Part shown: in pieces, positions 1 through 64,000 of the stretch
How the letters are laid out: each line of letters opens with the position of its first letter
Numbering within the stretch: position 1 is the first letter of the stretch
NCBI RefSeq assembly: GCF_004765795.1
Contig: NZ_SBIV01000001.1
Location: 248,001-312,000, forward strand
From: Halorussus marinus
GTDB taxonomy: Archaea; Halobacteriota; Halobacteria; Halobacteriales; Haladaptataceae
Length of the DNA stretch: 64,000 nucleotides
Direction of reading: 5' to 3'
Made by a program: the position numbers and the translations under genes
The notes under the pieces: generated by a model
The model's input: only the letters and a program-made list of their open reading frames with translations
Database searches by the model: none
Told to the model about the DNA's origin: nothing

Positions 1-1
1 C

Positions 2-493
2 AACAACGAGGACTTCGACGTCATCGACGCGCTCCGGAACGGCCGGGTCGACAGCGAACGGGTCACCAACGCCACCCTGCTCGCGGGCTCGACCGCGGAC
101 GTCGGGGGAGTGACGGTCGGCGGGCTCTCGGGCAACTACGCCCCGACCCAGTACGAACGCCCGCGGCCGAACCTCCTCGGCGAGCGCCGGCGCCACTTCG
201 TGAGCGACGACGTCGAACAGGCAAAACAACTCGGCGACGTGGACGTGCTCTTGCTCCACGAGGCACCCCACGGCCTGCCGGTCACCGAAGACTACGAGGT
301 CGGCTGTGACCACATCGACGAACTGGTCGACGAACTCGACCCCGACCTCTGTCTCGTCGGCCACCACCACGAGCACGCCGAGGGGACCCGCGGAGACACC
401 CGCCTCGTCAGCCTCGCGCCCGCGTGGGAGAGCTACTACACCCTCGATCCCGACACGCTCGAACTGACCCGCCACGAGACCCCCTCGGCGTGA
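2..493 (+). CDS. Metallophosphoesterase, C-terminal part
   Basis: The reading frame is already open at base 2, so only the C-terminal 163 residues are present. The sequence GHHHEHAEG near the end is the GHxH metal-binding motif that closes the active site of calcineurin-like phosphoesterases, and an upstream Leu-rich strand followed by HEAPHG fits the preceding His-containing motif. A hydrolase acting on phosphoesters is therefore likely, but the substrate cannot be told from this half. The stop is at 491-493. About 84 bp of the 3' coding end is repeated just downstream (513-596) outside the frame, so the tail of this gene has been duplicated. Confidence 0.8.
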   Translation, partial: NNEDFDVIDALRNGRVDSERVTNATLLAGSTADVGGVTVGGLSGNYAPTQYERPRPNLLGERRRHFVSDDVEQAKQLGDVDVLLLHEAPHGLPVTEDYEVGCDHIDELVDELDPDLCLVGHHHEHAEGTRGDTRLVSLAPAWESYYTLDPDTLELTRHETPSA

Positions 494-596
494 TCGGCCG
501 CGACGGGCGACTCGCGGGGACACTCGCTTCGTCAGCCTCGCGCCAGCGTGGGAGAGCTACTACACCCTCGATCCCGACACGCTCGAACTGACTCGG
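389..596 (+). repeat. Duplicated 3' end of the phosphoesterase gene
   Basis: Bases 389-472 (inside the gene) and 513-596 (after its stop) are the same sequence with about five differences. The offset is 124 bp, which is not a multiple of three, so the second copy is not a readable extension. The second copy runs directly into a dispersed intergenic repeat. Confidence 0.85.
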
Positions 597-600
597 TACG

Positions 601-682
601 ATACTGCGAGCGAAGCGACCGAGAGAGTGAGGCAGGTTTTTGATCGAGCCGTTGCAAGGGCGGCGCTCTCGTGGGCCGCCCC
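601..682 (+). repeat. Dispersed intergenic repeat, copy 1
   Basis: Contains the family core GTTTTTGATCGAGC followed by GTTGCAAG at 636-658, then a small GC hairpin (GGCGGC 659-664 against GCCGCC 675-680). Related copies lie at about 4190, 24863, 60850 and 63306. This copy points toward the NYN gene, not away from a stop codon, so its context differs from copies 2, 3 and 5. Confidence 0.7.
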
Positions 683-702
683 ACCCCGGTCGAGGGCTTA
701 CC

Positions 703-712
703 CTTTTTATTA
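703..712 (+). promoter_or_regulatory. TATA-like box of the NYN gene
   Basis: CTTTTTATTA sits 22-31 nt before the ATG at 734, the spacing expected of a leaderless haloarchaeal transcript. It supports the ATG at 734 over the in-frame GTG at 671. Confidence 0.55.
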
Positions 713-733
713 CGGGGCGTTCCAACTGTGTCT

Positions 734-1231
734 ATGACCGAGATCCATCCGAATCAACGGGTCGCCGTCCTCGCGGACGCACAGAACCTCTATCACACGG
801 CCCAGAGCGTCTACAGTCGGAATATCGACTACTCCGCGCTGCTCGAAAAGTCCGTGCAGGGCCGCGAGCTCACCCGGGCGATCGCCTACGTGATTCAGGC
901 CGACAGTCCGGACGAAGAGCGGTTCTTCGAGGCGCTCGAGGACATCGGGTTCGAGACCAAGATCAAGGAGCTCAAGACGTTCGGCGACGGGTCGAAGAAG
1001 GCCGACTGGGACGTGGGGATGAGCCTCGACGCGGTGACGCTGGCCAACCACGTCGATTCGGTGATCCTCTGTACGGGCGACGGCGACTTCTCGCGGCTCT
1101 GCTCGCACCTCCGCCACGAGGGCGTCCGGACCGAAGTCACCAGCTTCGCCGAGTCGACGTCCGAAGAACTGCTTTCGGCCGCCGACGCATTCATCGACAT
1201 GTCCGAGCGGCCCGAGACGTTCCTGCTCTAA
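734..1231 (+). CDS. NYN domain (LabA/PIN-like) protein
   Basis: A 165-residue protein of the NYN family, a PIN-like nuclease fold predicted to cut RNA. The early strand ends in VLADAQNLY (D and N of the active site), followed later by DWDVGMSLDA and by the signature CTGDGDFSRL, where the two Asp residues would bind metal. The match is over the full single-domain length. The start was chosen because a TATA-like box lies about 27 nt upstream. Nuclease activity is inferred from the family. It stands alone as a transcription unit and no regulator domain is fused to it. Confidence 0.85.
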   Translation: MTEIHPNQRVAVLADAQNLYHTAQSVYSRNIDYSALLEKSVQGRELTRAIAYVIQADSPDEERFFEALEDIGFETKIKELKTFGDGSKKADWDVGMSLDAVTLANHVDSVILCTGDGDFSRLCSHLRHEGVRTEVTSFAESTSEELLSAADAFIDMSERPETFLL

Positions 1232-1398
1232 ACCGGGCGGCCGTCCTCGTCGGCGGTGCCCGAGAGGAGCGCGCCGCCCGCCATCAGGAGGACGGCGACC
1301 GACGAGAGCAGGTACGTCGTGGTGGTCTGTGTGGTCGAGATCGCGAAGACGATCGCGCCGGCCGCGAGGACGAGCGCCAGGCCGAGGTTCGCTTTCAT
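1228..1398 (-). CDS. Small two-helix membrane protein
   Basis: A 56-residue protein with two hydrophobic stretches (about residues 4-20 and 28-46) separated by TTQTTTT, ending in an acidic tail. It is predicted to be a membrane hairpin of unknown function. The ATG at 1398 (MKANLG) is preferred to one nine codons upstream because an AT-rich, TATA-like stretch (about 1423-1432) is close to the expected leaderless spacing for it. It overlaps the end of the NYN gene by four bases in a convergent arrangement. Confidence 0.55.
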   Translation of the reverse strand: MKANLGLALVLAAGAIVFAISTTQTTTTYLLSSVAVLLMAGGALLSGTADEDGRPV

Positions 1399-1569
1399 TG
1401 TAGCCGCGAGTAATCGCTCCACGATTATAAATCTCGCCGTAACCGCCGGGAGAGAGCGTGATTAATCATTATATTGGTCTGGCATGTCTCGGTGTGTGAT
1501 AGCAAACAACACACAATCGGGTCGGCCGAGAGCCAAGGCTTTTCGCGGCCCGCCCCGAACTCGCGGCCA

Positions 1570-2049
1570 ATGAGTTCGACCGAGGATCTCCCCTCGCTCC
1601 GGACGACCGCGGACTACCAGTTCGGGGCGGGCGCAGGCGCCGCGCTGTTTCCCGCCGAGGCCGACCTCGAAGTGCGACGCTCCTCGTCGGGGCGGCCCCA
1701 GCAGGTCGTCGCGACCGACGGCCGGATCGTCACCTACGGCACCGACGGCCGATTCACGCTGGGTCTCGCCGGCGGCCGACGGCTCCTCGACGCCCTTGAG
1801 GCGCCCGCGGGTCGGGTCGTCGTCGGCGACGAGAGCGAACCGTTCGTCCGCGAGGGCAAGAACGTCTTCGCGAAGTTCGTCTCGGCGGTCGACCCCGACG
1901 TCCGGCCCGGCGACGAGGTCGCGATCGTCCACGAGGCCGACGGCGACCTCCTCGGCGTGGGCCGGGCGGAGCTGTCGGCCGACGCGATGGCCGACTTCGA
2001 CACCGGGATGGCCGTGATGGTCCGCGAGGGCGCGGTCGACGCCGAGTGA
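1570..2049 (+). CDS. PUA domain protein
   Basis: A 159-residue protein whose C-terminal 80 residues look like a PUA RNA-binding domain: VVVGDESEPFVREGKNVFAKFV, then DVRPGDEVAIV and LLGVGRAELS, the Gly-rich turns typical of PUA domains in tRNA-guanine transglycosylases and pseudouridine synthases. The N-terminal part is small and matches no catalytic domain I recognise. It lies just upstream of aNAC and TrmI, so a role in tRNA or ribosome metabolism is plausible by context only. The ATG at 1570 was chosen over an upstream ATG (1474) because the extra residues are unlike a domain. Confidence 0.75.
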   Translation: MSSTEDLPSLRTTADYQFGAGAGAALFPAEADLEVRRSSSGRPQQVVATDGRIVTYGTDGRFTLGLAGGRRLLDALEAPAGRVVVGDESEPFVREGKNVFAKFVSAVDPDVRPGDEVAIVHEADGDLLGVGRAELSADAMADFDTGMAVMVREGAVDAE

Positions 2050-2121
2050 ACCCGGCATTCCGGTCGCCCGACGCCGGCGCGGTCCAACACGCTTATCCTC
2101 CCGGCTTCCGACGGTTCGAGT

Positions 2122-2514
2122 ATGTTCGGAGGAGGCGGCGGTGGGCTCGACCCCCGCAAGATGCAGCAGATGATGAAGCAGATGGGCATCGACGTGGACG
2201 AACTGGACGCCGAGGAGGTAATCATCCGCAAGTCCGACGGCGAGGAGCTGGTGTTCGAGAACCCGGACATCACCGTGATGGACGCCCGCGGACAGGAGAC
2301 CTACCAGGTCGTCGGCGAGCCCGAGTCCCGCGAGGCGAGCGCCGGCGCAGTCGAGTCCGGCGACGCCGAGGAGACGGACGCCGCGTCGGGCGACATTCCT
2401 GACTCGGACGTCGAGCTCGTCGCCCAACGGACGGGCGCGAGCCAGGACGACGCCCGCGAGGCGCTCGAGGCGACCGACGGCGACCTCGCGGCCGCGGTCG
2501 AGCGCCTAGAGTGA
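2122..2514 (+). CDS. nac: Nascent polypeptide-associated complex protein (aNAC)
   Basis: 130 residues with the archaeal NAC layout: a Gly-rich start with [13 protein letters not shown], the NAC beta-domain ([33 protein letters not shown]) and a C-terminal UBA domain (about residues 93-130, [20 protein letters not shown]). aNAC acts as a homodimer at the ribosome exit tunnel and shields emerging chains. An acidic linker separates the two domains, as is usual in halophiles. Its stop overlaps the GTG start of trmI in a GTGA, so the two are translationally coupled. Confidence 0.95.
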
Positions 2515-3230
2515 CCGTCCTGCTCGTCCACGGCGACCGGGAGTACCTCCGGGACCCGGGCGAGGAGCTCCAGACCGACCTCGGGGTCCTCGACGTGCCC
2601 GAAGACGTCGAGTCGGGCGACACGCTCGAGACCCATCTCGGCGAACCCTTCGAGGTGCGCGAGCTCCGCGGCCCGGACCTGTTCAACCACTTCGAGCGCA
2701 CCGGCGCGCCGATGATGCCCCGCGACGTGGGGCTTGTCGTCGGCCACACGGGCGTCGCACACGGGGACCGCGTGCTCGACGCCGGCACCGGGACCGGCGT
2801 GCTGTCGGCGTTCCTCGCCCGGGCGGGCGCCGACGTGACGACGTTCGAGCGCGACCCGGAGTTCGCCGAGGTCGCGCGCGAGAACATGGTGCTTGCGGAC
2901 GTCGCCGACTCGGTCGACGTGCGTGCGGGCGACGTTCTCGACCGGCTCGACGACCTCGGGGGGTTCGACGTGCTCACCCTCGACACCGCCGACGCCGACG
3001 AGGTCGTGGCCCGGGCGCCCGACCTGCTCGTCCGTGGCGGCTTCGTCGCGGTGTACTCGCCGTTCGTCGAGCAGACCCGCGAGGTCGTCGAGGCCGCCCG
3101 CGAGGCGGGGCTCGGCGAGATCCGGACCTTCGAGACGATCCAGCGCGAGATGGACTTCGACGACCGGGGCTCGCGACCCTCGACCGCCGGCGTCGGCCAC
3201 ACCGGCTACCTGACGTTCGCGCGCCGATAG
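2511..3230 (+). CDS. trmI: tRNA (adenine-N1)-methyltransferase TrmI
   Basis: 239 residues. The SAM-binding motif I is [10 protein letters not shown] (about residues 90-99), followed by the acidic residue of motif II in [10 protein letters not shown] and the motif IV region [14 protein letters not shown]. The N-terminal 80 residues form the small beta domain seen in TrmI, and [16 protein letters not shown] before motif I is typical of the family. It is expected to make 1-methyladenosine at positions 57/58 of tRNA, as a tetramer. Start is GTG, overlapping the aNAC stop. The C-terminal FETIQREM segment also fits the family. Confidence 0.92.
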
Positions 3231-3316
3231 CCCACGGGCGTAGGCCGGGCGAACGCGCGGTAGGCCGCCTATAACAAAGTCCGTCGCGGCCCTCGTTTTC
3301 GACACCTATCGCTTTC

Positions 3317-4123
3317 ATGACGGGCACACAGCTACGGGTCGGCCTGTTGGTTCGAGGCTTCGACGTTCCGGCGTGGCAGGCGCGCGCGATCGAGGCGATG
3401 CTCGCCCGGACGGACGCGACAGTCACGCACCTGATCGTCCAGCGCGACTCGACCGGCGCCGGCGAGCGCGGACTCGCCGACGCGCTCCGGCGGGTCCGCG
3501 AGAACCCGACGTGGGCGCCGGTCAGCATCGCGCTCAGGCTCGGGAGGCTCCCCGAGCACTTCCGGCCGCGCTCGCTCTCCTCGATCGCGGGGCTGGGCGA
3601 TCCCGAGGTCGTCGAGTGCGACCCCGAGCCGGCGTCGGACTTCGGCAACGTGTTGCCGCCGGCCGGCGTCGACGCGCTCGATGCCACCGACGTGGCGGTC
3701 CGGTTCGCGTTTGGCATCCTCAAAGGCGACGCGCTCGACGCGCCCGACCGGGGCGTGTTGAGCTTCCACCACGGCGATCTCAGGGAATATCGCGGCCAAC
3801 CCTGCGGGTTCTGGGAGTTCCTCAACGGCGAGGACGCGGCGGGCGTCACGCTCCAGCGGCTCACCGAGACCCTCGACGGGGGCGAGATGGTGGCCTACGA
3901 GCCGGTCGACATCCGCGACGCCCGGACGTGGCCGGAGGTCCGACGCCGACTGTTCGACGTCTCCGACGACGTGCTGGTCTCGGGCATCGAGCGCGTCGCG
4001 GCGGGCGCCGACCCCCACTCGCCCGAGGAGGTCGGCGATCTCTACACCATCCCCGAAGGCGAGGACGTGCTCAAGTACGTCCTGAAAGAGGGGCGAGGAC
4101 GGGTCGCGAACGCGGTCGAGTGA
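3317..4123 (+). CDS. Formyltransferase-like protein
   Basis: 268 residues. The central part GVLSFHHGDLREYRGQPCGF, then WEFLNGEDAAGVTLQRLTETLDGGEMV, follows the formyltransferase N-terminal domain (Asn/His substrate loop, then the D-x-G of the folate site). In the canonical enzymes the first part reads NxHxSLLPxYRG; here the Asn is replaced by SFHHGD, so activity as a 10-formyl-THF enzyme is not assured. The first 120 residues have a Rossmann-like start (RVGLLVRGF) but little family similarity. It could modify a sugar or lipid amino group; no pathway partner is nearby. Confidence 0.75.
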   Translation: MTGTQLRVGLLVRGFDVPAWQARAIEAMLARTDATVTHLIVQRDSTGAGERGLADALRRVRENPTWAPVSIALRLGRLPEHFRPRSLSSIAGLGDPEVVECDPEPASDFGNVLPPAGVDALDATDVAVRFAFGILKGDALDAPDRGVLSFHHGDLREYRGQPCGFWEFLNGEDAAGVTLQRLTETLDGGEMVAYEPVDIRDARTWPEVRRRLFDVSDDVLVSGIERVAAGADPHSPEEVGDLYTIPEGEDVLKYVLKEGRGRVANAVE

Positions 4124-4189
4124 GGCGTCGCTCGGCCCGCGAATTAAAGATCGCGCGCTCGGCTGATCTTCGACCGTCGCACTCCGAAA

Positions 4190-4295
4190 TCACCGCGAGC
4201 GACCGGAGGGAGCGAGCGGACCGAGGAGCCCCCGAAGGGGGTGACGACGTGTTTTTGATCGAGCGTTTGCAAGCGAGCGCAGCAAAAGGTCGTCG
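4190..4295 (-). repeat. Dispersed intergenic repeat, copy 2
   Basis: Read on the minus strand, the TFS stop TAG is followed by CGACGACCTTTTGCTGCGCT and then TTGCAAACGCTCGATCAAAA, and a farther arm related to GAGCGAGCGGACCGAGGA. The same order is seen after the stop codons at 24972 and 63305. It may act as a 3' UTR or terminator element. Confidence 0.75.
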
Positions 4296-4607
4296 CTAAT
4301 TATCGTCCTCGCGCCACTTGTGCTCGCACTCGGTGCAGATGAAAAAGCGCGTCTCGCTCTCGTCGGCCGCCCGGATCTGTTGCATGTACCACCGGGCGCG
4401 ATCGTGGCCACATTCCGGGCAGTGGGCCTCGGTGGTCGGCAGTGCGCTGTTCTCGCCGCCGGACTCGATGACCTCGCTGATCTCCTGGTCTTCGGTCACG
4501 ACGTAGTTGGCCTCGGGGTCTTTCGGCGTCTTGTTGCCACAGCTCCCACAGACCCACAGTTCGTCCTCGGCTTTCATCATCGAACCGCACTCGTCACAGA
4601 ACTCCAT
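4296..4607 (-). CDS. tfs: Transcription factor S (TFS)
   Basis: 103 residues with two zinc ribbons: MEFCDECGSMM with WVCGSCGN at the N terminus (like RNA polymerase subunit Rpb9), and HCPECGHDRARWYMQQIRAA then FFICTECEHKW at the C terminus (like TFIIS). The C-terminal hairpin normally carries an Asp-Glu pair that enters the polymerase active site; here the equivalent stretch reads RAADESETRF, with the D-E pair present. TFS stimulates transcript cleavage of backtracked archaeal RNA polymerase. Divergent from the L44e operon. A TATA-like box (4632-4642) puts the start near the ATG. Confidence 0.95.
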   Translation of the reverse strand: MEFCDECGSMMKAEDELWVCGSCGNKTPKDPEANYVVTEDQEISEVIESGGENSALPTTEAHCPECGHDRARWYMQQIRAADESETRFFICTECEHKWREDDN

Positions 4608-4631
4608 TCTTGGTCCGGCGTAGCGGGCGCG

Positions 4632-4642
4632 GTAAGTTAAGC
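4632..4642 (-). promoter_or_regulatory. TATA-like box of tfs
   Basis: On the minus strand CTTAACTTAC lies about 25-35 nt before the TFS ATG at 4607, which fits a leaderless message. Confidence 0.5.
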
Positions 4643-4768
4643 GACCTGCTTTACCCCTCGCGCTCCGACTGGTAGGGCTCGCCGACCGCTTTCGGGGGTA
4701 CGGTGTCGTCGCGTTCGTCGCGAACCCGGCGTCGAGTCCGGGGTCCGAGACGGTCGCGAACCAAACGG

Positions 4769-4777
4769 GTTTTAAGC
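4769..4777 (+). promoter_or_regulatory. TATA-like box of the L44e operon
   Basis: GTTTTAAGC lies about 35-43 nt before the L44e ATG at 4812, implying a 5' leader of roughly 10-15 nt. Confidence 0.5.
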
Positions 4778-4811
4778 CCCGCGACGTAAACTCGCGGTAA
4801 GGTAGATATCT

Positions 4812-5093
4812 ATGCAGATGCCACGACGCTTCAATACGTACTGCCCCCACTGCAAAGCCCACGAAGAACACGAGGTCCAGAAGGTCCGGACGGGTCGCTC
4901 GACCGGCATGAAGTGGGACCAGCGCAAGCAACGCGAGGGGAGTAAGGGTATCGGCAACCGCGGTCGGTTCTCGAAGGTGCCCGGTGGCGACAAGCCCACC
5001 AAGAAGACCGACCTCAAGTATCTGTGCAGCGAGTGTGGCAAGGCCCACCTCCGCGAGGGATGGCGCGCCGGCCGACTGGAGCTTCAGGAGTAA
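4812..5093 (+). CDS. rpl44e: 50S ribosomal protein L44e
   Basis: 93 residues, the normal length for archaeal L44e. It has the zinc ribbon [14 protein letters not shown] and [10 protein letters not shown], and the conserved basic core [21 protein letters not shown]44e binds near the E site of the large subunit. First gene of an operon with S27e, aIF2-alpha, Nop10 and a PAC2-family gene, an order conserved in haloarchaea. The start [11 protein letters not shown] is the one normally used in the group. It is basic, unlike most neighbours, as expected of an rRNA binder. Confidence 0.97.
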
Positions 5094-5095
5094 CA

Positions 5096-5269
5096 ATGGC
5101 AGGTAACTTCTACACCGTCGAATGTCCCGACTGCGACAACGAACAGACCGTCTTCGACAAGGCCGCGACCGAGGTCGCCTGCGCGGTCTGTGGCGCGACG
5201 CTCGCCCGACCCACCGGCGGGAAGGCCGACATCGAAGGCGAAGTGACTGAGACCGTTCAGGCCCGATGA
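5096..5269 (+). CDS. rps27e: 30S ribosomal protein S27e
   Basis: 57 residues with the single C4 zinc ribbon of S27e: [20 protein letters not shown], then [16 protein letters not shown]. Length matches the archaeal family. The ATG follows the L44e stop by two bases and its own TGA overlaps the ATG of aIF2-alpha (ATGA), so the three are translated as a coupled set. Confidence 0.97.
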
Positions 5270-6066
5270 AATACAGCGGCTGGCCCGAACCCGGCGAACT
5301 CGTCGTCGGCAAGATCGACGAGATCGAGGACTTCGGCGTGTTCGTCGACCTCGACGAGTACGAGGACAAGCGCGGGCTCATCCACGTCAGCGAGGTCGCG
5401 AGCGGGTGGATCAAGAACATCCGCGACCACGTCAACGAGGGCCAGACGGTCGTCTGCAAGGTGCTGGAAGTCGACGAGAGCGCCCAGCAGATCGACCTCT
5501 CGCTGAAAGACGTCAACGACCACCAGCGCTCCGAGAAGATCCAGGAGTGGAAAAACGAGCAGAAGGCCGACAACTGGATGACGCTGGCGTTCGGCGAGGA
5601 CGTCTCCGACGAAAAGTACGCGTCGGTCGCCAACGAACTCATCGCGGCGTTCGGGAGCCTCTACGACGGGTTCGAGCAGGCCGCGATCCACGGCCACGAG
5701 GAACTCGACGAGGTCGACATCACCGACGAGGAGCGCGACCGGATCGTCGAGACCGCCCGCGAGAACGTCTCGGTGCCGTACGTCACGGTCACGGGGTACG
5801 TCGACCTCGAGAGCCCGGACGGCGACGGCGTCGACGACGTGAAAGAGGCGCTTCAGGCCGCCGAGGGGAACGGCGACATCCCCGGCGAGATCGACCTCGA
5901 AGTGACGTACGTCGGCGCGCCCGAGTACCGGATCCGGGTGCGGGCGCCCAACTACAAGACCGCCGAGTCCCAACTCGAAGAGAGCGCGGCCCGCGCGGAG
6001 TCGGCGATCGAGTCGCTGGGCGGTACCGCGTCGTTCCACCGCGAGCGACAGACCGACGACGAGTAG
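5266..6066 (+). CDS. eif2a: Translation initiation factor aIF2 subunit alpha
   Basis: 266 residues. An S1 RNA-binding domain fills the first 85 residues ([40 protein letters not shown]), followed by the helical middle domain ([15 protein letters not shown]) and the alpha/beta C-terminal domain that contacts aIF2-gamma. It is part of the heterotrimer delivering initiator tRNA to the small subunit. The start ATG overlaps the S27e stop; the nop10 ATG follows the stop immediately. Confidence 0.97.
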
Positions 6067-6249
6067 ATGAAATCCGACATCCGCGTCTGTTCGGCGTGGC
6101 GCGAGGAACACGACCGACCGCGGTACACCCTTTCTCCGAGCTGTCCCGACTGCGGAGCCGACGCCGTCAACACCGCGCCCGCGCCGTTCAACCCCGAGGA
6201 CCCCTACGGCGAGTACCGACGGGCACTTAAGGAGCGCGCCCGCGAGTAA
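6067..6249 (+). CDS. nop10: RNA-protein complex protein Nop10
   Basis: 60 residues, the usual size. VCSAWREEHDRPRYTLSPSC, then PDCGADAV, gives the half zinc ribbon plus the linker that wraps Cbf5, and the tail PEDPYGEYRRALKERA is the conserved helix. Nop10 is a core part of H/ACA guide RNPs that make pseudouridine in rRNA and tRNA. It begins directly after the aIF2-alpha stop, in the standard archaeal gene order. Confidence 0.96.
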   Translation: MKSDIRVCSAWREEHDRPRYTLSPSCPDCGADAVNTAPAPFNPEDPYGEYRRALKERARE

Positions 6250-6254
6250 GCCAC

Positions 6255-7013
6255 ATGGACGAGATCGACATCGAGGTCGTCGCGGACCCACAGCTCCGGG
6301 ACCCCGTCTTCGTCGAGGGGCTCCCGGGCGTGGGCCACGTCGGAAAGCTCGCGGCCGAACACCTCCTCGAAGAGAAAGAAAGCGAGGTCGTCCGCCGGGT
6401 GTACTCCGAGCACTTCCCGCCGCAGGTCGGGATGAACGAGGACGGCACGACCGACCTCGTCTGCGCGACGGTCCACGCGGTCGAACTCGCGGATCGGGAC
6501 CTGCTAGTGCTGACCGGCGACCAGCAGGCCGGCGACAACGCGGGCCACTACCGGGTCACCGACGCCTTTCTCGACGTGGCCGAGTCGTTCGACGCCGAGG
6601 CCGTCTACGCGCTCGGGGGTGTCCCGACCGGCGAGCTCGTCGAGGAGTACGCGGTTCTGGGCGCCGCCACCGACGCCGAGTTCGTCGAGGAGCTCCGCGA
6701 GGTCGGCGTCGAGTTCCGCGAGGACGAGCCCGCCGGCGGTATCGTCGGGACCAGCGGCCTGTTGCTCGGGCTCGGCGAGCGCCGCGGGCTCCGGGCGGCC
6801 TGCCTGATGGGCGAGACGAGCGGCTACCTCGTCGACCCCAAGAGCGCACAGGCGGTCCTCGAAGTGCTCGAAGACGTGCTCGGCTTCGAGATCGCGTTCG
6901 ACGCCCTGGAGGAGCGAGCCGACGAGATGGAGGACGTGGCGAACAAGATCCAGGAGATGGAGAGCCAGCAGAACGCGATGGCGACCGACGAGAACCTCCG
7001 GTACATCGGCTGA
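6255..7013 (+). CDS. PAC2 family protein (proteasome assembly chaperone-like)
   Basis: 252 residues. The start PVFVEGLPGVGHVGKLAAEH is typical of archaeal PAC2-family proteins, with the later GGVPTGEL and the GGIVGTSGLLLGLGERRGL loops. Its C terminus is a short acidic helix. The family resembles eukaryotic PAC2, which helps assemble proteasome alpha rings, but its archaeal role is not firmly established. It ends the L44e operon; the gap to nop10 is only five bases. Confidence 0.9.
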   Translation: MDEIDIEVVADPQLRDPVFVEGLPGVGHVGKLAAEHLLEEKESEVVRRVYSEHFPPQVGMNEDGTTDLVCATVHAVELADRDLLVLTGDQQAGDNAGHYRVTDAFLDVAESFDAEAVYALGGVPTGELVEEYAVLGAATDAEFVEELREVGVEFREDEPAGGIVGTSGLLLGLGERRGLRAACLMGETSGYLVDPKSAQAVLEVLEDVLGFEIAFDALEERADEMEDVANKIQEMESQQNAMATDENLRYIG

Positions 7014-7025
7014 TTTTCGCCGCCC

Positions 7026-7565
7026 CTACGAGTCGAAGACCCGTCGCTTTCGCTCGGTGTAGGCGTGGTAACTCGCAGACAGCCCTACCAGCACGAGAAA
7101 GTACCACGCCCAGAAGGTCGTGGTGAACGACGAGACGAACGCCAGGTCGAACTGGACCGCCGACAGCGTCGCGAGCCCGAGCGCGCTCACCCCGAGGTAG
7201 TAGGTCGCCCACGAGATGTCGCCCTCGGGGACGACCTCCATGTACACCTCCACCTCCTCGACCCGGTCGCGGAGTTCGAGCAGTTGCTCGCGTTGATCGT
7301 AGTCGACAATATCGAGTTCGTCTAGCTTCGGGAGGTGTGTCTGGTGAAGTGACACGTAGACGCTCTTGCGGACATCTCTGGGGGGCGGCGACTCCCCGGT
7401 CTCGACCGCGGCGATGTGCTCGGCCAGCGCGTCGACCGACAGCGTCTCGTCGACGTCTCTGAGGTGCTGAATCGCGTGTCGTCGCCGGTCGTTACGGAGG
7501 ACGTTGTGGATCTCGCTCGGGTCGAGGGTCCGCTCGTTGTCCGCGTCTGCATCTCGTAGTGTCAT
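7026..7565 (-). CDS. DUF7344-type winged-helix membrane protein
   Basis: 179 residues. The N-terminal 100 residues form a winged-helix-like domain common in haloarchaea: LDPSEIHNVLRNDRRRHAIQ, then SVDALAEHIAAVE, SVYVSLHQTHLPKLDELDIV and a Tyr-Asp. Two membrane helices follow (about residues 127-143 and 150-167), with a basic tail. It may be a membrane-anchored regulator. The second ATG at 7565 was chosen; one 15 codons upstream is also open. Convergent with the PAC2 gene. Confidence 0.75.
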   Translation of the reverse strand: MTLRDADADNERTLDPSEIHNVLRNDRRRHAIQHLRDVDETLSVDALAEHIAAVETGESPPPRDVRKSVYVSLHQTHLPKLDELDIVDYDQREQLLELRDRVEEVEVYMEVVPEGDISWATYYLGVSALGLATLSAVQFDLAFVSSFTTTFWAWYFLVLVGLSASYHAYTERKRRVFDS

Positions 7566-7707
7566 TGTTCGGTACGACAGTGCCGACCTGACATGTGCCG
7601 TTGAGTGCATCCAGTGCTACGACCATTAATGTTGCCATTATTTCTATACGTACCGAGTAGAAACTATTTGCGAGAGATTCTTTACGATACAGGACGTAGC
7701 GACGGCC

Positions 7708-8277
7708 GTGTTGCCCGAATGGCTGGTCGTCGGACTCTGGCTGTCCGGCGCTATCGGGGCGCTCATCGCCGGCATCTTCGTGGCCGGAGCGCGACTGTAT
7801 CCGACCGAACCGACCCGCCCGACCGCGACCGGCGAGGGGCGGCGTCGGACCGAGATCCGCCAGTACCTCTCGACCATCGGCGAGGCGTTCGCCGAGGACC
7901 ACTTCGTCGAGGGCCAACACGTCGCGTTCTACCTCCCGGAGCGCGACGTGGCGATCACCTTCGACGCCCGGGCGTACTTCCGGATAGAGCACTCGCCGAC
8001 CCGCGCCGTCCTCGTCGAACACGAGATGCCCGGGATGCACCTCGGCGACCGACTCCCGTTCGAGACCCCGGAGGTGGCGGGCGAAGACGACGACCGACTC
8101 GACCCGCGTGAGGCGGCGTTCGCGGTGCTCGGCGTCTCGCCGGGCGCGAGCGCTCCCGAGGTGAAACGGGCCTACCGCGAGAAGGTAAAGGAGGTCCACC
8201 CGGACCACGGCGGCGACCGCGAGCGGTTCCAGCGGGTCCGGGAGGCGTACACGACCGCCCGGAAGCGAGTCAGCTGA
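7708..8277 (+). CDS. Membrane-anchored J-domain protein
   Basis: 189 residues with a GTG start. One N-terminal membrane helix (about 6-28) is followed by a roughly 90-residue beta-rich domain and a C-terminal J domain from about residue 133 (EAAFAVLGVSPGASAPEVKR, EVHPDHGGD). The HPD tripeptide at about 164-166 is intact, so it could stimulate DnaK ATPase at the membrane. It lacks the G/F and zinc domains of full DnaJ, which is encoded at 24972-26135. The target is unknown. Confidence 0.85.
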   Translation: MLPEWLVVGLWLSGAIGALIAGIFVAGARLYPTEPTRPTATGEGRRRTEIRQYLSTIGEAFAEDHFVEGQHVAFYLPERDVAITFDARAYFRIEHSPTRAVLVEHEMPGMHLGDRLPFETPEVAGEDDDRLDPREAAFAVLGVSPGASAPEVKRAYREKVKEVHPDHGGDRERFQRVREAYTTARKRVS

Positions 8278-9052
8278 GATCCGACACCTCGTAGGTGACG
8301 TTGCCGTCCCGGAGCGCGTCGGTGACCCGACCGACGACGTCGGCGGTGACGACCACCACCGCGTCGAGCCCGCGGTCGGCGGCCGCGGCCGCGACCTCCC
8401 CGGCGGCGAACGTCGTGGCGGGCTCACGGTCGGCGCGTCCGAGCGCCACGACGGCCTCGACGCCCGTGGCCGCCACCAGATCGGCCGACTCGCAGGCGGC
8501 CGCCAGCGCGTCGGCGTCGGTCGCGCCGGCTCCGCCCGACCGGACGGGCGGGACCTGATAGACGGTCACGGTGCCGGGCTCGAAGTCGATGATTCCCTCG
8601 AAGCCGGTGACCCCCACGTCCGCGCCGGCCTCGGCGTCGGTGGTCGCGGCGCCGGTCGCCGGCCCCGTCTCGCCCGGACTCGCGTGGAGCAGTCCCTCCG
8701 AAAGCGTGAGAGTCACCGTCTGGCCCTCCTCGATGTCGTCGGTCGCGATCGCGGCCTCCTCCCTGACGCTCCCGAGGATGTCTTCGGTGACCCGGTCGGC
8801 GTACCGGCGCACGTCGGTCGCCTCCTGGAGGAGCCAGTCGACGCCCTCCTTGGTGACGCTGTAGCGCGACCGACCCTCCTTCTCGACGAGTCCGTCCTCG
8901 ACCAGCGCGCGGATGTACTCGCTGACCGCCTGACTCGTCACGCCGACCGCCTCGGCGATCTCGCCCTGACTCACCGCGGGCTGGCGCTCCGCGATCTCCG
9001 CGAGGATGCGAAACCGGGTGGCGGCGCGCTTGTTCTCCAGAACGTCGGACAT
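8270..9052 (-). CDS. Winged-helix transcriptional regulator with C-terminal sensor domain
   Basis: 260 residues. The N-terminal domain is a MarR/ArsR-like winged helix: RFRILAEIAERQPAVSQGEI, AEAVGVTSQAVSEYIRALVE, GRSRYSVTKEGVDWL. After a linker helix the C-terminal 150 residues form an alpha/beta domain with Gly-rich strands (GFEGIIDFEPGTVTVYQVPP, ADLVAATGVEAVVALGRADR) that could bind a ligand. This two-part design is widespread in haloarchaea, but I cannot name the effector. It is convergent with the J-domain gene, overlapping by eight bases, and divergent from the phosphoesterase at 9160. Confidence 0.82.
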   Translation of the reverse strand: MSDVLENKRAATRFRILAEIAERQPAVSQGEIAEAVGVTSQAVSEYIRALVEDGLVEKEGRSRYSVTKEGVDWLLQEATDVRRYADRVTEDILGSVREEAAIATDDIEEGQTVTLTLSEGLLHASPGETGPATGAATTDAEAGADVGVTGFEGIIDFEPGTVTVYQVPPVRSGGAGATDADALAAACESADLVAATGVEAVVALGRADREPATTFAAGEVAAAAADRGLDAVVVVTADVVGRVTDALRDGNVTYEVSDLS

Positions 9053-9159
9053 GTCCGAAACTGGCGGGCGGGACGGTAAAAATCCCCGCGGTCGGTCAGC
9101 GGACGGTGGCGCCCGCGCCACCGCAACGGGCAAAGGGGGCCGGCCCGTTTCCCCGACCG

Positions 9160-9849
9160 ATGAACGCCCGATACCGCGATCGCGCGGTCTACCTCCCCGA
9201 CGCCGACGCGCTCGTCGTCGCGGACGTCCACGTCGGCCGAGACGCCGCCTCCGCGGTCGAGATCCCGTTCGGGGAACGCGCGGACCTGACCGGTCGGCTC
9301 GCGGACCTGCTCGACGCGTTCGCCCCCGGCGACGTCGTCGTCGCGGGCGACCTGCTCCACGCCTTCGATCGGATCCCCGACGGCGTCGCGGAGACGGTCG
9401 ACGGGCTGGCGGCGGCGGTCGCCGACGCCGGCGCGGACCTGACCGTCGTCCGGGGCAACCACGACCGGCTACTCGACTCGTTCGACGTGGCGGCCACCGA
9501 CGCCTACCGCGTCGCCGACACCGTGATCTGTCACGGCCACGAGCGCCCCGACCCCCACGCCGACGCCGACCGGTACGTCGTCGGCCACGACCACCCGGCG
9601 ATCGAGATCGAGGGCAAGCGCCGGCCCTGTCTGCTCTACGGCCCCGGCGCGTTCCGCGGGGCCGACGTGCTGGTGCTCCCGGCGTTCACCCGTCTGGCGC
9701 CCGGATCGACGGTCAACGGCATGCGGACCGGCGACTTCATGTCGCCGCTCGTGACCGACGCCGACGCGCTCCGGCCGGTGGTCAGAGACGACGACCGCGG
9801 GGAGACGCTCGAGTTCCCGCCGCTCGGGGAGTTTCGCCGACTACTGTAA
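9160..9849 (+). CDS. Metallophosphoesterase (MJ0037-like)
   Basis: 229 residues with the metallophosphoesterase motifs in order: VVADVHVGRD (Asp22, His24), VAGDLLHAFD (Asp64), VRGNHDRL (Asn100, His101), ICHGHERPD and YVVGHDHP. This compact form is the archaeal MJ0037-like group. A metal-dependent phosphatase or nuclease activity is expected; the substrate is unknown. The ATG at 9160 starts right at the first beta strand. Its 3' end overlaps the convergent FAD oxidoreductase gene by nine bases. Confidence 0.88.
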   Translation: MNARYRDRAVYLPDADALVVADVHVGRDAASAVEIPFGERADLTGRLADLLDAFAPGDVVVAGDLLHAFDRIPDGVAETVDGLAAAVADAGADLTVVRGNHDRLLDSFDVAATDAYRVADTVICHGHERPDPHADADRYVVGHDHPAIEIEGKRRPCLLYGPGAFRGADVLVLPAFTRLAPGSTVNGMRTGDFMSPLVTDADALRPVVRDDDRGETLEFPPLGEFRRLL

Positions 9850-11097
9850 GTCGAGGTCCGCCCGCACCGCGCGGGCGGCCGTCCGCCCGCTCTGCATGGC
9901 GGCGTTCAGCGACGAGGCCTCGGTGTACTCGCCGGCGAGGTACACCGACCCCTCCGGGGCTCGAACCGCCGGCAGGCCGTCGTAGACGCCCGGCGGTTGG
10001 GCGAACTGGCCGAACTCGATCCGGCTGGTGTGGAGTAGGTCGAGGTCGAGTCGGCGCTCGGGATACCACGATTCGAGGGTGCGGGCGGTCCGGGCCGCGA
10101 GCGTCTCGTCGGGGTCGTCGGGCGCGCCCAGATACGTCGCGCTCAGGAGGTTGCGATCCTCGGGGGCGTACTCGGGGGCGACCGACGAGAGCTGGGCGAT
10201 CTGGTTGGGCGACGCGCTCTCGGCGTTGAGCAACAGCCGCCTGCCGGCGTCGAGTTCCTCGCCGTCGAACGCGTAGTACTGGGTGACACACCCCTTGGCG
10301 TCGGTCGGGATCGCGTCGACGCCGGTGAGCTCGCGGGCCCGCTTCGGGTCGGTCGCGACCACCACCGCGTCGGCGGCGTCGGTCTCGCGGCCGAGTTCGA
10401 CCCGCCCGTCGGTCCCGACCTCGGTCACCGTCTCGTCGGTGACGATTCGGGCCCCCGCGTCGCGGGCCGACGCCGCGAGCTGGTCGCTGATCGCGCCCAT
10501 TCCCCGAGCCGGCACCGCGGTGTCGCCGGTCGCGAGCATCTTGAACGTGAACTCGAACGCCTTCCGAGAGGTCGAGAGGCTCCGATCGAGGGTGATGCCG
10601 CCGTAGAACGGCTCGGCGAAGTTCGCGAGGAACTTCCCGGAAAAGCCCCGCTCGCGGAGGTACTCGCGGGTCGAGGCGTCGGGACCGCCGAAGATCTCGG
10701 CGTCGGGTTTGTCCCGGAGCTCCCGGTAGAGCCCGAGCACCCGGAGCTTGTCGCCGACGGTCACGTCGCGGTTGAACAGGGTCTCGACCGCGCTGAACGG
10801 GTCCCGGAGCGGGTCCGACAGCGTCGCGCGGTGGCCGGGTCGGGCCACGACTGCGCCGGGGACGAACGTCCGGAGGTCGAGGGCGTCCAGATCGAGCTCT
10901 CGCCCGACCGCGGGGTAGGCGGTGAAAAGCACCTGAAAGCCGCGGTCGAAGACGAACCCGTCACGCCGGGTCGAGCGCACCCGGCCGCCGACCTCGCCGT
11001 GGCGTTCGTACAGTCGCACGTCCGCGCCCGCCTCGGCGAGGTGGCGGGCCGCGACCAGTCCGGCCAGTCCGCCGCCCGCGACGACGACTTCGGTCAT
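9841..11097 (-). CDS. FAD-dependent oxidoreductase (amine oxidase / phytoene desaturase-like)
   Basis: 418 residues. The dinucleotide-binding start VVVAGGGLAGLVAARHLAEA and the following ERHGEVGGRVRSTRRDGFVF are the FAD signature of amine oxidases and carotenoid desaturases. The C-terminal VYLAGEYTEASSLNAAMQSG completes the FAD site. Length and layout fit NAD(P)/FAD-dependent oxidoreductases of unknown substrate that are common in haloarchaea. No carotenoid gene is nearby, so a role in pigment synthesis is only a possibility. Confidence 0.85.
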   Translation of the reverse strand: MTEVVVAGGGLAGLVAARHLAEAGADVRLYERHGEVGGRVRSTRRDGFVFDRGFQVLFTAYPAVGRELDLDALDLRTFVPGAVVARPGHRATLSDPLRDPFSAVETLFNRDVTVGDKLRVLGLYRELRDKPDAEIFGGPDASTREYLRERGFSGKFLANFAEPFYGGITLDRSLSTSRKAFEFTFKMLATGDTAVPARGMGAISDQLAASARDAGARIVTDETVTEVGTDGRVELGRETDAADAVVVATDPKRARELTGVDAIPTDAKGCVTQYYAFDGEELDAGRRLLLNAESASPNQIAQLSSVAPEYAPEDRNLLSATYLGAPDDPDETLAARTARTLESWYPERRLDLDLLHTSRIEFGQFAQPPGVYDGLPAVRAPEGSVYLAGEYTEASSLNAAMQSGRTAARAVRADLDLQ

Positions 11098-11209
11098 TGA
11101 CGGGCGTTGGGCCGCCCGGCACAAAATCTCTCCGTTCCGAGAGGAGGGCCGTCGGGCGTCCCGTCTCCGAGACACCACGCTTTTCCACCCGGCCCGCCAA
11201 GGGGTTCGC

Positions 11210-11614
11210 ATGGCAGACGACGAATCCAGCGACCAGTCCGAATCCGAGACAGACAACGGCGAGGACGAGAAGTCCTTCCGCGAGCGCGTCGAGGAGATCC
11301 GCGAGAAGCGCGCCGAGGAAGGCGAAGGCGAGGGCGATGACCGACGCGAGAAGATGGAAGAGATGATGGGCGGTGGCGGCCCCGGCGGCATGGGCGGTGG
11401 CGGCGGCAACCCCTTCGCCCAGATGATGGGCGGCATGATGGGCGGTGGCGGCCCCGGCGGCATGGGCGGCGGGCCCGGCGGCCCCGGCGGCCGACCCGGC
11501 GAGAGCGAGAGCGCCGGCAACGAGGAGCTCACCCGCGAGGTCCGACAGCTCCGCGACGAGGTTCGGGACGCGACCCGCCAGCTCCAGCGCATCGCCGACG
11601 CGCTCGAAGACTGA
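11210..11614 (+). CDS. Gly/Met-rich low-complexity protein with coiled coil
   Basis: 134 residues in three parts: a highly charged helix (about 20-48, SFRERVEEIREKRAEEG), a low-complexity centre rich in Gly, Met and Pro (about 53-95) made of repeated GGGGPGGMGG units, and a C-terminal heptad helix (ELTREVRQLRDEVRDATRQL). In the DNA the unit starting ATGATGGGCGGTGGCGGCCC occurs twice, 72 bp apart (from 11363 and 11435). No enzyme motif is visible. The GGMGG patches resemble the flexible linkers of DnaJ here, so a chaperone-related or oligomeric role is possible but unproven. Confidence 0.7.
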   Translation: MADDESSDQSESETDNGEDEKSFRERVEEIREKRAEEGEGEGDDRREKMEEMMGGGGPGGMGGGGGNPFAQMMGGMMGGGGPGGMGGGPGGPGGRPGESESAGNEELTREVRQLRDEVRDATRQLQRIADALED

Positions 11615-11903
11615 GGCCGCGACGCGCGATTCTTTTCGGCTACTCGGTCGCGTAGTCGACCGTCGGCGCGGCGCGCTCACATCGCCCACCTCTGCGCGCC
11701 CCGCCCCGGCGACTACGCTTCGCTCCGATCGACGCCGCGGATAGCGTACCGGCCGATACCGGCGGCTTCGTCGCGGCTATCGCTCTTTTCGCCTTCAATC
11801 ACGAGCGCGGATTTCGTCGCCGAACCGGGGACGAAACCCCTCGCGAGGACTTCCGGGACGAACGGATTTAAGAGCGTCAGTGGGTTCATTTCGAATCGTA
11901 ACA
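11615..11903. other. Intergenic, no clear gene
   Basis: About 290 bases between two plus-strand genes. Apart from a TATA-like GATTTAAGAG near 11866, which serves the MFS gene, I see no convincing short gene, RNA or repeat. Confidence 0.5.
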
Positions 11904-13199
11904 GTGGCCGAGTCGACCGGCGGGACGCTCAGGCTGTTCGGGAACCGGGAGTTCGTGGCGCTGGCGAGCACCGCGTTCGCCCGGAGTCAGGCCTACTCGA
12001 CCATCCTGATCGCGCTGGCGCTGTACGCGGACATGTTCGGCACCTCCAGCACCGTCGAGGGGCTGTTTGGCACCGCGTTCGCCGCGGTCCAGTTGGTCAT
12101 CGTGCTCCCGCTGGGCCGGTACATCGACCTCAAGGACGCGAAGAAGTTCCTGCTGGCCGGACTCGTGCTCAACGTCGCCGTCTTCGTCGGGTTCGCGTTC
12201 GTCTCGGCGGTCGAACACGTCATCCTGCTCCGGGCGGTTCAGGGGCTGGGCGCGAGCATCCTCTGGCTGACCGGGACGACCGTCGTCGGCGAGATCAGCC
12301 CCGACGAGTCGCGGGGGCTGTGGATCGGCTCGTACAATCAGGTCGGCGCCATCTCCAGCCTGTTCGGCGACATCTTCGGCGGCCTGTTGCTGTTTCTCTA
12401 CGGCTTCGAACTGACGTACGCCGCGCTCAGCCTGTTCACGATCGGGGCGTTCGTCTCGGTGTACCTGTTCCTCCGGGACAACCCCGGCGGGACCGCCGAC
12501 CCCGAGGAAGCCTCCGGGATGGAGACCATCCGGGACCTCCTCGGCCGGCGGGCGATCAAGGCGCTCGTGTTCTTCCGGGGGTCGTTCAGCGTCGGCAAGA
12601 TGGCGGTCATCACGTTCCTCCCGATCTACGCCCGGACCGGGTTCGGCATCAACGCCTTCCTCATCGGCGGGATCATGGCCGGCGGCAAGCTCACCAAGGC
12701 ACTCACGCAGGGGTGGGTCGGCGACCTCACCGACCGGTTCGGCCGGAAGTACCGGTTCATCCTCGTGGGCGCGCTCGTCTACGCTGTCGGCACCGCGCTC
12801 ATCCCGCTGGCGGGGTTCGCGGAGGGGTACGTCCCCGGCGTGACCCTCGCGGCGTTCGGCGAGCAGATGGCGCTTCCGGGCGCCTTCTTCGTGCTGTTCG
12901 CCGCCTACGCCGTCCTCGGCGTCGGCGACAGCCTCCGGCTTCCCGCGAGCATGGCGCTGTTCGTCGAGGAGGGCGAGTACTTCGACGCGGTCGGATCGAG
13001 CCTCTCGTTGCGCTCGATCGCGTGGAAGGTCGGACAGGTCGGCGGCCCAGTGTTCGTCGGCGCGATCTGGGACGCCACGACGGTGCTGGTGGCGTTCTGG
13101 ACTGCCGCCGGGTTCATCGTCGTCTCGTCGATCGCGTTCGCGTACCTCTTCGCGTCGGAGGCCGCCCCGGAGGGCGCCGATGCGGTGGCCGGGGACTGA
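11904..13199 (+). CDS. MFS transporter
   Basis: 431 residues with about twelve membrane helices. The loop after helix 2 (GRYIDLKDAKKFLLAGL) and the equivalent after helix 8 (VGDLTDRFGRKYRFILVG) are the MFS signature, split by a central loop near residue 200 (DNPGGTADPEEASGM). Substrate cannot be told; the architecture is that of a drug or metabolite exporter. A TATA-like box at 11866 favours the GTG at 11904 over one eight codons earlier (11880). Confidence 0.88.
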   Translation: MAESTGGTLRLFGNREFVALASTAFARSQAYSTILIALALYADMFGTSSTVEGLFGTAFAAVQLVIVLPLGRYIDLKDAKKFLLAGLVLNVAVFVGFAFVSAVEHVILLRAVQGLGASILWLTGTTVVGEISPDESRGLWIGSYNQVGAISSLFGDIFGGLLLFLYGFELTYAALSLFTIGAFVSVYLFLRDNPGGTADPEEASGMETIRDLLGRRAIKALVFFRGSFSVGKMAVITFLPIYARTGFGINAFLIGGIMAGGKLTKALTQGWVGDLTDRFGRKYRFILVGALVYAVGTALIPLAGFAEGYVPGVTLAAFGEQMALPGAFFVLFAAYAVLGVGDSLRLPASMALFVEEGEYFDAVGSSLSLRSIAWKVGQVGGPVFVGAIWDATTVLVAFWTAAGFIVVSSIAFAYLFASEAAPEGADAVAGD

Positions 13200-13335
13200 G
13201 ACTCGGCCGGCGATTGTCCGGGGCGACTCCACGATCTCTCTGGCGGCGCGATCGTACCGCCGGCCCGAGAGCAGATCTCACGGGCGCTGGACTACCGACC
13301 GCGGGACGAGGCCGCGGCCGTCGTAGAAAGAAAGC

Positions 13336-13602
13336 TTAAACCGCGAGCTCGTCGGCGGCCTTGACGACGTCGACCGCCTCGGCGTCGATCGATTCGGTTT
13401 CGAGCCAGTGGGGGACGAAGTTGCGCTTCGCGAAGTCCTCGCGCTCGTCTTCGGTGCCGATGATACACCACAGCTGTGGTTCGTCGGGACCGTGCCAGTC
13501 GCCCTGCCGGCTGATGGAGAAGCAGACCCGCTCGCCGCCGTCGTACTCGATGATGGCGTTTCGCCGGATGCCCGGGTTCCCGTGGATGATGAGTCGCTTC
13601 AT
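13336..13602 (-). CDS. HAH_0734 family small protein
   Basis: 88 residues: MKRLIIHGNPGIRRNAIIEY, then ERVCFSISRQGDWHGPDEPQ and LWCIIGTEDEREDF. It matches a small conserved haloarchaeal family of unknown function. There are two isolated cysteines and no membrane helix. It lies just upstream of fen1 on the same strand order (fen1 is at 13677-14660, also minus), with a 74-base gap, so co-transcription with fen1 is possible. Confidence 0.8.
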   Translation of the reverse strand: MKRLIIHGNPGIRRNAIIEYDGGERVCFSISRQGDWHGPDEPQLWCIIGTEDEREDFAKRNFVPHWLETESIDAEAVDVVKAADELAV

Positions 13603-13676
13603 GCGAGTGGATTCGGAAGGACCGGGTAAAAGCGCTTCGGGACCGCCCGTTCGGCGTCTGGGCGGGGCGGGCCCGG

Positions 13677-14660
13677 TCAGGTCCACTCCCCGAGGCCGGT
13701 CTGGACCACCGACTCCTCGATGCGCTCGAAGCCGCGCTCGACCTCCCCGGCGCTGACCTCCCACTCGTCGACGACGTACTCGCGGGCGGCGTCGAGGTCG
13801 GGGTCCATCTCGGCGTCGAACGCGTAGTCGTCGGTGACCGACGGGTTCAGGAACAGCTCTCGGATCACGTCGACGTCCTTGTCGATGTGGGCGCCCTCGG
13901 CTTCGAGCACGCCCCAGATGTCGCCGTGCTCTTTGACCGTCTCGAGCGCGGTCTTCGGGCCGATGCCCGAGACGCCCTCGTTGAAATCGGTGCCACAGAG
14001 GATGCCGATGTCGACCAACTGCTCCCACGTCACCTCGAGGTCGTCGAGGGTGGCTTCGAAGTCCATCAGCTCGGGGTCGCCCTTGCTTGTGAGCTGGCGG
14101 AGCGTCAGCGGCGCCCCGAGCAACAGCGCGTCGTAGTCCTCGGTCCCGCAGTAGTCGACCGCGCCGACCCGGTTCATGTAGGCGGCCTGTGCCTCGCCCT
14201 CGGCCGGGGCCTCGATGTAGGGGACGTCGAGGCGGTCGAACAGCTCCCGGGTCGTGCGCTGGATGGTGTCGGTGAGCCGCTGAGTGTGGGCGTCGAGCCG
14301 GGCGACCTCGATCGCGTCGCCCGCCTCGCGCGCTTTCTCCAGCCGCTCCTCGCGGGCCTCGCGGGCCTCCCGGCGCTGTTCGATCTCCGCGGACTTGTGG
14401 TCGGTGACTGACCCGTCGAAGACGAACACGGGCGTCAGGTCGTTCTCGAAGAACTTCGGGAGCCCCTGGACGACGCCGATCAGGTTCGCGACCTCGGTGT
14501 CGTCGGCGGTGGTGTAGGCGTCGTCGGTGGTCCACTTGACGGTCGTCGTGAGGTACTTGTAGAGCCAGTTGTGGGCGTCGACGGCGACCGTCTCGCCGTC
14601 GAGGTCCTCGAAGGGGACCTCCGAGAGCACCGCGAGCTGCCGCAGATCGGTGTTTCCCAT
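13677..14660 (-). CDS. fen: Flap endonuclease 1
   Basis: 327 residues. It starts MGNTDLRQL with the N-terminal nuclease domain ([33 protein letters not shown]), the internal domain ([34 protein letters not shown]) and the H3TH motif [20 protein letters not shown]. Metal-binding acidic residues are present in each. The last eight residues, QTGLGEWT, resemble a PCNA-interacting box. It cuts 5' flaps during Okazaki fragment maturation and base-excision repair. Divergent from pyrF across 104 bp. Confidence 0.97.
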
Positions 14661-14764
14661 CGCCCGCCAGTAGGGCGCCCGCGGATTTGAAGGTCCGGGT
14701 TCGGCGTCGTCGGTCGCGGCCCGAATCCGACGCTTTTGTATCCACACCGCCGAAACCGAGCCCA

Positions 14765-15568
14765 ATGCCCGCGTTCTTCGACCGCCTCGCCGACCGCATC
14801 GCCGAGATCGACAGCGTCGTGTCGGTGGGTCTGGACCCCGACGAGGACCGCCTCCCCGACGCGGTCCGGGGCGCCGACCTGCCCCGGTGGGAGTTCAACC
14901 GACGGATTATCGACGCGACCCGCGAGTCCGCCGCCGCGTTCAAGCCCAACGCCGCCTTCTACGAGGACCCCGACGGCTGGCGCGCACTCGAAAAGACCGT
15001 CGACTACGCTCGCGAACGAGGCGTGCCGGTGTTGCTCGACGCCAAGCGCGCCGACATCGGTAACACCTCCCGGCAGTACGCGAAGATTCTCGACTCGGTC
15101 GACGCCATCACCCTCAACCCCTACCTCGGACGGGACGCGCTGGCGCCGTTTCTCGACCGCGAGACGGCGGGCTGTTTTCTGCTCTGTCGGACCTCTAACC
15201 CCGGCGGCGCGGACGTCCAGGACCTCGAACTCGCGGGGGGCGAACGCGTCTACGAGCGCGTGGCCGACCTCGCCGCCGAGTGGAACGACGCGGGCAACGT
15301 CGGGCTCGTCGTGGGCGCGACCTCCCCCGACGAGCTCCGGGCGGTCCGCGAACGCGTCCCCGAACTGCCGTTTCTCGTCCCCGGCGTCGGCGCGCAGGGC
15401 GGCGACGCCGCGGCGGCCGCCGAGTGCGCGACCGCGACGAACGGCGCCGGCCTCGTCAACTCGACGCGGGGCATCATCTTCGCGGGCGAGGACTCCGAGC
15501 GACCGTTCGACGAGGCGGCGGGCGAGGCGGCCGCCGACCTCGCCGAGCGGCTCAACGCCCACCGGTAG
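14765..15568 (+). CDS. pyrF: Orotidine 5'-phosphate decarboxylase (type 2)
   Basis: 267 residues, matching the longer type 2 OMP decarboxylase. The motif [19 protein letters not shown] carries the catalytic Asp-Lys-Asp set; the start [15 protein letters not shown] and the phosphate-binding end [24 protein letters not shown] are typical. It makes UMP in the last step of pyrimidine synthesis. The ATG at 14765 begins the protein as in relatives; an upstream ATG at 14687 would run through the fen1 promoter. Confidence 0.96.
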
Positions 15569-15654
15569 CCGGGCCGCGGGCTCGGGAGCCGGAGTCGGCG
15601 CCCTACCCGCCCCGGACCGATAGCCATAATCGGCGCCCACACGAACGTCCGGGT

Positions 15655-15918
15655 ATGACACGGGAAGTCTCCGCGCGGCCCTACCTCGCGGGCGCCGCGG
15701 TCGTGGTGGTCGCGCTGGCCGGACTCCTCGGCGCGGTCGTCGGAACCACCGGCCAGCAGGAGGGGATGGCGATGGATCTCCTCGGAGTCGTCTCCTTCCA
15801 GATGACGCCGATTTCGATGGCGGCGTTCGGGATGACCGCGACCGCGGCGGTCCTCGCGCTCCTGTTCGGGCTCGTCAGCGTCGCCGCCGCGTACGACGAG
15901 GCCGAGACGACGGGGTGA
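15655..15918 (+). CDS. Small two-helix membrane protein
   Basis: 87 residues with two membrane helices (about 10-30 and 50-80), a Gly/Gln/Met loop between and a short acidic tail. I do not recognise a family with certainty; similar small membrane proteins are common in haloarchaea. It begins 86 bases after pyrF on the same strand and could be co-transcribed with it. Confidence 0.7.
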   Translation: MTREVSARPYLAGAAVVVVALAGLLGAVVGTTGQQEGMAMDLLGVVSFQMTPISMAAFGMTATAAVLALLFGLVSVAAAYDEAETTG

Positions 15919-15975
15919 GCGGTCTCACACCCTCGGCCGACCCACCGGCGGTCGCCCGGCGAGCGGGGCCTGCGG

Positions 15976-16740
15976 TCAGCGCTCGACCCGGACGCGTTCG
16001 CCCGCCGAGAGCCCGAACGCCTCCTCGCCCCGGCCCCGATTGACCGCGAGCTCGACGTTGCCGTGGCTCCCGACCGTGACGAGGCGCTCGCCGGCCGCCC
16101 GCTCGGCGTACGCGCGAGCCACGGGCGCCGGTTCGCCGTTCACGATCACCGACTCGCGGTCGGCGAGAAACTCCCCGGGGACGTTGGTGACGACGTTGCC
16201 GAAGCCGTCGACGACGAGGACCTCTCCCACCGCCACGGCGCCGTCGCGGTCGGGGTCTGGAAATCGGAGGTCGACGAACTCGTCGGCCGGCGAGATCCGA
16301 TCGAGTCGCTCGAACGAGTCGACGCCGGCCTCGTGGACGTCGGCCGCCGCGGGCGCGAACACGTCCCGGCCGTGAAAGGTGGTGCTCTCGGTGTCTCGGT
16401 CGGCGTACGCGACGTCGAAGACCTCGACGCCCGCCTCCTCGCCCGCCAGCGCGCGGGCCGCCGGGAGCGCGAGCCCGTTGTCCGGCGCGACCAGCGCGTG
16501 ATCGCCGGCCCGGATCGCGAGCGCCGCCCGCTCGGTGCCGACGCCGGGGTCGACGACCGCGAGGTGGACCGCCGCCGGGAAATACGTCAGGACCTCCCGA
16601 AGCCAGAACGCCGCGGCACGCACGTTCTGGCGGGGGAAGTCGTGGGCCACGTCGACTAGCCGGGCGTCGGTTCGGCCGAGCAACACGCCCTTCATCGCCG
16701 CGGGGTACGGCGATCCGAAGTCCGAAGCGAGCGTTATCAT
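15976..16740 (-). CDS. S-adenosyl-L-methionine hydroxide adenosyltransferase family protein (DUF62)
   Basis: 254 residues of the SAM hydrolase/fluorinase superfamily. The start MITLASDFGSPYPAAMKGVL is typical (Asp of the substrate site), with LAVVDPGVGTERAALAI, LVAPDNGLALP, FHGRDVFAPAAA and the C-terminal domain signature VLVVDGFGNVVTNVPG. The archaeal enzymes hydrolyse SAM to adenosine and methionine; fluorinase activity is not expected. The ATG at 16740 is used. Next minus-strand gene upstream is nadM, 47 bases away. Confidence 0.92.
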   Translation of the reverse strand: MITLASDFGSPYPAAMKGVLLGRTDARLVDVAHDFPRQNVRAAAFWLREVLTYFPAAVHLAVVDPGVGTERAALAIRAGDHALVAPDNGLALPAARALAGEEAGVEVFDVAYADRDTESTTFHGRDVFAPAAADVHEAGVDSFERLDRISPADEFVDLRFPDPDRDGAVAVGEVLVVDGFGNVVTNVPGEFLADRESVIVNGEPAPVARAYAERAAGERLVTVGSHGNVELAVNRGRGEEAFGLSAGERVRVER

Positions 16741-16787
16741 AGCCGATCGTTGGGGCGCCCCGGCCGTAAAAATCCCGACCCGGCGGT

Positions 16788-17306
16788 TCACTCGCCGTTG
16801 CTGTCCGAGTCGCTCACCTGCTGGATCCGGTCGAGTCCGCCACACTCCTCGACGACCTCGACCACGGCCTCGGGGACCAGCGACTCCCAGTCGTCGCCGA
16901 GGATCATGCGCTCGCGGACCTCCGTGCCCTCGAGGACGTCGCGGTTGAACATCGGCGACTGGCGCACCTCGACGCCCGCCTCCTCGAAGAGTCGGATGAC
17001 GAGGGGGTTGTTCGAGTAGGCGACGTCGAAGTCCGGACACATGCTCTGGACGTGGCTGACCCACACCGAGTTGCGCTCTAAGTCCTCAATCGGGACCGCG
17101 TAGGTCACCAGATCCGAGTCCACCAGCGACTTGGTGATCATCATGATGCGTTCGCCCGCCGTGAAGGGGTCGTGGCGGCTGTGGGAGTCGCCCGCGCTCC
17201 CGATGCCGAGGACCAGTTCGTCGACCTCCTCGGCGATGGTCTCGACCACGTTCCGGTGGCCGTTGTGGAACGGCTGGAACCGCCCGATGTAGAACCCGCG
17301 GGTCAT
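16788..17306 (-). CDS. nadM: Nicotinamide-nucleotide adenylyltransferase
   Basis: 172 residues. GRFQPFHNGH (residues 8-17) is the nucleotidyltransferase HxGH signature of archaeal NMN adenylyltransferase, and the later PMFNRDVLEGTEVRERMILG holds the ISGT-like second motif with variation (EGTEVR). It makes NAD from NMN and ATP. A TATA box (17328-17336) lies 22-30 nt before the ATG, so the message is probably leaderless. The acidic C-terminal tail after residue 160 is a halophilic addition. Confidence 0.95.
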   Translation of the reverse strand: MTRGFYIGRFQPFHNGHRNVVETIAEEVDELVLGIGSAGDSHSRHDPFTAGERIMMITKSLVDSDLVTYAVPIEDLERNSVWVSHVQSMCPDFDVAYSNNPLVIRLFEEAGVEVRQSPMFNRDVLEGTEVRERMILGDDWESLVPEAVVEVVEECGGLDRIQQVSDSDSNGE

Positions 17307-17327
17307 ACGCCACGTTGCGCTCGGGAG

Positions 17328-17336
17328 TTTTATAAG
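17328..17336 (-). promoter_or_regulatory. TATA box of nadM
   Basis: CTTATAAAA on the minus strand, 22-30 nt before the nadM start. A clear archaeal TATA element that supports the chosen start. Confidence 0.65.
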
Positions 17337-17448
17337 GGTGGCGAGTCGCCCGAGACGCCAGAAACGATCGACTCGGGCGCCGTCGCGCCGGATTCGCTGG
17401 CGGGCCGTCTCGGTCCGAGAGGGAGAAAGTATATCAGTTCGCCACCCC

Positions 17449-17460
17449 ACCGTTTAGATA
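17449..17460 (+). promoter_or_regulatory. TATA-like box of lonB
   Basis: CCGTTTAGATAC lies about 17-28 nt before the lonB ATG. A second AT-rich candidate, AAGTATATC, is at 17427-17435 and would give a longer leader. Confidence 0.4.
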
Positions 17461-17476
17461 CGTACAGGACCGTTCT

Positions 17477-19492
17477 ATGAGTAAGGATACCGACAACGAC
17501 GCTCCGCCGCCGGAGCAGACCCGCGAGCAGGGGGGCTCGGAGTTCGAGGACCTCGGTAGCGACGTCGATCCCGATATCGACGAAGCAGAGGTCGAGGACA
17601 CCGATCTGCTCGGCGGCTTGGATATCGAGACGACCGACGAGATAGACATTCCCGACCGACTGGTCGATCAGGTCATCGGTCAGGATCACGCACGCGACGT
17701 CGTGCAGAAAGCGGCCAAGCAGCGCCGCCACGTCATGATGATCGGCACCCCGGGGACGGGGAAGTCGATGCTGGCGAAAGCGATGAGCGAACTCCTCCCG
17801 AAAGAGGAGTTGCAGGACGTGCTCGTCTACCACAATCCCGACGACGGCAACGAGCCGAAGGTCCGGACGGTTCCGGCGGGGAAAGGCGAGCAGATCATCG
17901 AGGCCCACAAGGAGGAGGCCCGCAAGCGCAACCAGATGCGGTCGTTCCTGATGTGGGTCATCATCGCCATCGTAGTGGGGTACGCCCTGCTCATCGCGGG
18001 CCGGCCGCTGTTGGGCATCCTCGCGGCCGGGGTCATCTACCTCGCGTTCCGGTACGGTTCGCGGGGCAGCGACGCGATGATCCCGAACCTGCTGGTCAAC
18101 GCCGCCGACCAGACCACCGCGCCGTTCGAGGACGCCACCGGCGCCCACGCCGGCGCGCTGCTCGGCGACGTCCGCCACGACCCGTTCCAGTCCGGCGGGA
18201 TGGAGACCCCGAGCCACGACCGCGTCGAGGCCGGGGCCATCCACAAGGCCAACAAGGGCGTGCTGTTCGTCGACGAGATCAACACCCTCGACATCCGGTC
18301 CCAGCAGAAGCTGATGACCGCGATCCAGGAGGGCGAGTTCTCCATCACGGGCCAGTCCGAGCGCTCCTCGGGCGCGATGGTCCAGACCGAGCCGGTCCCC
18401 TGTGACTTCATCATGATCGCGGCGGGGAACATGGACGCGATGGAGAACATGCACCCGGCGCTCCGGTCGCGGATCAAGGGGTACGGGTACGAGGTCTACA
18501 TGGACGACACCATCGAGGACACCCCGGAGATGCGCCGGAAGTACGCCCGGTTCATCGCCCAGGAGGTCACCAAGGACGGTCGGCTCCCCCACTTCACCGA
18601 GGAGGCGGTCGAGGAGGTCATCCTCGAGGCCCAGCGTCGGTCGGGCCGGAAGGACCACCTCACGCTCAAGCTCCGGGACCTCGGGGGGCTGGTTCGGGTC
18701 GCGGGCGACATCGCCCGCGCCGCCGACAAGAGCCAGACCGAGCGCGAGGACGTGCTTCAGGCCAAGCGCCGGAGCCGCTCGATCGAACAGCAGGTCGCCG
18801 ACGAGTACATCGAACGGCGGAAGGACTACGAGCTTACGGTCAACGCCGGCGACGTGGTCGGTCGCGTCAACGGACTCGCCGTGATGGGCGAGGACAGCGG
18901 GATCGTCCTCCCCGTGATGGCGGAGGTCACGCCGTCTCAGGGACCGGGCGAGGTCATCGCCACCGGTCAGCTCAAGGAGATGGCCATGGAGGCCGTCCAG
19001 AACGTCTCGGCGATCATCAAGAAGTTCTCCGACGAGGACATCACCGAACGCGACGTCCACATCCAGTTCGTGCAGGCGGGTCAACAGGGCGTCGACGGCG
19101 ACTCGGCGTCGATCACGGTGGCCACCGCGGTCATCTCGGCGCTCGAGGACATGCCGGTCGCACAGGACCTCGCGATGACCGGCTCGCTGTCGGTCCGGGG
19201 CGACGTGCTTCCGGTCGGCGGCGTGACCCACAAGATCGAGGCCGCCGCGAAGGCGGGCCTCGACCGGGTCATCATCCCGAAGGCCAACGAGGACGACGTG
19301 ATGATCGAAGCGGAGTACGAAGAGCAGATCGAGATCATCCCGGTCACCCACATCAGCGAAGTGCTCGACGTGGCGCTGGCGGGCGAGGCCGAGAAGGACA
19401 GCCTCGTCGATCGGCTCAAGAACATCACCGGCTCCGCGCTCGAACGGCAGGTCGGCCGGTCGGGCACCGGCGGTAGCCCGAGCCCGCAGTAA
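17477..19492 (+). CDS. lonB: ATP-dependent protease LonB (membrane-bound)
   Basis: 671 residues. Acidic N-terminal tail, AAA+ module with Walker A GTPGTGKS (about 90-97), two membrane helices inserted after it (about 156-174 and 177-193), Walker B LFVDEINTL, then the Lon protease domain. The catalytic dyad is Ser543 (in GVDGDSAS) and Lys586 (in VTHKIEAA). Archaeal LonB is a membrane-anchored hexamer that degrades misfolded and regulatory proteins; in Haloferax it is essential and controls carotenoid levels. All catalytic residues are present. Divergent from nadM. Confidence 0.97.
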   Translation: MSKDTDNDAPPPEQTREQGGSEFEDLGSDVDPDIDEAEVEDTDLLGGLDIETTDEIDIPDRLVDQVIGQDHARDVVQKAAKQRRHVMMIGTPGTGKSMLAKAMSELLPKEELQDVLVYHNPDDGNEPKVRTVPAGKGEQIIEAHKEEARKRNQMRSFLMWVIIAIVVGYALLIAGRPLLGILAAGVIYLAFRYGSRGSDAMIPNLLVNAADQTTAPFEDATGAHAGALLGDVRHDPFQSGGMETPSHDRVEAGAIHKANKGVLFVDEINTLDIRSQQKLMTAIQEGEFSITGQSERSSGAMVQTEPVPCDFIMIAAGNMDAMENMHPALRSRIKGYGYEVYMDDTIEDTPEMRRKYARFIAQEVTKDGRLPHFTEEAVEEVILEAQRRSGRKDHLTLKLRDLGGLVRVAGDIARAADKSQTEREDVLQAKRRSRSIEQQVADEYIERRKDYELTVNAGDVVGRVNGLAVMGEDSGIVLPVMAEVTPSQGPGEVIATGQLKEMAMEAVQNVSAIIKKFSDEDITERDVHIQFVQAGQQGVDGDSASITVATAVISALEDMPVAQDLAMTGSLSVRGDVLPVGGVTHKIEAAAKAGLDRVIIPKANEDDVMIEAEYEEQIEIIPVTHISEVLDVALAGEAEKDSLVDRLKNITGSALERQVGRSGTGGSPSPQ

Positions 19493-19586
19493 CGCGGCCC
19501 CGTTTCTCTCGTTTTCGATCGGCCGGCGGCCGCCACCTCGACCGCGAACACGAACATCTATTAGATGACGTGTCCTATAGGGAGAC

Positions 19587-19787
19587 ATGGGACTCAAAAA
19601 GAGCCTCCTGAGTGGACTCGTCGCGTTCGCAGTCGCAACCCTCGCGGTCCGGACGCTCGCCTCCTCCCGGAGCGGGACGAAGATCGGCCTGCTGGCAGGC
19701 GGCGCTGTCGCGGTCCGGACGCTCCTGTCCGGTGGCGACGACGACGCCGTCGAAGAGTTGTCCATCGAGGACCCCGCCGCGGAGTAA
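19587..19787 (+). CDS. Small hydrophobic protein
   Basis: 66 residues with two short hydrophobic segments (about 8-24 and 32-46), each ending in VRTL, and an acidic tail. The repeated VAxxVRTLxS pattern suggests an internal duplication of one helix. Function unknown. A TATA-like TCTATTAGAT about 22-31 nt before the ATG supports a leaderless start. Follows lonB by 94 bases. Confidence 0.65.
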   Translation: MGLKKSLLSGLVAFAVATLAVRTLASSRSGTKIGLLAGGAVAVRTLLSGGDDDAVEELSIEDPAAE

Positions 19788-20002
19788 CGACGCCTCACTT
19801 TTTGCCGTCAGGAAGGGGGCGACGGTGTAGTGGTATCGGGATACGAGCCCGGTCCAGCACGGTCTCCCGTGCCGTCAGTTACCGCCTACCGCGGAGACGG
19901 CATAAGCGCGCCTATCGAACAGACGTCGCTGTCAGCGCCTCTTTGCCCGGCGGCGCATTCCGAACCGACGCGACTTTTTCCCGACTCCCCGAAGGTGAGC
20001 GC

Positions 20003-20734
20003 ATGGACGCACTCGGCGACCTCGTGACTCGCGACCGTCGAAGCGACGACCCGGCGCTCTCGGCGCCCCGCGAGCGCCGCGCCTACGACTACCGGCGGTT
20101 CTGCACCACCGCGTGGAAGACGGGCAATTTCTGGCGGCGCAGAGGTCTCCACGCCGACGCGACCGTCGCTGTCGCCGACGACCCCGAGCCAGAGGCCGTC
20201 TTCGCCTTCCTCGGAGCGGCCCTGCTCGGCGCCCGGACCCGGTTCGGCGCGCCCGGCGAGGTCGACGCCCGGATCGGGGTCGCGCCCCGCGGGGCCGTCG
20301 ACGGCTACGACCTCCCGCCGGGCGGCCAGCGGGTCGCCTACGCCGGCCCGCCCGACGATCCGTCGGTCGCGCACTTCGAGCGCGACGTCTGGAGCGAGAA
20401 CCCGGCGTTCCCCGAGACGCCCGTCGACCCCGAGTCGGTCGCGCTCGTCGCCGCCGATGGAGACGACGCCCCCGACCGCGAGTACTCCCACGCCGACCTC
20501 CTGTCTGCGGCCCGGACGGTCGCCGACGACTGGGGGATCGGGCCTGGCGACGAGGTGGCGGTCCGCGCGCCGCTGGCCGACCCCGGAGCGATCGCCGCAG
20601 GCGTGGTCGCGCCGCTGGTCGCGGGTGCGGCGATACTGTTGCCCGACGACGAAGCCGTCGGCGACTACGCGGTCGTCGAGGACGGGGGCGACCCGCCCGA
20701 GTCTCGGACGGTCGCGGCGTCGACTGTGACGTAA
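20003..20734 (+). CDS. Truncated acyl-CoA synthetase-like (ANL) protein
   Basis: 243 residues resembling only the N-terminal part of an AMP-forming acyl-CoA synthetase: RRFCTTAWKTGNFWRRRG, then SHADLLSAARTVADDWGIGP, GDEVAVRAPL and IAAGVVAPLVAGAAILLPDD. The P-loop (SGTTGxPKG), the adenylate motif and the C-terminal domain are all missing, so it should not be a working synthetase. It sits tail to tail with the complete acs gene. Either a decayed paralogue or a regulatory, non-catalytic relative. Confidence 0.65.
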   Translation: MDALGDLVTRDRRSDDPALSAPRERRAYDYRRFCTTAWKTGNFWRRRGLHADATVAVADDPEPEAVFAFLGAALLGARTRFGAPGEVDARIGVAPRGAVDGYDLPPGGQRVAYAGPPDDPSVAHFERDVWSENPAFPETPVDPESVALVAADGDDAPDREYSHADLLSAARTVADDWGIGPGDEVAVRAPLADPGAIAAGVVAPLVAGAAILLPDDEAVGDYAVVEDGGDPPESRTVAASTVT

Positions 20735-20795
20735 GCCCGACCGACGTGGCCGATCGCGGGTCCGGAGCCGATGGGACGGTAGAAGCGGTAACCGC

Positions 20796-22778
20796 TCACC
20801 GCGCGTCTTCGAGTCGGTCGAGCGCCTCGGGGTTCTCGATGCTGGACATGTCGCCCAGATCCTCGCCGGTGTAGGTCGCCTCGATCGCCCGCCGGATGAT
20901 CTTCCCCGACTGGGTCTTGGGGAACTCCGAGACGAAAAGCACCTCGCGGGGCCGGAACGGCTTGCCGAGTTCCGTGCCGACCTGCGCGCGGAGTTCCTCG
21001 CGGAGGTCGTCGCCAGCCTCGTAGCCGTCTTCGAGGATGACGTAGGTCACCACCGCCTGCCCCGTGGTGTCGTCGGGGACGCCGACGGCGGCGGCCTGAT
21101 TCACCGCGTCGTGGTCGATGAGCGCGCCCTCGACCTCTGCGGGCCCGACCTTCCGGCCCGCGACGTTGATGGCGTCGTCGGCCCGGCCGTGGAGGAACCA
21201 GAAGCCGTCCTCGTCCTTCTGGGCCCAGTCGCCGTGGTCCCACATGTCCTCGAACGTCGACCAGTACTCCTCGAGGTAACGCTCGTCGTCCTGCCAGAGT
21301 CCCTTGGTCATCGACGGCGCGGAGTCCCGGGCGACGAGGAACCCCCGCTCGTGGGTGTCGGCGATCGACTCGCCCTGCGAGTCGACGATGTCGACGTCCA
21401 TCCCGAGCCCGGGTCCGCCGAGCGTGCAGGGCTTGAGCGGCTGGATCGGCATCGGCATCAGGAAACAACCACAGATCTCGGTCCCGCCCGAGATGTTGAT
21501 GATCGGCGCCTCCCCGCCCCCGACGTGCTCGTAGAACCACTGCCAGCTCTCGGGGTCCCACGGCTCGCCGGTCGAGCCAAGCAGGCGGAGGCTGGAGAGG
21601 TCGTGGCCCTCCAGCCACTCGTCGCCGTACTTGCGGAGCGCGCGGATCGCGGTCGGCGAGATGCCGAACGTCGAGATCGAGTGGCGGTCGATCATCTCCC
21701 AGAAGCGGTCGGGCTCGGGGTGGTCGGGCGCCCCCTCGTACATGAAGACCGTGCCGGCGTGGGCGTGGTTGCCGATGAGCGTCCACGGCCCCATCATCCA
21801 CCCGATGTCGCTGACCCAGAAAAAGCGGTCGCTTGGCTTGTGGTCGAAGCCGAAGTAGATCTCCTTGGCACACTGGACGAGCTGGCCGGCGTGAGTCTGG
21901 ACGGTGCCCTTCGGCTTGCCCGTCGTGCCTGAAGTGTAGAGGATCATCGACTCGTCGCGGGCGTCCATCGGGACGGTGTCGTACTCGTCGCTCCGGGTCT
22001 CGACCGCCTCGTCCCACCACTCGTCGCGGTCGTCGTGCCACGGGACGGCCGAGTCGGCGGCCCCTCGGGAGCCGAACCGATCGTAGACGATGGTGTGCTC
22101 GACGTGACCCGCCGCCTCGATGGCCTCGTCTGCGGTTCCCTTCAGCCTGACCTCGCTCCCCCGCCGATAGAAGCCGTCGGCGGTGAACAACACCGAACAC
22201 TCGGGGTCCTCGATGCGGGTCGCGGTCGCCTCGACGCCGAACCCCGAGAAGATAGGGACGACGATGGCGCCGACCTTGAACGCGCCGTAGAGGATCGAGA
22301 TGACCTCCGGGACCATCGGCATGTAGAGACCCACCGCATCGCCTTTCTCGACGCCGCGGGCTTCGAGCGCGTTGGCGACCTTGTTCGACTGGCGGGCCAG
22401 CTCGTGGAACGTGACCTCGCGGACCTCGCCGTCCTCGCCCTCCCAGATGCAGGCGACCTTGTTTCGGGTCTCGGCGTCGGGGGCGGCGTGGCGGTCGACC
22501 GCGTTGTGGGCGATGTTGATCTCCCCGCCCTCGTACCACTCCGAGAACTGAGGCCCGTCGGCGTCGCCCCGGACCGCCTCGTAGGGCTCGTAGAAGTCGA
22601 TGTCGAGGTAGTCGACCATCTCGTCCCAGAACCACTCCACGTCCCCCGTGGTCCGCTCGACGAGTTCGTCGTAGTCGTCGATGTCGTACTCCTGCATGAA
22701 CTGGTAGACGTTGGTCGACTCCACGAACTCCTCGGACGGTTCGTGGACGACCTCGTCGACGTCTTCGAGCGTATCCAT
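20796..22778 (-). CDS. acs: Acetyl-CoA synthetase (AMP-forming)
   Basis: 660 residues, full length for Acs. The P-loop YTSGTTGKPKGTVQTHAG, the adenylate motif around NISGGTEICG, the hinge and acetyl-adenylate region FLHGRADDAINVAGRKVGPA, and SGKIIRRAI with the conserved Lys are all present. It makes acetyl-CoA from acetate, ATP and CoA. The ATG at 22778 was preferred to a TTG 13 codons upstream. The N terminus (WFWDEMVDYLDIDFYEPYEA) fits the acetyl-CoA synthetase N-terminal domain; other short acyl substrates are possible. Confidence 0.93.
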   Translation of the reverse strand: MDTLEDVDEVVHEPSEEFVESTNVYQFMQEYDIDDYDELVERTTGDVEWFWDEMVDYLDIDFYEPYEAVRGDADGPQFSEWYEGGEINIAHNAVDRHAAPDAETRNKVACIWEGEDGEVREVTFHELARQSNKVANALEARGVEKGDAVGLYMPMVPEVISILYGAFKVGAIVVPIFSGFGVEATATRIEDPECSVLFTADGFYRRGSEVRLKGTADEAIEAAGHVEHTIVYDRFGSRGAADSAVPWHDDRDEWWDEAVETRSDEYDTVPMDARDESMILYTSGTTGKPKGTVQTHAGQLVQCAKEIYFGFDHKPSDRFFWVSDIGWMMGPWTLIGNHAHAGTVFMYEGAPDHPEPDRFWEMIDRHSISTFGISPTAIRALRKYGDEWLEGHDLSSLRLLGSTGEPWDPESWQWFYEHVGGGEAPIINISGGTEICGCFLMPMPIQPLKPCTLGGPGLGMDVDIVDSQGESIADTHERGFLVARDSAPSMTKGLWQDDERYLEEYWSTFEDMWDHGDWAQKDEDGFWFLHGRADDAINVAGRKVGPAEVEGALIDHDAVNQAAAVGVPDDTTGQAVVTYVILEDGYEAGDDLREELRAQVGTELGKPFRPREVLFVSEFPKTQSGKIIRRAIEATYTGEDLGDMSSIENPEALDRLEDAR

Positions 22779-22845
22779 AGATGCCACCGTACGCGACACG
22801 TTGTCGGGGTCTGCCAAGTAAGTTGCGCGACCGCTCGTCCGGGCG

Positions 22846-23703
22846 CTATCGCCGCGGGAGATGGGCGTCGAGCACCGCCCTCACGGCCGCCACGTCGTCG
22901 ATCTCCTCGGGGTCGAGCCGCAGGTCACGCAGGCCCCACGGCGACCACCCGGCACGCCTGACCCGGAGCTCGTCGTCGGTCAGCGAGTAGCTCTCGAACC
23001 TCGACCACGGCCGGACGCGCTTGTGGACCGGCGTGCCGACCCGGACGCCGGCGTCGGCGACCACGTACGTTCGCTCGGCGACCGCGCCCGACAGTCCGGC
23101 GCCGCCGGCGATCATGAGGTGAAAGAGCCACCGGAGCGATTCGAAGCCGGCGACGATCGAGGCGGCGAACCCGACCGTGCCGCCGAGCATGAGCGCCCCG
23201 ACGGCCCACTTTGCGAGCCGACGGTCCCGCTCGGGGCCCGTGGTGCTGAAGCGGACCCGACGCTCCGAGCCCGCGAGCACGGCCTTCGCGTGGCGATTGT
23301 GCGCGGCGAGCACGAGACCGGTCCCGCCGACCAGTCCGCCGACCGCCCCGAGTAGCGCGAGCCCGACCGCGATCCCCGAGGCCGGCCCCTCGACCCCGGT
23401 CGCGGCGAGCACGCCGCCGCCGTACGCGAGGCCGGCGGCCGGCGCGAGCCACGCCCACCGGGTCGAACCGAGCCGGACCGCGACGGCCTCGCGGCCGGCC
23501 GCCCGCCACCCGACCGCGACCCCGGCGGTGCCGACCCCGAGGAAGGTGAAAAAGAGGACGCCGGCCTCCGTGGTCGCGGTGACCGCGACGCCGACGGTCG
23601 CGACTGGCGCGAGGAGGGCGGCGACGTACAGCCCGACGACGAAGCCGAAAAACGAGTCGGGCTCGTCGGCCGGGACGTCTCGGTGTGCGTCGACGGTCGC
23701 CAT
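22846..23703 (-). CDS. Multi-helix membrane protein with C-terminal PH-like domain
   Basis: 285 residues. About six hydrophobic segments fill residues 20-220, and the last 80 residues look like a small soluble beta domain (TYVVADAGVRVGTPVHKRVR, PWSRFESYSLTDDELRVRRA) similar to the PH-like bacterial DUF304/YdbT type. I cannot name a function. It lies between acs and the CPBP protease on the same strand. Confidence 0.72.
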   Translation of the reverse strand: MATVDAHRDVPADEPDSFFGFVVGLYVAALLAPVATVGVAVTATTEAGVLFFTFLGVGTAGVAVGWRAAGREAVAVRLGSTRWAWLAPAAGLAYGGGVLAATGVEGPASGIAVGLALLGAVGGLVGGTGLVLAAHNRHAKAVLAGSERRVRFSTTGPERDRRLAKWAVGALMLGGTVGFAASIVAGFESLRWLFHLMIAGGAGLSGAVAERTYVVADAGVRVGTPVHKRVRPWSRFESYSLTDDELRVRRAGWSPWGLRDLRLDPEEIDDVAAVRAVLDAHLPRR

Positions 23704-23743
23704 TCAGTTGGCGTTTTGATGCCTCGGTCCAAAAGGGTTCGGC

Positions 23744-24697
23744 TCACGCCCACTCGACGCCCAGCCCCTCGTGGATCACGAACTCCAGCGCGTTGATGAG
23801 GTAGTGGGCGACCACCACTACGAGGAGGCTCCCCGTGAGGACGAACGCCGCCGCCAGCGCGAACCCGAGCACGCCGGTCACTGCCACGCCGCCGGGGCCC
23901 TGAGCGCCGTGGCCGACCGCGAACGCGACCGAGGAGGCGATCGCCAGTGCCCACGGCGAGACGCCGAAACCGGCGGCGAACGCGCCCACGAGCGCCGCCC
24001 GGAACAACAGCTCCTCGAACCCCGCGATGATGGGCAAGACGACCCCGAGCAACACCGCCCACCCCCGGAGGGTCTCGGGCGCGAGGTGGGCCCGGAGGCT
24101 CTCGGAGTAATCGACCCCGGTCGAGTCGAGCACCGACGCGCTCAGTTCGTTGGCGACGTAGAGCGCGACGCCGACCGCCGCCCCGGCCGCGAGCGCCGGC
24201 GGGCCGACGCTCCACGGATCGCCGACCGCCACGCCGAGGTCTGCGGGCGGGATCGACGCGAACCACGCCGCCCCGATCACGACGACGCCGAAAAAGCCCT
24301 GACTCACGGCGACGTTCGCCAACAGCGCGCCGGTCGACAGCGCGTCGGCGGCCGGCGACCGCCGGGCGTCGACCTCGGCGCCGTTCGGCCCCCACGGGCC
24401 GTCGCCGGGGGTGTCCTCGTCGCGTGCGCGCGCCGATTTCGCCGGGTCGTCCTCGACGGTCACGCCCGGCGGGTCGTTCCACCCGTCGCTCGCGCCCGCC
24501 CGTCGCTCGATCCGGGCCGCGCCGGTCGCGGGCGTCTCCGGGCGGGGCTCGCCGTCGCGGTCCGGGGACCGGTCGCGGTCGTCCCCGCCGTCGGGGTCGT
24601 CGAACATCGCGGCCGAGGCCCGCGCGAGGAGGACGAGTAGCCCGAGAACGAGCATGGTGACCGCGGCGAACGACTCGTACTGGGGCGGTGTCGCCAT
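23744..24697 (-). CDS. CPBP family intramembrane metalloprotease
   Basis: 317 residues with about eight membrane segments. The family motifs are visible in the second half: EELLFRAALVGA (EExxxR), FAVGHGAQG (FxxxH) and VVVAHYLINALEF (HxxxN-like). These Abi/CPBP proteins are membrane metal-dependent proteases related to Rce1. A cytosolic acidic linker follows the first helix (about residues 40-110). Substrate unknown. Confidence 0.85.
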   Translation of the reverse strand: MATPPQYESFAAVTMLVLGLLVLLARASAAMFDDPDGGDDRDRSPDRDGEPRPETPATGAARIERRAGASDGWNDPPGVTVEDDPAKSARARDEDTPGDGPWGPNGAEVDARRSPAADALSTGALLANVAVSQGFFGVVVIGAAWFASIPPADLGVAVGDPWSVGPPALAAGAAVGVALYVANELSASVLDSTGVDYSESLRAHLAPETLRGWAVLLGVVLPIIAGFEELLFRAALVGAFAAGFGVSPWALAIASSVAFAVGHGAQGPGGVAVTGVLGFALAAAFVLTGSLLVVVVAHYLINALEFVIHEGLGVEWA

Positions 24698-24862
24698 CGG
24701 GCGTGTCTACGCACCCCGCCGGCAAAAATCGGTGCCCTCCGGACGCGTCGGTTCGGGCGGCGTCGAGGGCAGACGACGGATTGCTCCCCGCTTTCCAATC
24801 TACAGCGTTACGCGACGAGCGCCGAGAGGCGGAAATCAGCGACAGCGCGCCGAAGACCCGCA
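24698..24862. other. Intergenic, no gene seen
   Basis: Upstream region of the CPBP gene; a short dispersed repeat begins at about 24863. No short gene or RNA is apparent. Confidence 0.45.
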
Positions 24863-24969
24863 CACGAGCGAGTGGACCAAGCGACGACCGAAGCGGAGGG
24901 AAGAGCCCAGCGTTTTTGTCGACGTTTTGCGAGCGGGCGCCGTTTAGGGCGCGAGCGTAGCAAAAGGCC
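24863..24969 (-). repeat. Dispersed intergenic repeat, copy 3
   Basis: On the minus strand the dnaJ stop TAG is followed by ACGGCCTTTTGCTACGCTCG, a GC hairpin (GGCGC against GCGCC around 24934-24950) and a segment related to GATCAAAAAC (here GACAAAAAC). Same orientation relative to the stop codon as copies 2 and 5. Confidence 0.65.
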
Positions 24970-24971
24970 GT

Positions 24972-26135
24972 CTAGAAGGTGTTTTTGATCTTCTCGAAGA
25001 AGCCCTGCTCGACGTCGACCTCCTCGCCGCCGGCCTCGGCGAACTGTTCGAGCGCCTCGCGCTGTTCGTCGTTGAGGCTCTCGGGGGTGACGACCTGAAC
25101 CTGCACGTAGAGGTCGCCGTGACCGCGCCGCCGGAGTCGGGGCATTCCCTTGCCCTGCAGGCGGAACGTCTCGCCGCTCTGGGTGCCCGCGGGCACGTCC
25201 ATCTCGACTGTGCCGTCGAGAGTCGGCACCGCGACGGTGTCGCCGAACGTGGCCTGCGGGAACGAGATGGCGTGTTGGTGGTGGAGGTCGTCGTCCTCGC
25301 GCTCGAAATCGGGGTGGTCCTCGACGTCGATTTCGATCAGGAGGTCGCCTTTCGGCCCGCGGTTCTCGCCGGGCGCGCCCTCGCCTTCCATCTGGAGGGT
25401 CTGGCCGGTCTGGATGCCGGCGGGCACCTCGACCGAGAGGGTGGCCTCGCGGTCGACCACGCCGTCGCCGGCGCAGTCCGAACACGTCTCGTCGTAGATT
25501 TCGCCCTCGCCGCCACAGTGCCGACAGGTCTGGGTCTGCTGGACCCGCCCGAGCGGGGTCTGCTGGACCTGCGTGACCTGCCCGCGGCCGTTGCACTCCG
25601 GACAGGTCCGGGAGTCGGTCCCCGGCGGGTGGCCGTCCCCGTCGCAGGTGTCACACCGCTCGGGTCGCCGGACGGTGACCTGCTTTTGGACGCCCTCGTA
25701 GGCCTCTTCGAGCGTGATCGAGAGCCGGGTCCGGAGGTCCTGGCCCTTCTGCGGGCGGTTCGACCGCTGACCGCGGCCGCCGCCCCCGAAGAACTGCTCG
25801 AAGATGTCGCCCATGCCGCCCTGTCCGCCCATCCCGCCGAAGGGACCCTGTCCGCCCATCCCGCCGGCGCCCGCCCCGCCGGGGCCGCCGTCGAAGCCGC
25901 CGCGCTTCTGGGCCTGCTCGAAGCGCTCGTGGCCCATCTGGTCGTACGCTTGGCGCTTCTCCTCGTCGGTCAGCACCTCCTTTGCCTTCTGAAGCTTCTT
26001 GAACTTCTCCTCGGCGTTCGGGTCGTCGCTCACGTCGGGGTGGTAGTCGGTCGCCTTCTCGCGGTAGGCCGATTTGATCTCGTCCTGGTCGGCGTCCCTA
26101 CTCACGCCGAGTATGTCGTAGAAGTCCTCGCTCAT
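24972..26135 (-). CDS. dnaJ: Chaperone DnaJ
   Basis: 387 residues. J domain (1-70) with HPD at residues 32-34, a Gly/Phe-rich linker (about 75-115, with GGMGGQG repeats), four CxxCxGxG zinc repeats (about 147-220; [32 protein letters not shown]) and the C-terminal substrate-binding domains. All zinc cysteines are present. It delivers unfolded proteins to DnaK and triggers ATP hydrolysis. Third in grpE-dnaK-dnaJ, separated from dnaK by a 186 bp gap that holds two hairpins. Confidence 0.97.
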
Positions 26136-26226
26136 TGGTTGTCAGTCGGTAAAAGTCGGAGTCACTTCAAGGGTCCGTTGGCGCGATGCCCGCGCGGTCG
26201 GATTCGCACTCGCCCGGAGACGGCTT

Positions 26227-26339
26227 ACTCTTCGTCGTCCTCTCCGGGAGGCTCGCTACCGCTCGCTTCCCGAGATGCCGAAAGACTCGCTACGCTCGTC
26301 TTTCGAGTCGACGAAAGCGACTCACTCTTCGTCGTCCTC
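26227..26339 (-). repeat. Duplicated dnaK 3' end with two hairpins
   Basis: The last bases of dnaK (minus strand GAGGACGACGAAGAGT, + 26324-26339) recur at + 26227-26242, 97 bp further on, again followed by a stop codon. Between them lie two hairpins: CGAAAGAC/GTCTTTCG (26279-26305) and CTCCGGGA/TCCCGAG (26242-26274), both with GAGCG-x-TAGCGA style loops. Looks like an inserted short element that copied the gene tail. Confidence 0.75.
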
Positions 26340-28241
26340 TTCGACGTCCTCGAAGTCGGCGTCGACGTACTCGTCGTCGCCCGGTTCCGCGCCGCCCGCG
26401 CCGCCGGGTCCGGCCTGTCCGCCCATGCCGCCCGGTCCGGCGCCAGCGCCCGCGCCCGGACCGGCGCCGGCTCCGGCACCGCCCGCGCCGGCCTGGGCCT
26501 GCTGTTGGTACATCTGCTTGCCGATCTCCTGAAGCTCCTCGGAGAGGGACTCGGTGGCGTCTTCGAGTTCCTCCTTGGAGGCGTCCTCGTCGGCCAGCAC
26601 TTCCTGGACCGCCTCGATCTCGGCCTCGATGGTCTCGCGGAGGTCGTCGTCGACGTTCTCCTCGTTCTCCTCGAGGAGCGTCTCGGCGCGCTGGACCGCG
26701 CTCTCGGCCTCGTTGCGGGCCTCGATGCGCTCGCGGCGCTGCTGGTCTTCCTCGGCGTGCTGTTCGGCCTCCTGTTGCATCTCCTCGATCTCATCGTCCG
26801 AGAGGCCGGCGCCGCCCTCGATGGTGATCTCCTCGGAGTTCCCCGAGCCCTGATCCTCGGCGGAGACGTTGACGATGCCGTTCTCGTCGATGTTGAACCC
26901 GACCTCGATCTGCGGGGTGCCGGCGGGCGCGGGCGGGATGCCCGTCAGCTGGAACTCCCCGAGCAGTTCGTTCTCCTCGGCGATCTCGCGCTCGCCCTGG
27001 AACACCCGGACCTGCACCGACGTCTGGTTGTCCGCGGCCGTGGTGAACACCTTCGACTCCTCGGTCGGGATCGTGGTGTTTTTGTCGATGAGCCGCTCGA
27101 ACAGGCCGCCCTTGACCTCGATGCCGAGGCTGAGCGGCGTCACGTCGAGCAACACGATGTCGTCGACGTCGCCCGACAGGACCCCGCCCTGGATCGCCGC
27201 GCCGAGCGCGACGGCCTCGTCGGGGTTGACGTTCTTCTTGGGCTCCTGGCCGGTCATCTCCTCGACCTTCTCTTGGACCTGGGGCATCCGGGTCGAGCCG
27301 CCGACGAGGATGACCTCGTCGATGTCGCCCTTGTCGTAGCCCGCGTCGTCGAGCGCTTGCTCGGTCGGGTCGACGGTGCGGTCGATGAGGTCGCTGGTGA
27401 GGCTCTCGAACTTCGCGCGGGTCAGGCTGTCCTCGAGGTGGACCGGGCCGTCGTCGGTCGCCGTGATGAACGGGAGGTTGACGTCGGCCTCCTTCCGGGA
27501 GGAGAGTTCGATCTTGGCTTCCTCGGCGGCGTCCTTGAGCCGCTGGAGGGCTTGGCGGTCCTCCCGGAGGTCGATGCCGTGGTCGTTCTCGAACTCGTCG
27601 GCGAGGTGGTCGATGATCGCTTCGTCCCAGTCGTCGCCCCCGAGGTCGTTGTCACCGTTGGTGGCGACGACCTCGTAGACGCCCCCGCCGAGATCGAGGA
27701 TCGAGACGTCGAAGGTACCCCCGCCGAGGTCGTAGACTAAGACCGTCTGGTCGGACTCGTCGTCGAGGCCGTAGGCCATCGAGGCCGCGGTCGGCTCGTT
27801 GACGATGCGCTCGACCTCGAAGCCGGCGATCTCGCCGGCGTCTTTGGTCGCCTGGCGTTGCTTGTCGTTGAAGTACGCGGGGACGGTGATGACCGCTTTC
27901 TCGACGTCGTCGCCGAGGTACTCCTCGGCGTCGCGCTTGATCTTCTGGAGGATCATCGCCGAGATCTGCTCGGGGGTGTACTCCTCGCCGTCGATCTCGA
28001 CGGTGTAGTCGTCCTCGCCCATGTGGCGCTTGATCGACTGGATCGTGCGCTCGGGGTTCTGGACGGCCTGATTCTTCGCCGGCTTGCCGACGAGGCGCTC
28101 GCCGTCGTCGAACGCGACGACCGAGGGCGTGGTGCGGTCACCCTCGCCGTTGACGATGATCTCCGGGTCGGCGCCCTCCATGACCGCGAACGCGCTGTTC
28201 GTGGTACCGAGGTCGATGCCCAGAATTTTGTTGCTCGCCAT
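26322..28241 (-). CDS. dnaK: Chaperone DnaK (Hsp70)
   Basis: 639 residues. Nucleotide-binding domain with [18 protein letters not shown], phosphate 2 motif [20 protein letters not shown] and the adenosine motif [11 protein letters not shown]; the linker and substrate-binding domain follow, with [20 protein letters not shown]. The lid helix ends in a Gly/Ala/Met tail (about 580-620) and an acidic end (EDVEEDDEE). Heat-shock chaperone working with DnaJ and GrpE. In haloarchaea dnaK was acquired from bacteria. The ATG is 170 bp after grpE, where a TTTAAG box and a farther TATATA are possible promoters. Confidence 0.98.
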
Positions 28242-28266
28242 CTTGTTCGATACGTTGCGGATTCTT

Positions 28267-28277
28267 CCGTTTAAGCC
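28267..28277 (-). promoter_or_regulatory. Proximal TATA-like box of dnaK
   Basis: GGCTTAAACGG on the minus strand, about 26-36 nt before the dnaK ATG, the spacing for a leaderless start. A second, stronger-looking ATATATAAGT lies at 28361-28370 and would give a leader of about 95 nt. Confidence 0.5.
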
Positions 28278-28360
28278 TTGCTAGTCCGGGCGTTCGAGGG
28301 CGCAGAACGATCCGGACGCTGTCTTGCGGTTTCGCCGCTCACCGTGGTCGAGAATCGCAT

Positions 28361-28371
28361 ACTTATATATC
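28361..28371 (-). promoter_or_regulatory. Distal TATA box upstream of dnaK
   Basis: GATATATAAGT on the minus strand between grpE and dnaK. It is the best TATA match in the gap, so dnaK may have its own long-leader promoter in addition to read-through from grpE. Confidence 0.5.
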
Positions 28372-28411
28372 CGACCGCAATTGTACTGGTCGTCCGGCGG
28401 GCCGCCCCGAC

Positions 28412-29074
28412 TCACTCCTCGGCGTCGCCGGCCTCGCTGACCGTGACCTGCGCCGGCCGCAACACCTTCTCGCCCATCTCGTAGCCGGGCTGGTAGACGT
28501 CCGCGACGGTGCCCGGGGGTCGGTCGCTCTCGACTCTCATCATCACCTCGTGGCGCTGGGGGTCGGTCTCGGCGCCGGGCTCGGGGTCGATCGGGGTCAC
28601 GTCCTCGTGCTCGAACGCCCGGTCGAGCTCTTTGAGCGTCATCTCGACGCCCTCGCGGAGGCTCTCGACGTCCTCGTGTTCGGAGTCGAGCGCGCGAACG
28701 AGGTTGTCCCGGACGTCGAGGAGGTCGGTCACGAGGTCCTCGGTCGCGGTCGCCTCGATCTGTTCTTGGCGCTTTTTGGCGCGCTTTTTGTAGTTCTGGA
28801 AGTCGGCCTGCTTGCGCTTGAGTCGGCTCTCGAGGTCCTCGGCGCGGTCTTCGGCCTCCTCGCGGGCGGTTTCTAGCTCCGCGAGGTGGGCCTCCAGATC
28901 GGTCGCGAGGTCGGCGTCCTCGACTGCGACCTCGGCCACGAGTCGAGTGCTCTCGGGGGCGAGGGTCCCGTCGCCGTCGGCGCCGTCGGTCGCGCCCGGT
29001 TCGGTCGCCGGCTCCTCGGCGTCCGTCTGCTCGGCGTCCGCGCGCACCTGCTCGGTGGCTTCCTCGTCGGTCAT
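28412..29074 (-). CDS. grpE: Nucleotide exchange factor GrpE
   Basis: 220 residues. A long acidic N-terminal region (about 1-60) is followed by the dimerising coiled coil (LEAHLAELETAREEAEDRAE, KQADFQNYKKRAKKRQEQIE) and the beta domain (MMRVESDRPPGTVADVYQPG, YEMGEKVLRPAQVTVSEA), which contains the family signature. It releases ADP from DnaK. First gene of the chaperone cluster, with a TATA-like box 22-32 nt before the start. Confidence 0.96.
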   Translation of the reverse strand: MTDEEATEQVRADAEQTDAEEPATEPGATDGADGDGTLAPESTRLVAEVAVEDADLATDLEAHLAELETAREEAEDRAEDLESRLKRKQADFQNYKKRAKKRQEQIEATATEDLVTDLLDVRDNLVRALDSEHEDVESLREGVEMTLKELDRAFEHEDVTPIDPEPGAETDPQRHEVMMRVESDRPPGTVADVYQPGYEMGEKVLRPAQVTVSEAGDAEE

Positions 29075-29095
29075 ACGCGATACAAACGGCCGGGC

Positions 29096-29106
29096 GCGTT
29101 TAAGGG
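29096..29106 (-). promoter_or_regulatory. TATA-like box of grpE
   Basis: CCCTTAAACGC on the minus strand, 22-32 nt before the grpE ATG; supports a leaderless transcript. Confidence 0.5.
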
Positions 29107-29118
29107 TTCAGAAACAGG

Positions 29119-29574
29119 TCACTCGCCGGGTCGGCGCCGCTCGAACGCCTCGACCACCTCGTCGCTGGCGTCGAGTTCCGCCAGTTCCGCCTCGACGTCG
29201 ACGTTCTCGAACTTCTGGGCTCCCGCGGGCGTCCTCTTCAGCGTGTTTACGTGGTAGAGGTACGACAGCCGGAGCAGCCAGACCGCGTGGTCGACGTCGC
29301 CCTCGTCTCGGATATAGCGCGTCGTCCACCCCGACTCGGGGACGACGTGGTGCTCGCCCGTCTTCCCCGCCTCGATGAGTCGGTCGCGCAGGCGCTCGGT
29401 GAACGGCACGTCGACGATACCCCAGCGGTGGACGTGGCCGACCTCTCGGGGCCCGACGGTGAACTCCCGCCCCTCGAAGCGGTGTTCGTTGGTGGTGACG
29501 TGGGGCCACGCGGCGACCGTCTCGATGATTCGGTCCACGAGCCGCGCCGCCTCCCGTTGGTCTATGTCCCCCAT
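29119..29574 (-). CDS. Luciferase-domain (DUF5519-like) protein
   Basis: 151 residues. EFTVGPREVGHVHRWGIVDV, PFTERLRDRLIEAGKTGEHH and SGWTTRYIRDEGDVDHAVWL match the small family named for a domain in bacterial and fungal luciferase-like proteins. No oxidoreductase cofactor motif is visible, and the name does not prove light emission. Function unknown. The ATG at 29574 is used; the farther upstream frame overlaps the Mut7-C gene. Confidence 0.7.
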   Translation of the reverse strand: MGDIDQREAARLVDRIIETVAAWPHVTTNEHRFEGREFTVGPREVGHVHRWGIVDVPFTERLRDRLIEAGKTGEHHVVPESGWTTRYIRDEGDVDHAVWLLRLSYLYHVNTLKRTPAGAQKFENVDVEAELAELDASDEVVEAFERRRPGE

Positions 29575-29662
29575 GATCTCTGGTCGGAGACACGGCGTCG
29601 GGAAACTTAACCGCCGTGCCCGTCTGGGGGCCGCCGGGCGAACTCGGCCGACCGCCGGCCGA

Positions 29663-30142
29663 TCACAGCCCCGACAGCGTCTCGGCGACGTCGACCCAGT
29701 GGCTCCCCTTCCAGAAGCACTGGCCACAGGAGGGACACCGCCACACCCGACGCGCCCCGGTCTCGGGCGCGTACGACGGCGTCCGGGCGTCGGCGTCGAC
29801 CTCGACGAGAGCTCCGTTGCACTTCGAACACCGCGCCGGCTCCGAGAGGGCCAGTTCGAACCCCGCCTTCGATAGCTCGCGGAGCTGGTCGATCACCTCA
29901 CGCGACTCGACGAGCAGTCCGTCGGCGCTCGCCGCCAGCTCGGCGTCCCGGGTCACGAGCAGTCGACCCTCGGCGTCGGCGAGGTCGGCCAGCGCGTCGT
30001 CGGCCTCTACCCCTCGGTCGAGGGCGTAGGCCGCGTCGTAGCCCGCCATCCGGAGGTAGGTCGCGAGCGTCCCCAGCATCGCATCGAGCACCACCGCGGT
30101 GTCGGCGGGGGTCCGTTCGGGCGGGTCGGCGTCTCCGGACAC
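29663..30142 (-). CDS. Mut7-C RNase domain protein
   Basis: 159 residues. The N-terminal PIN-like part is VVLDAMLGTLATYLRMAGYD, with RLLVTRDAEL (catalytic acidic residues), and the C-terminal zinc ribbon is RCSKCNGALVEVD ... WRCPSCGQCFWKGSHW. This is the Mut7-C architecture, predicted to be an RNase. Start is GTG, two bases after the PolX stop, so the two genes are probably translationally coupled. Confidence 0.88.
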   Translation of the reverse strand: MSGDADPPERTPADTAVVLDAMLGTLATYLRMAGYDAAYALDRGVEADDALADLADAEGRLLVTRDAELAASADGLLVESREVIDQLRELSKAGFELALSEPARCSKCNGALVEVDADARTPSYAPETGARRVWRCPSCGQCFWKGSHWVDVAETLSGL

Positions 30143-30144
30143 GG

Positions 30145-31908
30145 TCAGTGGAGGAACTCCCGGACCCCGTCGGCGTCGCGGGCGTTGAGCACGTCGGCGG
30201 TCTCGGCCCACCCGCGACGGGCTGTGTGGACGCCGTACCGGACGTTTCGGTACTCGGTGGGCGTGTGGGCGTCGGTGTCGATCGCGATCGTCGCGCCCGC
30301 CTCGACGGCCCGCTTGACCGCGCTCCCCCACAGGTCGAGGCGGTGAGGGTTGCTGTTGATCTCCAGCGCGGTCTCGGCGTCGGCGGCGGCGCTCGCCACG
30401 GCCTCGACGTCGAACTCCAGCCCGGCGCGGCTGTTGAGCATGCGGCCGCTCGGATGGCCGAGCACGTCGACGTGAGGGTGTTCGACCACCGCGGTCAGCC
30501 GGTCGGTGGCGTCGCCCTCCAGCCCGCTGTGGGGCGAGGCGACGACGCAGTCGAGGTCCGCGAGCAGGTCGTCGGCGACGCTGATCGCGCCGTCGGCCTC
30601 GACGTTCGCCTCGACGCCGACGAACACCTCGACCGGGAGGTCGGCGGCCTGCTCGCGGACCTCGGCGGCCTGTTCGCGGATCGCCGCGTCGTCGAGGCCC
30701 ACGCCGCCGACCATTCCGGGGCCGGTGGCGTGGTCCGAGATACAGACGTACTCGTGGCCGAACTCGGCGGCCGCCTCGGCCATCTCCGCCACCGAGAGGT
30801 CGCCGTCGGACCACTCGGTGTGGACGTGGAGGTCCCCGCGAATCTCGTCTTCGGCGAGGAGTTCGGGGAGTTGGCCGGCCGCCGCCGCGTCGATCTCGCC
30901 GCGGTCCTCGCGGAGTTCCGGCGGGACGTACGGGAGATCGAGCACCTCGTACATCCCGGCCTCGGAGTCGCCGGCGACGCGCTCGCCGACCCGCTGGCCG
31001 GAGTCGGGGGCCGCCGGCTCGTCGGCGTCGGCCCCCTCGAGGTCAGAGACGTCGAACGCGCCGTACTCGTTGAGCTTGTATCCCCGCTCGATGGCGTAGT
31101 TGCGAAGCCGGATGTTGTGCTCCTTGCTACCGGTGAAGTACTGGAGCGCCGAGCCGAACTCCTCGGGCACCACGACCCGGAGATCGACGCGCTGGCCGTT
31201 CGAGCGAACGCTGGCCTTGTCGGTGCCGGCCTCGATGACCTCGTCGGCCCGCTCCCACTCGACGAACGCGTCGATGACCGCCGCGCGGTCCTCGCTCCCG
31301 GCCAGCACGTCGACGTCGCCGATCGTCGGCTTCCAGCGCCGGAGCGATCCCGCGAGCTCACACCGACCCGCCTCGGGGATCGACTCGACGAAGCCGAGCA
31401 CTGCGTCGCCGACCGGCCGGGCGTCCCCGAGCAGTTCGCGGCGCTGGGTCTGTCGTGCGAACGGAATCCCGTCGAGGATGTTCTGCTCGCTGGTCTCGCC
31501 GTAGCCCGACACCGTCCGGATCTCGCCTTCCCGGGCGGCGGCTTCGAGGTCGTCCAGATTCCTGACGTCGAGCGCCTCGAAGAGGTCTCCGACCGTCCGA
31601 GGGCCGACCCCTTCGACGCTGGTGAGTTCGGCCATCTCGACCGGCAACTCGGCTCGCGTCTCGTCTAACTGCTCGAAGCTCCCCGTCTCGACGGCTTCGA
31701 CGACTTTCGCCGCGATCGAGCTTCCGACGTCGGGTATCTCCTCGACCGCCTCCGGCCCGTCGGCGGCCAGTTCCTCGATCGCGGCCGGGTAGTCGCGGAT
31801 GCTCTCGGCGGCCCGCCGGTAGGACTTGGGCTTGTAGCTGACGTCCTGGGCCGCGAGCAGATCGGCGTACTCCTCCAGGAGCCCCGCGACCTCGGCGTTG
31901 CGTCTCAT
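30145..31908 (-). CDS. polX: DNA polymerase/3'-5' exonuclease PolX
   Basis: 587 residues. N-terminal helix-hairpin-helix repeats (ADGPEAVEEIPDVGSSIAAK, LTSVEGVGPRTVGDLFEALD), the family X nucleotidyltransferase core (LAGSLRRWKPTIGDVDVLAG, with the catalytic GDVDV acidic pair) and a C-terminal PHP domain (GDLHVHTEWSDGDLSVAEMA, CISDHATG, AIDTDAHTP) giving 3'-5' exonuclease or phosphatase activity. Such enzymes fill short gaps in base-excision repair. The PHP metal ligands look intact. Part of a run with a Mut7-C RNase and a DUF5788 gene. Confidence 0.94.
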   Translation of the reverse strand: MRRNAEVAGLLEEYADLLAAQDVSYKPKSYRRAAESIRDYPAAIEELAADGPEAVEEIPDVGSSIAAKVVEAVETGSFEQLDETRAELPVEMAELTSVEGVGPRTVGDLFEALDVRNLDDLEAAAREGEIRTVSGYGETSEQNILDGIPFARQTQRRELLGDARPVGDAVLGFVESIPEAGRCELAGSLRRWKPTIGDVDVLAGSEDRAAVIDAFVEWERADEVIEAGTDKASVRSNGQRVDLRVVVPEEFGSALQYFTGSKEHNIRLRNYAIERGYKLNEYGAFDVSDLEGADADEPAAPDSGQRVGERVAGDSEAGMYEVLDLPYVPPELREDRGEIDAAAAGQLPELLAEDEIRGDLHVHTEWSDGDLSVAEMAEAAAEFGHEYVCISDHATGPGMVGGVGLDDAAIREQAAEVREQAADLPVEVFVGVEANVEADGAISVADDLLADLDCVVASPHSGLEGDATDRLTAVVEHPHVDVLGHPSGRMLNSRAGLEFDVEAVASAAADAETALEINSNPHRLDLWGSAVKRAVEAGATIAIDTDAHTPTEYRNVRYGVHTARRGWAETADVLNARDADGVREFLH

Positions 31909-31944
31909 GGGCGGTCTGTCGTGTCCGGGACGTAAAGAACTGGC

Positions 31945-32382
31945 TCAGAGCCGGCCGCGCCCGCCCGCGTCCTCGCGGCCGAGCGCCTGCTTGAGAAACG
32001 ACATCCACCGCTTCTGGTCGGCGGCCTCCTGTGCGGCGGCCTCGCGTTCGAGGTCGGTCGGCCCGAGGCTCTCGAGGGCGTTTAGCGCCCGATCGATACC
32101 GACGATCGACTCGACCAGCCGCTCGCCCTCCGCGAACGTGATGTCGCCGTCCTCGATGCGCTGTTTGCGCTCGATGCGCTCGCGCCGGAGGTTTCGCTTC
32201 GCGCGCTCGACGCGGTCGCGCTCGCCGCTCGGCACCGTGTCGCGGCGCTTGATCTCGAAGACGAACTCCTGGAGCTCGACCGGCTCGCCCTGCACTTCGA
32301 TGGTCTCGGGGATGTCGGCGCCGACGGTCGCGCCCTCCCGCTCGACCCGCTCGAGTAGCTGTTTGCGCTCGAACTCTTGCAC
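31945..32382 (-). CDS. DUF5788 family protein
   Basis: 145 residues with a likely GTG start. EFERKQLLERVEREGATVG, VQGEPVELQEFVFEIKRRDT and the basic helix RAKRNLRRERIERKQRIEDG are the haloarchaeal family DUF5788. Mostly helical, with no cysteines and no enzyme motif. Function unknown. It sits between the last xdhC-type gene and polX, all on the minus strand, and probably belongs with polX rather than the cox set. Confidence 0.72.
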   Translation of the reverse strand: MQEFERKQLLERVEREGATVGADIPETIEVQGEPVELQEFVFEIKRRDTVPSGERDRVERAKRNLRRERIERKQRIEDGDITFAEGERLVESIVGIDRALNALESLGPTDLEREAAAQEAADQKRWMSFLKQALGREDAGGRGRL

Positions 32383-32437
32383 GACTCTCACTCGGGGTGC
32401 CAGCGACAAAAATTCGCCGGGCGCGGCTCGGGCGCGG

Positions 32438-33598
32438 TCACTCCCCGTCGGACGATCCGTCCCCGCCGAGGTCGATCCGGTCGTGGATGTGGCCCTCGCG
32501 CTCGCGCAAGTGGCCGGGCGTGCGGCCGTTCGCGACGGCGAGCGCCTCCGCGACGATGCTGTGGGCGATCTGGTACGGCGACCCGCCGCCGAGATCGAGC
32601 CCGATCGGCGTGTAGAGTGCGTCGAGGTCCGACTCGTCGACCGACGCCGGGAACTCCTCGGCCATCCGCTCGAACCGTTCGTGAGGGCCCATGAGACCAA
32701 TGTACGGCGCCGGCGAGTCAAGCAGCGCCTCGACGGTCAGCTGGTCGTCGACGAAGTTGTGGGTCATCACGACCGCGTGGGTGCGCTCGTCGAGGTCGAG
32801 CGCCTCGTCGATGCTCCCGGGCGAGGTGGTCACCGTCCGGTCGGCCGCCGGGAATCGCGACTCGACGTCGACGCCCCCGCGGAAGCCGACGACCGTGACC
32901 CGGAAGTCGTTTTTCGCCGCCAGCTCGGTCACCGGCCCCACGTCGTGGCCCGTCCCGAAGATCACGAGGTCCGACGGCGCCGCGAGCCCGTCGACGAACA
33001 GTTCGAGCGCGCCCTCACGGACCCCGAATGTGTCCGACCGGCCGCGCTCGGCGAGTTCGGCTCCCGGGGTCGCGAGCTCTCCGGTCGGCCACTCGTCGGC
33101 CGCCGAGCCGTCCGGTAGGACGAGTCGGTCCTCGTCGGGATAGTAGTACGCCCGGTCGCCGCGCCGGAAGCGGTCGCTCTCGTCGGACAGGACGGTCACG
33201 ATCGCGACGTCCCGTCCGGCGGCGAACGCCTCGACCGCCGGCCGGTAGGTCTCGTCGAGCGGTTCGAGCAACACGTCGATGACGCCGTTGCAGCCGACGC
33301 CGAGCCCCCAGACGTCCTCCTCGTCGTCTTCCATCAGGTCGTAGGTGACGAGTTCGGGTCGCCCGGACTCACGGATGCGGTCGGCGGCCGCGAGGAGGTC
33401 GTTTTCGAGACAGCCCGCGGTGATCGAGCCGACGCCGGTTCCGTCGTCGTCGAGGAGCATCTTCGCCCCCGGGCGCCGGTAGGCGTTGCCCTCGACGTCG
33501 ACGACGGTCGCGAGGACGTCGAGGCCGTCGGCGTCGAGTCTGTCGGCGACCTGCTGTACGACTTCGGTCTCGGGAACGCTCCAGTTGCTCTCGGACAT
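32438..33598 (-). CDS. XdhC/CoxI family protein (full length)
   Basis: 386 residues with both halves of XdhC: the N-terminal domain (DVLATVVDVEGNAYRRPGAK, GVGSITAGCLENDLLA) and a C-terminal Rossmann domain (LVIFGTGHDVGPVTELAAKN, HAVVMTHNFVDDQLTVEALL, PYIGLMGPHERFE). XdhC proteins carry molybdenum cofactor and help insert the terminal sulfur ligand before it enters the enzyme. The start lies one base after the DUF364 stop. It is the last gene of the CO dehydrogenase operon. Confidence 0.9.
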   Translation of the reverse strand: MSESNWSVPETEVVQQVADRLDADGLDVLATVVDVEGNAYRRPGAKMLLDDDGTGVGSITAGCLENDLLAAADRIRESGRPELVTYDLMEDDEEDVWGLGVGCNGVIDVLLEPLDETYRPAVEAFAAGRDVAIVTVLSDESDRFRRGDRAYYYPDEDRLVLPDGSAADEWPTGELATPGAELAERGRSDTFGVREGALELFVDGLAAPSDLVIFGTGHDVGPVTELAAKNDFRVTVVGFRGGVDVESRFPAADRTVTTSPGSIDEALDLDERTHAVVMTHNFVDDQLTVEALLDSPAPYIGLMGPHERFERMAEEFPASVDESDLDALYTPIGLDLGGGSPYQIAHSIVAEALAVANGRTPGHLREREGHIHDRIDLGGDGSSDGE

Positions 33599-33599
33599 G

Positions 33600-34418
33600 T
33601 TATGGGGTGGATCGCAGTCGAATCGTCGATGGCGGTTCGCGGGCGGCGTACACCTTCCGGACGCCGCGGTCGTGGAGGGCCGTGCCGCAGTCGCCGTCCG
33701 CGACCGCGGCCCGGACGCGGTCGGGCGCCGCGACGTGCGCGCCCGCGATCACGTCGGCACCGGCGTCGAACAGCGACCCCGGGAGCCCGGACGCGGTCGC
33801 GCCGACTACCACCACCGCGGCGTCGTCGGGCGCGGCCGCGAGATACCTCTCGAGGCCGCCGTACACGAGCGTCGAGCCGGTGATAAAGACCACCTCGGCG
33901 CCCGCCATCGCCGCCGACGTCTCCTCGGGATCGAAGGTCCGGAGGCTGACGCCCTCGGGCGTCGAGACGTCGCCGACCGGCGTCCGCTCGACGACCCGGA
34001 CCGCCACGTCGTCGAACTTCCGGAACGCGGGGCGAAACAGCCCGACCGTGACGACCGTCTCGACCGACTCGTCGAGCAACGCCATCGGATCGCCGGTCCG
34101 CCAGTCGACGTGCGGGGCCGAGAGGGCGTTCAGCGTCGCGACGCCCGCGGCCAGCGCGACGCTGTCGGGCGGGTCGTCGCCGGCCCCGGCCGACCGGACC
34201 GGTGCGAGAAGCGACTCGACGGTCTCGCCGAGTTCGGGGACCTCGCCCGGCGGGCGGTGAGCGAGCCCGGCCGACGGCTCCGCGCCCGATCCGGTCTCGT
34301 CGGTGACCTCGACGAGCACCGCCGACTCGCCGACGGTGACCCCGTCGAGGCGACTGCCCGCGAGGTGTCCCCGCCGATCGAGTTCGTCGGATATCGCCGA
34401 CAGCAGGCGGTGGGTCAC
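33600..34418 (-). CDS. DUF364 (Rossmann-like) protein
   Basis: 272 residues. The two-part layout fits DUF364 proteins, which Pfam calls a putative heavy-metal chelation domain: an N-terminal part with LAAGVATLNALSAP, then the Rossmann-like VVTVGLFRPAFRKFDDVAVR, AGAEVVFITGSTLVYGGLER and VVVVGATASGLPGSLFDAGA. There is one obvious Cys (DGDCGTALHDRGV). It starts on a GTG inside the coxE stop (GTGA), so it is tightly coupled to coxE. A role in Mo or Cu loading of CO dehydrogenase is inferred from context only. Confidence 0.8.
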   Translation of the reverse strand: MTHRLLSAISDELDRRGHLAGSRLDGVTVGESAVLVEVTDETGSGAEPSAGLAHRPPGEVPELGETVESLLAPVRSAGAGDDPPDSVALAAGVATLNALSAPHVDWRTGDPMALLDESVETVVTVGLFRPAFRKFDDVAVRVVERTPVGDVSTPEGVSLRTFDPEETSAAMAGAEVVFITGSTLVYGGLERYLAAAPDDAAVVVVGATASGLPGSLFDAGADVIAGAHVAAPDRVRAAVADGDCGTALHDRGVRKVYAAREPPSTIRLRSTP

Positions 34419-35782
34419 GCCGAGTCACCCCCGTCGGCGGCGCTCGCGGTCCGTCGCGGATCGTGCTGGTACCCGACCGACCCCCCGAGCCCGCGGGTCT
34501 CGATCTGGCGGGCGGCCTCGGCGAGGTCGTCGGCCTCCGCGAAGCCGAACAGGCCCTCGACGTACGGCGCGACCGTCGACATTCCCCGGGAGGACGGCTC
34601 GAACGCCGGCGAGACCGCGAGGGGGTTGAGCCAGACCACGGCGCTCGCCCGGTCGGCGAGCCAGGTGATCCCCGCTTCGAGGGTTTCGGGGTCGCCGACG
34701 TCGAGCCCGTCGCTCACCACCACGACGACCGTCCGGCGGTCGACCGCGTTCGGGGCCGACCGCCGGAGCGTCTCGAAGGCGTGGCCGATCCGGGTCCCGC
34801 CGCCCCACTCGACGCTCGCGGCCCGCAACGCGCCGGCGGGGTCGCCGTCCGCGCGTTCGACGGCGTCGGTCGCCTCCACGAGGTCGGTGTCGAACAGGAA
34901 GACCCGGGCGTCGAGCGCGCGACTCGCCGTCCGCTCGGCGAGCGCGAGCAGTGCGCTCCGGTCGATCGTGTCCAGCACCGAGCCGCTGACGTCGACGAGC
35001 AGACAGCACCGGAGCTCGCTCGGCGTCGGCTCGGTCCGGGGGAGCTCGACCGGGACGCCGCCGGTCTCCAGACTCGCCCGGAGCGCGCCCCGGGCGTCGA
35101 CCGCCGGCCCCGCGGGGGCACGACGACGACGGCGCCCGGGCAGGGTCGCGAGCGCGTCGACGAACCTATCGACGGCCGCGCGGCCGGCCTCGGACGCCGC
35201 GGGCGTCGCGGCGTCGACGAGTTCGCTCCCGCCGACCGCGCTGTACCGTCTGGCGTCGGCGTCCCCGGAGGCGGCCGCCCGGTCGCCCGAGGCCCGCCGA
35301 CGCTCGGTCGGGATTCGGACCTCGACCCGTCCGTCGCCGTCGCCGTCCATCTCGGGCGGGTCGGCGTCGGGGAGCAGGTCGGGATCGTCGGCCCCGCCGT
35401 CGGCCGACTCGCGGTCGCCGTCGGCGTCGTCGCCGCCCGCGGCCGTCGGGCCGCGCTCGGCGGTCCCGATCCGGTCGAGACCCGTCCGGAGCCGGTGCCA
35501 GAACTCGGGGAACGCCTCGTCGAACGCCGCCGCGTCGGCCGCCGCCGAGAGGAGCGTCGCGCGGAGCGCGGCCTCGACCCGACGCTCGTCGCCGAGCCCG
35601 ACCCGCGCGAGCGCTCGCGCGGCGTCTTGGGACGCCGACGCTGGCACGTCGACGTTCTCGCGGCGCAGGTCCCGAATCAGCCGGAACAGCTCGGTCAGGA
35701 CGTGCGTGCGTGCCGCCCGGAAGTCCGGGACGCTCTCCTCGCCCGCACGTCGCTCGATGCCCGAGTCGGGATCGCCGGCCAT
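34415..35782 (-). CDS. coxE: CoxE-type VWA domain protein
   Basis: 455 residues. The C-terminal half is a von Willebrand A domain with the MIDAS residues in LLVDVSGSVLDTIDRSALLA, then WGGGTRIGHAFETLRRSAP and VVVVVSDGLDVGD. The N-terminal half is Asp/Glu rich with a long low-complexity stretch (about 120-180). CoxE works with the MoxR ATPase CoxD to mature the Mo-Cu active site. The gene starts three bases after coxD and overlaps the DUF364 gene. Confidence 0.9.
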   Translation of the reverse strand: MAGDPDSGIERRAGEESVPDFRAARTHVLTELFRLIRDLRRENVDVPASASQDAARALARVGLGDERRVEAALRATLLSAAADAAAFDEAFPEFWHRLRTGLDRIGTAERGPTAAGGDDADGDRESADGGADDPDLLPDADPPEMDGDGDGRVEVRIPTERRRASGDRAAASGDADARRYSAVGGSELVDAATPAASEAGRAAVDRFVDALATLPGRRRRRAPAGPAVDARGALRASLETGGVPVELPRTEPTPSELRCCLLVDVSGSVLDTIDRSALLALAERTASRALDARVFLFDTDLVEATDAVERADGDPAGALRAASVEWGGGTRIGHAFETLRRSAPNAVDRRTVVVVVSDGLDVGDPETLEAGITWLADRASAVVWLNPLAVSPAFEPSSRGMSTVAPYVEGLFGFAEADDLAEAARQIETRGLGGSVGYQHDPRRTASAADGGDSA

Positions 35783-35785
35783 GGC

Positions 35786-36748
35786 TCACTCGATCCCGTC
35801 TGCGGCGTTCGCCGCGGCGTCGTGCAGTCGGTCGAGCAGTTCGGCGTCGACCCGGCTCACGTCCTCGGCTTCCTTCAGCAGACAGCCGATGGTGCGTTCG
35901 ATCTCGTCGGTCGACAGCGGCTCGTCGGACTCCTCGTGGCGGAGTCGGGCGACCGCCCGCGCCCAGTCGAGCGTCTCGGCGACGCCCGGTTGCTTGAGAA
36001 ACGACTCCTCGCGGAGCGCCGCGACCACGCCACACACCTCGGCGGCGACGGCCGCGTCGAGTTCGGGCACCTTCCGGCGGACGATCTCGTGTTCGGTCTC
36101 GAACGACGGCGGTTCGACGTGGAGATAGAGACACCGCCGCTTGAGCGCGTCGCTCAGCCCGCGCGTCCGGTTCGACGTGAGCACCACGATCGGCGGCCGG
36201 TCGGCGCTCACCGTGCCGTACTCGGGGATCGACACCTGAAAGTCCGACAGCACCTCCAGCAAGAACGCCTCGAACGCCTCGTCGGCCCGGTCGATCTCGT
36301 CGATCAGCAAGACCGGCGGCCGATCGCCGTCGGTCCGGAGCGCGCGCAACAGCGGCCGTTCGAGGAGATACTCCTCGCCGAACACCGACGAGCCCCGCGA
36401 GCCGTCGCTCGGCGAGCCCGAGCGGCCCGCGACCGACCCCTCCTCGCCCTGCACGGCGAGCAGTTGCTTGGTGTAGTTCCACTCGTAGAGGGCGTTCTCG
36501 GCGGTCAGTCCCTCGTAGCACTGCAGGCGGATCAGCTCGGTGTCGAACCCCGCCGCGAGAGTCTTGCCGAGTTCGGTCTTGCCGCTCCCGGGCGGTCCCT
36601 CGACCAACAGCGGTTGGCCGAGCTGGAGCGCGAGCGAGACGGTCGTCACGGTGCGGTCGTCGGCGACGTAGTCGGTCCGCTCGAACCGCTCGCGGAGGTC
36701 GGCCTCGGTCACCGAGTCGAAGGCTCGGGCGGCCGTCCGATCGCTCAC
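35786..36748 (-). CDS. coxD: CoxD-type MoxR AAA+ ATPase
   Basis: 320 residues with Walker A EGPPGSGKTELGKTLA, Walker B VLLIDEIDRADEAFEAFLLE, sensor 1 VVLTSNRTRGLSDALKRRC and the C-terminal lid. MoxR proteins act as chaperones that remodel metal enzymes; CoxD in the model bacterium Oligotropha is needed to build the [CuSMoO2] centre. Start is GTG, overlapping the stop of the preceding XdhC-YHS gene in GTGA. An acidic insertion lies after Walker A (GEEGSVAGRSGSPSDGSRG). Confidence 0.93.
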   Translation of the reverse strand: MSDRTAARAFDSVTEADLRERFERTDYVADDRTVTTVSLALQLGQPLLVEGPPGSGKTELGKTLAAGFDTELIRLQCYEGLTAENALYEWNYTKQLLAVQGEEGSVAGRSGSPSDGSRGSSVFGEEYLLERPLLRALRTDGDRPPVLLIDEIDRADEAFEAFLLEVLSDFQVSIPEYGTVSADRPPIVVLTSNRTRGLSDALKRRCLYLHVEPPSFETEHEIVRRKVPELDAAVAAEVCGVVAALREESFLKQPGVAETLDWARAVARLRHEESDEPLSTDEIERTIGCLLKEAEDVSRVDAELLDRLHDAAANAADGIE

Positions 36749-37851
36749 GCGTTCACCTCCCGGTCGAGGTACGACGAGGGGTCGGACTCGAACGAGTCCG
36801 CACACCCTCGACAGCAGAAGTGGTACGTCCGCCCGTCGTGGTCGACCGACGCCGCGGCCGCCGCCGGATCGACCGCCATCCCGCAGACTGGGTCGACCGC
36901 GGTCTCCTCGGCCGACTCGGTCGGCGGGGCGTCGGCCTCGTCGTCACCGGCCGCCGGGTCGTCGGCCGCGTTCGACGGGGCGGCCTCGCCCTCGGCCGGG
37001 CTCGCCTGCGAACGCACGTCGACGATCTCAGCGAGCAGGCTCGCGGCGAGTTCGGCCGGCGTGCGGGCGCCGATGTCGACGCCCGCGGGGTTCGTGACCG
37101 CCTCGCGGACCGTCTCGGGGTCGCGGTCGAGCAGGCCGGCCGCCCGCTCGATCTCCTCGTCGGCGCGCTCGTCGCTCGCGATCAGCCCGACGTACGGCGC
37201 GTCGGCCGCGACGCCGGCCGCGATGGCCCGGGCGTCGTACTTGCCCATCGAGGCCGCGACGACGAGGGGCGCTCGCCCGGCGGCGTCGGCGATCTCGTCG
37301 GGCTCGACGGTCCCCAACACCTCGGTGCGATCTGGCACGTCGGCGACGTCCCCGTCCGCGGCGACGAGCGTCACGTCGACCGCGAGTTCGTCGGCGAGCC
37401 GCGCGAGCGATCGGGCGACCGGCGAGTCGCCGACCACGATCAGCTCGGTCCGGGGCGCCACGGGTTCGAGGTAGATTTCGAGCACGCCCTCGCTGTGACA
37501 CCGCATCGGGAACGCCTCGAGGCCCGGACGGTCGATCGACTCCGGATCGGGGGCGATCCCGATCAGCCGCGGGGCGCCCGCCTCGATGGTCTCGCGGCCC
37601 TCCCGGGCCACCACCGACTGGGCGCAGGCCGCCCCGCCGACCCAGCCGTGGAGTTCGCCGTCGGGGGTCACCACCGCGCGGTCGCCGACGTTCGAGGACA
37701 CCGGCGGCTCGCGCCGGACCACCGTGGCGCGGGCGTACGGCTCCCGGCGGCGCTGTAGTTCGTCTTCGAGCGTCGATACGTCGCCGTCGTCGATCGCGCT
37801 CCGGTCGGTCGCGTCGGGCGCTCGGCCGTGTGGCGTCTCGTCGTGTGACAT
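36745..37851 (-). CDS. XdhC family protein fused to a YHS domain
   Basis: 368 residues. An XdhC N-terminal part (ATVVRREPPVSSNVGDRAVV, GWVGGAACAQSVVAREGRET) and a Rossmann part (TELIVVGDSPVARSLARLAD, PYVGLIASDERADEEIERAA) are followed by a linker and, from about residue 318, a YHS domain: VDPVCGMAVDP (Cys323), TYHFCCRGCADSF (Cys346, Cys347, Cys350). YHS domains occur in heavy-metal ATPases and are thought to bind copper or similar metals. It corresponds in position to coxF. The combination suggests delivery of both Mo cofactor and Cu. Confidence 0.88.
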   Translation of the reverse strand: MSHDETPHGRAPDATDRSAIDDGDVSTLEDELQRRREPYARATVVRREPPVSSNVGDRAVVTPDGELHGWVGGAACAQSVVAREGRETIEAGAPRLIGIAPDPESIDRPGLEAFPMRCHSEGVLEIYLEPVAPRTELIVVGDSPVARSLARLADELAVDVTLVAADGDVADVPDRTEVLGTVEPDEIADAAGRAPLVVAASMGKYDARAIAAGVAADAPYVGLIASDERADEEIERAAGLLDRDPETVREAVTNPAGVDIGARTPAELAASLLAEIVDVRSQASPAEGEAAPSNAADDPAAGDDEADAPPTESAEETAVDPVCGMAVDPAAAAASVDHDGRTYHFCCRGCADSFESDPSSYLDREVNA

Positions 37852-37921
37852 CGTGGTGTAGTTTCACAGGGGTTCGCGCGGGGCGTCGGTCGCCCCGCCG
37901 TCGGTGCGTCGGCGTCGTCGA

Positions 37922-40417
37922 TCAGTCGTCGGCGTGCTCGCCGTCCTCGACGCTGAACTCGACGTTCCGGGCGGGCTGGTGGCTCAGCCCGACCTCGTCG
38001 AGCTTCTCCCAGACCACGTCGGGTGTCATCGGCATCTCGACGTGGCTGACCCCGGCCTCGGACATCGCGTCGACGACCGCGTTGACGATGGCCGGCGGCG
38101 AGCCGACCGTCGGCGACTCGCCGACGCCCTTCGCCCCGATCGGGTGATGGGGCGAGGGCGTGACGGTGTGGCCCGTCTCGAAGTTCGGGATCTCGTTTGC
38201 GGTCGGAAGCAGGTAGTTCATGAAGTCGCCGCCGGTGACGTTGCCGTTGTCGTCGTAGGTGACGTGCTCCATCATCGCGGTGCCGATCCCCTGTGCGAGT
38301 CCGCCGTGGATCTGGCCCTCGATGATCATGGGGTTGATGCGGTTGCCACAGTCGTCGACCGCGACGAACTTCTCGAAGTCGACCTCGCCGGTCTCCCGAT
38401 CGATCTCGACGACGACGATGTACGACCCGAACGGGTAGGTCATCTCGGGCGGGTCGTAGTAGTTCGTCGCCTCCAGTCCGGGCTCCTCGCCGCCGGGGTG
38501 GTTCATGTAGGCGCCGGCCGCGATCTCCGTGATGGTGATCGAGCGGTCGGGCGCGCCGGCGACGTGGAACTCGCCGGACTCGCGGTCCCACTCGATGTCT
38601 TCTTCGGCGGCCTCCAGTTCGTTGGCCGCGATGGACTTGGCCTTGTCCCGGACCTTGCGGGCGGCGACGGCCGCCGCCGCGCCCGCGACCGGAGTCGACC
38701 GCGAGCCGTACGTGCCCAGCCCGTAGGGTTCGGTGTCTGTGTCGCCGTGCTCGACCGTGATGTCGTCGACGTCCATCCCGAGTTCCTCGGCGACGATCTG
38801 GGCGAACGTCGTCTCGTGGCCCTGTCCCTGCGTCTGGACGCCCACGCGGAGGACGGCGTTGCCGGTCGGGTTCACCCGGAGGTCCGCGGAGTCGAACATC
38901 TCGATGCCCGCGATGTCACACTGCTTGCCCGGTCCCGCGCCGACGACCTCGGTGAACGAGGAGATGCCGATTCCGATCAGTTTGTCGGCGTCCTCTTCGA
39001 GGCGGCGCTGTTGTTCCTCGCGGTAGTGCTCGTAGTCGGCCATCTCGAGGGCCTTGTCGAGGGCCTTCTCGTAGTCGCCCGAGTCGTAGTTCCACCCGGT
39101 CGCAGACTCGTAGGGGAACGCCTCGGACGGAATGAAGTTCTTCCGCCGGATCTCGGCCGGATCGACGTCGAGTTCGTCGGCGAGCACCTTCACCATGCGC
39201 TCGATGAGGTACACCGCCTCCGTGACCCGGAACGAACACCGATAGGCGACCCCGCCGGGCGCCGTGTTGGTGAACGCCGCCGTCAGCGAGCCGTGGGCCG
39301 CCTCGATGTCGTACGAGCCGGTGAAGATGTTGAAGAACCCCGCGGGGAACTTCGAGGGCTGGGCCGCGGCGTTGTACGCGCCGTGGTTGGCGAGCACGTC
39401 GACTTTCACGCCCTTGATCTCGCCGTCCTCGGTGGCCGCGAGTTCGCCCGTCATGTCGTAGTCGCGGGCGAACCCGGTGGTCTGGATGTTCTCCGAGCGC
39501 TCCTCGACCCACTTGACGGGCTCTTCGAGCACGTACGACGCCGCGGCGGCGACGACGTACCCGGGGTAGATCGGCACCTTGTTGCCGAACCCGCCCCCGA
39601 CGTCCGGGCTCACGATCCGGACCTTGTGCTCGGGGATGCCCGACACCTGCGAGAACAGGGTCCGGTGGGCGTGGGGCGCCTGGGAGGTCATGTGGACGGT
39701 CATCTTGTCCTTGCCGGGGTCCCAGTCGGCGACAGCCCCGCAGGTCTCGATCGGCGCGGGGTGGAGCCGCTGGTAGAGCATGTCCTCCTCGACGGTGACG
39801 TCGGCTTCCTCGAACACCCGGTCGGTCTCCTCCTTGTCGCCGGTCTCCCAGTCGAAGATGTGGTTGTCCTCCTGATCGTCCAGTTCGTCCCGGACGAGCG
39901 GGGCGTCGTCTTCGAGCGCCTCCTCGGCGTCGACGACGGGGTCTAGCACGTCGTACTCGACTTCGACCTTCTGGGCGCCGTCCTTCGCGGCGTAGCGGTC
40001 CTCGGCGATCACCGCCGCGACCTCCTGGGACTGGAACTTCACCTTCTCGTTGACCAGCACGTCCTGGGTGTCGTCCATCAGCGTCGGCATCGTCGCCAGG
40101 TCGTGGGCCAGCAGGTCCTCGGCGGTCAGTACCGCGACGACCTCGTCCATCGCCTCGGCCCGCGAGCCGTCGATCTCCTCGACTCTGGCGTGGGCGTGCG
40201 GGCTCCGGACGATCTCGCAGTGGAGCATGCCGGGCTTTTTGATGTCGTCGACGTAGTCGCCCCGGCCGGTGATGAACCGCTTGTCCTCCTTGCGGTTTAC
40301 CTCCTCGCCCATGCCGCCGCGGCCGTGCCCGCAGTGTTTCTCGGGCTCGGGCCCGTCGTCTTCGGGGTGCTGGTACTCGGTGTCGGCGTCGGGCGCGCGT
40401 TCGCGATCGGAGCTCAC
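37922..40417 (-). CDS. coxL: Carbon monoxide dehydrogenase large subunit (form I)
   Basis: 831 residues of the xanthine dehydrogenase molybdenum subunit family. The active-site loop reads VAYRCSFR with Cys394, the signature of form I (true) CO dehydrogenase, where the Cys holds copper next to the molybdenum. [18 protein letters not shown] and the catalytic Glu767 in GVGESPTVG also match. CO is oxidised to CO2 and electrons pass to CoxS. An acidic N-terminal extension of about 40 residues carries a His-Cys-rich [15 protein letters not shown] start overlaps the coxS stop (GTGA). Confidence 0.96.
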
Positions 40418-41079
40418 GTCTCCTCACCTCCGAGGTACTCGCGCTCGAACTGATCGCCTGCGTGGTCCCCGCCGGACGCGTCGGGACCGCCACAGCAGTC
40501 TTCGAGCCCGCAGAACGTGTCGGCCTCGCCGCCGGCGTCGGCCGAACGCTCGCCGTCGGCGGCCGCGACCGCCCCGCCGTCGGTGGCGGCCCGGGCGTCG
40601 AGTTCGTCTGCGGCGTACTCGATCGAGCGCACGATGTTCTGATAGCCCGTACACCGACAGAGGTTGCCGCTGATCGCCTCCCGGATCTCGTCTTCTTCCG
40701 GCTCGGGGTTCTCGTCCAACAGCGCCTTGCCGGCCATCAGCATCCCCGGCGTACAGTACCCACACTGTAGGCCGTGTTCCTCCCTGAAGCCTTCCTGAAG
40801 CGGGTGGAGGTCGTCGTCGGCCGCGGGCAGGTCCTCCATCCCCTCGACGGTGAGGATCTCGGCGCCGTCGGCCTGCGTCGCGAACATGAGACAGGACTTG
40901 ATCGGTTCGCCGTCTTTCAACACCGTACAGGCGCCGCAGTTACCGGTGTCGCAACCGATGTGGGTGCCCGTCAGGTCCAGGTCCTCGCGGATCGCGTGGA
41001 CCAGCAGTCGTCGGGGCTCGACCTCGACGGTGTGTTCGGTGCCGTTGACCGTCAGCGTGATCTCGGTTTCGTCAGTCAT
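40414..41079 (-). CDS. coxS: Carbon monoxide dehydrogenase small (iron-sulfur) subunit
   Basis: 221 residues. Two [2Fe-2S] domains: the plant-ferredoxin type with Cys43, Cys48, Cys51 and Cys63 ([19 protein letters not shown]), and the helical type with Cys106, Cys109, Cys141 and Cys143 ([20 protein letters not shown]). It carries electrons from the molybdenum site to the FAD of CoxM. Typical CoxS ends near residue 165; this one has an extra tail of about 55 residues with Cys190, Cys195 and Cys196. Overlaps coxM (ATGA) and coxL (GTGA). Confidence 0.95.
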
Positions 41080-41963
41080 TGTGTCACCTTCCGTCTGACC
41101 GCGCCGGCTCGCTCCGCGGCGTCGCCGAGCGCGCGCTGTGCGAGCACGTCTACCATCCGTTCTTTGTAGTCGGCCCCGCCGTGCTCGTCGGACTCGGGGT
41201 TCGACGCTTCTGCGGCGAGCTCGCCGGCGGTCTCGAACAGGTCGGCGCTCGGGCGCTCGCCTTCGAGGTGTTGCTCGGCGTCGGTCGCCTGCGCGTTCGT
41301 GATGTCGACCGCCGTCATGCCGATCCCGGCGGTCTCGATCCGACCGTCGTCGTCGAGCACGAGCCGGGCGCCGACCCCGGCCATCGCGTAGTCGCCGGTC
41401 TTTCGCTTGAGCTTGTGATACGCGCTCCCCTCGCGGGGCTCGGGCGTCGGGATCCGGACCTCGGTGATCAGTTCGTCCTCGCCGAGGGTCGTGTCGTACG
41501 GCAGGAGGAAGAACTCGTCGGCCGGGATGACGCGCTCGCCGTCCGGGCCCTCCGCGACGATCTCGCCCTCGTGGGCGAGCAGGACGCTTCCCCAGTCGCC
41601 TTTCGGGTCGGCTTGGGCGACCGACCCCGCCACCGTCCCGCGATTCCTGATCTGCGGGTCGGCGACGAGCGGCGCCGTGTCGGCGAAGCTCCCGTACCGC
41701 TCGTCGATCAGGTCCGAGTCCTCGACGTCGGCGTGACGAGCCAGCGCCCCGAGCTTCAGATAGCCGTCCTCCTCCCGGAGGTAGTCGAGCGAGTCGATGC
41801 CGTTGATGTCGACGACGACGTCGGGGTTCGCCAGCCGGAACCGGAGCATCGGCACGAGGCTCTGGCCGCCGGCGAGGATCGTCGGATCGTCGAGGCTCTC
41901 TAGCAGGCTCGTCGCCTCGTTTGTCGTCGTCGGCTCGTAGTGTTCGAACGGTGCGGATTTCAT
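41076..41963 (-). CDS. coxM: Carbon monoxide dehydrogenase medium (FAD) subunit
   Basis: 295 residues of the FAD-binding PCMH family: [20 protein letters not shown] is the first flavin motif, and [20 protein letters not shown] is the second (normally T[IV]GGS[LV]AHADP; here AGS replaces GGS). The C-terminal domain ([20 protein letters not shown]) is also typical. It passes electrons from CoxS to the respiratory chain. The start ATG overlaps the coxG stop in ATGA. Confidence 0.93.
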
Positions 41964-42556
41964 CAGAACATCCCCCGAATCCTGTCGGTGACGCCGGAGT
42001 CGGTCTCCTCGACGTCGGTCATCTCCGACTCGATGGCGCCGAAGAAGTTGTTCACGATCTTGTCGGCGACCGGATTGATGACCCGACCGCCGAGCTGGGC
42101 GATCCGCCCGGAGATGTCGGCCTCGGTCCACCACTCGATCCGGGAGCCGTCGCCGTCTTCGAGCTCGTGGATTCGCATCCCCGAGTCCATGCTGAAACCG
42201 CTGCTGCTGGCCGATCCCGAGCCCGTGGCGGTCATCTCGAACGTCTCGTCGTCGCGGTCTTCGATAGTGACCGTCGTCTCGAACTTCGGTTTCACGCTCC
42301 CGACGCCGACCTGCATCAGCGCCGCGTAGTCCCGGCCGGCCTCGAACGCCCGGTCGGCGACGGCGTCGGCGTCCGCCTCGGGGAGAGTCTCGACGCCCTC
42401 CTCGGCCTCGTAGCTGTCCCACTCGAAGTCGTCGTCCATCGGCGTGATGTACTGACACCCCTTCAGCGCGTCCCGGACCGCGATCGGGTCCGAGAGGACG
42501 ACCCACGCCTTGTCCGGCGGTACGTCTTCGAGCTCGAACTCGCCCTCGAACTCCAT
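41963..42556 (-). CDS. coxG: CoxG family protein (SRPBCC)
   Basis: 197 residues. The N-terminal 150 residues form the CoxG/SRPBCC hydrophobic-pocket domain ([70 protein letters not shown]). CoxG is thought to help anchor CO dehydrogenase to the membrane or pass electrons to quinone. The C-terminal tail after residue 160 is hydrophilic. First gene of the operon, with a TATA box at 42608-42615. Confidence 0.92.
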
Positions 42557-42607
42557 CAGCGATCGCCTCCGTTCGGTCGCGTCGATCGATCGCTCGACAC
42601 CGTCATC

Positions 42608-42615
42608 TTTTATAC
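42608..42615 (-). promoter_or_regulatory. TATA box of the cox operon
   Basis: GTATAAAA on the minus strand, about 52-59 nt before the coxG ATG, which implies a leader of about 25 nt. Inverted repeats lie just upstream of it. Confidence 0.6.
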
Positions 42616-42627
42616 CCCGCCACTATG

Positions 42628-42653
42628 AGCATACTATTACCACGCCATATGCT
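42628..42653. promoter_or_regulatory. Inverted repeat in the coxG-moeA intergenic region
   Basis: AGCATA at 42628-42633 pairs with TATGCT at 42648-42653, spacer 14 nt. It lies just upstream of the cox TATA box, between the divergent coxG and moeA genes, so it is a candidate operator that could control both. Confidence 0.4.
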
Positions 42654-42730
42654 ATGCCGTACCACCGTAATAAAGTTACTGAAAAACGAGGATAGATACC
42701 CGACGGGACCGCGACTGGAGGGGACGAAGC

Positions 42731-43948
42731 GTGACTGACGGCCACGATCACGGCGAGATGCGCACTTGGGAGGCGGGCGCGGCGGCGGTCGCCGATCTCC
42801 GGGAACGACGACTCGATCGCCGCGGGATCGAGACGGTCGGCCTCGCCGAGATCGCCGGACGGGACCTCGCCGAACCGATCGACGCGCCCGCGGACGTGCC
42901 GGCTCGGAGTCACGCGACGATGGACGGCTACGCGTTCGACGCCGCGGAGGAGTACCCGTACGACCTCGTCGACGAGCCGGTGTTCCCGGACGACGAACCG
43001 CCGTCGCTGGCCGCCGGCGAGGCGGTCCGGATCTTCACGGGGGCGCCGCTCCCGCCGTCGGCGAACGCGGTGCTGAAACAGGAGGAAGCGACCGTCGAGG
43101 ACGGCCGGCTGTCGGGCTCGCCCACGACGCCCGGCACCTACGTCTACGAGCGGGCGAGCAACGTCACCGAAGGCGAGCGGCTGTTCGAGGCCGGCGAACG
43201 GCTCGGCCCGAAAGACGCGCTGTTGCTCGGGGACCTCGGCATCGACGAGGTACCCGTCCGCGAGCCCCTCTCGGTCGGCCTGCTGGCGACCGGGACCGAG
43301 ATCCACGAGGGCAAACACCGGGATCTGGACTCGCCGATGCTCGCCGGACTCGTCCGGGCGTGGGGCCACGAGGCGACCTACGAGGGGACGGTCCCCGACG
43401 ACTTCGAGCGCGTTCGGGACCGAATCGCCGAGGTCGCGGCCGACCACGACGTGGTGATGACGACCGGCGGGACGAGCGTCGGCGAGGCCGACTACGTCGT
43501 CCGCGCGCTTGCGGACGTGGGCGAGGTGTGCTTTCACCGCGTCCGGCTCCGACCCGGCAAGCCGATCGCGGTCGCAGAACTCCCCGACGCCGTCGCGTTC
43601 GCCGTCCCGGGCAAGCCGGTGGGCGCCCACGCGGTCACGTCGCTGGTCGCCCGGCCGTACTTCACCGGGAGTACGAGCCTCCCCAGCGTCGGCGCGACGA
43701 TGGCGGCCGACGTCGGCATCTCGGTTCCGGGGTTCGCGTACGCCGTGCCGGTCACTCTCGACGACGGGACGGCGACGCCGCTCGGACACGCCGACTCGTC
43801 GCTCGCCGTCTACGAGGACACGTTCGACCCGAGCGTCCTCTCGTCGAGCACGCGCGCGACCCGGGCCGACGGCTTCGTCCTCACCGAGGACGCGCTCGAC
43901 GCGGGCGAACGGGTCGAGGTCGTCCCGTACCCGGTCGTCGAGCGATGA
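42731..43948 (+). CDS. moeA: Molybdopterin molybdenumtransferase MoeA
   Basis: 405 residues, full length, with a GTG start. Family motifs in order: VPARSHATMDGYAFDAA, AVRIFTGAPLPPSANAVLKQ, LLATGTEI, DVVMTTGGTSVGEADYVVRA, HRVRLRPGKPIAVAEL, FAVPGKPVGAHAV. MoeA inserts molybdate into adenylated molybdopterin. It is divergent from the CO dehydrogenase operon and overlaps the cytidylyltransferase gene (ATGA). It serves the CO dehydrogenase cofactor by context, though other molybdenum enzymes may share it. Confidence 0.94.
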   Translation: MTDGHDHGEMRTWEAGAAAVADLRERRLDRRGIETVGLAEIAGRDLAEPIDAPADVPARSHATMDGYAFDAAEEYPYDLVDEPVFPDDEPPSLAAGEAVRIFTGAPLPPSANAVLKQEEATVEDGRLSGSPTTPGTYVYERASNVTEGERLFEAGERLGPKDALLLGDLGIDEVPVREPLSVGLLATGTEIHEGKHRDLDSPMLAGLVRAWGHEATYEGTVPDDFERVRDRIAEVAADHDVVMTTGGTSVGEADYVVRALADVGEVCFHRVRLRPGKPIAVAELPDAVAFAVPGKPVGAHAVTSLVARPYFTGSTSLPSVGATMAADVGISVPGFAYAVPVTLDDGTATPLGHADSSLAVYEDTFDPSVLSSSTRATRADGFVLTEDALDAGERVEVVPYPVVER

Positions 43949-44622
43949 CCGACGCGGGCTCGGGGGACCGTCGGCTCCCGCTGGTCGAACCCCCGTTCGA
44001 GGACCCGGCAGACGCCGACGCCCCCGACTCGCCCCGGGTCGGCGGCGTCGTCCTCGCAGGGGGGACGAGCAGTCGGTACGGCGACCGGAACAAACTGCTG
44101 GCGACCGTCGACGGCGACCCGATCGTCGCCCGCGCGGCGGCCACGCTCGTCGAGGCGGAGCTCGACCCGGTGGTTGTCGTCACCGGCCACGAACGAGACC
44201 GAGTCCGGGCCGCCGTCTCGGACGTCCCGGTCGAGACGGTTCACAACCCGGCCTACGAGGACGGGCAGGCGTCGTCGGTCCGGACCGGCGTGGCGGCGAT
44301 CCGCGAGCGGGCCGACGTCGACGCCGCAGTCGTCGCGCTGGGCGACATGCCGTTCGTCGATCCGGCGACGGTCCGGACGCTCGCGGCCGCGTACGCCGCT
44401 GGCGCGGGCGATGCGCTCGCGGCCGCGTACCGCGGCGAACGCGGAAATCCGGTGCTGTTCGACCGACGGTTCTTCGATCCGCTGACCGACGTCACGGGCG
44501 ATGTCGGGGGTCGAGAGATCCTACTAGAGGGCGAGGCGAGCGCGCTCGTGGCCGTCGAGGACCCCGGCGTTCGCCGGGACGTCGACGAACCGACCGACCT
44601 CGCGGGCGACGACGTCGCGTGA
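43945..44622 (+). CDS. mocA: MocA-like molybdenum cofactor cytidylyltransferase
   Basis: 225 residues of the MobA-like NTP transferase family. The nucleotide loop VVLAGGTSSRYGDRNKLLAT, then VVVTGHERDRVRAAV, AYEDGQASSVRTGVAAI and the metal site ALGDMPFVDP match the group of MocA (CTP) and MobA (GTP) enzymes; the DGQASSVR and GNPVLFD motifs favour MocA. It would make molybdopterin cytosine dinucleotide, the cofactor of CO dehydrogenase. Overlaps moeA by an ATGA. The N-terminal 30 residues are an extra acidic tail. Confidence 0.86.
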   Translation: MTDAGSGDRRLPLVEPPFEDPADADAPDSPRVGGVVLAGGTSSRYGDRNKLLATVDGDPIVARAAATLVEAELDPVVVVTGHERDRVRAAVSDVPVETVHNPAYEDGQASSVRTGVAAIRERADVDAAVVALGDMPFVDPATVRTLAAAYAAGAGDALAAAYRGERGNPVLFDRRFFDPLTDVTGDVGGREILLEGEASALVAVEDPGVRRDVDEPTDLAGDDVA

Positions 44623-44634
44623 GCGACCGGTCGC

Positions 44635-44790
44635 TCACTCGTCGCGCTCGGCTTTCCGGACGACGATGTTCCCGCTCTCGACGTGCCACTCGACGCGGTC
44701 GCCGACACCGACGTCGAGGAAGTTCCGGACCGGCTTCGGCACCGTCGTGAGGTTCTTCTCCGAGACCTTGGTGTCGGTGAGGTTACCCAT
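44635..44790 (-). CDS. AbrB/MazE-type DNA-binding protein
   Basis: 51 residues: MGNLTDTKVSEKNLTTVPKP, VRNFLDVGVGDRVEWHVESG, the swapped-hairpin AbrB/SpoVT domain, alone and without a toxin partner domain. The shorter ATG at 44790 was chosen because relatives start this way; a second ATG at 44820 is in frame. It lies between mocA (convergent) and a small winged-helix gene on the same strand. An almost perfect palindrome at 44817-44834 is 27 bases before the chosen start. Confidence 0.78.
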   Translation of the reverse strand: MGNLTDTKVSEKNLTTVPKPVRNFLDVGVGDRVEWHVESGNIVVRKAERDE

Positions 44791-44816
44791 CAGGGCCACG
44801 TTCGATCGTAGTGTAC

Positions 44817-44834
44817 ACATAGCTTTCGCTATGT
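44817..44834. promoter_or_regulatory. Palindromic operator candidate before the AbrB gene
   Basis: ACATAGC-TTTC-GCTATGT is a perfect inverted repeat with seven-base arms. It lies about 27-44 nt upstream of the AbrB gene start, where promoter elements would be. Site for self-regulation is a possibility. Confidence 0.5.
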
Positions 44835-44907
44835 CAGCTCCTAGTTTCGGGGACTCCGCTCCGGCGCCCGCCGGGACGGCTTCGGCGGGTGAACGTAACA
44901 AGCGGGC

Positions 44908-45201
44908 TCAGACCGCCGAGTTCCACCGGTGGGCGCCGCCGTCCGACGCCCGCTCGAAATCGAGGTCGAAGCGGTCGGATTCGAGCAACACCGGCCCCGG
45001 GACGTACGCGTCCTCGGCGCCGTCGACCGCCCGCAGGAGTCGGCGGTCGCACATCTTCGCCAGTACGTCCCGGACCGTCCGCTCGCGGCCCGCCACCAAA
45101 TTGGCTTCCTCGACCACGCTCTCGACGTCGACGCGCCCTTCCAACATCGCGAGCCGGATCGCGGACACCCACGCCGGCTCGCGCTTCGTCTCCCGACACA
45201 T
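44908..45201 (-). CDS. Small winged-helix protein
   Basis: 97 residues. AWVSAIRLAMLEGRVDVESV, then RTVRDVLAKMCDRRLLRAVD and YVPGPVLLE fit a small winged helix in which a Tyr in the wing is usual. No sensor domain. A TATA box (45229-45237) about 28-36 nt upstream supports the ATG at 45201. Upstream of the AbrB gene on the same strand, so the two may form a small regulator unit. Target genes unknown. Confidence 0.68.
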   Translation of the reverse strand: MCRETKREPAWVSAIRLAMLEGRVDVESVVEEANLVAGRERTVRDVLAKMCDRRLLRAVDGAEDAYVPGPVLLESDRFDLDFERASDGGAHRWNSAV

Positions 45202-45228
45202 CGGTATGTTACGTCACAGCGGTCGATC

Positions 45229-45237
45229 GTATAAGTG
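45229..45237 (-). promoter_or_regulatory. TATA box of the small winged-helix gene
   Basis: CACTTATAC on the minus strand, 28-36 nt before the ATG, consistent with a leaderless or near-leaderless message. Confidence 0.5.
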
Positions 45238-45428
45238 TTTACGGCGCCGGACCCCGAGCCAGTCGAACGGTGGGCGATCCGGAGGCCGTCGAGTCAGGCG
45301 GGACTTGGCCACCGTCGAGCGATTTCCGCACGCGGGCTCGGTCCCGCGCGGTCGGCCGGGAGGCGCCGTCGCGGCCGGAACCCTCAAGACCCAAATCCCT
45401 TTCAAGACCCGAACCAAAGACTCCCCCA

Positions 45429-46358
45429 ATGGCGAAGTGTGACGCGTGCGGCGAGCACGAAAACATGCCGTACGAGTGTCGGCGCTGTGGCGGCACCTAC
45501 TGTTCGGACCATCGCCTCCCCGAGAGCCACGACTGCCCCGGGCTCAACGAATGGAACGACCCGAAGGGCGTGTTCGACAGCGGGTTCGACGACAGCGTGA
45601 ACGACCCCGGCGGGTCGGGCGGCGTCGCCGACCGCATCGGCATCGACACCGGTCCCGGCGGGCCGCTGGGCTACTTCCGCGGGAACATGACCTACGTGTT
45701 CCTCGCGGCGATGGTGCTGTGGTTCCCCGTCCAGTACGTGCTCCCGCCGCTGGTCGGGGTGGCGGTCGGCTCTCAGACGTGGTACGACGTCTTCACCCTC
45801 AACACCGAGAACGTGTTCTACGTCTGGACGTGGCTCACCTCGACGTTCTCCCACGGCGGCGTCGGCCACCTGTTCGTGAACGGGCTGGTGCTTTACTTCT
45901 TCGGCCCGGTCGTCGAGCGCCGACTCGGGAGCCGGAAGTTCGCCGCGCTGTTCCTGATCTCGGGCGCGGCGGCGGGGCTCGCACAGGTCGGGGTGTCGCT
46001 CGCGATGGGCGACACCGCGGCGGTGCTGGGCGCCAGCGGCGCGATCGCGGCCGTCATGGGCGTGCTCACCGTTCTGAACCCCAACCTCACGATATACCTC
46101 TACTTCGTCATCCCGATGCCGCTCTGGCTGGCGACCACGCTGTTCGTCGGCTACTCGGCGTTCGTGAGCGCGGCCGGCGGCATCGGCGCCGGCGGGGTCG
46201 CGCAGGTGGCCCACCTCGCGGGCGTCGCGATCGGGCTCGCCTACGGCGCGAAGCTCAAACGCGAGGGCGAGCGCGCCCCACAGGAGATCCAGCTCGGCGG
46301 TGGCGGCGGCCCCGGTCGCGGCCCCGGCGGTCCGGGCGGTCCCGGCGGTCGGTTCTAA
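45429..46358 (+). CDS. AN1 zinc finger-rhomboid intramembrane protease fusion
   Basis: 309 residues. An AN1-type zinc finger fills the first 35 residues (CDACGEHENMPYECRRCGGT, YCSDHRLPESHDC, all Cys/His ligands present), then about six membrane helices of a rhomboid. The catalytic pair is the Ser of VLGASGAIAAVMG and the His of VAHLAGVAIGL. The C-terminal tail is Gly/Pro rich (GGGGPGRGPGGPGGPGGRF). A rhomboid protease that may recognise substrates through the zinc finger. Rhomboids with an AN1 domain are known in haloarchaea; the substrate is not. Confidence 0.92.
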   Translation: MAKCDACGEHENMPYECRRCGGTYCSDHRLPESHDCPGLNEWNDPKGVFDSGFDDSVNDPGGSGGVADRIGIDTGPGGPLGYFRGNMTYVFLAAMVLWFPVQYVLPPLVGVAVGSQTWYDVFTLNTENVFYVWTWLTSTFSHGGVGHLFVNGLVLYFFGPVVERRLGSRKFAALFLISGAAAGLAQVGVSLAMGDTAAVLGASGAIAAVMGVLTVLNPNLTIYLYFVIPMPLWLATTLFVGYSAFVSAAGGIGAGGVAQVAHLAGVAIGLAYGAKLKREGERAPQEIQLGGGGGPGRGPGGPGGPGGRF

Positions 46359-46383
46359 CTACTCTCGGCTCCTCGGCTCTCTC

Positions 46384-47244
46384 ATGACGCCAGTCAACCC
46401 CGAGTTCGTCCCCGACGCGTCGCTCTCCCGGGAGGCGATGGAACGGCTCCAGCGCGAGATCGCCGACGCCGCGACGTTCGCCGACGACCTCGCGTTCGCC
46501 CCGGCGGCGATCGCGGCCGAGACCACCGCGCCCGACCAGACCGAACTCGCCGACGCGGGCGAGAACAGGGACGACGGCGCGGGCGAGTCCCGCGACGCCT
46601 CCCCGGATCCGCCCGTCGTCGCCGGCGTCGATCAGGCGTTCGTCGACGATCGGGCGGTGAGCGCGATCGTCGCCTCGAGGGGCGGGGAGGTGATCGAACG
46701 GGTCCACGCGGTCGCGCCAACCGAACTCCCCTACATCCCGGGACTGCTCTCGTTTCGGGAGGGCGGGGCGATCCTCGCGGCCTTCGAGGCGCTGTCGGTC
46801 GAACCGGACCTCGCGGTTGTCGACGGGAGCGGGCGCATCCACTTCCGGGAGGCCGGCATCGCCACCCACGTCGGCGTGACCCTCGATCTGCCCGCGGTCG
46901 GAGTCGCGAAGAGCCTGCTCTGTGGCCGACCGCGCGAACCCCTCGACGACCCTCTCCCGGAGGGCCGGCGAGTCCCGATCGAGGCCGACGACAGCGTCAC
47001 CGCGCCCCGGGGAACGATCATCGGCCACGCCTACCAGTCCCGACAGTACCCGAACCCGGAGACGCGCCACGTCAACCCCCTGTACGTCAGCCCGGGCCAC
47101 CGCGTCGGCGCCGAGACGGCGACCGACCTCGTCGCGGCGCTCTGTGCGGGCTACAAGCTCCCCGAGCCCACCCGCCGGGCCGACGCCTACGCCGACGAGG
47201 TGAAAGCGTCGGTCCGCGCGGAGATCGAAAGCGAGGAGAGTTAA
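46384..47244 (+). CDS. nfi: Endonuclease V
   Basis: 286 residues. VVAGVDQAFVDDRAVSAIVA holds the first Asp, and SVEPDLAVVDGSGRIHFREA with GIATHVGVTLDLPAVGVAKS carries the PYIPG-type and metal-binding motifs; YIPGLLSFREG is the canonical strand. It nicks DNA or RNA next to deoxyinosine or inosine. An acidic, low-complexity insert (about residues 47-75) is a halophile feature. Starts 25 bases after the rhomboid gene. Confidence 0.93.
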   Translation: MTPVNPEFVPDASLSREAMERLQREIADAATFADDLAFAPAAIAAETTAPDQTELADAGENRDDGAGESRDASPDPPVVAGVDQAFVDDRAVSAIVASRGGEVIERVHAVAPTELPYIPGLLSFREGGAILAAFEALSVEPDLAVVDGSGRIHFREAGIATHVGVTLDLPAVGVAKSLLCGRPREPLDDPLPEGRRVPIEADDSVTAPRGTIIGHAYQSRQYPNPETRHVNPLYVSPGHRVGAETATDLVAALCAGYKLPEPTRRADAYADEVKASVRAEIESEES

Positions 47245-47269
47245 CTGTCCGCGCCTCGACAGTGGACCT

Positions 47270-48112
47270 GTGACCGAAACAGTTCTGATCACCGGCTGTT
47301 CGTCGGGTATCGGCCGCGAAACCGCACACGCGTTCCTCGAAGACGGCTGGGACGTGTACGCGACCGCGAGAAATCCGGCCGACATCGAAACGCTCGGCGA
47401 GGCGGGCTGTAACGTCGCCAGCCTCGACGTGACCGAGCCCGACGAGATCGAGCGGGTCGTCGACCGGATCGTCGACGAGGCGGGCCGCATCGACTGTCTG
47501 GTCAACAACGCCGGCTACGCCCAGCTCGGCCCGATCGAGGACGTCCCGACCGAGAGCGTCGAGCGCCAGTTCGACGTGAACGTGTTCGGCCCCCACCGGC
47601 TCGTTCGGGAAGTGTTGCCCCACATGCGCGAGCGACACGCCGGCCGCATCATCAACGTCTCCAGCGTCGCGGGGCGGCTCTCGGTGCCTGGCATGGGCGT
47701 CTACTCCGGGTCGAAGTTCGCGATGGAGGGGCTGACCGACGCGCTCCGGCCCGAGGTCGCCGAGTACGGCATCGACGCGGTACTGGTCGAGCCCGGCCCG
47801 GTCGACACCGCCTTCGTCGAGCGCGCCGCCTCGGAGATCGAGGGGCTCGACCGGTCGGGCGCCTACGACTCCCTCTACGCGATCCTCGACGACTCGCAGG
47901 CGGTCGGCGGCGGCGGTCCCGGCGCCATCCACCCCCGGGAGGTCGCGAACACGATCCTCGACGCCGCGAACGTCACCGACCCCGCGGCCCGCTACCCCGT
48001 CGGGCGCGCCGCGAAGCTGTCGGTGCTGGCGCGGTTCGTCCCGGCGTCGCTCCGGGACAAACTCTACGGGCTGGCGACGTCGGTGATCGCGAAGAATCCG
48101 CTGGGCGACTGA
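47270..48112 (+). CDS. SDR family oxidoreductase
   Basis: 280 residues with a GTG start. Classical short-chain dehydrogenase: TGCSSGIGRETAHAF (NAD(P) site), NNAGYAQLGP, and the catalytic VYSGSKFAMEG (Tyr-x3-Lys) after INVSSVAGR. An insertion after the active site (DDSQAVGGGGPGAIHP) is typical of the longer SDRs. The substrate is unknown; it is a candidate for a lipid or sugar carbonyl reductase. Confidence 0.88.
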   Translation: MTETVLITGCSSGIGRETAHAFLEDGWDVYATARNPADIETLGEAGCNVASLDVTEPDEIERVVDRIVDEAGRIDCLVNNAGYAQLGPIEDVPTESVERQFDVNVFGPHRLVREVLPHMRERHAGRIINVSSVAGRLSVPGMGVYSGSKFAMEGLTDALRPEVAEYGIDAVLVEPGPVDTAFVERAASEIEGLDRSGAYDSLYAILDDSQAVGGGGPGAIHPREVANTILDAANVTDPAARYPVGRAAKLSVLARFVPASLRDKLYGLATSVIAKNPLGD

Positions 48113-48115
48113 GAG

Positions 48116-49288
48116 TCAGTCGAGACACGCCGCAACGAGCCCGAGCATCTCTTCGCCCCGGACCTCGTCGGCCAGCAGGGGCACGCGCTTGACGTCGTGG
48201 CCCCGGAACACCTCCTGGGCCGCCGCGAGCGCGTCCTGCTGGACCTCCCACCGGCGCTGGCAGAACTCGCAGGTGTCGAGGTTCGGCGAGACGAACGCCG
48301 CCGAGTCCAAGCCCGCCGAGGCGCCGTCGGACTCGGTCTGACTAGCGTTCGAGCGTGGCTCGACCACGTCGGTCAGGTCCTCCATCACCTTGTTGACCAC
48401 CACGGTGCCGACCGGCACCCCGAACTCCCGGAGCTGGCCGAGCAGTCGCTCGGACTCGAGGACGCTCATCTCCTCGGGCACCATCACGACCCGGAAGTCG
48501 GTCTGGGCCGGGTCCCGCAGGGTCGATCGGAGGCGCTCGACGCGCTCGCTGAGCGCTTCGAGGTCGTCGAGACCCTGCTCGGGGTCGACCTCCTCGGCGC
48601 CGAACATCCCCTTCATCCCCTCGATCATCCCCTCGAAGCGCTGTTTGAGCTTCATGATGCGTCCGACCATCGTGTCCATCAGCTCCGGGAGTTCGAGCAG
48701 GCGGAGGGTGTGGCCGGTCGGCGCGGTGTCGACGATCACGCGCTCGAACCGGTCGTCGTCCATGAACTCCAGCAGTTTCTGCATCGCGGCGGCCTCGTCG
48801 GCGCCGGGCATCGGCCCGCCGAGCAGCGCGTCCAGCGGATTCTCGTCGCCGAGCAGGCCGCCGAGCCCGCCCGCCGGGCCGCCGGGACCGCCGGCGTCGC
48901 CCCCGAAGTCGCCGGCCGACTCGTCGGTTCCCGGGCCGCCGGCGCCGCCCGGGGTCGGGCCGCCGGCGGTGCCCATCAGCCCCTTGCCTTCGGCCATCGC
49001 CTCGTCGGGGTCGATCTCGGCGGCGTACAGCGGCACGTCCTCCCGGATGCGCTCGGGGTCGGCCGGAATCGCGGTCTCGTAGGTGTCCGACAGCGAGTGG
49101 GCGGGGTCGGTCGAGACCACCAGCGTCGAGGTGCCGTCCCGGGCGCTCGCCAGCCCCGTCGCGGCCGCCATGGTGGTCTTGCCGACGCCGCCCTTCCCGC
49201 CGTAGAGGACGTACTCGGGGGCGTCGACGCCGGCGGGCACGCCGGCCTCGTCGATGCGGTCGACCGGCTCCACGTCGAGTTCGGTCAT
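48116..49288 (-). CDS. Get3/ArsA-type ATPase with Gly-rich insert
   Basis: 390 residues. P-loop GGKGGVGKTTMAAATGLASA, switch I STDPAHSLSDTYE, and switch II IVDTAPTGHTLRLLELPELM are those of Get3/ArsA. A Gly/Pro-rich insert (about residues 107-155, GGPTPGGAGGPGTDESAGD) separates switch I from the middle. The tail DTCEFCQRRW carries the CxxC that dimerises Get3. It may target tail-anchored proteins or, less likely, export arsenite. Convergent with the SDR gene. Confidence 0.9.
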   Translation of the reverse strand: MTELDVEPVDRIDEAGVPAGVDAPEYVLYGGKGGVGKTTMAAATGLASARDGTSTLVVSTDPAHSLSDTYETAIPADPERIREDVPLYAAEIDPDEAMAEGKGLMGTAGGPTPGGAGGPGTDESAGDFGGDAGGPGGPAGGLGGLLGDENPLDALLGGPMPGADEAAAMQKLLEFMDDDRFERVIVDTAPTGHTLRLLELPELMDTMVGRIMKLKQRFEGMIEGMKGMFGAEEVDPEQGLDDLEALSERVERLRSTLRDPAQTDFRVVMVPEEMSVLESERLLGQLREFGVPVGTVVVNKVMEDLTDVVEPRSNASQTESDGASAGLDSAAFVSPNLDTCEFCQRRWEVQQDALAAAQEVFRGHDVKRVPLLADEVRGEEMLGLVAACLD

Positions 49289-49329
49289 GTGTGGGGGTTG
49301 GCGCCGGGGCTTGTGTACCCGTCGGTCTC

Positions 49330-50430
49330 TCACTCCCGGACGTTCGCGAGGTCCGACCGGGAGGCCGCCATCACGTCCTCGGGGGCCAGCTCGGCCTCGC
49401 GCCACCGGGGCAGGCGTCGGTCGGCGCCCGGCGGCCGGATCGCCTCTGTGTAGGTGTCGACCTGCTCGCGTTCGACCGCCGGGTCGTACTCGAGGCCGTT
49501 GAACCCGGCGTCGGCGGCGTACTGCTCGACGAGGTCCGCGCCGGCCTCGCGGTACCGATCGGGCAGGGTCTCGTAGTCGGGCGCCACGCCGTGGGCCTCG
49601 ACCGCCCGCAGGAGCGCGGCCCCGACGCCCTCGCTCATGTCCGAGAGTCCGGTCGGCCCCGACACCGCCCGGTGGTCGTGCTCGTAGCGCCCGAGGTCCA
49701 CCTGCGCGGTGCCCTCGAAGCCGGCCCGGGCGAACGCCTCGCCGAGGGTCCCCACTTCCAGCCCCCAGTGGCGCTCGACCCGGACCGCCCGGACGAACTC
49801 GCTCGTCGCCGCGAACTCCCCGGCCAGCGCGTACCGAAACGCTCCGAGATAGTCGAGGATCGGAGCTCCGGGGGTCTCGTCGGCCAGCGCCCGGATCAAC
49901 GGCGCGTAGAACAGTCGACAGAGCCGGCCGTAGAGCCGGCCGTTCTCGACCCGCGCGTAGTAGCCCTTCGAGAAGTCGTAGCCCCTCCCGAGCGGGAAGA
50001 GGAGGCGGGCGACGTCCGCGCCCTCGTACGTCCGGGCGTCGGCGTCGTGGACCGCGACGTACTCGTGGGTGTCCGCGGCGGTGCCAAGCGCCAGCCACAC
50101 GTCCCGGCCCTTCCCCGCCGCCCCGTCGAGCCCCCGGTCGGCGAGCAGTTCGGTCACGCCGGGGCCGTTACACCACACCACGTCGAGCGGGAGGTCGAAC
50201 CCCCCGAGCCACTCGCAAAACGCCTCGACTTTCGCGGCGGGCGCGCGCAGGGCCACTACGACCCGTCCGGGCGCGACCGACTCCAGTTCCGAGAGGACGC
50301 GCTCGGCGGCCAGCCCCGCGTACTCGCGTTCGGTCATCGGGACGACCACCGCCGCGCGGTCGGTCGGCGCGTCGGGCACGCTCGCGGTCAGGTCGTGGAG
50401 GGTGGCGATCCGCTCCTGTCCGTACTCCAT
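49330..50430 (-). CDS. GT81-like glycosyltransferase (glucosyl-3-phosphoglycerate synthase-like)
   Basis: 366 residues. AAVVVPMTEREYAGLAAERV, GKGRDVWLALGTAADTHEYV and AVHDADARTYEGADVARLLF (DxD metal site) match retaining glycosyltransferases of the GT81 or GT2 kind; HWGLEVGTLGEAFARAGFEG and YEHDHRAVS are also typical of glucosyl-3-phosphoglycerate synthase. In bacteria such enzymes make the osmolyte glucosylglycerate, but an equal possibility is a related glycosyltransferase of other substrate. No phosphatase partner is adjacent. Confidence 0.75.
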   Translation of the reverse strand: MEYGQERIATLHDLTASVPDAPTDRAAVVVPMTEREYAGLAAERVLSELESVAPGRVVVALRAPAAKVEAFCEWLGGFDLPLDVVWCNGPGVTELLADRGLDGAAGKGRDVWLALGTAADTHEYVAVHDADARTYEGADVARLLFPLGRGYDFSKGYYARVENGRLYGRLCRLFYAPLIRALADETPGAPILDYLGAFRYALAGEFAATSEFVRAVRVERHWGLEVGTLGEAFARAGFEGTAQVDLGRYEHDHRAVSGPTGLSDMSEGVGAALLRAVEAHGVAPDYETLPDRYREAGADLVEQYAADAGFNGLEYDPAVEREQVDTYTEAIRPPGADRRLPRWREAELAPEDVMAASRSDLANVRE

Positions 50431-50581
50431 CGGCTCGGCGTTAGGACGGAGGGGTTGAAAAGCCGGGGGAATCGCCCCGGAATCGTCGCCTCGCGGTCGG
50501 GTCGATGTCGGCTCGCGGGGAGTTCCCGCGAGAGTATCAGGAACAGGTACACTGATACGGACCGAACGACACCTCTCGGCT

Positions 50582-50953
50582 ATGGACGCGCTCGCTCCGA
50601 CGGAACTCACCGAGGCATTGCAGACCGACGTCGGCGACGGCCTCAGGACCGTCGCGGTCGGCGATCTGACAGATCGCGAGTACAGCATCGTCTACATCCG
50701 CGACAACATCGACGAGACCTACTCCGAGGACATGCGCGAGGAGATCTTCGAGGAGATGGTGTTCGAACACATCTCGGAGGCGCGCCAGACCGACCTGTTC
50801 CCGCCGCTGGGGTCCCTGGAGTTCACCACGCGCATCTTCGAGGACGGAATCAACGTCGTCGGCTGGGACGAGGAGGTCGCGGTGTTCGTCGGTCTCGATC
50901 CCGACCCGACGCTGATCCCGACGACGGTCGAGGCCTGTCGTCGCGCGTTCTAA
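50582..50953 (+). CDS. Haloarchaeal DUF7522-like protein
   Basis: 123 residues: LRTVAVGDLTDREYSIVYIR, DNIDETYSEDMREEIFEEMV, EFTTRIFEDGINVVGWDEEV, VFVGLDPDPTLIPTTVEACR. A single soluble alpha/beta domain of the type widespread in haloarchaea and often placed near regulators. No motif to suggest an enzyme. Convergent with the MFS gene, overlapping it by four bases. Confidence 0.65.
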   Translation: MDALAPTELTEALQTDVGDGLRTVAVGDLTDREYSIVYIRDNIDETYSEDMREEIFEEMVFEHISEARQTDLFPPLGSLEFTTRIFEDGINVVGWDEEVAVFVGLDPDPTLIPTTVEACRRAF

Positions 50954-52146
50954 TCCCCCGAGGAAACCGTCGGGTCCCGACCGCCTTCCGGGAGCCAATC
51001 GAGCGCGTAGAGGGCCACCAGCACGGCGAGTATCGCGATCAGTCCCGCGCCGAACGTCCGGAAGACGGCGTCGTAGGCGAATCCCCGGTCGACGAGCGCG
51101 CCGATGACCACGCTTCCCATCGCCTGGACGATCATCACCAGACCGCTGTACAGCGAGTAGGCGCTGGCGCGGTTCTGGTCGGGCAACGAGTCGAGCAGGT
51201 AGGTGTCGAGCGCGGGAAAGAGGCTGTGGACGACGTAGCCGAGCACCGCGGTCACGGCCGCGATGGCGAGGACTCCCTGAGCCGCGGTGAGCGCGAGTAA
51301 CGACGCGACGAACCCACCGAGGATCGCCAGAATGAGCGGGATGTGCGGGAGCCGGTCGGCGAGCCGCCCGGTCGCCCAGAACGCGGGCACGCCGGCCCCA
51401 AAGACCACCGTGAGCAGGGTGTTGGCGGTCCCGGGGGTGACGCCCTTCGTGGCGGTGACGTACTTGACGTAGAAGTTGAAAAAGCCGTTCCAGACGAACC
51501 CGCTCGCGCCGAATAGCGCGACGCCGGTCACGATGATGGGCCACTGCTTGCGGGCGGCCGCGAGGAAGTTGCGGTCGGCGCTCCCGGCGTCGGGCAGGTC
51601 CGTCCGTCGGGCCGTCCAGTAGAAGCCCGCGGTGGCGAGGGCCGCCACGGCGGCGACCACCGCGAACACCTCGCGCCACGAGGCGGTCAACAGCACCGCG
51701 CCGACGAAAAGCGGCGCGACGACGGCCGCGACCTGACTCGCCATCCCGTGGATGCCGAGCGTCCGGCCGACTCTGCCGGGGTACAGCTCCGAGACGAGGG
51801 GGTTGGCCGCGATGAAGTACGCGCCGCTGGCGACTCCCATCAGGAACGCCCCGACCGCGAGCATCGGGACGGAGTTCGCGGCGTACATGAACAGGGCCGC
51901 GCCGGTCAGGACCGCGCCGGTCCCGAGCACGACCCGGTGGCGCTCGACGCGGGTGAGGAGGTAGCCGGTCGGAATGCGAGGCGTGGCGCTCCCCAGCCAC
52001 GCGAGGGTGGCGATCAGCCCCGCCGTCGACTCGTCGAGGGCGAACGCCCCCGAAAGCGGCTCCAGCAGGGGCGCGAACACCACGCGGGCGAGGTTGACCA
52101 GGAACACCAGCGAACACATCGACGCGAAGACCCGGCCACGAGACAC
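50950..52146 (-). CDS. MFS transporter
   Basis: 398 residues with about twelve helices and a GTG start (VSRGRVFAS). The loop after helix 2 is VERHRVVLGTGAVLTG and after helix 8 GRLADRLPHIPLI; these are weakened MFS signatures. The loop between halves (ARRTDLPDAGSADRNFLAAA) is acidic. Different from the MFS at 11904. Substrate unknown. Confidence 0.85.
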   Translation of the reverse strand: MSRGRVFASMCSLVFLVNLARVVFAPLLEPLSGAFALDESTAGLIATLAWLGSATPRIPTGYLLTRVERHRVVLGTGAVLTGAALFMYAANSVPMLAVGAFLMGVASGAYFIAANPLVSELYPGRVGRTLGIHGMASQVAAVVAPLFVGAVLLTASWREVFAVVAAVAALATAGFYWTARRTDLPDAGSADRNFLAAARKQWPIIVTGVALFGASGFVWNGFFNFYVKYVTATKGVTPGTANTLLTVVFGAGVPAFWATGRLADRLPHIPLILAILGGFVASLLALTAAQGVLAIAAVTAVLGYVVHSLFPALDTYLLDSLPDQNRASAYSLYSGLVMIVQAMGSVVIGALVDRGFAYDAVFRTFGAGLIAILAVLVALYALDWLPEGGRDPTVSSGD

Positions 52147-52208
52147 GCTCGGGCCTACTCGGAGCCGACAGTCAAAGCTTCCGAAAGCCGAACCCGCCGA
52201 CCGGCCGG

Positions 52209-53297
52209 CTACTCGAACACCGCGTCGAAGGCGTCGGCGCCCAGCGGGTCGTGGCGGCCCGCCGCGGCGTTCTCCTCGACGTGCTCGGGGCGACTCGCGC
52301 CCACCAGCGACGAGGTCACCCCCGGCGCGCTCCGGGCGAAGTTGATCGCGCGCTGGACGGTCGTCTCCCCGGCCAGTCGGTCGGCGACGTCGTCGGGGAG
52401 CGTCTCGGCGAGGTCCCCCTGCGCGATGCTCGCGCTCGTGAACACGTTCAGCCCCGCCTCGTGGGCGAACCAGAGCGCGCTCTGGGGTCCCTCGGGGCCC
52501 TCGTGGGCCTCGACGGTGAACGCGTCGGCCATGACCACGTTGAACGGGAGCTGGATCGCCCGAAAGTGGGTCGCGGTGTTCTCGGCGGCCTTGGCGGCCG
52601 CCCGGGCCCGCGAGACGATCTCGGGTAGCGAGAGGTACTCGTCGTCGCCGCCGGGCACCCGGAGGGCGTTCCACGTCGCGACCCCGTAGTTGCTGATGTC
52701 GCCGGCCGCCGCGCGCTCCTCGAGGCGGGTGAAGGCCGCTTCGAGCTGATCGTACACCGCCTCGCGCGATCGGGCTTCGAGCTGGGTCTCGGGGTTGTGG
52801 ACGTAGTAGAGGTCGATCTCCTCGACCCCGAGGTTCTCGAGCGATCGGTCGAGTTGCTCGTCGAGAAACGCCGGGGCGATGCAGTGGCTCCCGCGGGCGA
52901 GGTCCTCGCGGTCGACCAGCCCGGGTTCGACGAACTCCCGGCGGACGTACTCGCCGGGGTCGTCGGGGCGCTCGCCGTCGAAGGGGACGAACCCGCCCTT
53001 CGTGGAGACGAACGCGGCCTCGCGGGCGACGTCGGCGTCGTCGATCGCCCGGCCGACCGCGCGCTCGCTCCGCTGACACCGGTAGTTGATCGCGGTGTCG
53101 ATCACGTTGATCCCGGATTCGAGCGCGGTCTCGATCGCGTCGCGGTAGCGGGCGTCGACGGGGTCGGTGGGGTCGCCGAGGTAGGTGCCGACGCCGATCG
53201 AGGAGATCGCGAGGTCGTTGAACCGCCGGAAGTACGTTCGGCCGAAGTCGTCGCCGTGCTGGAGCTTGTACTCGTACGTGCCGTCGGCGGTGGCCAT
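52209..53297 (-). CDS. Aldo/keto reductase
   Basis: 362 residues of the AKR family: ISSIGVGTYLGDPTDPVDAR, VIDTAINYRCQRSERAVGRA (catalytic Asp and Tyr), AAFVSTKGGFVPFDG, IDLYYVHNPETQ (catalytic His), LNVFTSASIAQGDLAE. It reduces a carbonyl with NAD(P)H. It lies divergent from the iron-box region upstream of the cupredoxin lipoprotein, so it may share that control. Confidence 0.86.
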   Translation of the reverse strand: MATADGTYEYKLQHGDDFGRTYFRRFNDLAISSIGVGTYLGDPTDPVDARYRDAIETALESGINVIDTAINYRCQRSERAVGRAIDDADVAREAAFVSTKGGFVPFDGERPDDPGEYVRREFVEPGLVDREDLARGSHCIAPAFLDEQLDRSLENLGVEEIDLYYVHNPETQLEARSREAVYDQLEAAFTRLEERAAAGDISNYGVATWNALRVPGGDDEYLSLPEIVSRARAAAKAAENTATHFRAIQLPFNVVMADAFTVEAHEGPEGPQSALWFAHEAGLNVFTSASIAQGDLAETLPDDVADRLAGETTVQRAINFARSAPGVTSSLVGASRPEHVEENAAAGRHDPLGADAFDAVFE

Positions 53298-53367
53298 ACC
53301 CGGAGGTAGCCCCGCTACCGGGATAAGACTGCGGTGTTCGTCCGAAACCCGACCCCGTTCGCCGGTA

Positions 53368-53383
53368 TTTAGGCTGGCCTAAA
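53368..53383. promoter_or_regulatory. Iron-box palindrome, site 1
   Basis: TTTAGGCTGGCCTAAA, a near-perfect inverted repeat of the TTAGG-CCTAA type bound by DtxR-family iron repressors (SirR/Idr in haloarchaea). It lies about 40-55 nt upstream of the lipoprotein ATG. Confidence 0.75.
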
Positions 53384-53401
53384 ACGGAACGTTTTTCAAT
53401 A

Positions 53402-53417
53402 TTTAGGTAAGCCTAAA
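53402..53417. promoter_or_regulatory. Iron-box palindrome, site 2
   Basis: TTTAGGTAAGCCTAAA, the second copy, ends five bases before the ATG at 53423. It would cover the region between the TATA box and the transcription start, where a bound repressor blocks initiation. Spacing to site 1 is 34 bases centre to centre. Confidence 0.75.
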
Positions 53418-53422
53418 ACAGT

Positions 53423-55855
53423 ATGGCGACGAACCGACGCGATCTGTTGAAAGCGGGATCGGCGGCGATCGCCGGCCTCCCGCTGGCCGGGTGTAGCGGC
53501 ATGCTCGAAGAGGGCGAGCGCACTACCGCGACCGAGACCACGGACGCCGACGCCTCGAGCGCGCCGGAGCCGGCCGCGGTCGCGGTCGCGGCCGAGTGGA
53601 ACGTCTACCGGGCGCTGGCCCGGGACGCGCTCGGAATCGGGCTCGCCGGGGCGTTCGATTCGAGCGCCCGGATCGCGGCCGACGCCTTCGAGAAGTTCGA
53701 GCGGGCCGGCGGCGAGTGGGGCGCCCACGAGGCGCTCGAAGCGACGGACGAGGACCGCTACGAGGGGTTCGAGGAGGCGCTTGGCCAGCTCCGACAGCGC
53801 GCCCGAGAGGGCAACGTCGAGGAGATGCGAGTGGAGGCCGACCTCGTCGACGACCACCTCGGGGCCGCACAGGCCGACCGCGCCGGCGAAGCGAACGCCG
53901 CCGCGCTCGATCTGCTCGCGCTCGGGTCGCGGGCTTCGACGGCCGCCGCGCTCGCCGGTGCGGGCGAGTTCGAGGCCGCCGCCGCGGTCGCTGGCGACGC
54001 CGCCGACGCCTTCGAGGAAGCCGATGCCCACGAGGCGCTCGAATCGGCCGACCGAGAGAGCTACGAGGCCTTCGAGGCGGCGCTGGACGGCGCGAACGCC
54101 GCGGCGACCGACGAGCGAGTCGAAGACGTCCGCGCCCGTGCCGACGCGGCCCTCGACGCCGCGGCGACCGGCGCCTCAGCGGTCGCCGACAGCGAGGCCG
54201 CGGCCGGTGCCGGCTACCTCGCCGCGATGCAGACCCGGGCCTACGACGCCGGGGCGCTGGCCTCGCTGGGCGGGCCCTCCACCGACTTCGCGCACGCGGC
54301 GGCGCTGAACGTCTACCGGGCGCGGGCGTACGATTCCGCGTGGCTGACCGCCCGCGGGGAGTCCGACCGCGCGACGCAGGTCGCCCGAGACATCTTCGCG
54401 CACTTCGAGGGCGCGAAGGCCCACGAGGCGCTCGAATCCGCCGATCAGGAGGCCTACGAGGGCTTCGAGGGCGCGCTGGAGGACCTCGCCGCGGCGGCCG
54501 AGAACGGCGACGCCGAGGCCGCCCGGGACGCCGCCGACGCGGTCGAGACCCACCTCCGGACCGGCGTCTCGTCGCTGGCGACCGAGACCCAGGCCGCCGT
54601 CCTCCAGGCCGCGTTCTTGCGGGCGCGGTTCGAGGACGCCCGCGAACGGTACGCGCTCGGCGACGGGGCGGCCGCCAAGAGCGTCGCTCAGGGCCTTTTC
54701 GAGCGCTTCGAGTCGGACCAACTGGGCGTCCACGAGGCGCTCGAAGGCGCGAGCGAGGACCTCTACGAGGCCTTCGAGCACGAGCATCTCCGGGAGGGCC
54801 TGATCCCGGCCTTCGGAGACGGCGACGACGAGGGCGTCGAGACGCACGCCGCGGGCGTCGAGGACGCGCTGTTCGAGTTCGAGACGATCGTCGCCGGCGA
54901 GCCGACGGTCAGCGCCGCCGAGAGCGGGCTGATGAGCGCTCGGGCGTTCGACGCCGCCGGCCTCTCGGCGCTCGGAGAGTCAGATCGCGCCCGGTCGGTC
55001 GTCGAGTCGACGTTCCAGCACTTCGAGCGAGGTGCCGGCGGTTTCCACGAGGCGCTCGAAGCCGCCGATCGGGACCTGTACGAGTCCTTCGAGCGCCGCC
55101 TGACCGCGGTCGGCGACGCGACCGAGAGCGGCGACGCCTACGCCGCGGCGACGGCGTTCGACGAGAAGGCCGTCGCCGCCATCTACGCGGTCGTGGCGAA
55201 CGCCGGCGGCGACTTCGGCGGCGCGGCCGCGACCGTCGCGCGCGACGCGTTCGCCGGGTTCGAGCAAGCGGCGGTCCACGAGCGCCTCGAATCCGCCGAT
55301 CGGGAGGCCTACGAGGCGTTCGAGGCCCGACTCGGCGATCTCGTCGACGCGCTGGAGGACGGGAGCGGCGTCTCGGACGCGCTCGCGGCGTTCGCGGACG
55401 CGGCGGTCCGCGCCGAGTTCGCGGTCGCCGGCGCACCCGACGCGGCCCCGGTCGGGGAGCGCGAGTCGGGCGACACCGAGACGGAACTGACCGGCGGCCC
55501 GAACGTCGTCGACGGCGTCCCCGAGGACGCCGATCACGTCGTCGAGATGACGGCGGTCTCGTTCGACCCGGCCGAACTGACCGTCGAGCGAGGCGACACG
55601 GTGGCCTTCGCGTTCGCCGAGGGCGAACCCCACTCGATCACCGCGTACGAGGACGACCTCCCCGAGGGGGCCGACTACTGGGCGTCCGGCGGTTTCGACG
55701 ATCAGGCGGCCGCGGAGGCTGGCTGGGAGAACGGGGAGGGCGCGGTCCAGTCCGGGCAGGCTTACGTCCGGACCTTCGAGGCGACGGGGACTCACGAGTA
55801 CTTCTGTATCCCCCACGAGGCCGCCGGGATGGTCGGGAGCGTCGTCGTCGAGTAG
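53423..55855 (+). CDS. DUF5059-like repeat lipoprotein with C-terminal cupredoxin domain
   Basis: 810 residues. A twin-arginine plus lipobox signal (NRRDLL ... LAGC, Cys24) predicts export and a lipid anchor. Six repeats follow, centred on His-Glu-x-Leu-Glu (His102, His203, His334, His437, His542, His619), each also ending in a Tyr-Glu-x-Phe-Glu stretch. The last 100 residues are a blue-copper domain with ligands His737, Cys795, His798 and Met803. It is preceded by two iron boxes. Role inferred: iron-controlled electron transfer or metal handling on the outer face of the membrane. Confidence 0.85.
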   Translation: MATNRRDLLKAGSAAIAGLPLAGCSGMLEEGERTTATETTDADASSAPEPAAVAVAAEWNVYRALARDALGIGLAGAFDSSARIAADAFEKFERAGGEWGAHEALEATDEDRYEGFEEALGQLRQRAREGNVEEMRVEADLVDDHLGAAQADRAGEANAAALDLLALGSRASTAAALAGAGEFEAAAAVAGDAADAFEEADAHEALESADRESYEAFEAALDGANAAATDERVEDVRARADAALDAAATGASAVADSEAAAGAGYLAAMQTRAYDAGALASLGGPSTDFAHAAALNVYRARAYDSAWLTARGESDRATQVARDIFAHFEGAKAHEALESADQEAYEGFEGALEDLAAAAENGDAEAARDAADAVETHLRTGVSSLATETQAAVLQAAFLRARFEDARERYALGDGAAAKSVAQGLFERFESDQLGVHEALEGASEDLYEAFEHEHLREGLIPAFGDGDDEGVETHAAGVEDALFEFETIVAGEPTVSAAESGLMSARAFDAAGLSALGESDRARSVVESTFQHFERGAGGFHEALEAADRDLYESFERRLTAVGDATESGDAYAAATAFDEKAVAAIYAVVANAGGDFGGAAATVARDAFAGFEQAAVHERLESADREAYEAFEARLGDLVDALEDGSGVSDALAAFADAAVRAEFAVAGAPDAAPVGERESGDTETELTGGPNVVDGVPEDADHVVEMTAVSFDPAELTVERGDTVAFAFAEGEPHSITAYEDDLPEGADYWASGGFDDQAAAEAGWENGEGAVQSGQAYVRTFEATGTHEYFCIPHEAAGMVGSVVVE

Positions 55856-57043
55856 CTACACGTCCCCGTTGAGTGCGGCGAAGATGTCGCCGGTGAGTTC
55901 GGTCTGGGACCACAGCGCCGCCTCCTCGCCGTGGGCGTAGGCCGCGCCGTCGACCGGGACCTGTCCGCCACCCATCCGGGCGTGACCGCCCGCGCTCGCG
56001 CCGGGGATGTCGCCGACGGCGGCTTCGAGGGCCTTCCCCATGTGGACCCGATCGTCCCGGGAGCGCCCCGAGAGGTGGACCGTCTCCTCCCGGCGGCCAC
56101 AGACCACCACCGCCGTGACACCCTCCAACTGGAGGAGTTCGTCGGCGGCCTGCGGGACGGCGTCGGCGTTGGAGACTCGCCCGACGTCGCTGACCGCGAA
56201 CGACCCCCGGACGTCCCTGTCGGAGATCGCTCGGGCCTTGATTTCGAGCACCTCGGCGCTGACCTGTGGGTTCGCGATCCGATCGAGCAGGTCCTCGTCG
56301 ACGCCCCGATAGAGGTACGCCGCGGCCGCGAACTCCGCGTCGGTACAGCCGTTGGTGAGGTGTTTGGTGTCGGCCTGAATTCCGTACAGGAGGCCGGTGG
56401 CGACGTCGGAGGGGACGACGAGTCCGTCGACATCGCCCGGCGACTCGTCTGGATCGGCCGGCGTCGCGTCGACGTCTTCGAGGTACTCGGCGACGATGGT
56501 CGCACACGCCCCGTAGTCGGTTCGCTGGTCGGTGAACTCCTCGCCGGTGCCGTTCCCGGGGTGGTGGTCGACGACCGCGTACGGTTCGACGCCTTCGGCG
56601 CCCTCGAAGCCGCGGGGCGTGTTGTGGTCGACCAGCACCACGTCGTCGGCGATCTCGCGCTCGTGGTCGATCCGCTCGAAGTCCAGATCGAGCACCGTCC
56701 GGAACGCTCGGTTCTGTTGGTGGCGGATCTGACCGGCGTACTGGAGGGTGGCGTCGGTCCCGACCGTGGCCGCGAGGTGCGCGACTCCGATGGCACAGGC
56801 CATCGCGTCGGGGTCGGGGTTGGGGTGCATCAGGATCGCGACCGACTCGCGGTCGGCGAGCGCGCGTTTGAGCCGCACGCCCATCGGTCGTCGGATCCAG
56901 CGGACGACCAGCCACACCGACGCGACCACGGCGATCGCGCCGAGGGCCGCCGCCCCCGCGAGCTCGGGGGAGTCCAGCCCGTAGGACTCCGCGAGGCGCA
57001 CGAGCTGTCGAACCCGCGGGTCCGGGAACACCGGCGATTGCAT
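55856..57043 (-). CDS. DHH family phosphoesterase, membrane-anchored
   Basis: 395 residues. One membrane helix near the N terminus (about 29-46, LAGAAALGAIAVVASVWLVV), then a DHH domain (ILMHPNPDPDAMACA, VLVDHN, VVDHHPGNG) and a DHHA1 part (SGRSRDDRVHMGKALEAAVG ... GHARMGGGQVP). Probably a phosphodiesterase for cyclic di-nucleotides or short oligonucleotides, GdpP-like in architecture. The ATG at 57043 was preferred to an upstream TTG because an AT-rich TATA-like stretch lies about 30 nt before it. Confidence 0.85.
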   Translation of the reverse strand: MQSPVFPDPRVRQLVRLAESYGLDSPELAGAAALGAIAVVASVWLVVRWIRRPMGVRLKRALADRESVAILMHPNPDPDAMACAIGVAHLAATVGTDATLQYAGQIRHQQNRAFRTVLDLDFERIDHEREIADDVVLVDHNTPRGFEGAEGVEPYAVVDHHPGNGTGEEFTDQRTDYGACATIVAEYLEDVDATPADPDESPGDVDGLVVPSDVATGLLYGIQADTKHLTNGCTDAEFAAAAYLYRGVDEDLLDRIANPQVSAEVLEIKARAISDRDVRGSFAVSDVGRVSNADAVPQAADELLQLEGVTAVVVCGRREETVHLSGRSRDDRVHMGKALEAAVGDIPGASAGGHARMGGGQVPVDGAAYAHGEEAALWSQTELTGDIFAALNGDV

Positions 57044-57101
57044 GTCCCTGACTGTCAACGCCGACCGACAAGAAATTTTCCCGATATGAACGCGCCGGAT
57101 C

Positions 57102-57998
57102 TCAGGCCCGATCCGCCCGGAAGCGGTCGATTTCGTCGCGATACCCCTCCCGGTAGGTCGGATACGCGAACTGATAGGCCAGCCCGCGGAGCTTCTCGTT
57201 CGAGCACCGCTTGCTCGTCAGGAGCCGGCGCCGGGCCCGCTCGGAGAGGTCGGCGTCGTCGAGTCGCTCCTCGACGGTCCGCTTTTGCGGGCGCTCGACG
57301 CCGCACTCGTCGGCGAGCCAGTCGGCGAACGTCCACCGCGAAACCGGCTCGTCGTCGACGACCAGCACCGTCTCGCCGCGTGCGAGGTCGGAGTCGAGCA
57401 GGAACGCCACCGCCCCGGCCGCGTCGTCGCGGTGGACCATGTTCAGATACCCCTCGGTGACCGGCCCGTCGAGGTACCGCTCCAGCCTCGTTCGGTCGGG
57501 GCCGTAGATGCCCGCCAGTCGGGCGACCGTGCCGTCGACGCCGTATTCGGGCGGGAGTTCGCGGGCGAGTCGCTCGGCCTCGACCAACACCTCGGTCTTC
57601 TCGGTGGTCGGATCGAGGGGCGTCTCCTCGTCGACCCAGTCGCCGCCGTGGTCGCCGTACACTCCGGTGCTGGAGGTGTAGACGAACCGGTCGGGCGGCG
57701 ATTCGCGCGCGCCGAACGACTCGATCGCGGTCCGGAGCCCATCGACGTACACCTCGCGGGCGGCCTCGGCGTCCCGGCCCCCGGAACTGGCCGCGAAGAC
57801 GACCGCGTCGGCGTCCGGGACCGCCCCCAGCGACTCGGGGTCGGTCACGTCCGCCCGGACGCCCTCGAAGCCCGCCGACTCGATGGCGTCGAGCCCCGAC
57901 TCCGAGCGCCTGACCCCGACGGCGCGGTGGCCCGCGTCGGTCAGTCGGCGGCCGAGTTCGAGCCCGACGTAGCCACAGCCCAGTATCGCAACGTCCAT
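57102..57998 (-). CDS. NAD-dependent epimerase/dehydratase family protein
   Basis: 298 residues. MDVAILGCGYVGLELGRRLT is the NAD(P) loop, followed by the extended-SDR signature FVYTSSTGVYGDHGGDW with the substrate region VLVEAERLARELP. The catalytic Tyr-x3-Lys is not canonical (the Tyr of YGVDGTV or of VYGDHGG could serve), so it may be a reductase-like or atypical member. Substrate unknown. Confidence 0.78.
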   Translation of the reverse strand: MDVAILGCGYVGLELGRRLTDAGHRAVGVRRSESGLDAIESAGFEGVRADVTDPESLGAVPDADAVVFAASSGGRDAEAAREVYVDGLRTAIESFGARESPPDRFVYTSSTGVYGDHGGDWVDEETPLDPTTEKTEVLVEAERLARELPPEYGVDGTVARLAGIYGPDRTRLERYLDGPVTEGYLNMVHRDDAAGAVAFLLDSDLARGETVLVVDDEPVSRWTFADWLADECGVERPQKRTVEERLDDADLSERARRRLLTSKRCSNEKLRGLAYQFAYPTYREGYRDEIDRFRADRA

Positions 57999-58128
57999 GT
58001 GCGAGCGTCGGCGCGAGCCGGCATAACTCCGGCGACTCGGCCGATTCGGCGCGCGCGAGGACGGCCGGAACCGACGGATGCGAGTCGGAGCCCGTGGATT
58101 CAAGGCCATCGCGTGAGATTCAGCCTGT

Positions 58129-59676
58129 ATGTCCGAATCCGACCTCGCCGCGCAGGTCGACGACGTGCGATCGGTGGACCCCGAGACGTTTCAGGCTCGG
58201 GTCGAGGAGGACGCGGAGGTCATCGCGGCCGAGATCGACGAGGGGACGTTCGACAACCCGCAGGCGATCATCGGCTTCGAGTACGAGTTCTACGCGGTCG
58301 ACGCCGAGACGGCCGCCTTACACCGGGTGCCTCGACGCCTCCTCGAACTCATCGGCTTCGAGAAGGAGCTTGGACTGCACAACGCCGAGATGTCGACCAG
58401 CCCCCAGCCGCTGAACGCCCACGGGCTCGCCTCCCAGGAGTCGGAGGTGAAAGCCCGGCTCTCGGCCGCCGAGGACCGCACCGCCGCCGAGGGGATGCGA
58501 CTGGTCAGCGACGCGATGTGGACCATCCCGCCGGCGGGCGAGACCGCCCGAGAGTACCTCCTCGACAGCGTCACCGATCGCGGAGTCCGGATCGCCTCGA
58601 ACATGAGCGACTCGGTGCGTTACCACGCGATGGCGAACACCGACGCCGACGTGGGGATGTGTCTGGACGCCCCGCACGTCGCCCTCGACGCCGACACCGT
58701 GATGCCAGAGAGCCTCATCACCTCGATCCAGCCCCACTATCAGGTGCCCCACGCCCGGGACCTGCCGACGTACTTCCAGTACGCGCTCCGGATCGCCGCG
58801 CCGCTGCTCGCGCTCGGGGTCAACTCTCCGTTCTTCCCGCCGAGCCTCTACGACGACGGCGCCGATCCGGCGGCGATCCTCGACGACGGCCACGACGAGC
58901 ACCGGGTCGGCGTGTTCGAGTCGGTGCTGAACGCCCGCGACGACGCGCCCGGCAAGGTCCGGTTCCCCGAGGACCTCGAGAGCGTCGAGCAGGCCATCGA
59001 GCGCATCGCCGCCGACCGCACCGTCGTGCCGATGCCGGTCGAATCGAGCGATCGCTTCGACGACGAGTTCGCCCACTTCCGGCGCAAGCACGGCACCTAC
59101 TGGCGGTGGGTCCGGCCCGTCTTCGGCGGGGCCACGCGGTCGGCCGCCAACGCCCGCATCGAGTTTCGCCCCATCGCGGCCCAGCCCACCGTCCGGGACT
59201 CGATCGCGTTTCAGGCGGCGTTCGCCGGCCTCCTCGAATCGACGTTCCGGCGCGAGCACCCGGTTCGGCACTTAGACTGGGTGGTCGCGAAGGACAACTT
59301 CTACGCCGCCATGGAGGATGGTCTGGACGCCGACATCTACTGGATCACGAACGCGGGCGAGGAGACGACCGACCGCGAGACGGTGTTCACCGACATCTTC
59401 GCCCACGCGAAAGACGGGCTTCAGGCCCGCGGACTCACCGACGAGCAGGCCGCCAAGTACCTCTGGCCGCTCCGCCAGCGCGCCCGCCACGGGGTCACGC
59501 CCGCGAGCTGGAAGCGGGCGCGCGTCCGCGAGCGCCTCGACGACGGCGAGGACTTCGAGTCGGCGGTCTGTGGGATGCAACGCGAGTACATCGACCGCCA
59601 GTCCGAGACCCTCATCGACGGGAGCTTCGCCGACTGGGTCGGCCGGGGCGACACGGCGATGGAGCGCGAGGAGTAG
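58129..59676 (+). CDS. GCS2-superfamily ligase-like protein
   Basis: 515 residues. IIGFEYEFYAVDAETAALHR, LGLHNAEMSTSPQPLNAHGL and the later GATRSAANARIEFRPIAAQP, with DSIAFQAAFAGLLES, resemble the glutamate-cysteine ligase GCS2 family (ATP-dependent carboxylate-amine ligases; YbdK-like). It is longer than the common haloarchaeal gshA product of about 360 residues, and the extra C-terminal 130 residues are helical. Possible role in gamma-glutamyl-cysteine or another gamma-glutamyl bond; not certain. Confidence 0.7.
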   Translation: MSESDLAAQVDDVRSVDPETFQARVEEDAEVIAAEIDEGTFDNPQAIIGFEYEFYAVDAETAALHRVPRRLLELIGFEKELGLHNAEMSTSPQPLNAHGLASQESEVKARLSAAEDRTAAEGMRLVSDAMWTIPPAGETAREYLLDSVTDRGVRIASNMSDSVRYHAMANTDADVGMCLDAPHVALDADTVMPESLITSIQPHYQVPHARDLPTYFQYALRIAAPLLALGVNSPFFPPSLYDDGADPAAILDDGHDEHRVGVFESVLNARDDAPGKVRFPEDLESVEQAIERIAADRTVVPMPVESSDRFDDEFAHFRRKHGTYWRWVRPVFGGATRSAANARIEFRPIAAQPTVRDSIAFQAAFAGLLESTFRREHPVRHLDWVVAKDNFYAAMEDGLDADIYWITNAGEETTDRETVFTDIFAHAKDGLQARGLTDEQAAKYLWPLRQRARHGVTPASWKRARVRERLDDGEDFESAVCGMQREYIDRQSETLIDGSFADWVGRGDTAMEREE

Positions 59677-59889
59677 GGGGAGTTTATCACCACCTACTAG
59701 CGCGATGTCTTCGAACGCCTCCCGACACCGCGATACGCATCGAGGAACGGCGTGTCCTGAAAACCGAGAACATCGCATATCTCTGGGATGAGGCGAGTCG
59801 AACGGAGGGACTGATTCACCAGGGCAGTAGCGCTGGCGTCGAGTCACGCACATCACAAGTATTAGGTTGATGTTACTGGTACAGTCAGT
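59677..59889. other. Intergenic, AT-richer region before the uspA-like gene
   Basis: About 210 bases, less GC-rich than most of the window, with a TATA-like ACAAGTATTA at 59856-59865. No gene, RNA or clear repeat is seen. Confidence 0.5.
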
Positions 59890-60600
59890 ATGAAACATCC
59901 AACAGTCCTCGTATTCGTCGAATTACCCGATCCAGAGTTTCCGACCGCTGGGTTCCTGAACAATCTCGCATACCCGGACGCGAGACTCGTCGGATTTTAC
60001 CACCTCGACGAAGACGAGTCCGCTCAAGAGGCACGGGCCGAGTACGAGGACGCGTTCACGGCGGAACTGCAAAAGCAGGCCGAACGATTCGAACAACGAG
60101 GAGTACGGACGGAGTTCGACCTCGAATTCGACTCTGACCCGGTCGAGACACGCCAGAGAATCGCCGAAAGTGACGATGTCGATGCGGTTCTCACCCCGGG
60201 TGGCGTAAACACGCTGGGGAAAGTACTGATCGCGTCCCGGCACACGCGTAATGCCGAAGAGCGTATGGATAATCTCCTCAATATCATCGATCGTGATGCC
60301 CTGATTTCAGTTGGCCTCATCCACATAGCGGACCCGGATGATCCGGAGGGAGAAACCGAGGGTGAGAGAGTGTTAAACGAGATGGCTTCGATCCTTACAG
60401 AGAACGGGATTCCGTCCGTTCAGATCAATCGAGAAGTGCGAACAGAACGTGACGTTGCATTCGAACTGAGGCAAGCCGCTCGCAACCATGATCTCCTTGT
60501 GATGGGTGAAACCGAACAGGACGCCGGAGACGAAATCTTCGGCCCGGTCGGCGATTACATCGTCGATGAACTGGACATTCCGGTTTTGACTGTCCGGTGA
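59890..60600 (+). CDS. Universal stress protein (UspA-like) of low GC
   Basis: 236 residues with two Usp-like halves. The end NHDLLVMGETEQDAGDEIFG, PVGDYIVDELDIPVLTVR is the ATP-binding UspA motif; the first half ends with DVDAVLTPGGVN. The GC content is clearly lower than its neighbours: only 29 of 60 bases at 60241-60300, against 48 of 60 at 59101-59160, so recent transfer is likely. A TATA-like box lies about 25-34 nt before the ATG. Confidence 0.8.
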   Translation: MKHPTVLVFVELPDPEFPTAGFLNNLAYPDARLVGFYHLDEDESAQEARAEYEDAFTAELQKQAERFEQRGVRTEFDLEFDSDPVETRQRIAESDDVDAVLTPGGVNTLGKVLIASRHTRNAEERMDNLLNIIDRDALISVGLIHIADPDDPEGETEGERVLNEMASILTENGIPSVQINREVRTERDVAFELRQAARNHDLLVMGETEQDAGDEIFGPVGDYIVDELDIPVLTVR

Positions 60601-60849
60601 TTATCAGCCCGTCGAACGGTCGCTCCCGATAGCTGAGGGGACTCTCCACGGTAGATTCGCCTCCCGCAGTTTCCGAGTTTGAACGCCCAGTGTGTGGCTA
60701 CTTCTGGATAGAGACGCCGGATTCGGAACCATCGCCACGGGGCACTCTGAGTTCCCACTGTTGCTCACCGTGTGCGTCGGCTATCCGACCGCGAGAGACG
60801 ACCGCGGGGACGAGCGCCGCGTCTGCGCGAACAAAACAAACGCAGGCCC
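60601..60849. other. Intergenic, no clear gene
   Basis: A moderately AT-richer tail after the uspA-like gene. A minus-strand frame reads LYPEVATHWAFKLGNCGRRI, but I could not assign it to any transposase, so no feature is claimed. Confidence 0.4.
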
Positions 60850-60985
60850 GGGAGAGCCTCGCTCTCCCGGTGTCTTCGATCGAACGGTTGCAAGAGCGAC
60901 GCGTTCGTGGGCCGACCGCCCAAACGACTCTGCCGTCTCGAACGACTTCGGTCGCTCCGCTCAGGAAGACGCAGGAATCGGTCGT
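60850..60985 (+). repeat. Dispersed intergenic repeat, copy 4 (diverged)
   Basis: Contains TTCGATCGAACGGTTGCAAG and a partner GC region, followed by the GGGCCGACCGCCC segment. It lies in the 3' flank of proteasome beta (stop at 60987), in the family orientation, but with a longer distance and without the CAAAAGG next to the stop. Confidence 0.5.
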
Positions 60986-60986
60986 C

Positions 60987-61715
60987 TTAGATCGCGTCGT
61001 CGTAGTCTTCGAACTCCGAGATCTCGACGCCCTCGCCGGTCATCTCGGCGAGCCACATGCCGTTGCCCGAGGCGGTGTCGCGCTCGACCGCGCTCTTGAG
61101 CGCGCGGACCGCGACCTCGCGGGCCTCGTCTTGGCCCATCTCCTCGTCGTACTCCTGTTCGAGGACGCCGAGCGCGAACTGCGACCCCGACCCGGAGACG
61201 CTGTAGGTCTCCTCGGTCACGCCGCCGAGCGCGTCGAAGGAGTAGACGTGTCCGCCCTCGTCGTCGACGCCGCCGAGGATGGGGACGACGATGAAGAACG
61301 CGCCCGACCGGAGGAGGTTGCTGGTGAGCGTCGAGAGGGCGTCCATGCTCATGTCCTTGCCACGCCGGGTCTCGTAGAGGTTGTTCTCGACTTCGAGGGT
61401 GCGGATCAGCGACTGGGCCGCCGAGACGCCGCCCGAGATGGTGAGCGCGCCGTTCGGGTGGATCTGCTCGACCTTCTGGGCGGTCTTCGAAGAGACCATG
61501 TTACCGAGGCTGGCGCGCTGGTCGGTGACCATCACGACGCCCTCGCTGGTGGTGAGGCCGACCGTGGTGGTCCCGGTCTTGAGCTCCTCGATCTCGGAGG
61601 TGTCGACGGACCGCTCGGGGAGCGAGCCGAGCTCGGGCTCGTAGGGGTTCGTCGCGGTACCGTCGAAGCGTGCGGCGTTCCGGGAGAACTCGGAACCGTG
61701 CATTGGGCTACGCAT
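60987..61715 (-). CDS. psmB: Proteasome beta subunit
   Basis: 242 residues. A 48-residue propeptide precedes the mature N-terminal Thr49 (KTG|TTTVGL), the site of autocatalytic cleavage. The beta-type core follows: VVMVTDQRASLGNMVSSKTA (Asp17/Lys33 equivalents), ALTISGGVSAAQSLIRTLEV, VPILGGVDDEGGHVYSFDAL and SGSGSQFALGVLEQEY. Forms the 20S core with alpha rings. An alternative start at residue 5 is possible. A TATA box (61739-61748) favours the first ATG. Confidence 0.97.
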   Translation of the reverse strand: MRSPMHGSEFSRNAARFDGTATNPYEPELGSLPERSVDTSEIEELKTGTTTVGLTTSEGVVMVTDQRASLGNMVSSKTAQKVEQIHPNGALTISGGVSAAQSLIRTLEVENNLYETRRGKDMSMDALSTLTSNLLRSGAFFIVVPILGGVDDEGGHVYSFDALGGVTEETYSVSGSGSQFALGVLEQEYDEEMGQDEAREVAVRALKSAVERDTASGNGMWLAEMTGEGVEISEFEDYDDAI

Positions 61716-61738
61716 TGGGAGCCCCTAGTCCGTCTGCA

Positions 61739-61748
61739 CTGATAAAAC
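61739..61748 (-). promoter_or_regulatory. TATA box of psmB
   Basis: GTTTTATCAG on the minus strand, 24-33 nt before the psmB ATG at 61715; a leaderless start is expected. Confidence 0.6.
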
Positions 61749-61848
61749 CAACCCTTCGGGCGGATTGGCCCGGCTTCGCCGCCGGATCGGCCCGGGCGGC
61801 GCGACCGCTATCGAGGCAGGGGTGACGAAAATCGACCGCCGGACCGCC

Positions 61849-62016
61849 TCAGGCGGCCGCGTCGTAGGCGCGCTCTAAGCGCTCGACGAGCCGGTGGGCG
61901 GGAAGGGTCACTCCCGCCTGCTTGGCGAGCAGCGCCATGGGCATGAGACAGATGCTGATTGCGACGCTCAACTGGTACAGGGCGAACACGGCCGCGCGGT
62001 GAATCCGAGTGGGCAT
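61849..62016 (-). CDS. Small membrane protein, 55 residues
   Basis: Starts MPTRIHRAAVFALYQLSVAI and continues SICLMPMALLAKQAGVTLPA, ending HRLVERLERAYDAAA. One hydrophobic helix flanked by a positive N terminus, with an amphipathic C-terminal helix. I recall closely similar small proteins in other haloarchaea; no function known. The ORF is intact with a TATA-like CTTTTATG about 40 nt upstream. A short conserved gene that length filters would miss. Confidence 0.65.
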   Translation of the reverse strand: MPTRIHRAAVFALYQLSVAISICLMPMALLAKQAGVTLPAHRLVERLERAYDAAA

Positions 62017-62316
62017 TGGACTGCGTCCTCGTGCGAGGCTCGACCGACCCTACATAAAAGCATTTCTGATTCTTCAGTTATATAATGGTCGTTATCGGCG
62101 TTTTAGCCCGGCGCAGTCTTGCGGTTCAACGCCAGTTGCACTCCGCCCAACGAGGATGGATGTTCGGGACGCCCAGTCGTAGGCACGGACTTGGCGACCG
62201 GCGGCGTACGCATAACTTATGAGAATTATCGAACTCACGTCCGCACCGCGCGCGCCGCGACCGACGGCTCGCGGCCAAACCATAAAGCACGACATGGCGC
62301 GCCACCACTGATACGT
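62017..62316. other. Divergent intergenic region
   Basis: 300 bases between the 55-residue membrane protein and UPF0212. Has several AT-rich stretches (CAGTTATATAATGG near 62078; CATAACTTATGAG near 62209; CCATAAAGC near 62280) that can hold promoters in either direction. No gene is seen. Confidence 0.5.
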
Positions 62317-62694
62317 ATGAGCAATTACCTCGTTGCGATGGAGGCGGCATGGTTGGTTCGAGACGTCGAGGACGTGGACGACGCCATCGGCGTGGCGGTC
62401 AGCGAAGCCGGCAAGCGGCTCAACGACCAGAGCATGGACTACGTCGAGGTCGAGGTGGGCGCCACGGGCTGTCCCGCGTGTGGCGAACCGTTCGACTCGG
62501 CGTTCATCGCGGCGGGAACCTCGCTCGTCGGCCTGCTGTTGGAGATGAAGGTGTTCAACGCCGAGGGCGAGGAACACGCCCAGCGCATCGCCAAGAGCGA
62601 GGTCGGCGGCGCGCTCCGGGACGTCCCGCTCGAAGTCGTCGAGACGATCGAGTACGAGGAAGACGAGGAGATCGAACTGGGCGGCGACGAGTAA
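62317..62694 (+). CDS. UPF0212 (DUF555) family protein
   Basis: 125 residues: [56 protein letters not shown] (a CxxC pair), [20 protein letters not shown]. This is the archaeal UPF0212 family of unknown function, and the length matches. The single CPAC could bind metal. Followed on the same strand by an HTH-CBS regulator. Confidence 0.9.
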
Positions 62695-62732
62695 GCGTCC
62701 GGTCGCCCGCGGCGGCTCGGAGAGCAGACCGA

Positions 62733-62740
62733 AGCTTTAT
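62733..62740 (+). promoter_or_regulatory. TATA-like box of the HTH-CBS gene
   Basis: AGCTTTAT lies 26-33 nt before the ATG at 62766; leaderless start expected. A palindrome follows at once. Confidence 0.5.
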
Positions 62741-62742
62741 CT

Positions 62743-62757
62743 ATAACCCGTGGTTAT
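62743..62757. promoter_or_regulatory. Palindrome between TATA and start of the HTH-CBS gene
   Basis: ATAACC-CGT-GGTTAT is a perfect inverted repeat with six-base arms, ending nine bases before the ATG. Its place between TATA box and start makes it a good site for self-repression by the HTH protein. Confidence 0.5.
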
Positions 62758-62765
62758 CCGATCGT

Positions 62766-63305
62766 ATGGAACTACCGACGCCTCAGGACGTCCGAGACCG
62801 TCGGACGGAGCTCGGACTCACCCAGAGCGAACTCGCCGACCGCGCGGGCGTCTCCCAGCCGCTGATCGCCCGCATCGAGGGCGGTGACGTCGACCCGCGC
62901 CTCTCGACGCTCCGGCGCATCGTCGGCGCGCTCGACGAATCTGAGGGCGACATCGTGCGCGCCGACGACCTGATGCACGAGGAGGTCGTCAGCGTCGCGC
63001 CCACCGACTCGGTCAGTTCGGCCGTGAGCGAGATGCAAGACGCCGGCTACTCCCAGCTTCCGGTCATCGAGGACGGCGTCCCGGTCGGCTCCATCAGCTT
63101 CGAGGACCTGATGAGCGTCGACGAGGACGCCCGCGACCGACCGGTCAGCGAGTACATGGGCGAGGGCTTTCCCACCAAGTCCCGGAACGCCACTCTCGAC
63201 GAGATCAGCACCGACCTCGGCCACAACAAGGCGGTCATCGTCACCGAGCGGGGCAACACCGTCGGCATCATCACCGAGGCCGACATCGCGGCGCGGCTCT
63301 CCTAG
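62766..63305 (+). CDS. HTH and CBS-domain transcriptional regulator
   Basis: 179 residues. An N-terminal XRE-type helix-turn-helix (RTELGLTQSELADRAGVSQP, LIARIEGGDVDPRLSTLRRI) is followed by two CBS domains from about residue 68 (MHEEVVSVAPTDSVSSAVSE, YSQLPVIEDGVPVGSISFED, FPTKSRNATLDEISTDL, AVIVTERGNTVGIITEADIA). CBS pairs bind adenosine nucleotides, so it may sense energy state. A palindrome upstream of the ATG suggests autoregulation. Its stop is followed at once by a dispersed repeat. Confidence 0.92.
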   Translation: MELPTPQDVRDRRTELGLTQSELADRAGVSQPLIARIEGGDVDPRLSTLRRIVGALDESEGDIVRADDLMHEEVVSVAPTDSVSSAVSEMQDAGYSQLPVIEDGVPVGSISFEDLMSVDEDARDRPVSEYMGEGFPTKSRNATLDEISTDLGHNKAVIVTERGNTVGIITEADIAARLS

Positions 63306-63465
63306 CGACCTTTTGTTGCGGGCGGCGCCCGAACGCGCCGCCCTTGCAAACGCTCGATCAAAAACTCGTCGTCACCACCTCCCTCGCGTCCTCGCGTCGC
63401 TCGGACGCTCAGTCGATGGTTCCTCGGTCCGCTCGCTCACTGTGTTCGCTCACGGCGCGACCGCT
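63306..63465 (+). repeat. Dispersed intergenic repeat, copy 5
   Basis: Starts at the TAG of the HTH-CBS gene: CGACCTTTTGTTGCG, a 9 bp hairpin (GGGCGGCGC 63320-63328, GCGCCGCCC 63335-63343), then TTGCAAACGCTCGATCAAAA and arms related to CGGTCCGCTCGCTCACTGTG. Same orientation to the upstream gene as copies 2 and 3; the most complete copy. Confidence 0.8.
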
Positions 63466-63525
63466 ATAACGACGACTGCCGGCGAACCCGGCCGAGCGCG
63501 CGCCGGGCATCCCCGAGAACCACCA

Positions 63526-63535
63526 ACAATTATCG
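63526..63535 (+). promoter_or_regulatory. TATA-like box of the aminotransferase gene
   Basis: ACAATTATCG lies 24-33 nt before the ATG at 63559; supports a leaderless start. Confidence 0.5.
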
Positions 63536-63558
63536 TGCGTGCCGACACACGTCGTGAC

Positions 63559-64000
63559 ATGACGGACTTCTCCGACAGGGTCGAACAGGTCTCGATCAGC
63601 GGCATCCGCGAAGTGTTCGAGGCGGCGGGCGAGGACGCTATCAACCTCGGGCTCGGCCAGCCCGACTTCCCGACGCCCGACCACGCCCGGCGAGCCGCGA
63701 TCGAGGCGATCGAGGCCGGCGACACCGACGCCTACACCTCCAACAAGGGGACCCGCGAGCTCCGGGAGGCGATCAGCGCGAAGCACGACCGCGACAACCA
63801 CTTCTCGGTCCCGCCCGAGAACCTGATCGCGACCGCTGGGGGGAGCGAGGCGCTCCACATCGCGCTCGAAGCTCACCTCGACGCCGGCGACGAAGTGATC
63901 TTCCCCGATCCGGGCTTCGTCTCCTACGACGCGCTCACCCGGCTCGCGGGCGGCGAACCAGTGCCGGTCGGGCTCCGCGAGGACCTCACGCTCGACCCGG
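63559..64000 (+). CDS. Class I pyridoxal-phosphate aminotransferase, N-terminal part
   Basis: 147 residues before the window ends. VSISGIREVFEAAGEDAINL, GLGQPDFPTPDHARRAA, AYTSNKGTRELREAISAKHD, and IATAGGSEALHIALEAHLDA then DEVIFPDPGFVSYDALTRLA are typical of the aspartate aminotransferase superfamily (alpha family). The Lys of the active site lies beyond the end. Amino-acid donor and acceptor cannot be decided; the sequence is close to archaeal aspartate or aromatic transaminases. Confidence 0.9.
   Translation, partial: MTDFSDRVEQVSISGIREVFEAAGEDAINLGLGQPDFPTPDHARRAAIEAIEAGDTDAYTSNKGTRELREAISAKHDRDNHFSVPPENLIATAGGSEALHIALEAHLDAGDEVIFPDPGFVSYDALTRLAGGEPVPVGLREDLTLDP

Follow-up and report, generated by a model that had tools for sequence, protein, structure and literature searches.

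The locus raises the question of which gene is controlled by two palindromes that bracket a promoter in a 64 kb stretch of Halorussus marinus DNA (64,000 nucleotides, referred to below as the window), and of the signal to which they respond. We consider it highly likely that the two palindromes form a paired operator of a DtxR-family metal repressor belonging to the haloarchaeal iron regulon, by which the core promoter would be blocked when iron is plentiful.

The palindrome pair and its gene

The features are collated below in window coordinates.

52209..53297, reverse strand: aldo/keto reductase (PF00248), divergent neighbour, regarded as not being controlled by the pair.
53368..53383, no strand assigned: predicted distal operator palindrome TTTAGGCTGGCCTAAA, exact match; the distal site is kept in orthologues.
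53384..53401, forward strand: probable core promoter with BRE-like ACGGAACG (53384-53391) and TATA-like TTTTTCAATA (53392-53401), assigned from the sequence and from orthologue conservation.
53402..53417, no strand assigned: predicted proximal operator palindrome TTTAGGTAAGCCTAAA, exact match, between the TATA box and the start codon.
53423..55855, forward strand: presumed controlled gene, encoding an 810-aa lipoprotein with an RR...LAGC signal (open reading frame, Pfam, alignment).
53582..55450, forward strand: DUF5059 domain, residues 54-676 (PF16502, E 5.6e-216; alignment; AlphaFold).
55541..55852, forward strand: C-terminal cupredoxin domain, residues 707-810 (PF00127, E 1.8e-15; alignment).

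On inspection of the window sequence, both palindromes were found to be exact and 16 bp long, with TTAGG/CCTAA half-sites. The initial annotation had described a pair 34 bases apart, the second palindrome ending five bases short of the ATG and the first lying just upstream of the TATA region, and the coordinates agree with this layout throughout: the spacing is 34 bp from start to start (which is also the centre-to-centre distance), five bases (53418-53422) separate the proximal palindrome from the ATG at 53423, and the distal palindrome is located directly upstream of the BRE. The 18 bp gap between the two is taken up by ACGGAACG-TTTTTCAATA, a plausible BRE and TATA box, and the predicted sites abut or overlap the core promoter or the start codon region. 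When the window was searched with TTTAGGNNNNCCTAAA, the palindromes at 53368 and 53402 were the sole matches even with up to two mismatches allowed (0.10 expected from shuffles).

Promoters of DUF5059 genes were gathered from relatives and from the window genome, giving 37 sequences, 34 of them distinct. The proximal palindrome was kept in all 37, 3-8 bp before the ATG, and was perfect in 35; the chance rate of such a match in shuffled upstream DNA was 0.0003. The distal palindrome, 33-37 bp upstream, was recognised in 32 of the 37 promoters when up to one mismatch was tolerated and in 35 when up to two were; where it deviates, it usually does so at base 3 of one of its half-sites (CCAAA, CCGAA or TTTGG). 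Both sites were perfect only in the window genome and in L035. Of the ten columns that make up the proximal half-sites, nine were invariant across the 34 distinct promoters and the remaining one was T in 32. Also conserved were the distal half-sites and a T-rich step resembling a TATA box immediately before the proximal site (1.4-1.8 bits at two positions), but not the DNA upstream of the distal site. No distal site was present at 34-37 bp in two of the 37 orthologues (L068 and L071), a point against the paired operator. A perfect site is found in these two about 125 bp before the ATG of the DUF5059 orthologue.

The reductase and the DUF5059 gene are divergent and have a common intergenic region, so that the distal palindrome might serve the reductase, the two sites then controlling two genes and not forming one operator. 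The spacing of the pair is, however, kept in 32 of the 37 promoters (35 if a distal site with two mismatches is accepted), although the reductase adjoins the DUF5059 gene in only 6 of the 37 loci; in addition, 70 bp separate the distal site from the ATG of the reductase, as compared with 1-13 bp for typical sites of the regulon. Because the pair is kept while the reductase is so rarely adjacent, the pair is assigned to the DUF5059 gene, and service to the reductase is regarded as highly improbable.

Sites in the genome and in relatives

Perfect TTAGGNNNNCCTAA sites were counted at 19 places in the genome, as against two for a reversed-pattern control. Sites with one mismatch numbered 10 (29 places less the 19 perfect ones), fewer than the 33 of the control (35 less 2), and were therefore left out of the evidence. 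AT-rich intergenic DNA slightly favours words of this kind, which would suit an account of the pair as chance palindromes without function; that account is at odds with the 0.10 matches expected in the window even at two mismatches, with the 19 to 2 excess of perfect sites genome-wide and with near-invariance in the 34 distinct promoters. Since the sites are conserved, a chance origin is already refuted, and the probability left to it is negligible.

In the window genome, many of the perfect sites have their last base 1-13 bp ahead of an ATG. Among the genes that follow these sites are those for four siderophore-type binding proteins (Peripla_BP_2), a ferric-type ABC operon (SBP_bac_6-type binding protein, permease and ATPase), SufC and DUF7551/DUF7552 proteins; further perfect sites have genes for an ABC ATPase, FAD oxidoreductases and other proteins in their vicinity. 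Judged by its content, the predicted regulon behind the TTAGGNNNNCCTAA sites is an iron regulon. The perfect site at L016:4624-4637 stops one base short of the sufC ATG, and Fe-S cluster assembly may for this reason be under the same control as the DUF5059 gene; a DtxR-family gene (L028) follows about 4 kb further on.

Three other sites are recorded here for their surroundings. Two perfect sites 20 bp apart (L018:5167-5200; G000:C1:719666-719699) lie 3 bp upstream of a DUF7552 start codon. The perfect site at L017:5843-5856, beside the ferric-type ABC operon, precedes a gene of the reversibly glycosylated polypeptide family (PF03214) by 18 bp. Another, at L026:14203-14216, is positioned just before a small CxxC-containing open reading frame, near a ferritin-like (Dps-type) gene on the opposite strand.

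At a spacing of 15-45 bp (gaps of 1-31 bp), perfect pairs were detected in 41 of the 59 genomes searched, and pairs in which CCNAA was allowed as the distal half in 38 of the 59; the control pattern gave 0 in both searches. Among the 75 perfect pairs listed, 50 had a spacing of 34-37 bp, 24 of 20-21 bp and one of 26 bp, no other spacing being represented. The 34-37 bp class encloses a core promoter, and the 20-21 bp class recurs in many relatives. Genes in relatives with the proximal site of a pair just before the start include those for Peripla_BP_2 proteins, an SBP_bac_6-type protein and siderophore aminotransferases. Two plasmids were searched as well, pNRC200 of Halobacterium salinarum and one of Haloferax larsenii. 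In H. salinarum NRC-1, the diaminobutyrate aminotransferase/iucA promoter of the siderophore cluster carries two perfect sites 35 bp apart, and on the Haloferax larsenii plasmid a pair 36 bp apart precedes the homologue. The suggestion that the same pair be sought before related genes was thus borne out, both by the DUF5059 orthologue promoters (32 of 37 with both sites at no more than one mismatch each) and by siderophore genes of relatives.

Published expression data from Haloferax volcanii point the same way. According to parts of the report on an endA CRISPRi knock-down (PMC7714728), iucA, iucB, iucD, the genes for two iron(III) transport proteins, and HVO_1228 all rank among the ten that were most induced. 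HVO_1228 is annotated as DUF5059 and was induced by log2 4.2; the authors do not discuss it in those parts. The siderophore operon or cluster of H. volcanii is induced by iron starvation (PMC7407949). On the other side, the main text of an iron-starvation proteome of this organism names no DUF5059 protein (PMC11349517). The reading of the TTAGG-CCTAA palindromes as DtxR-type iron operators, as first proposed from the window alone, gains support from the regulon content, the conservation of the pair, the H. salinarum siderophore promoter and the co-expression of HVO_1228.

Candidate regulators, metal and mode of action

Three DtxR-family paralogues are encoded in the genome, each with PF01325 and PF02742. 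L027 (240 aa) comprises DNA-binding, dimerisation and FeoA domains, whereas L028 and L029, of 142 aa and (as read) 167 aa, are shorter and resemble Idr. L027 is the best-conserved candidate regulator and resembles Mn/Fe-type regulators. Its gene is preceded, at a distance of about 14 bp, by a site with one mismatch (G000:C1:348135-348148), which suggests autoregulation.

The metal was considered separately. Met10 of DtxR is a metal ligand position; L027, which begins with VMEDYLKAIY, has Asp at this position and scores best against MntR models, so that the sequence of the regulator leaves iron versus manganese unsettled. Both features would suit an operator of a DtxR-family protein that responds mainly to manganese instead of iron, and a family member of Deinococcus radiodurans has been described as a dual Mn/Fe regulator (PMC3327659). 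Against a manganese response, the regulon contains genes for the binding and the synthesis of siderophores, for ferric-type transport and for SufC, and no manganese transporter was present among the genes scanned. Regulon content does point to iron as the probable co-repressor, and a mainly manganese-responsive operator is judged unlikely.

Under the preferred reading, repression by an iron-loaded DtxR-family protein, a repressor dimer would occupy the proximal site between the TATA box and the start codon, where a leaderless or nearly leaderless transcript is likely to begin, and a second dimer would occupy the distal site just upstream of the BRE. The two dimers would enclose the 18 bp core promoter and keep RNA polymerase, and perhaps TBP/TFB, from assembling there. 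Upon iron starvation the repressors would be released, and the lipoprotein would be made together with the siderophore uptake genes.

Archaeal activators work from a position immediately upstream of the BRE. The distal site has exactly this location, and the sites might accordingly activate, with a regulator upstream of the BRE helping to recruit TFB/TBP. In the orthologue promoters, however, it is the distal site that is degenerate, and invariance is seen at the proximal site. The latter lies between TATA and start codon, and a protein bound at this point would hinder the polymerase, as described for MDR1 and LrpA (PMC2995911); activation is therefore thought very unlikely, and repression is retained.

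The known haloarchaeal DtxR-family iron regulon (Idr/SirR/TroR) has the same elements, namely DtxR-family genes, operators before fhu-type siderophore transporters and siderophore synthesis genes, and palindromes at promoters. The bacterial iron box is a 19 bp overlapping repeat bound by two dimers; DtxR/IdeR boxes have the same TTAGG...CCTAA half-sites, whereas two separate palindromes of 14-16 bp, 34 bp apart, are present here. MDR1 of Archaeoglobus fulgidus, also of DtxR type, has three adjacent operators, in contrast with the two that enclose the BRE and TATA box in the window. This metal-dependent repressor allows TBP/TFB to bind and blocks RNA polymerase (PMC2995911), and the position of the proximal site fits such a polymerase block. 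The string TTAGGNNNNCCTAA also occurs in the IdeR literature (PMC8464063), and the "ferR regulon signal" that Leyn and Rodionov described in 2015 is cited in PMC11349517. The kind of system is already known; what is added is the DUF5059-cupredoxin gene as a conserved and apparently tightly controlled member, together with the fixed layout of the pair. This promoter layout, in which two palindromes 34-37 bp apart enclose BRE and TATA, with a second class at 20-21 bp, can be used to read haloarchaeal iron regulons.

The DUF5059-cupredoxin lipoprotein

The designation of the downstream gene as a cupredoxin lipoprotein held up, with DUF5059 and cupredoxin domains both recognised by Pfam. Plastocyanin is among the matches of the cupredoxin domain, and the type-1 copper ligands that define a blue copper protein (His737, Cys795, His798 and Met803) were invariant in eight aligned orthologues. 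The DUF5059 part consists of tandem helical units, in five of six of which the motif F..FE...HE.LE..D...Y..FE recurs. The second of the six units is without the conserved Glu/His motif in the aligned orthologues.

AlphaFold modelled 498 of the 810 residues of the whole protein at pLDDT >=90, and a two-unit DUF5059 fragment was predicted with pLDDT 95. In Foldseek searches with DUF5059 no match was returned at E <=0.001; generic helical bundles ranked best, and PsbQ-like single bundles were matched with a TM of target of 0.74-0.75. Single DUF5059 repeats, searched against Pfam at lax thresholds, returned DUF5059 itself and otherwise insignificant matches only. Kinship with EfeO/FTR1 was considered because of the cupredoxin and the His/Glu motifs. 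An EfeO/imelysin-like iron-binding protein was rejected on the fold comparison (Foldseek E 1.6 for EfeO and 1.5 for imelysin). FTR1/Efe-type iron uptake was likewise unsupported, since the genome has no PF03239 match and hence no FTR1 permease as a partner.

Because the pair precedes this gene across relatives and also precedes iron-uptake genes, the lipoprotein is very probably one of the proteins with which the cell responds to iron starvation. A function can be proposed only tentatively, and we hold it possible, if somewhat doubtful, that the protein has a hitherto unrecognised role in the acquisition or sparing of iron by haloarchaea. At the cell surface, iron or a ferric chelate might be bound by the repeated Glu/His-bearing helical bundles and undergo redox chemistry at the attached copper centre; alternatively, the copper protein might stand in for an iron-containing carrier during starvation. 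If so, the paired operator, near-invariant at the start site and weaker upstream, would represent control as tight as that of siderophore uptake.

Halocyanin HcpG of Haloferax mediterranei likewise combines DUF5059 with a type-1 copper domain. It is catalogued as a copper protein, and iron control is not proposed in the part of PMC9240420 that describes it, whereas here a predicted iron-type operator pair is found at the promoter. DUF5059, a family of unknown function filed under halocyanins or copper proteins and conserved across many haloarchaeal genera, would thereby be placed in the iron-starvation response, and this placement therefore offers a direct experimental handle on its role. In two of the genomes (G114:C3:234210-236077 and G086:C38:7174-8960) the DUF5059 match falls into two pieces, and these genes may be broken or frameshifted.
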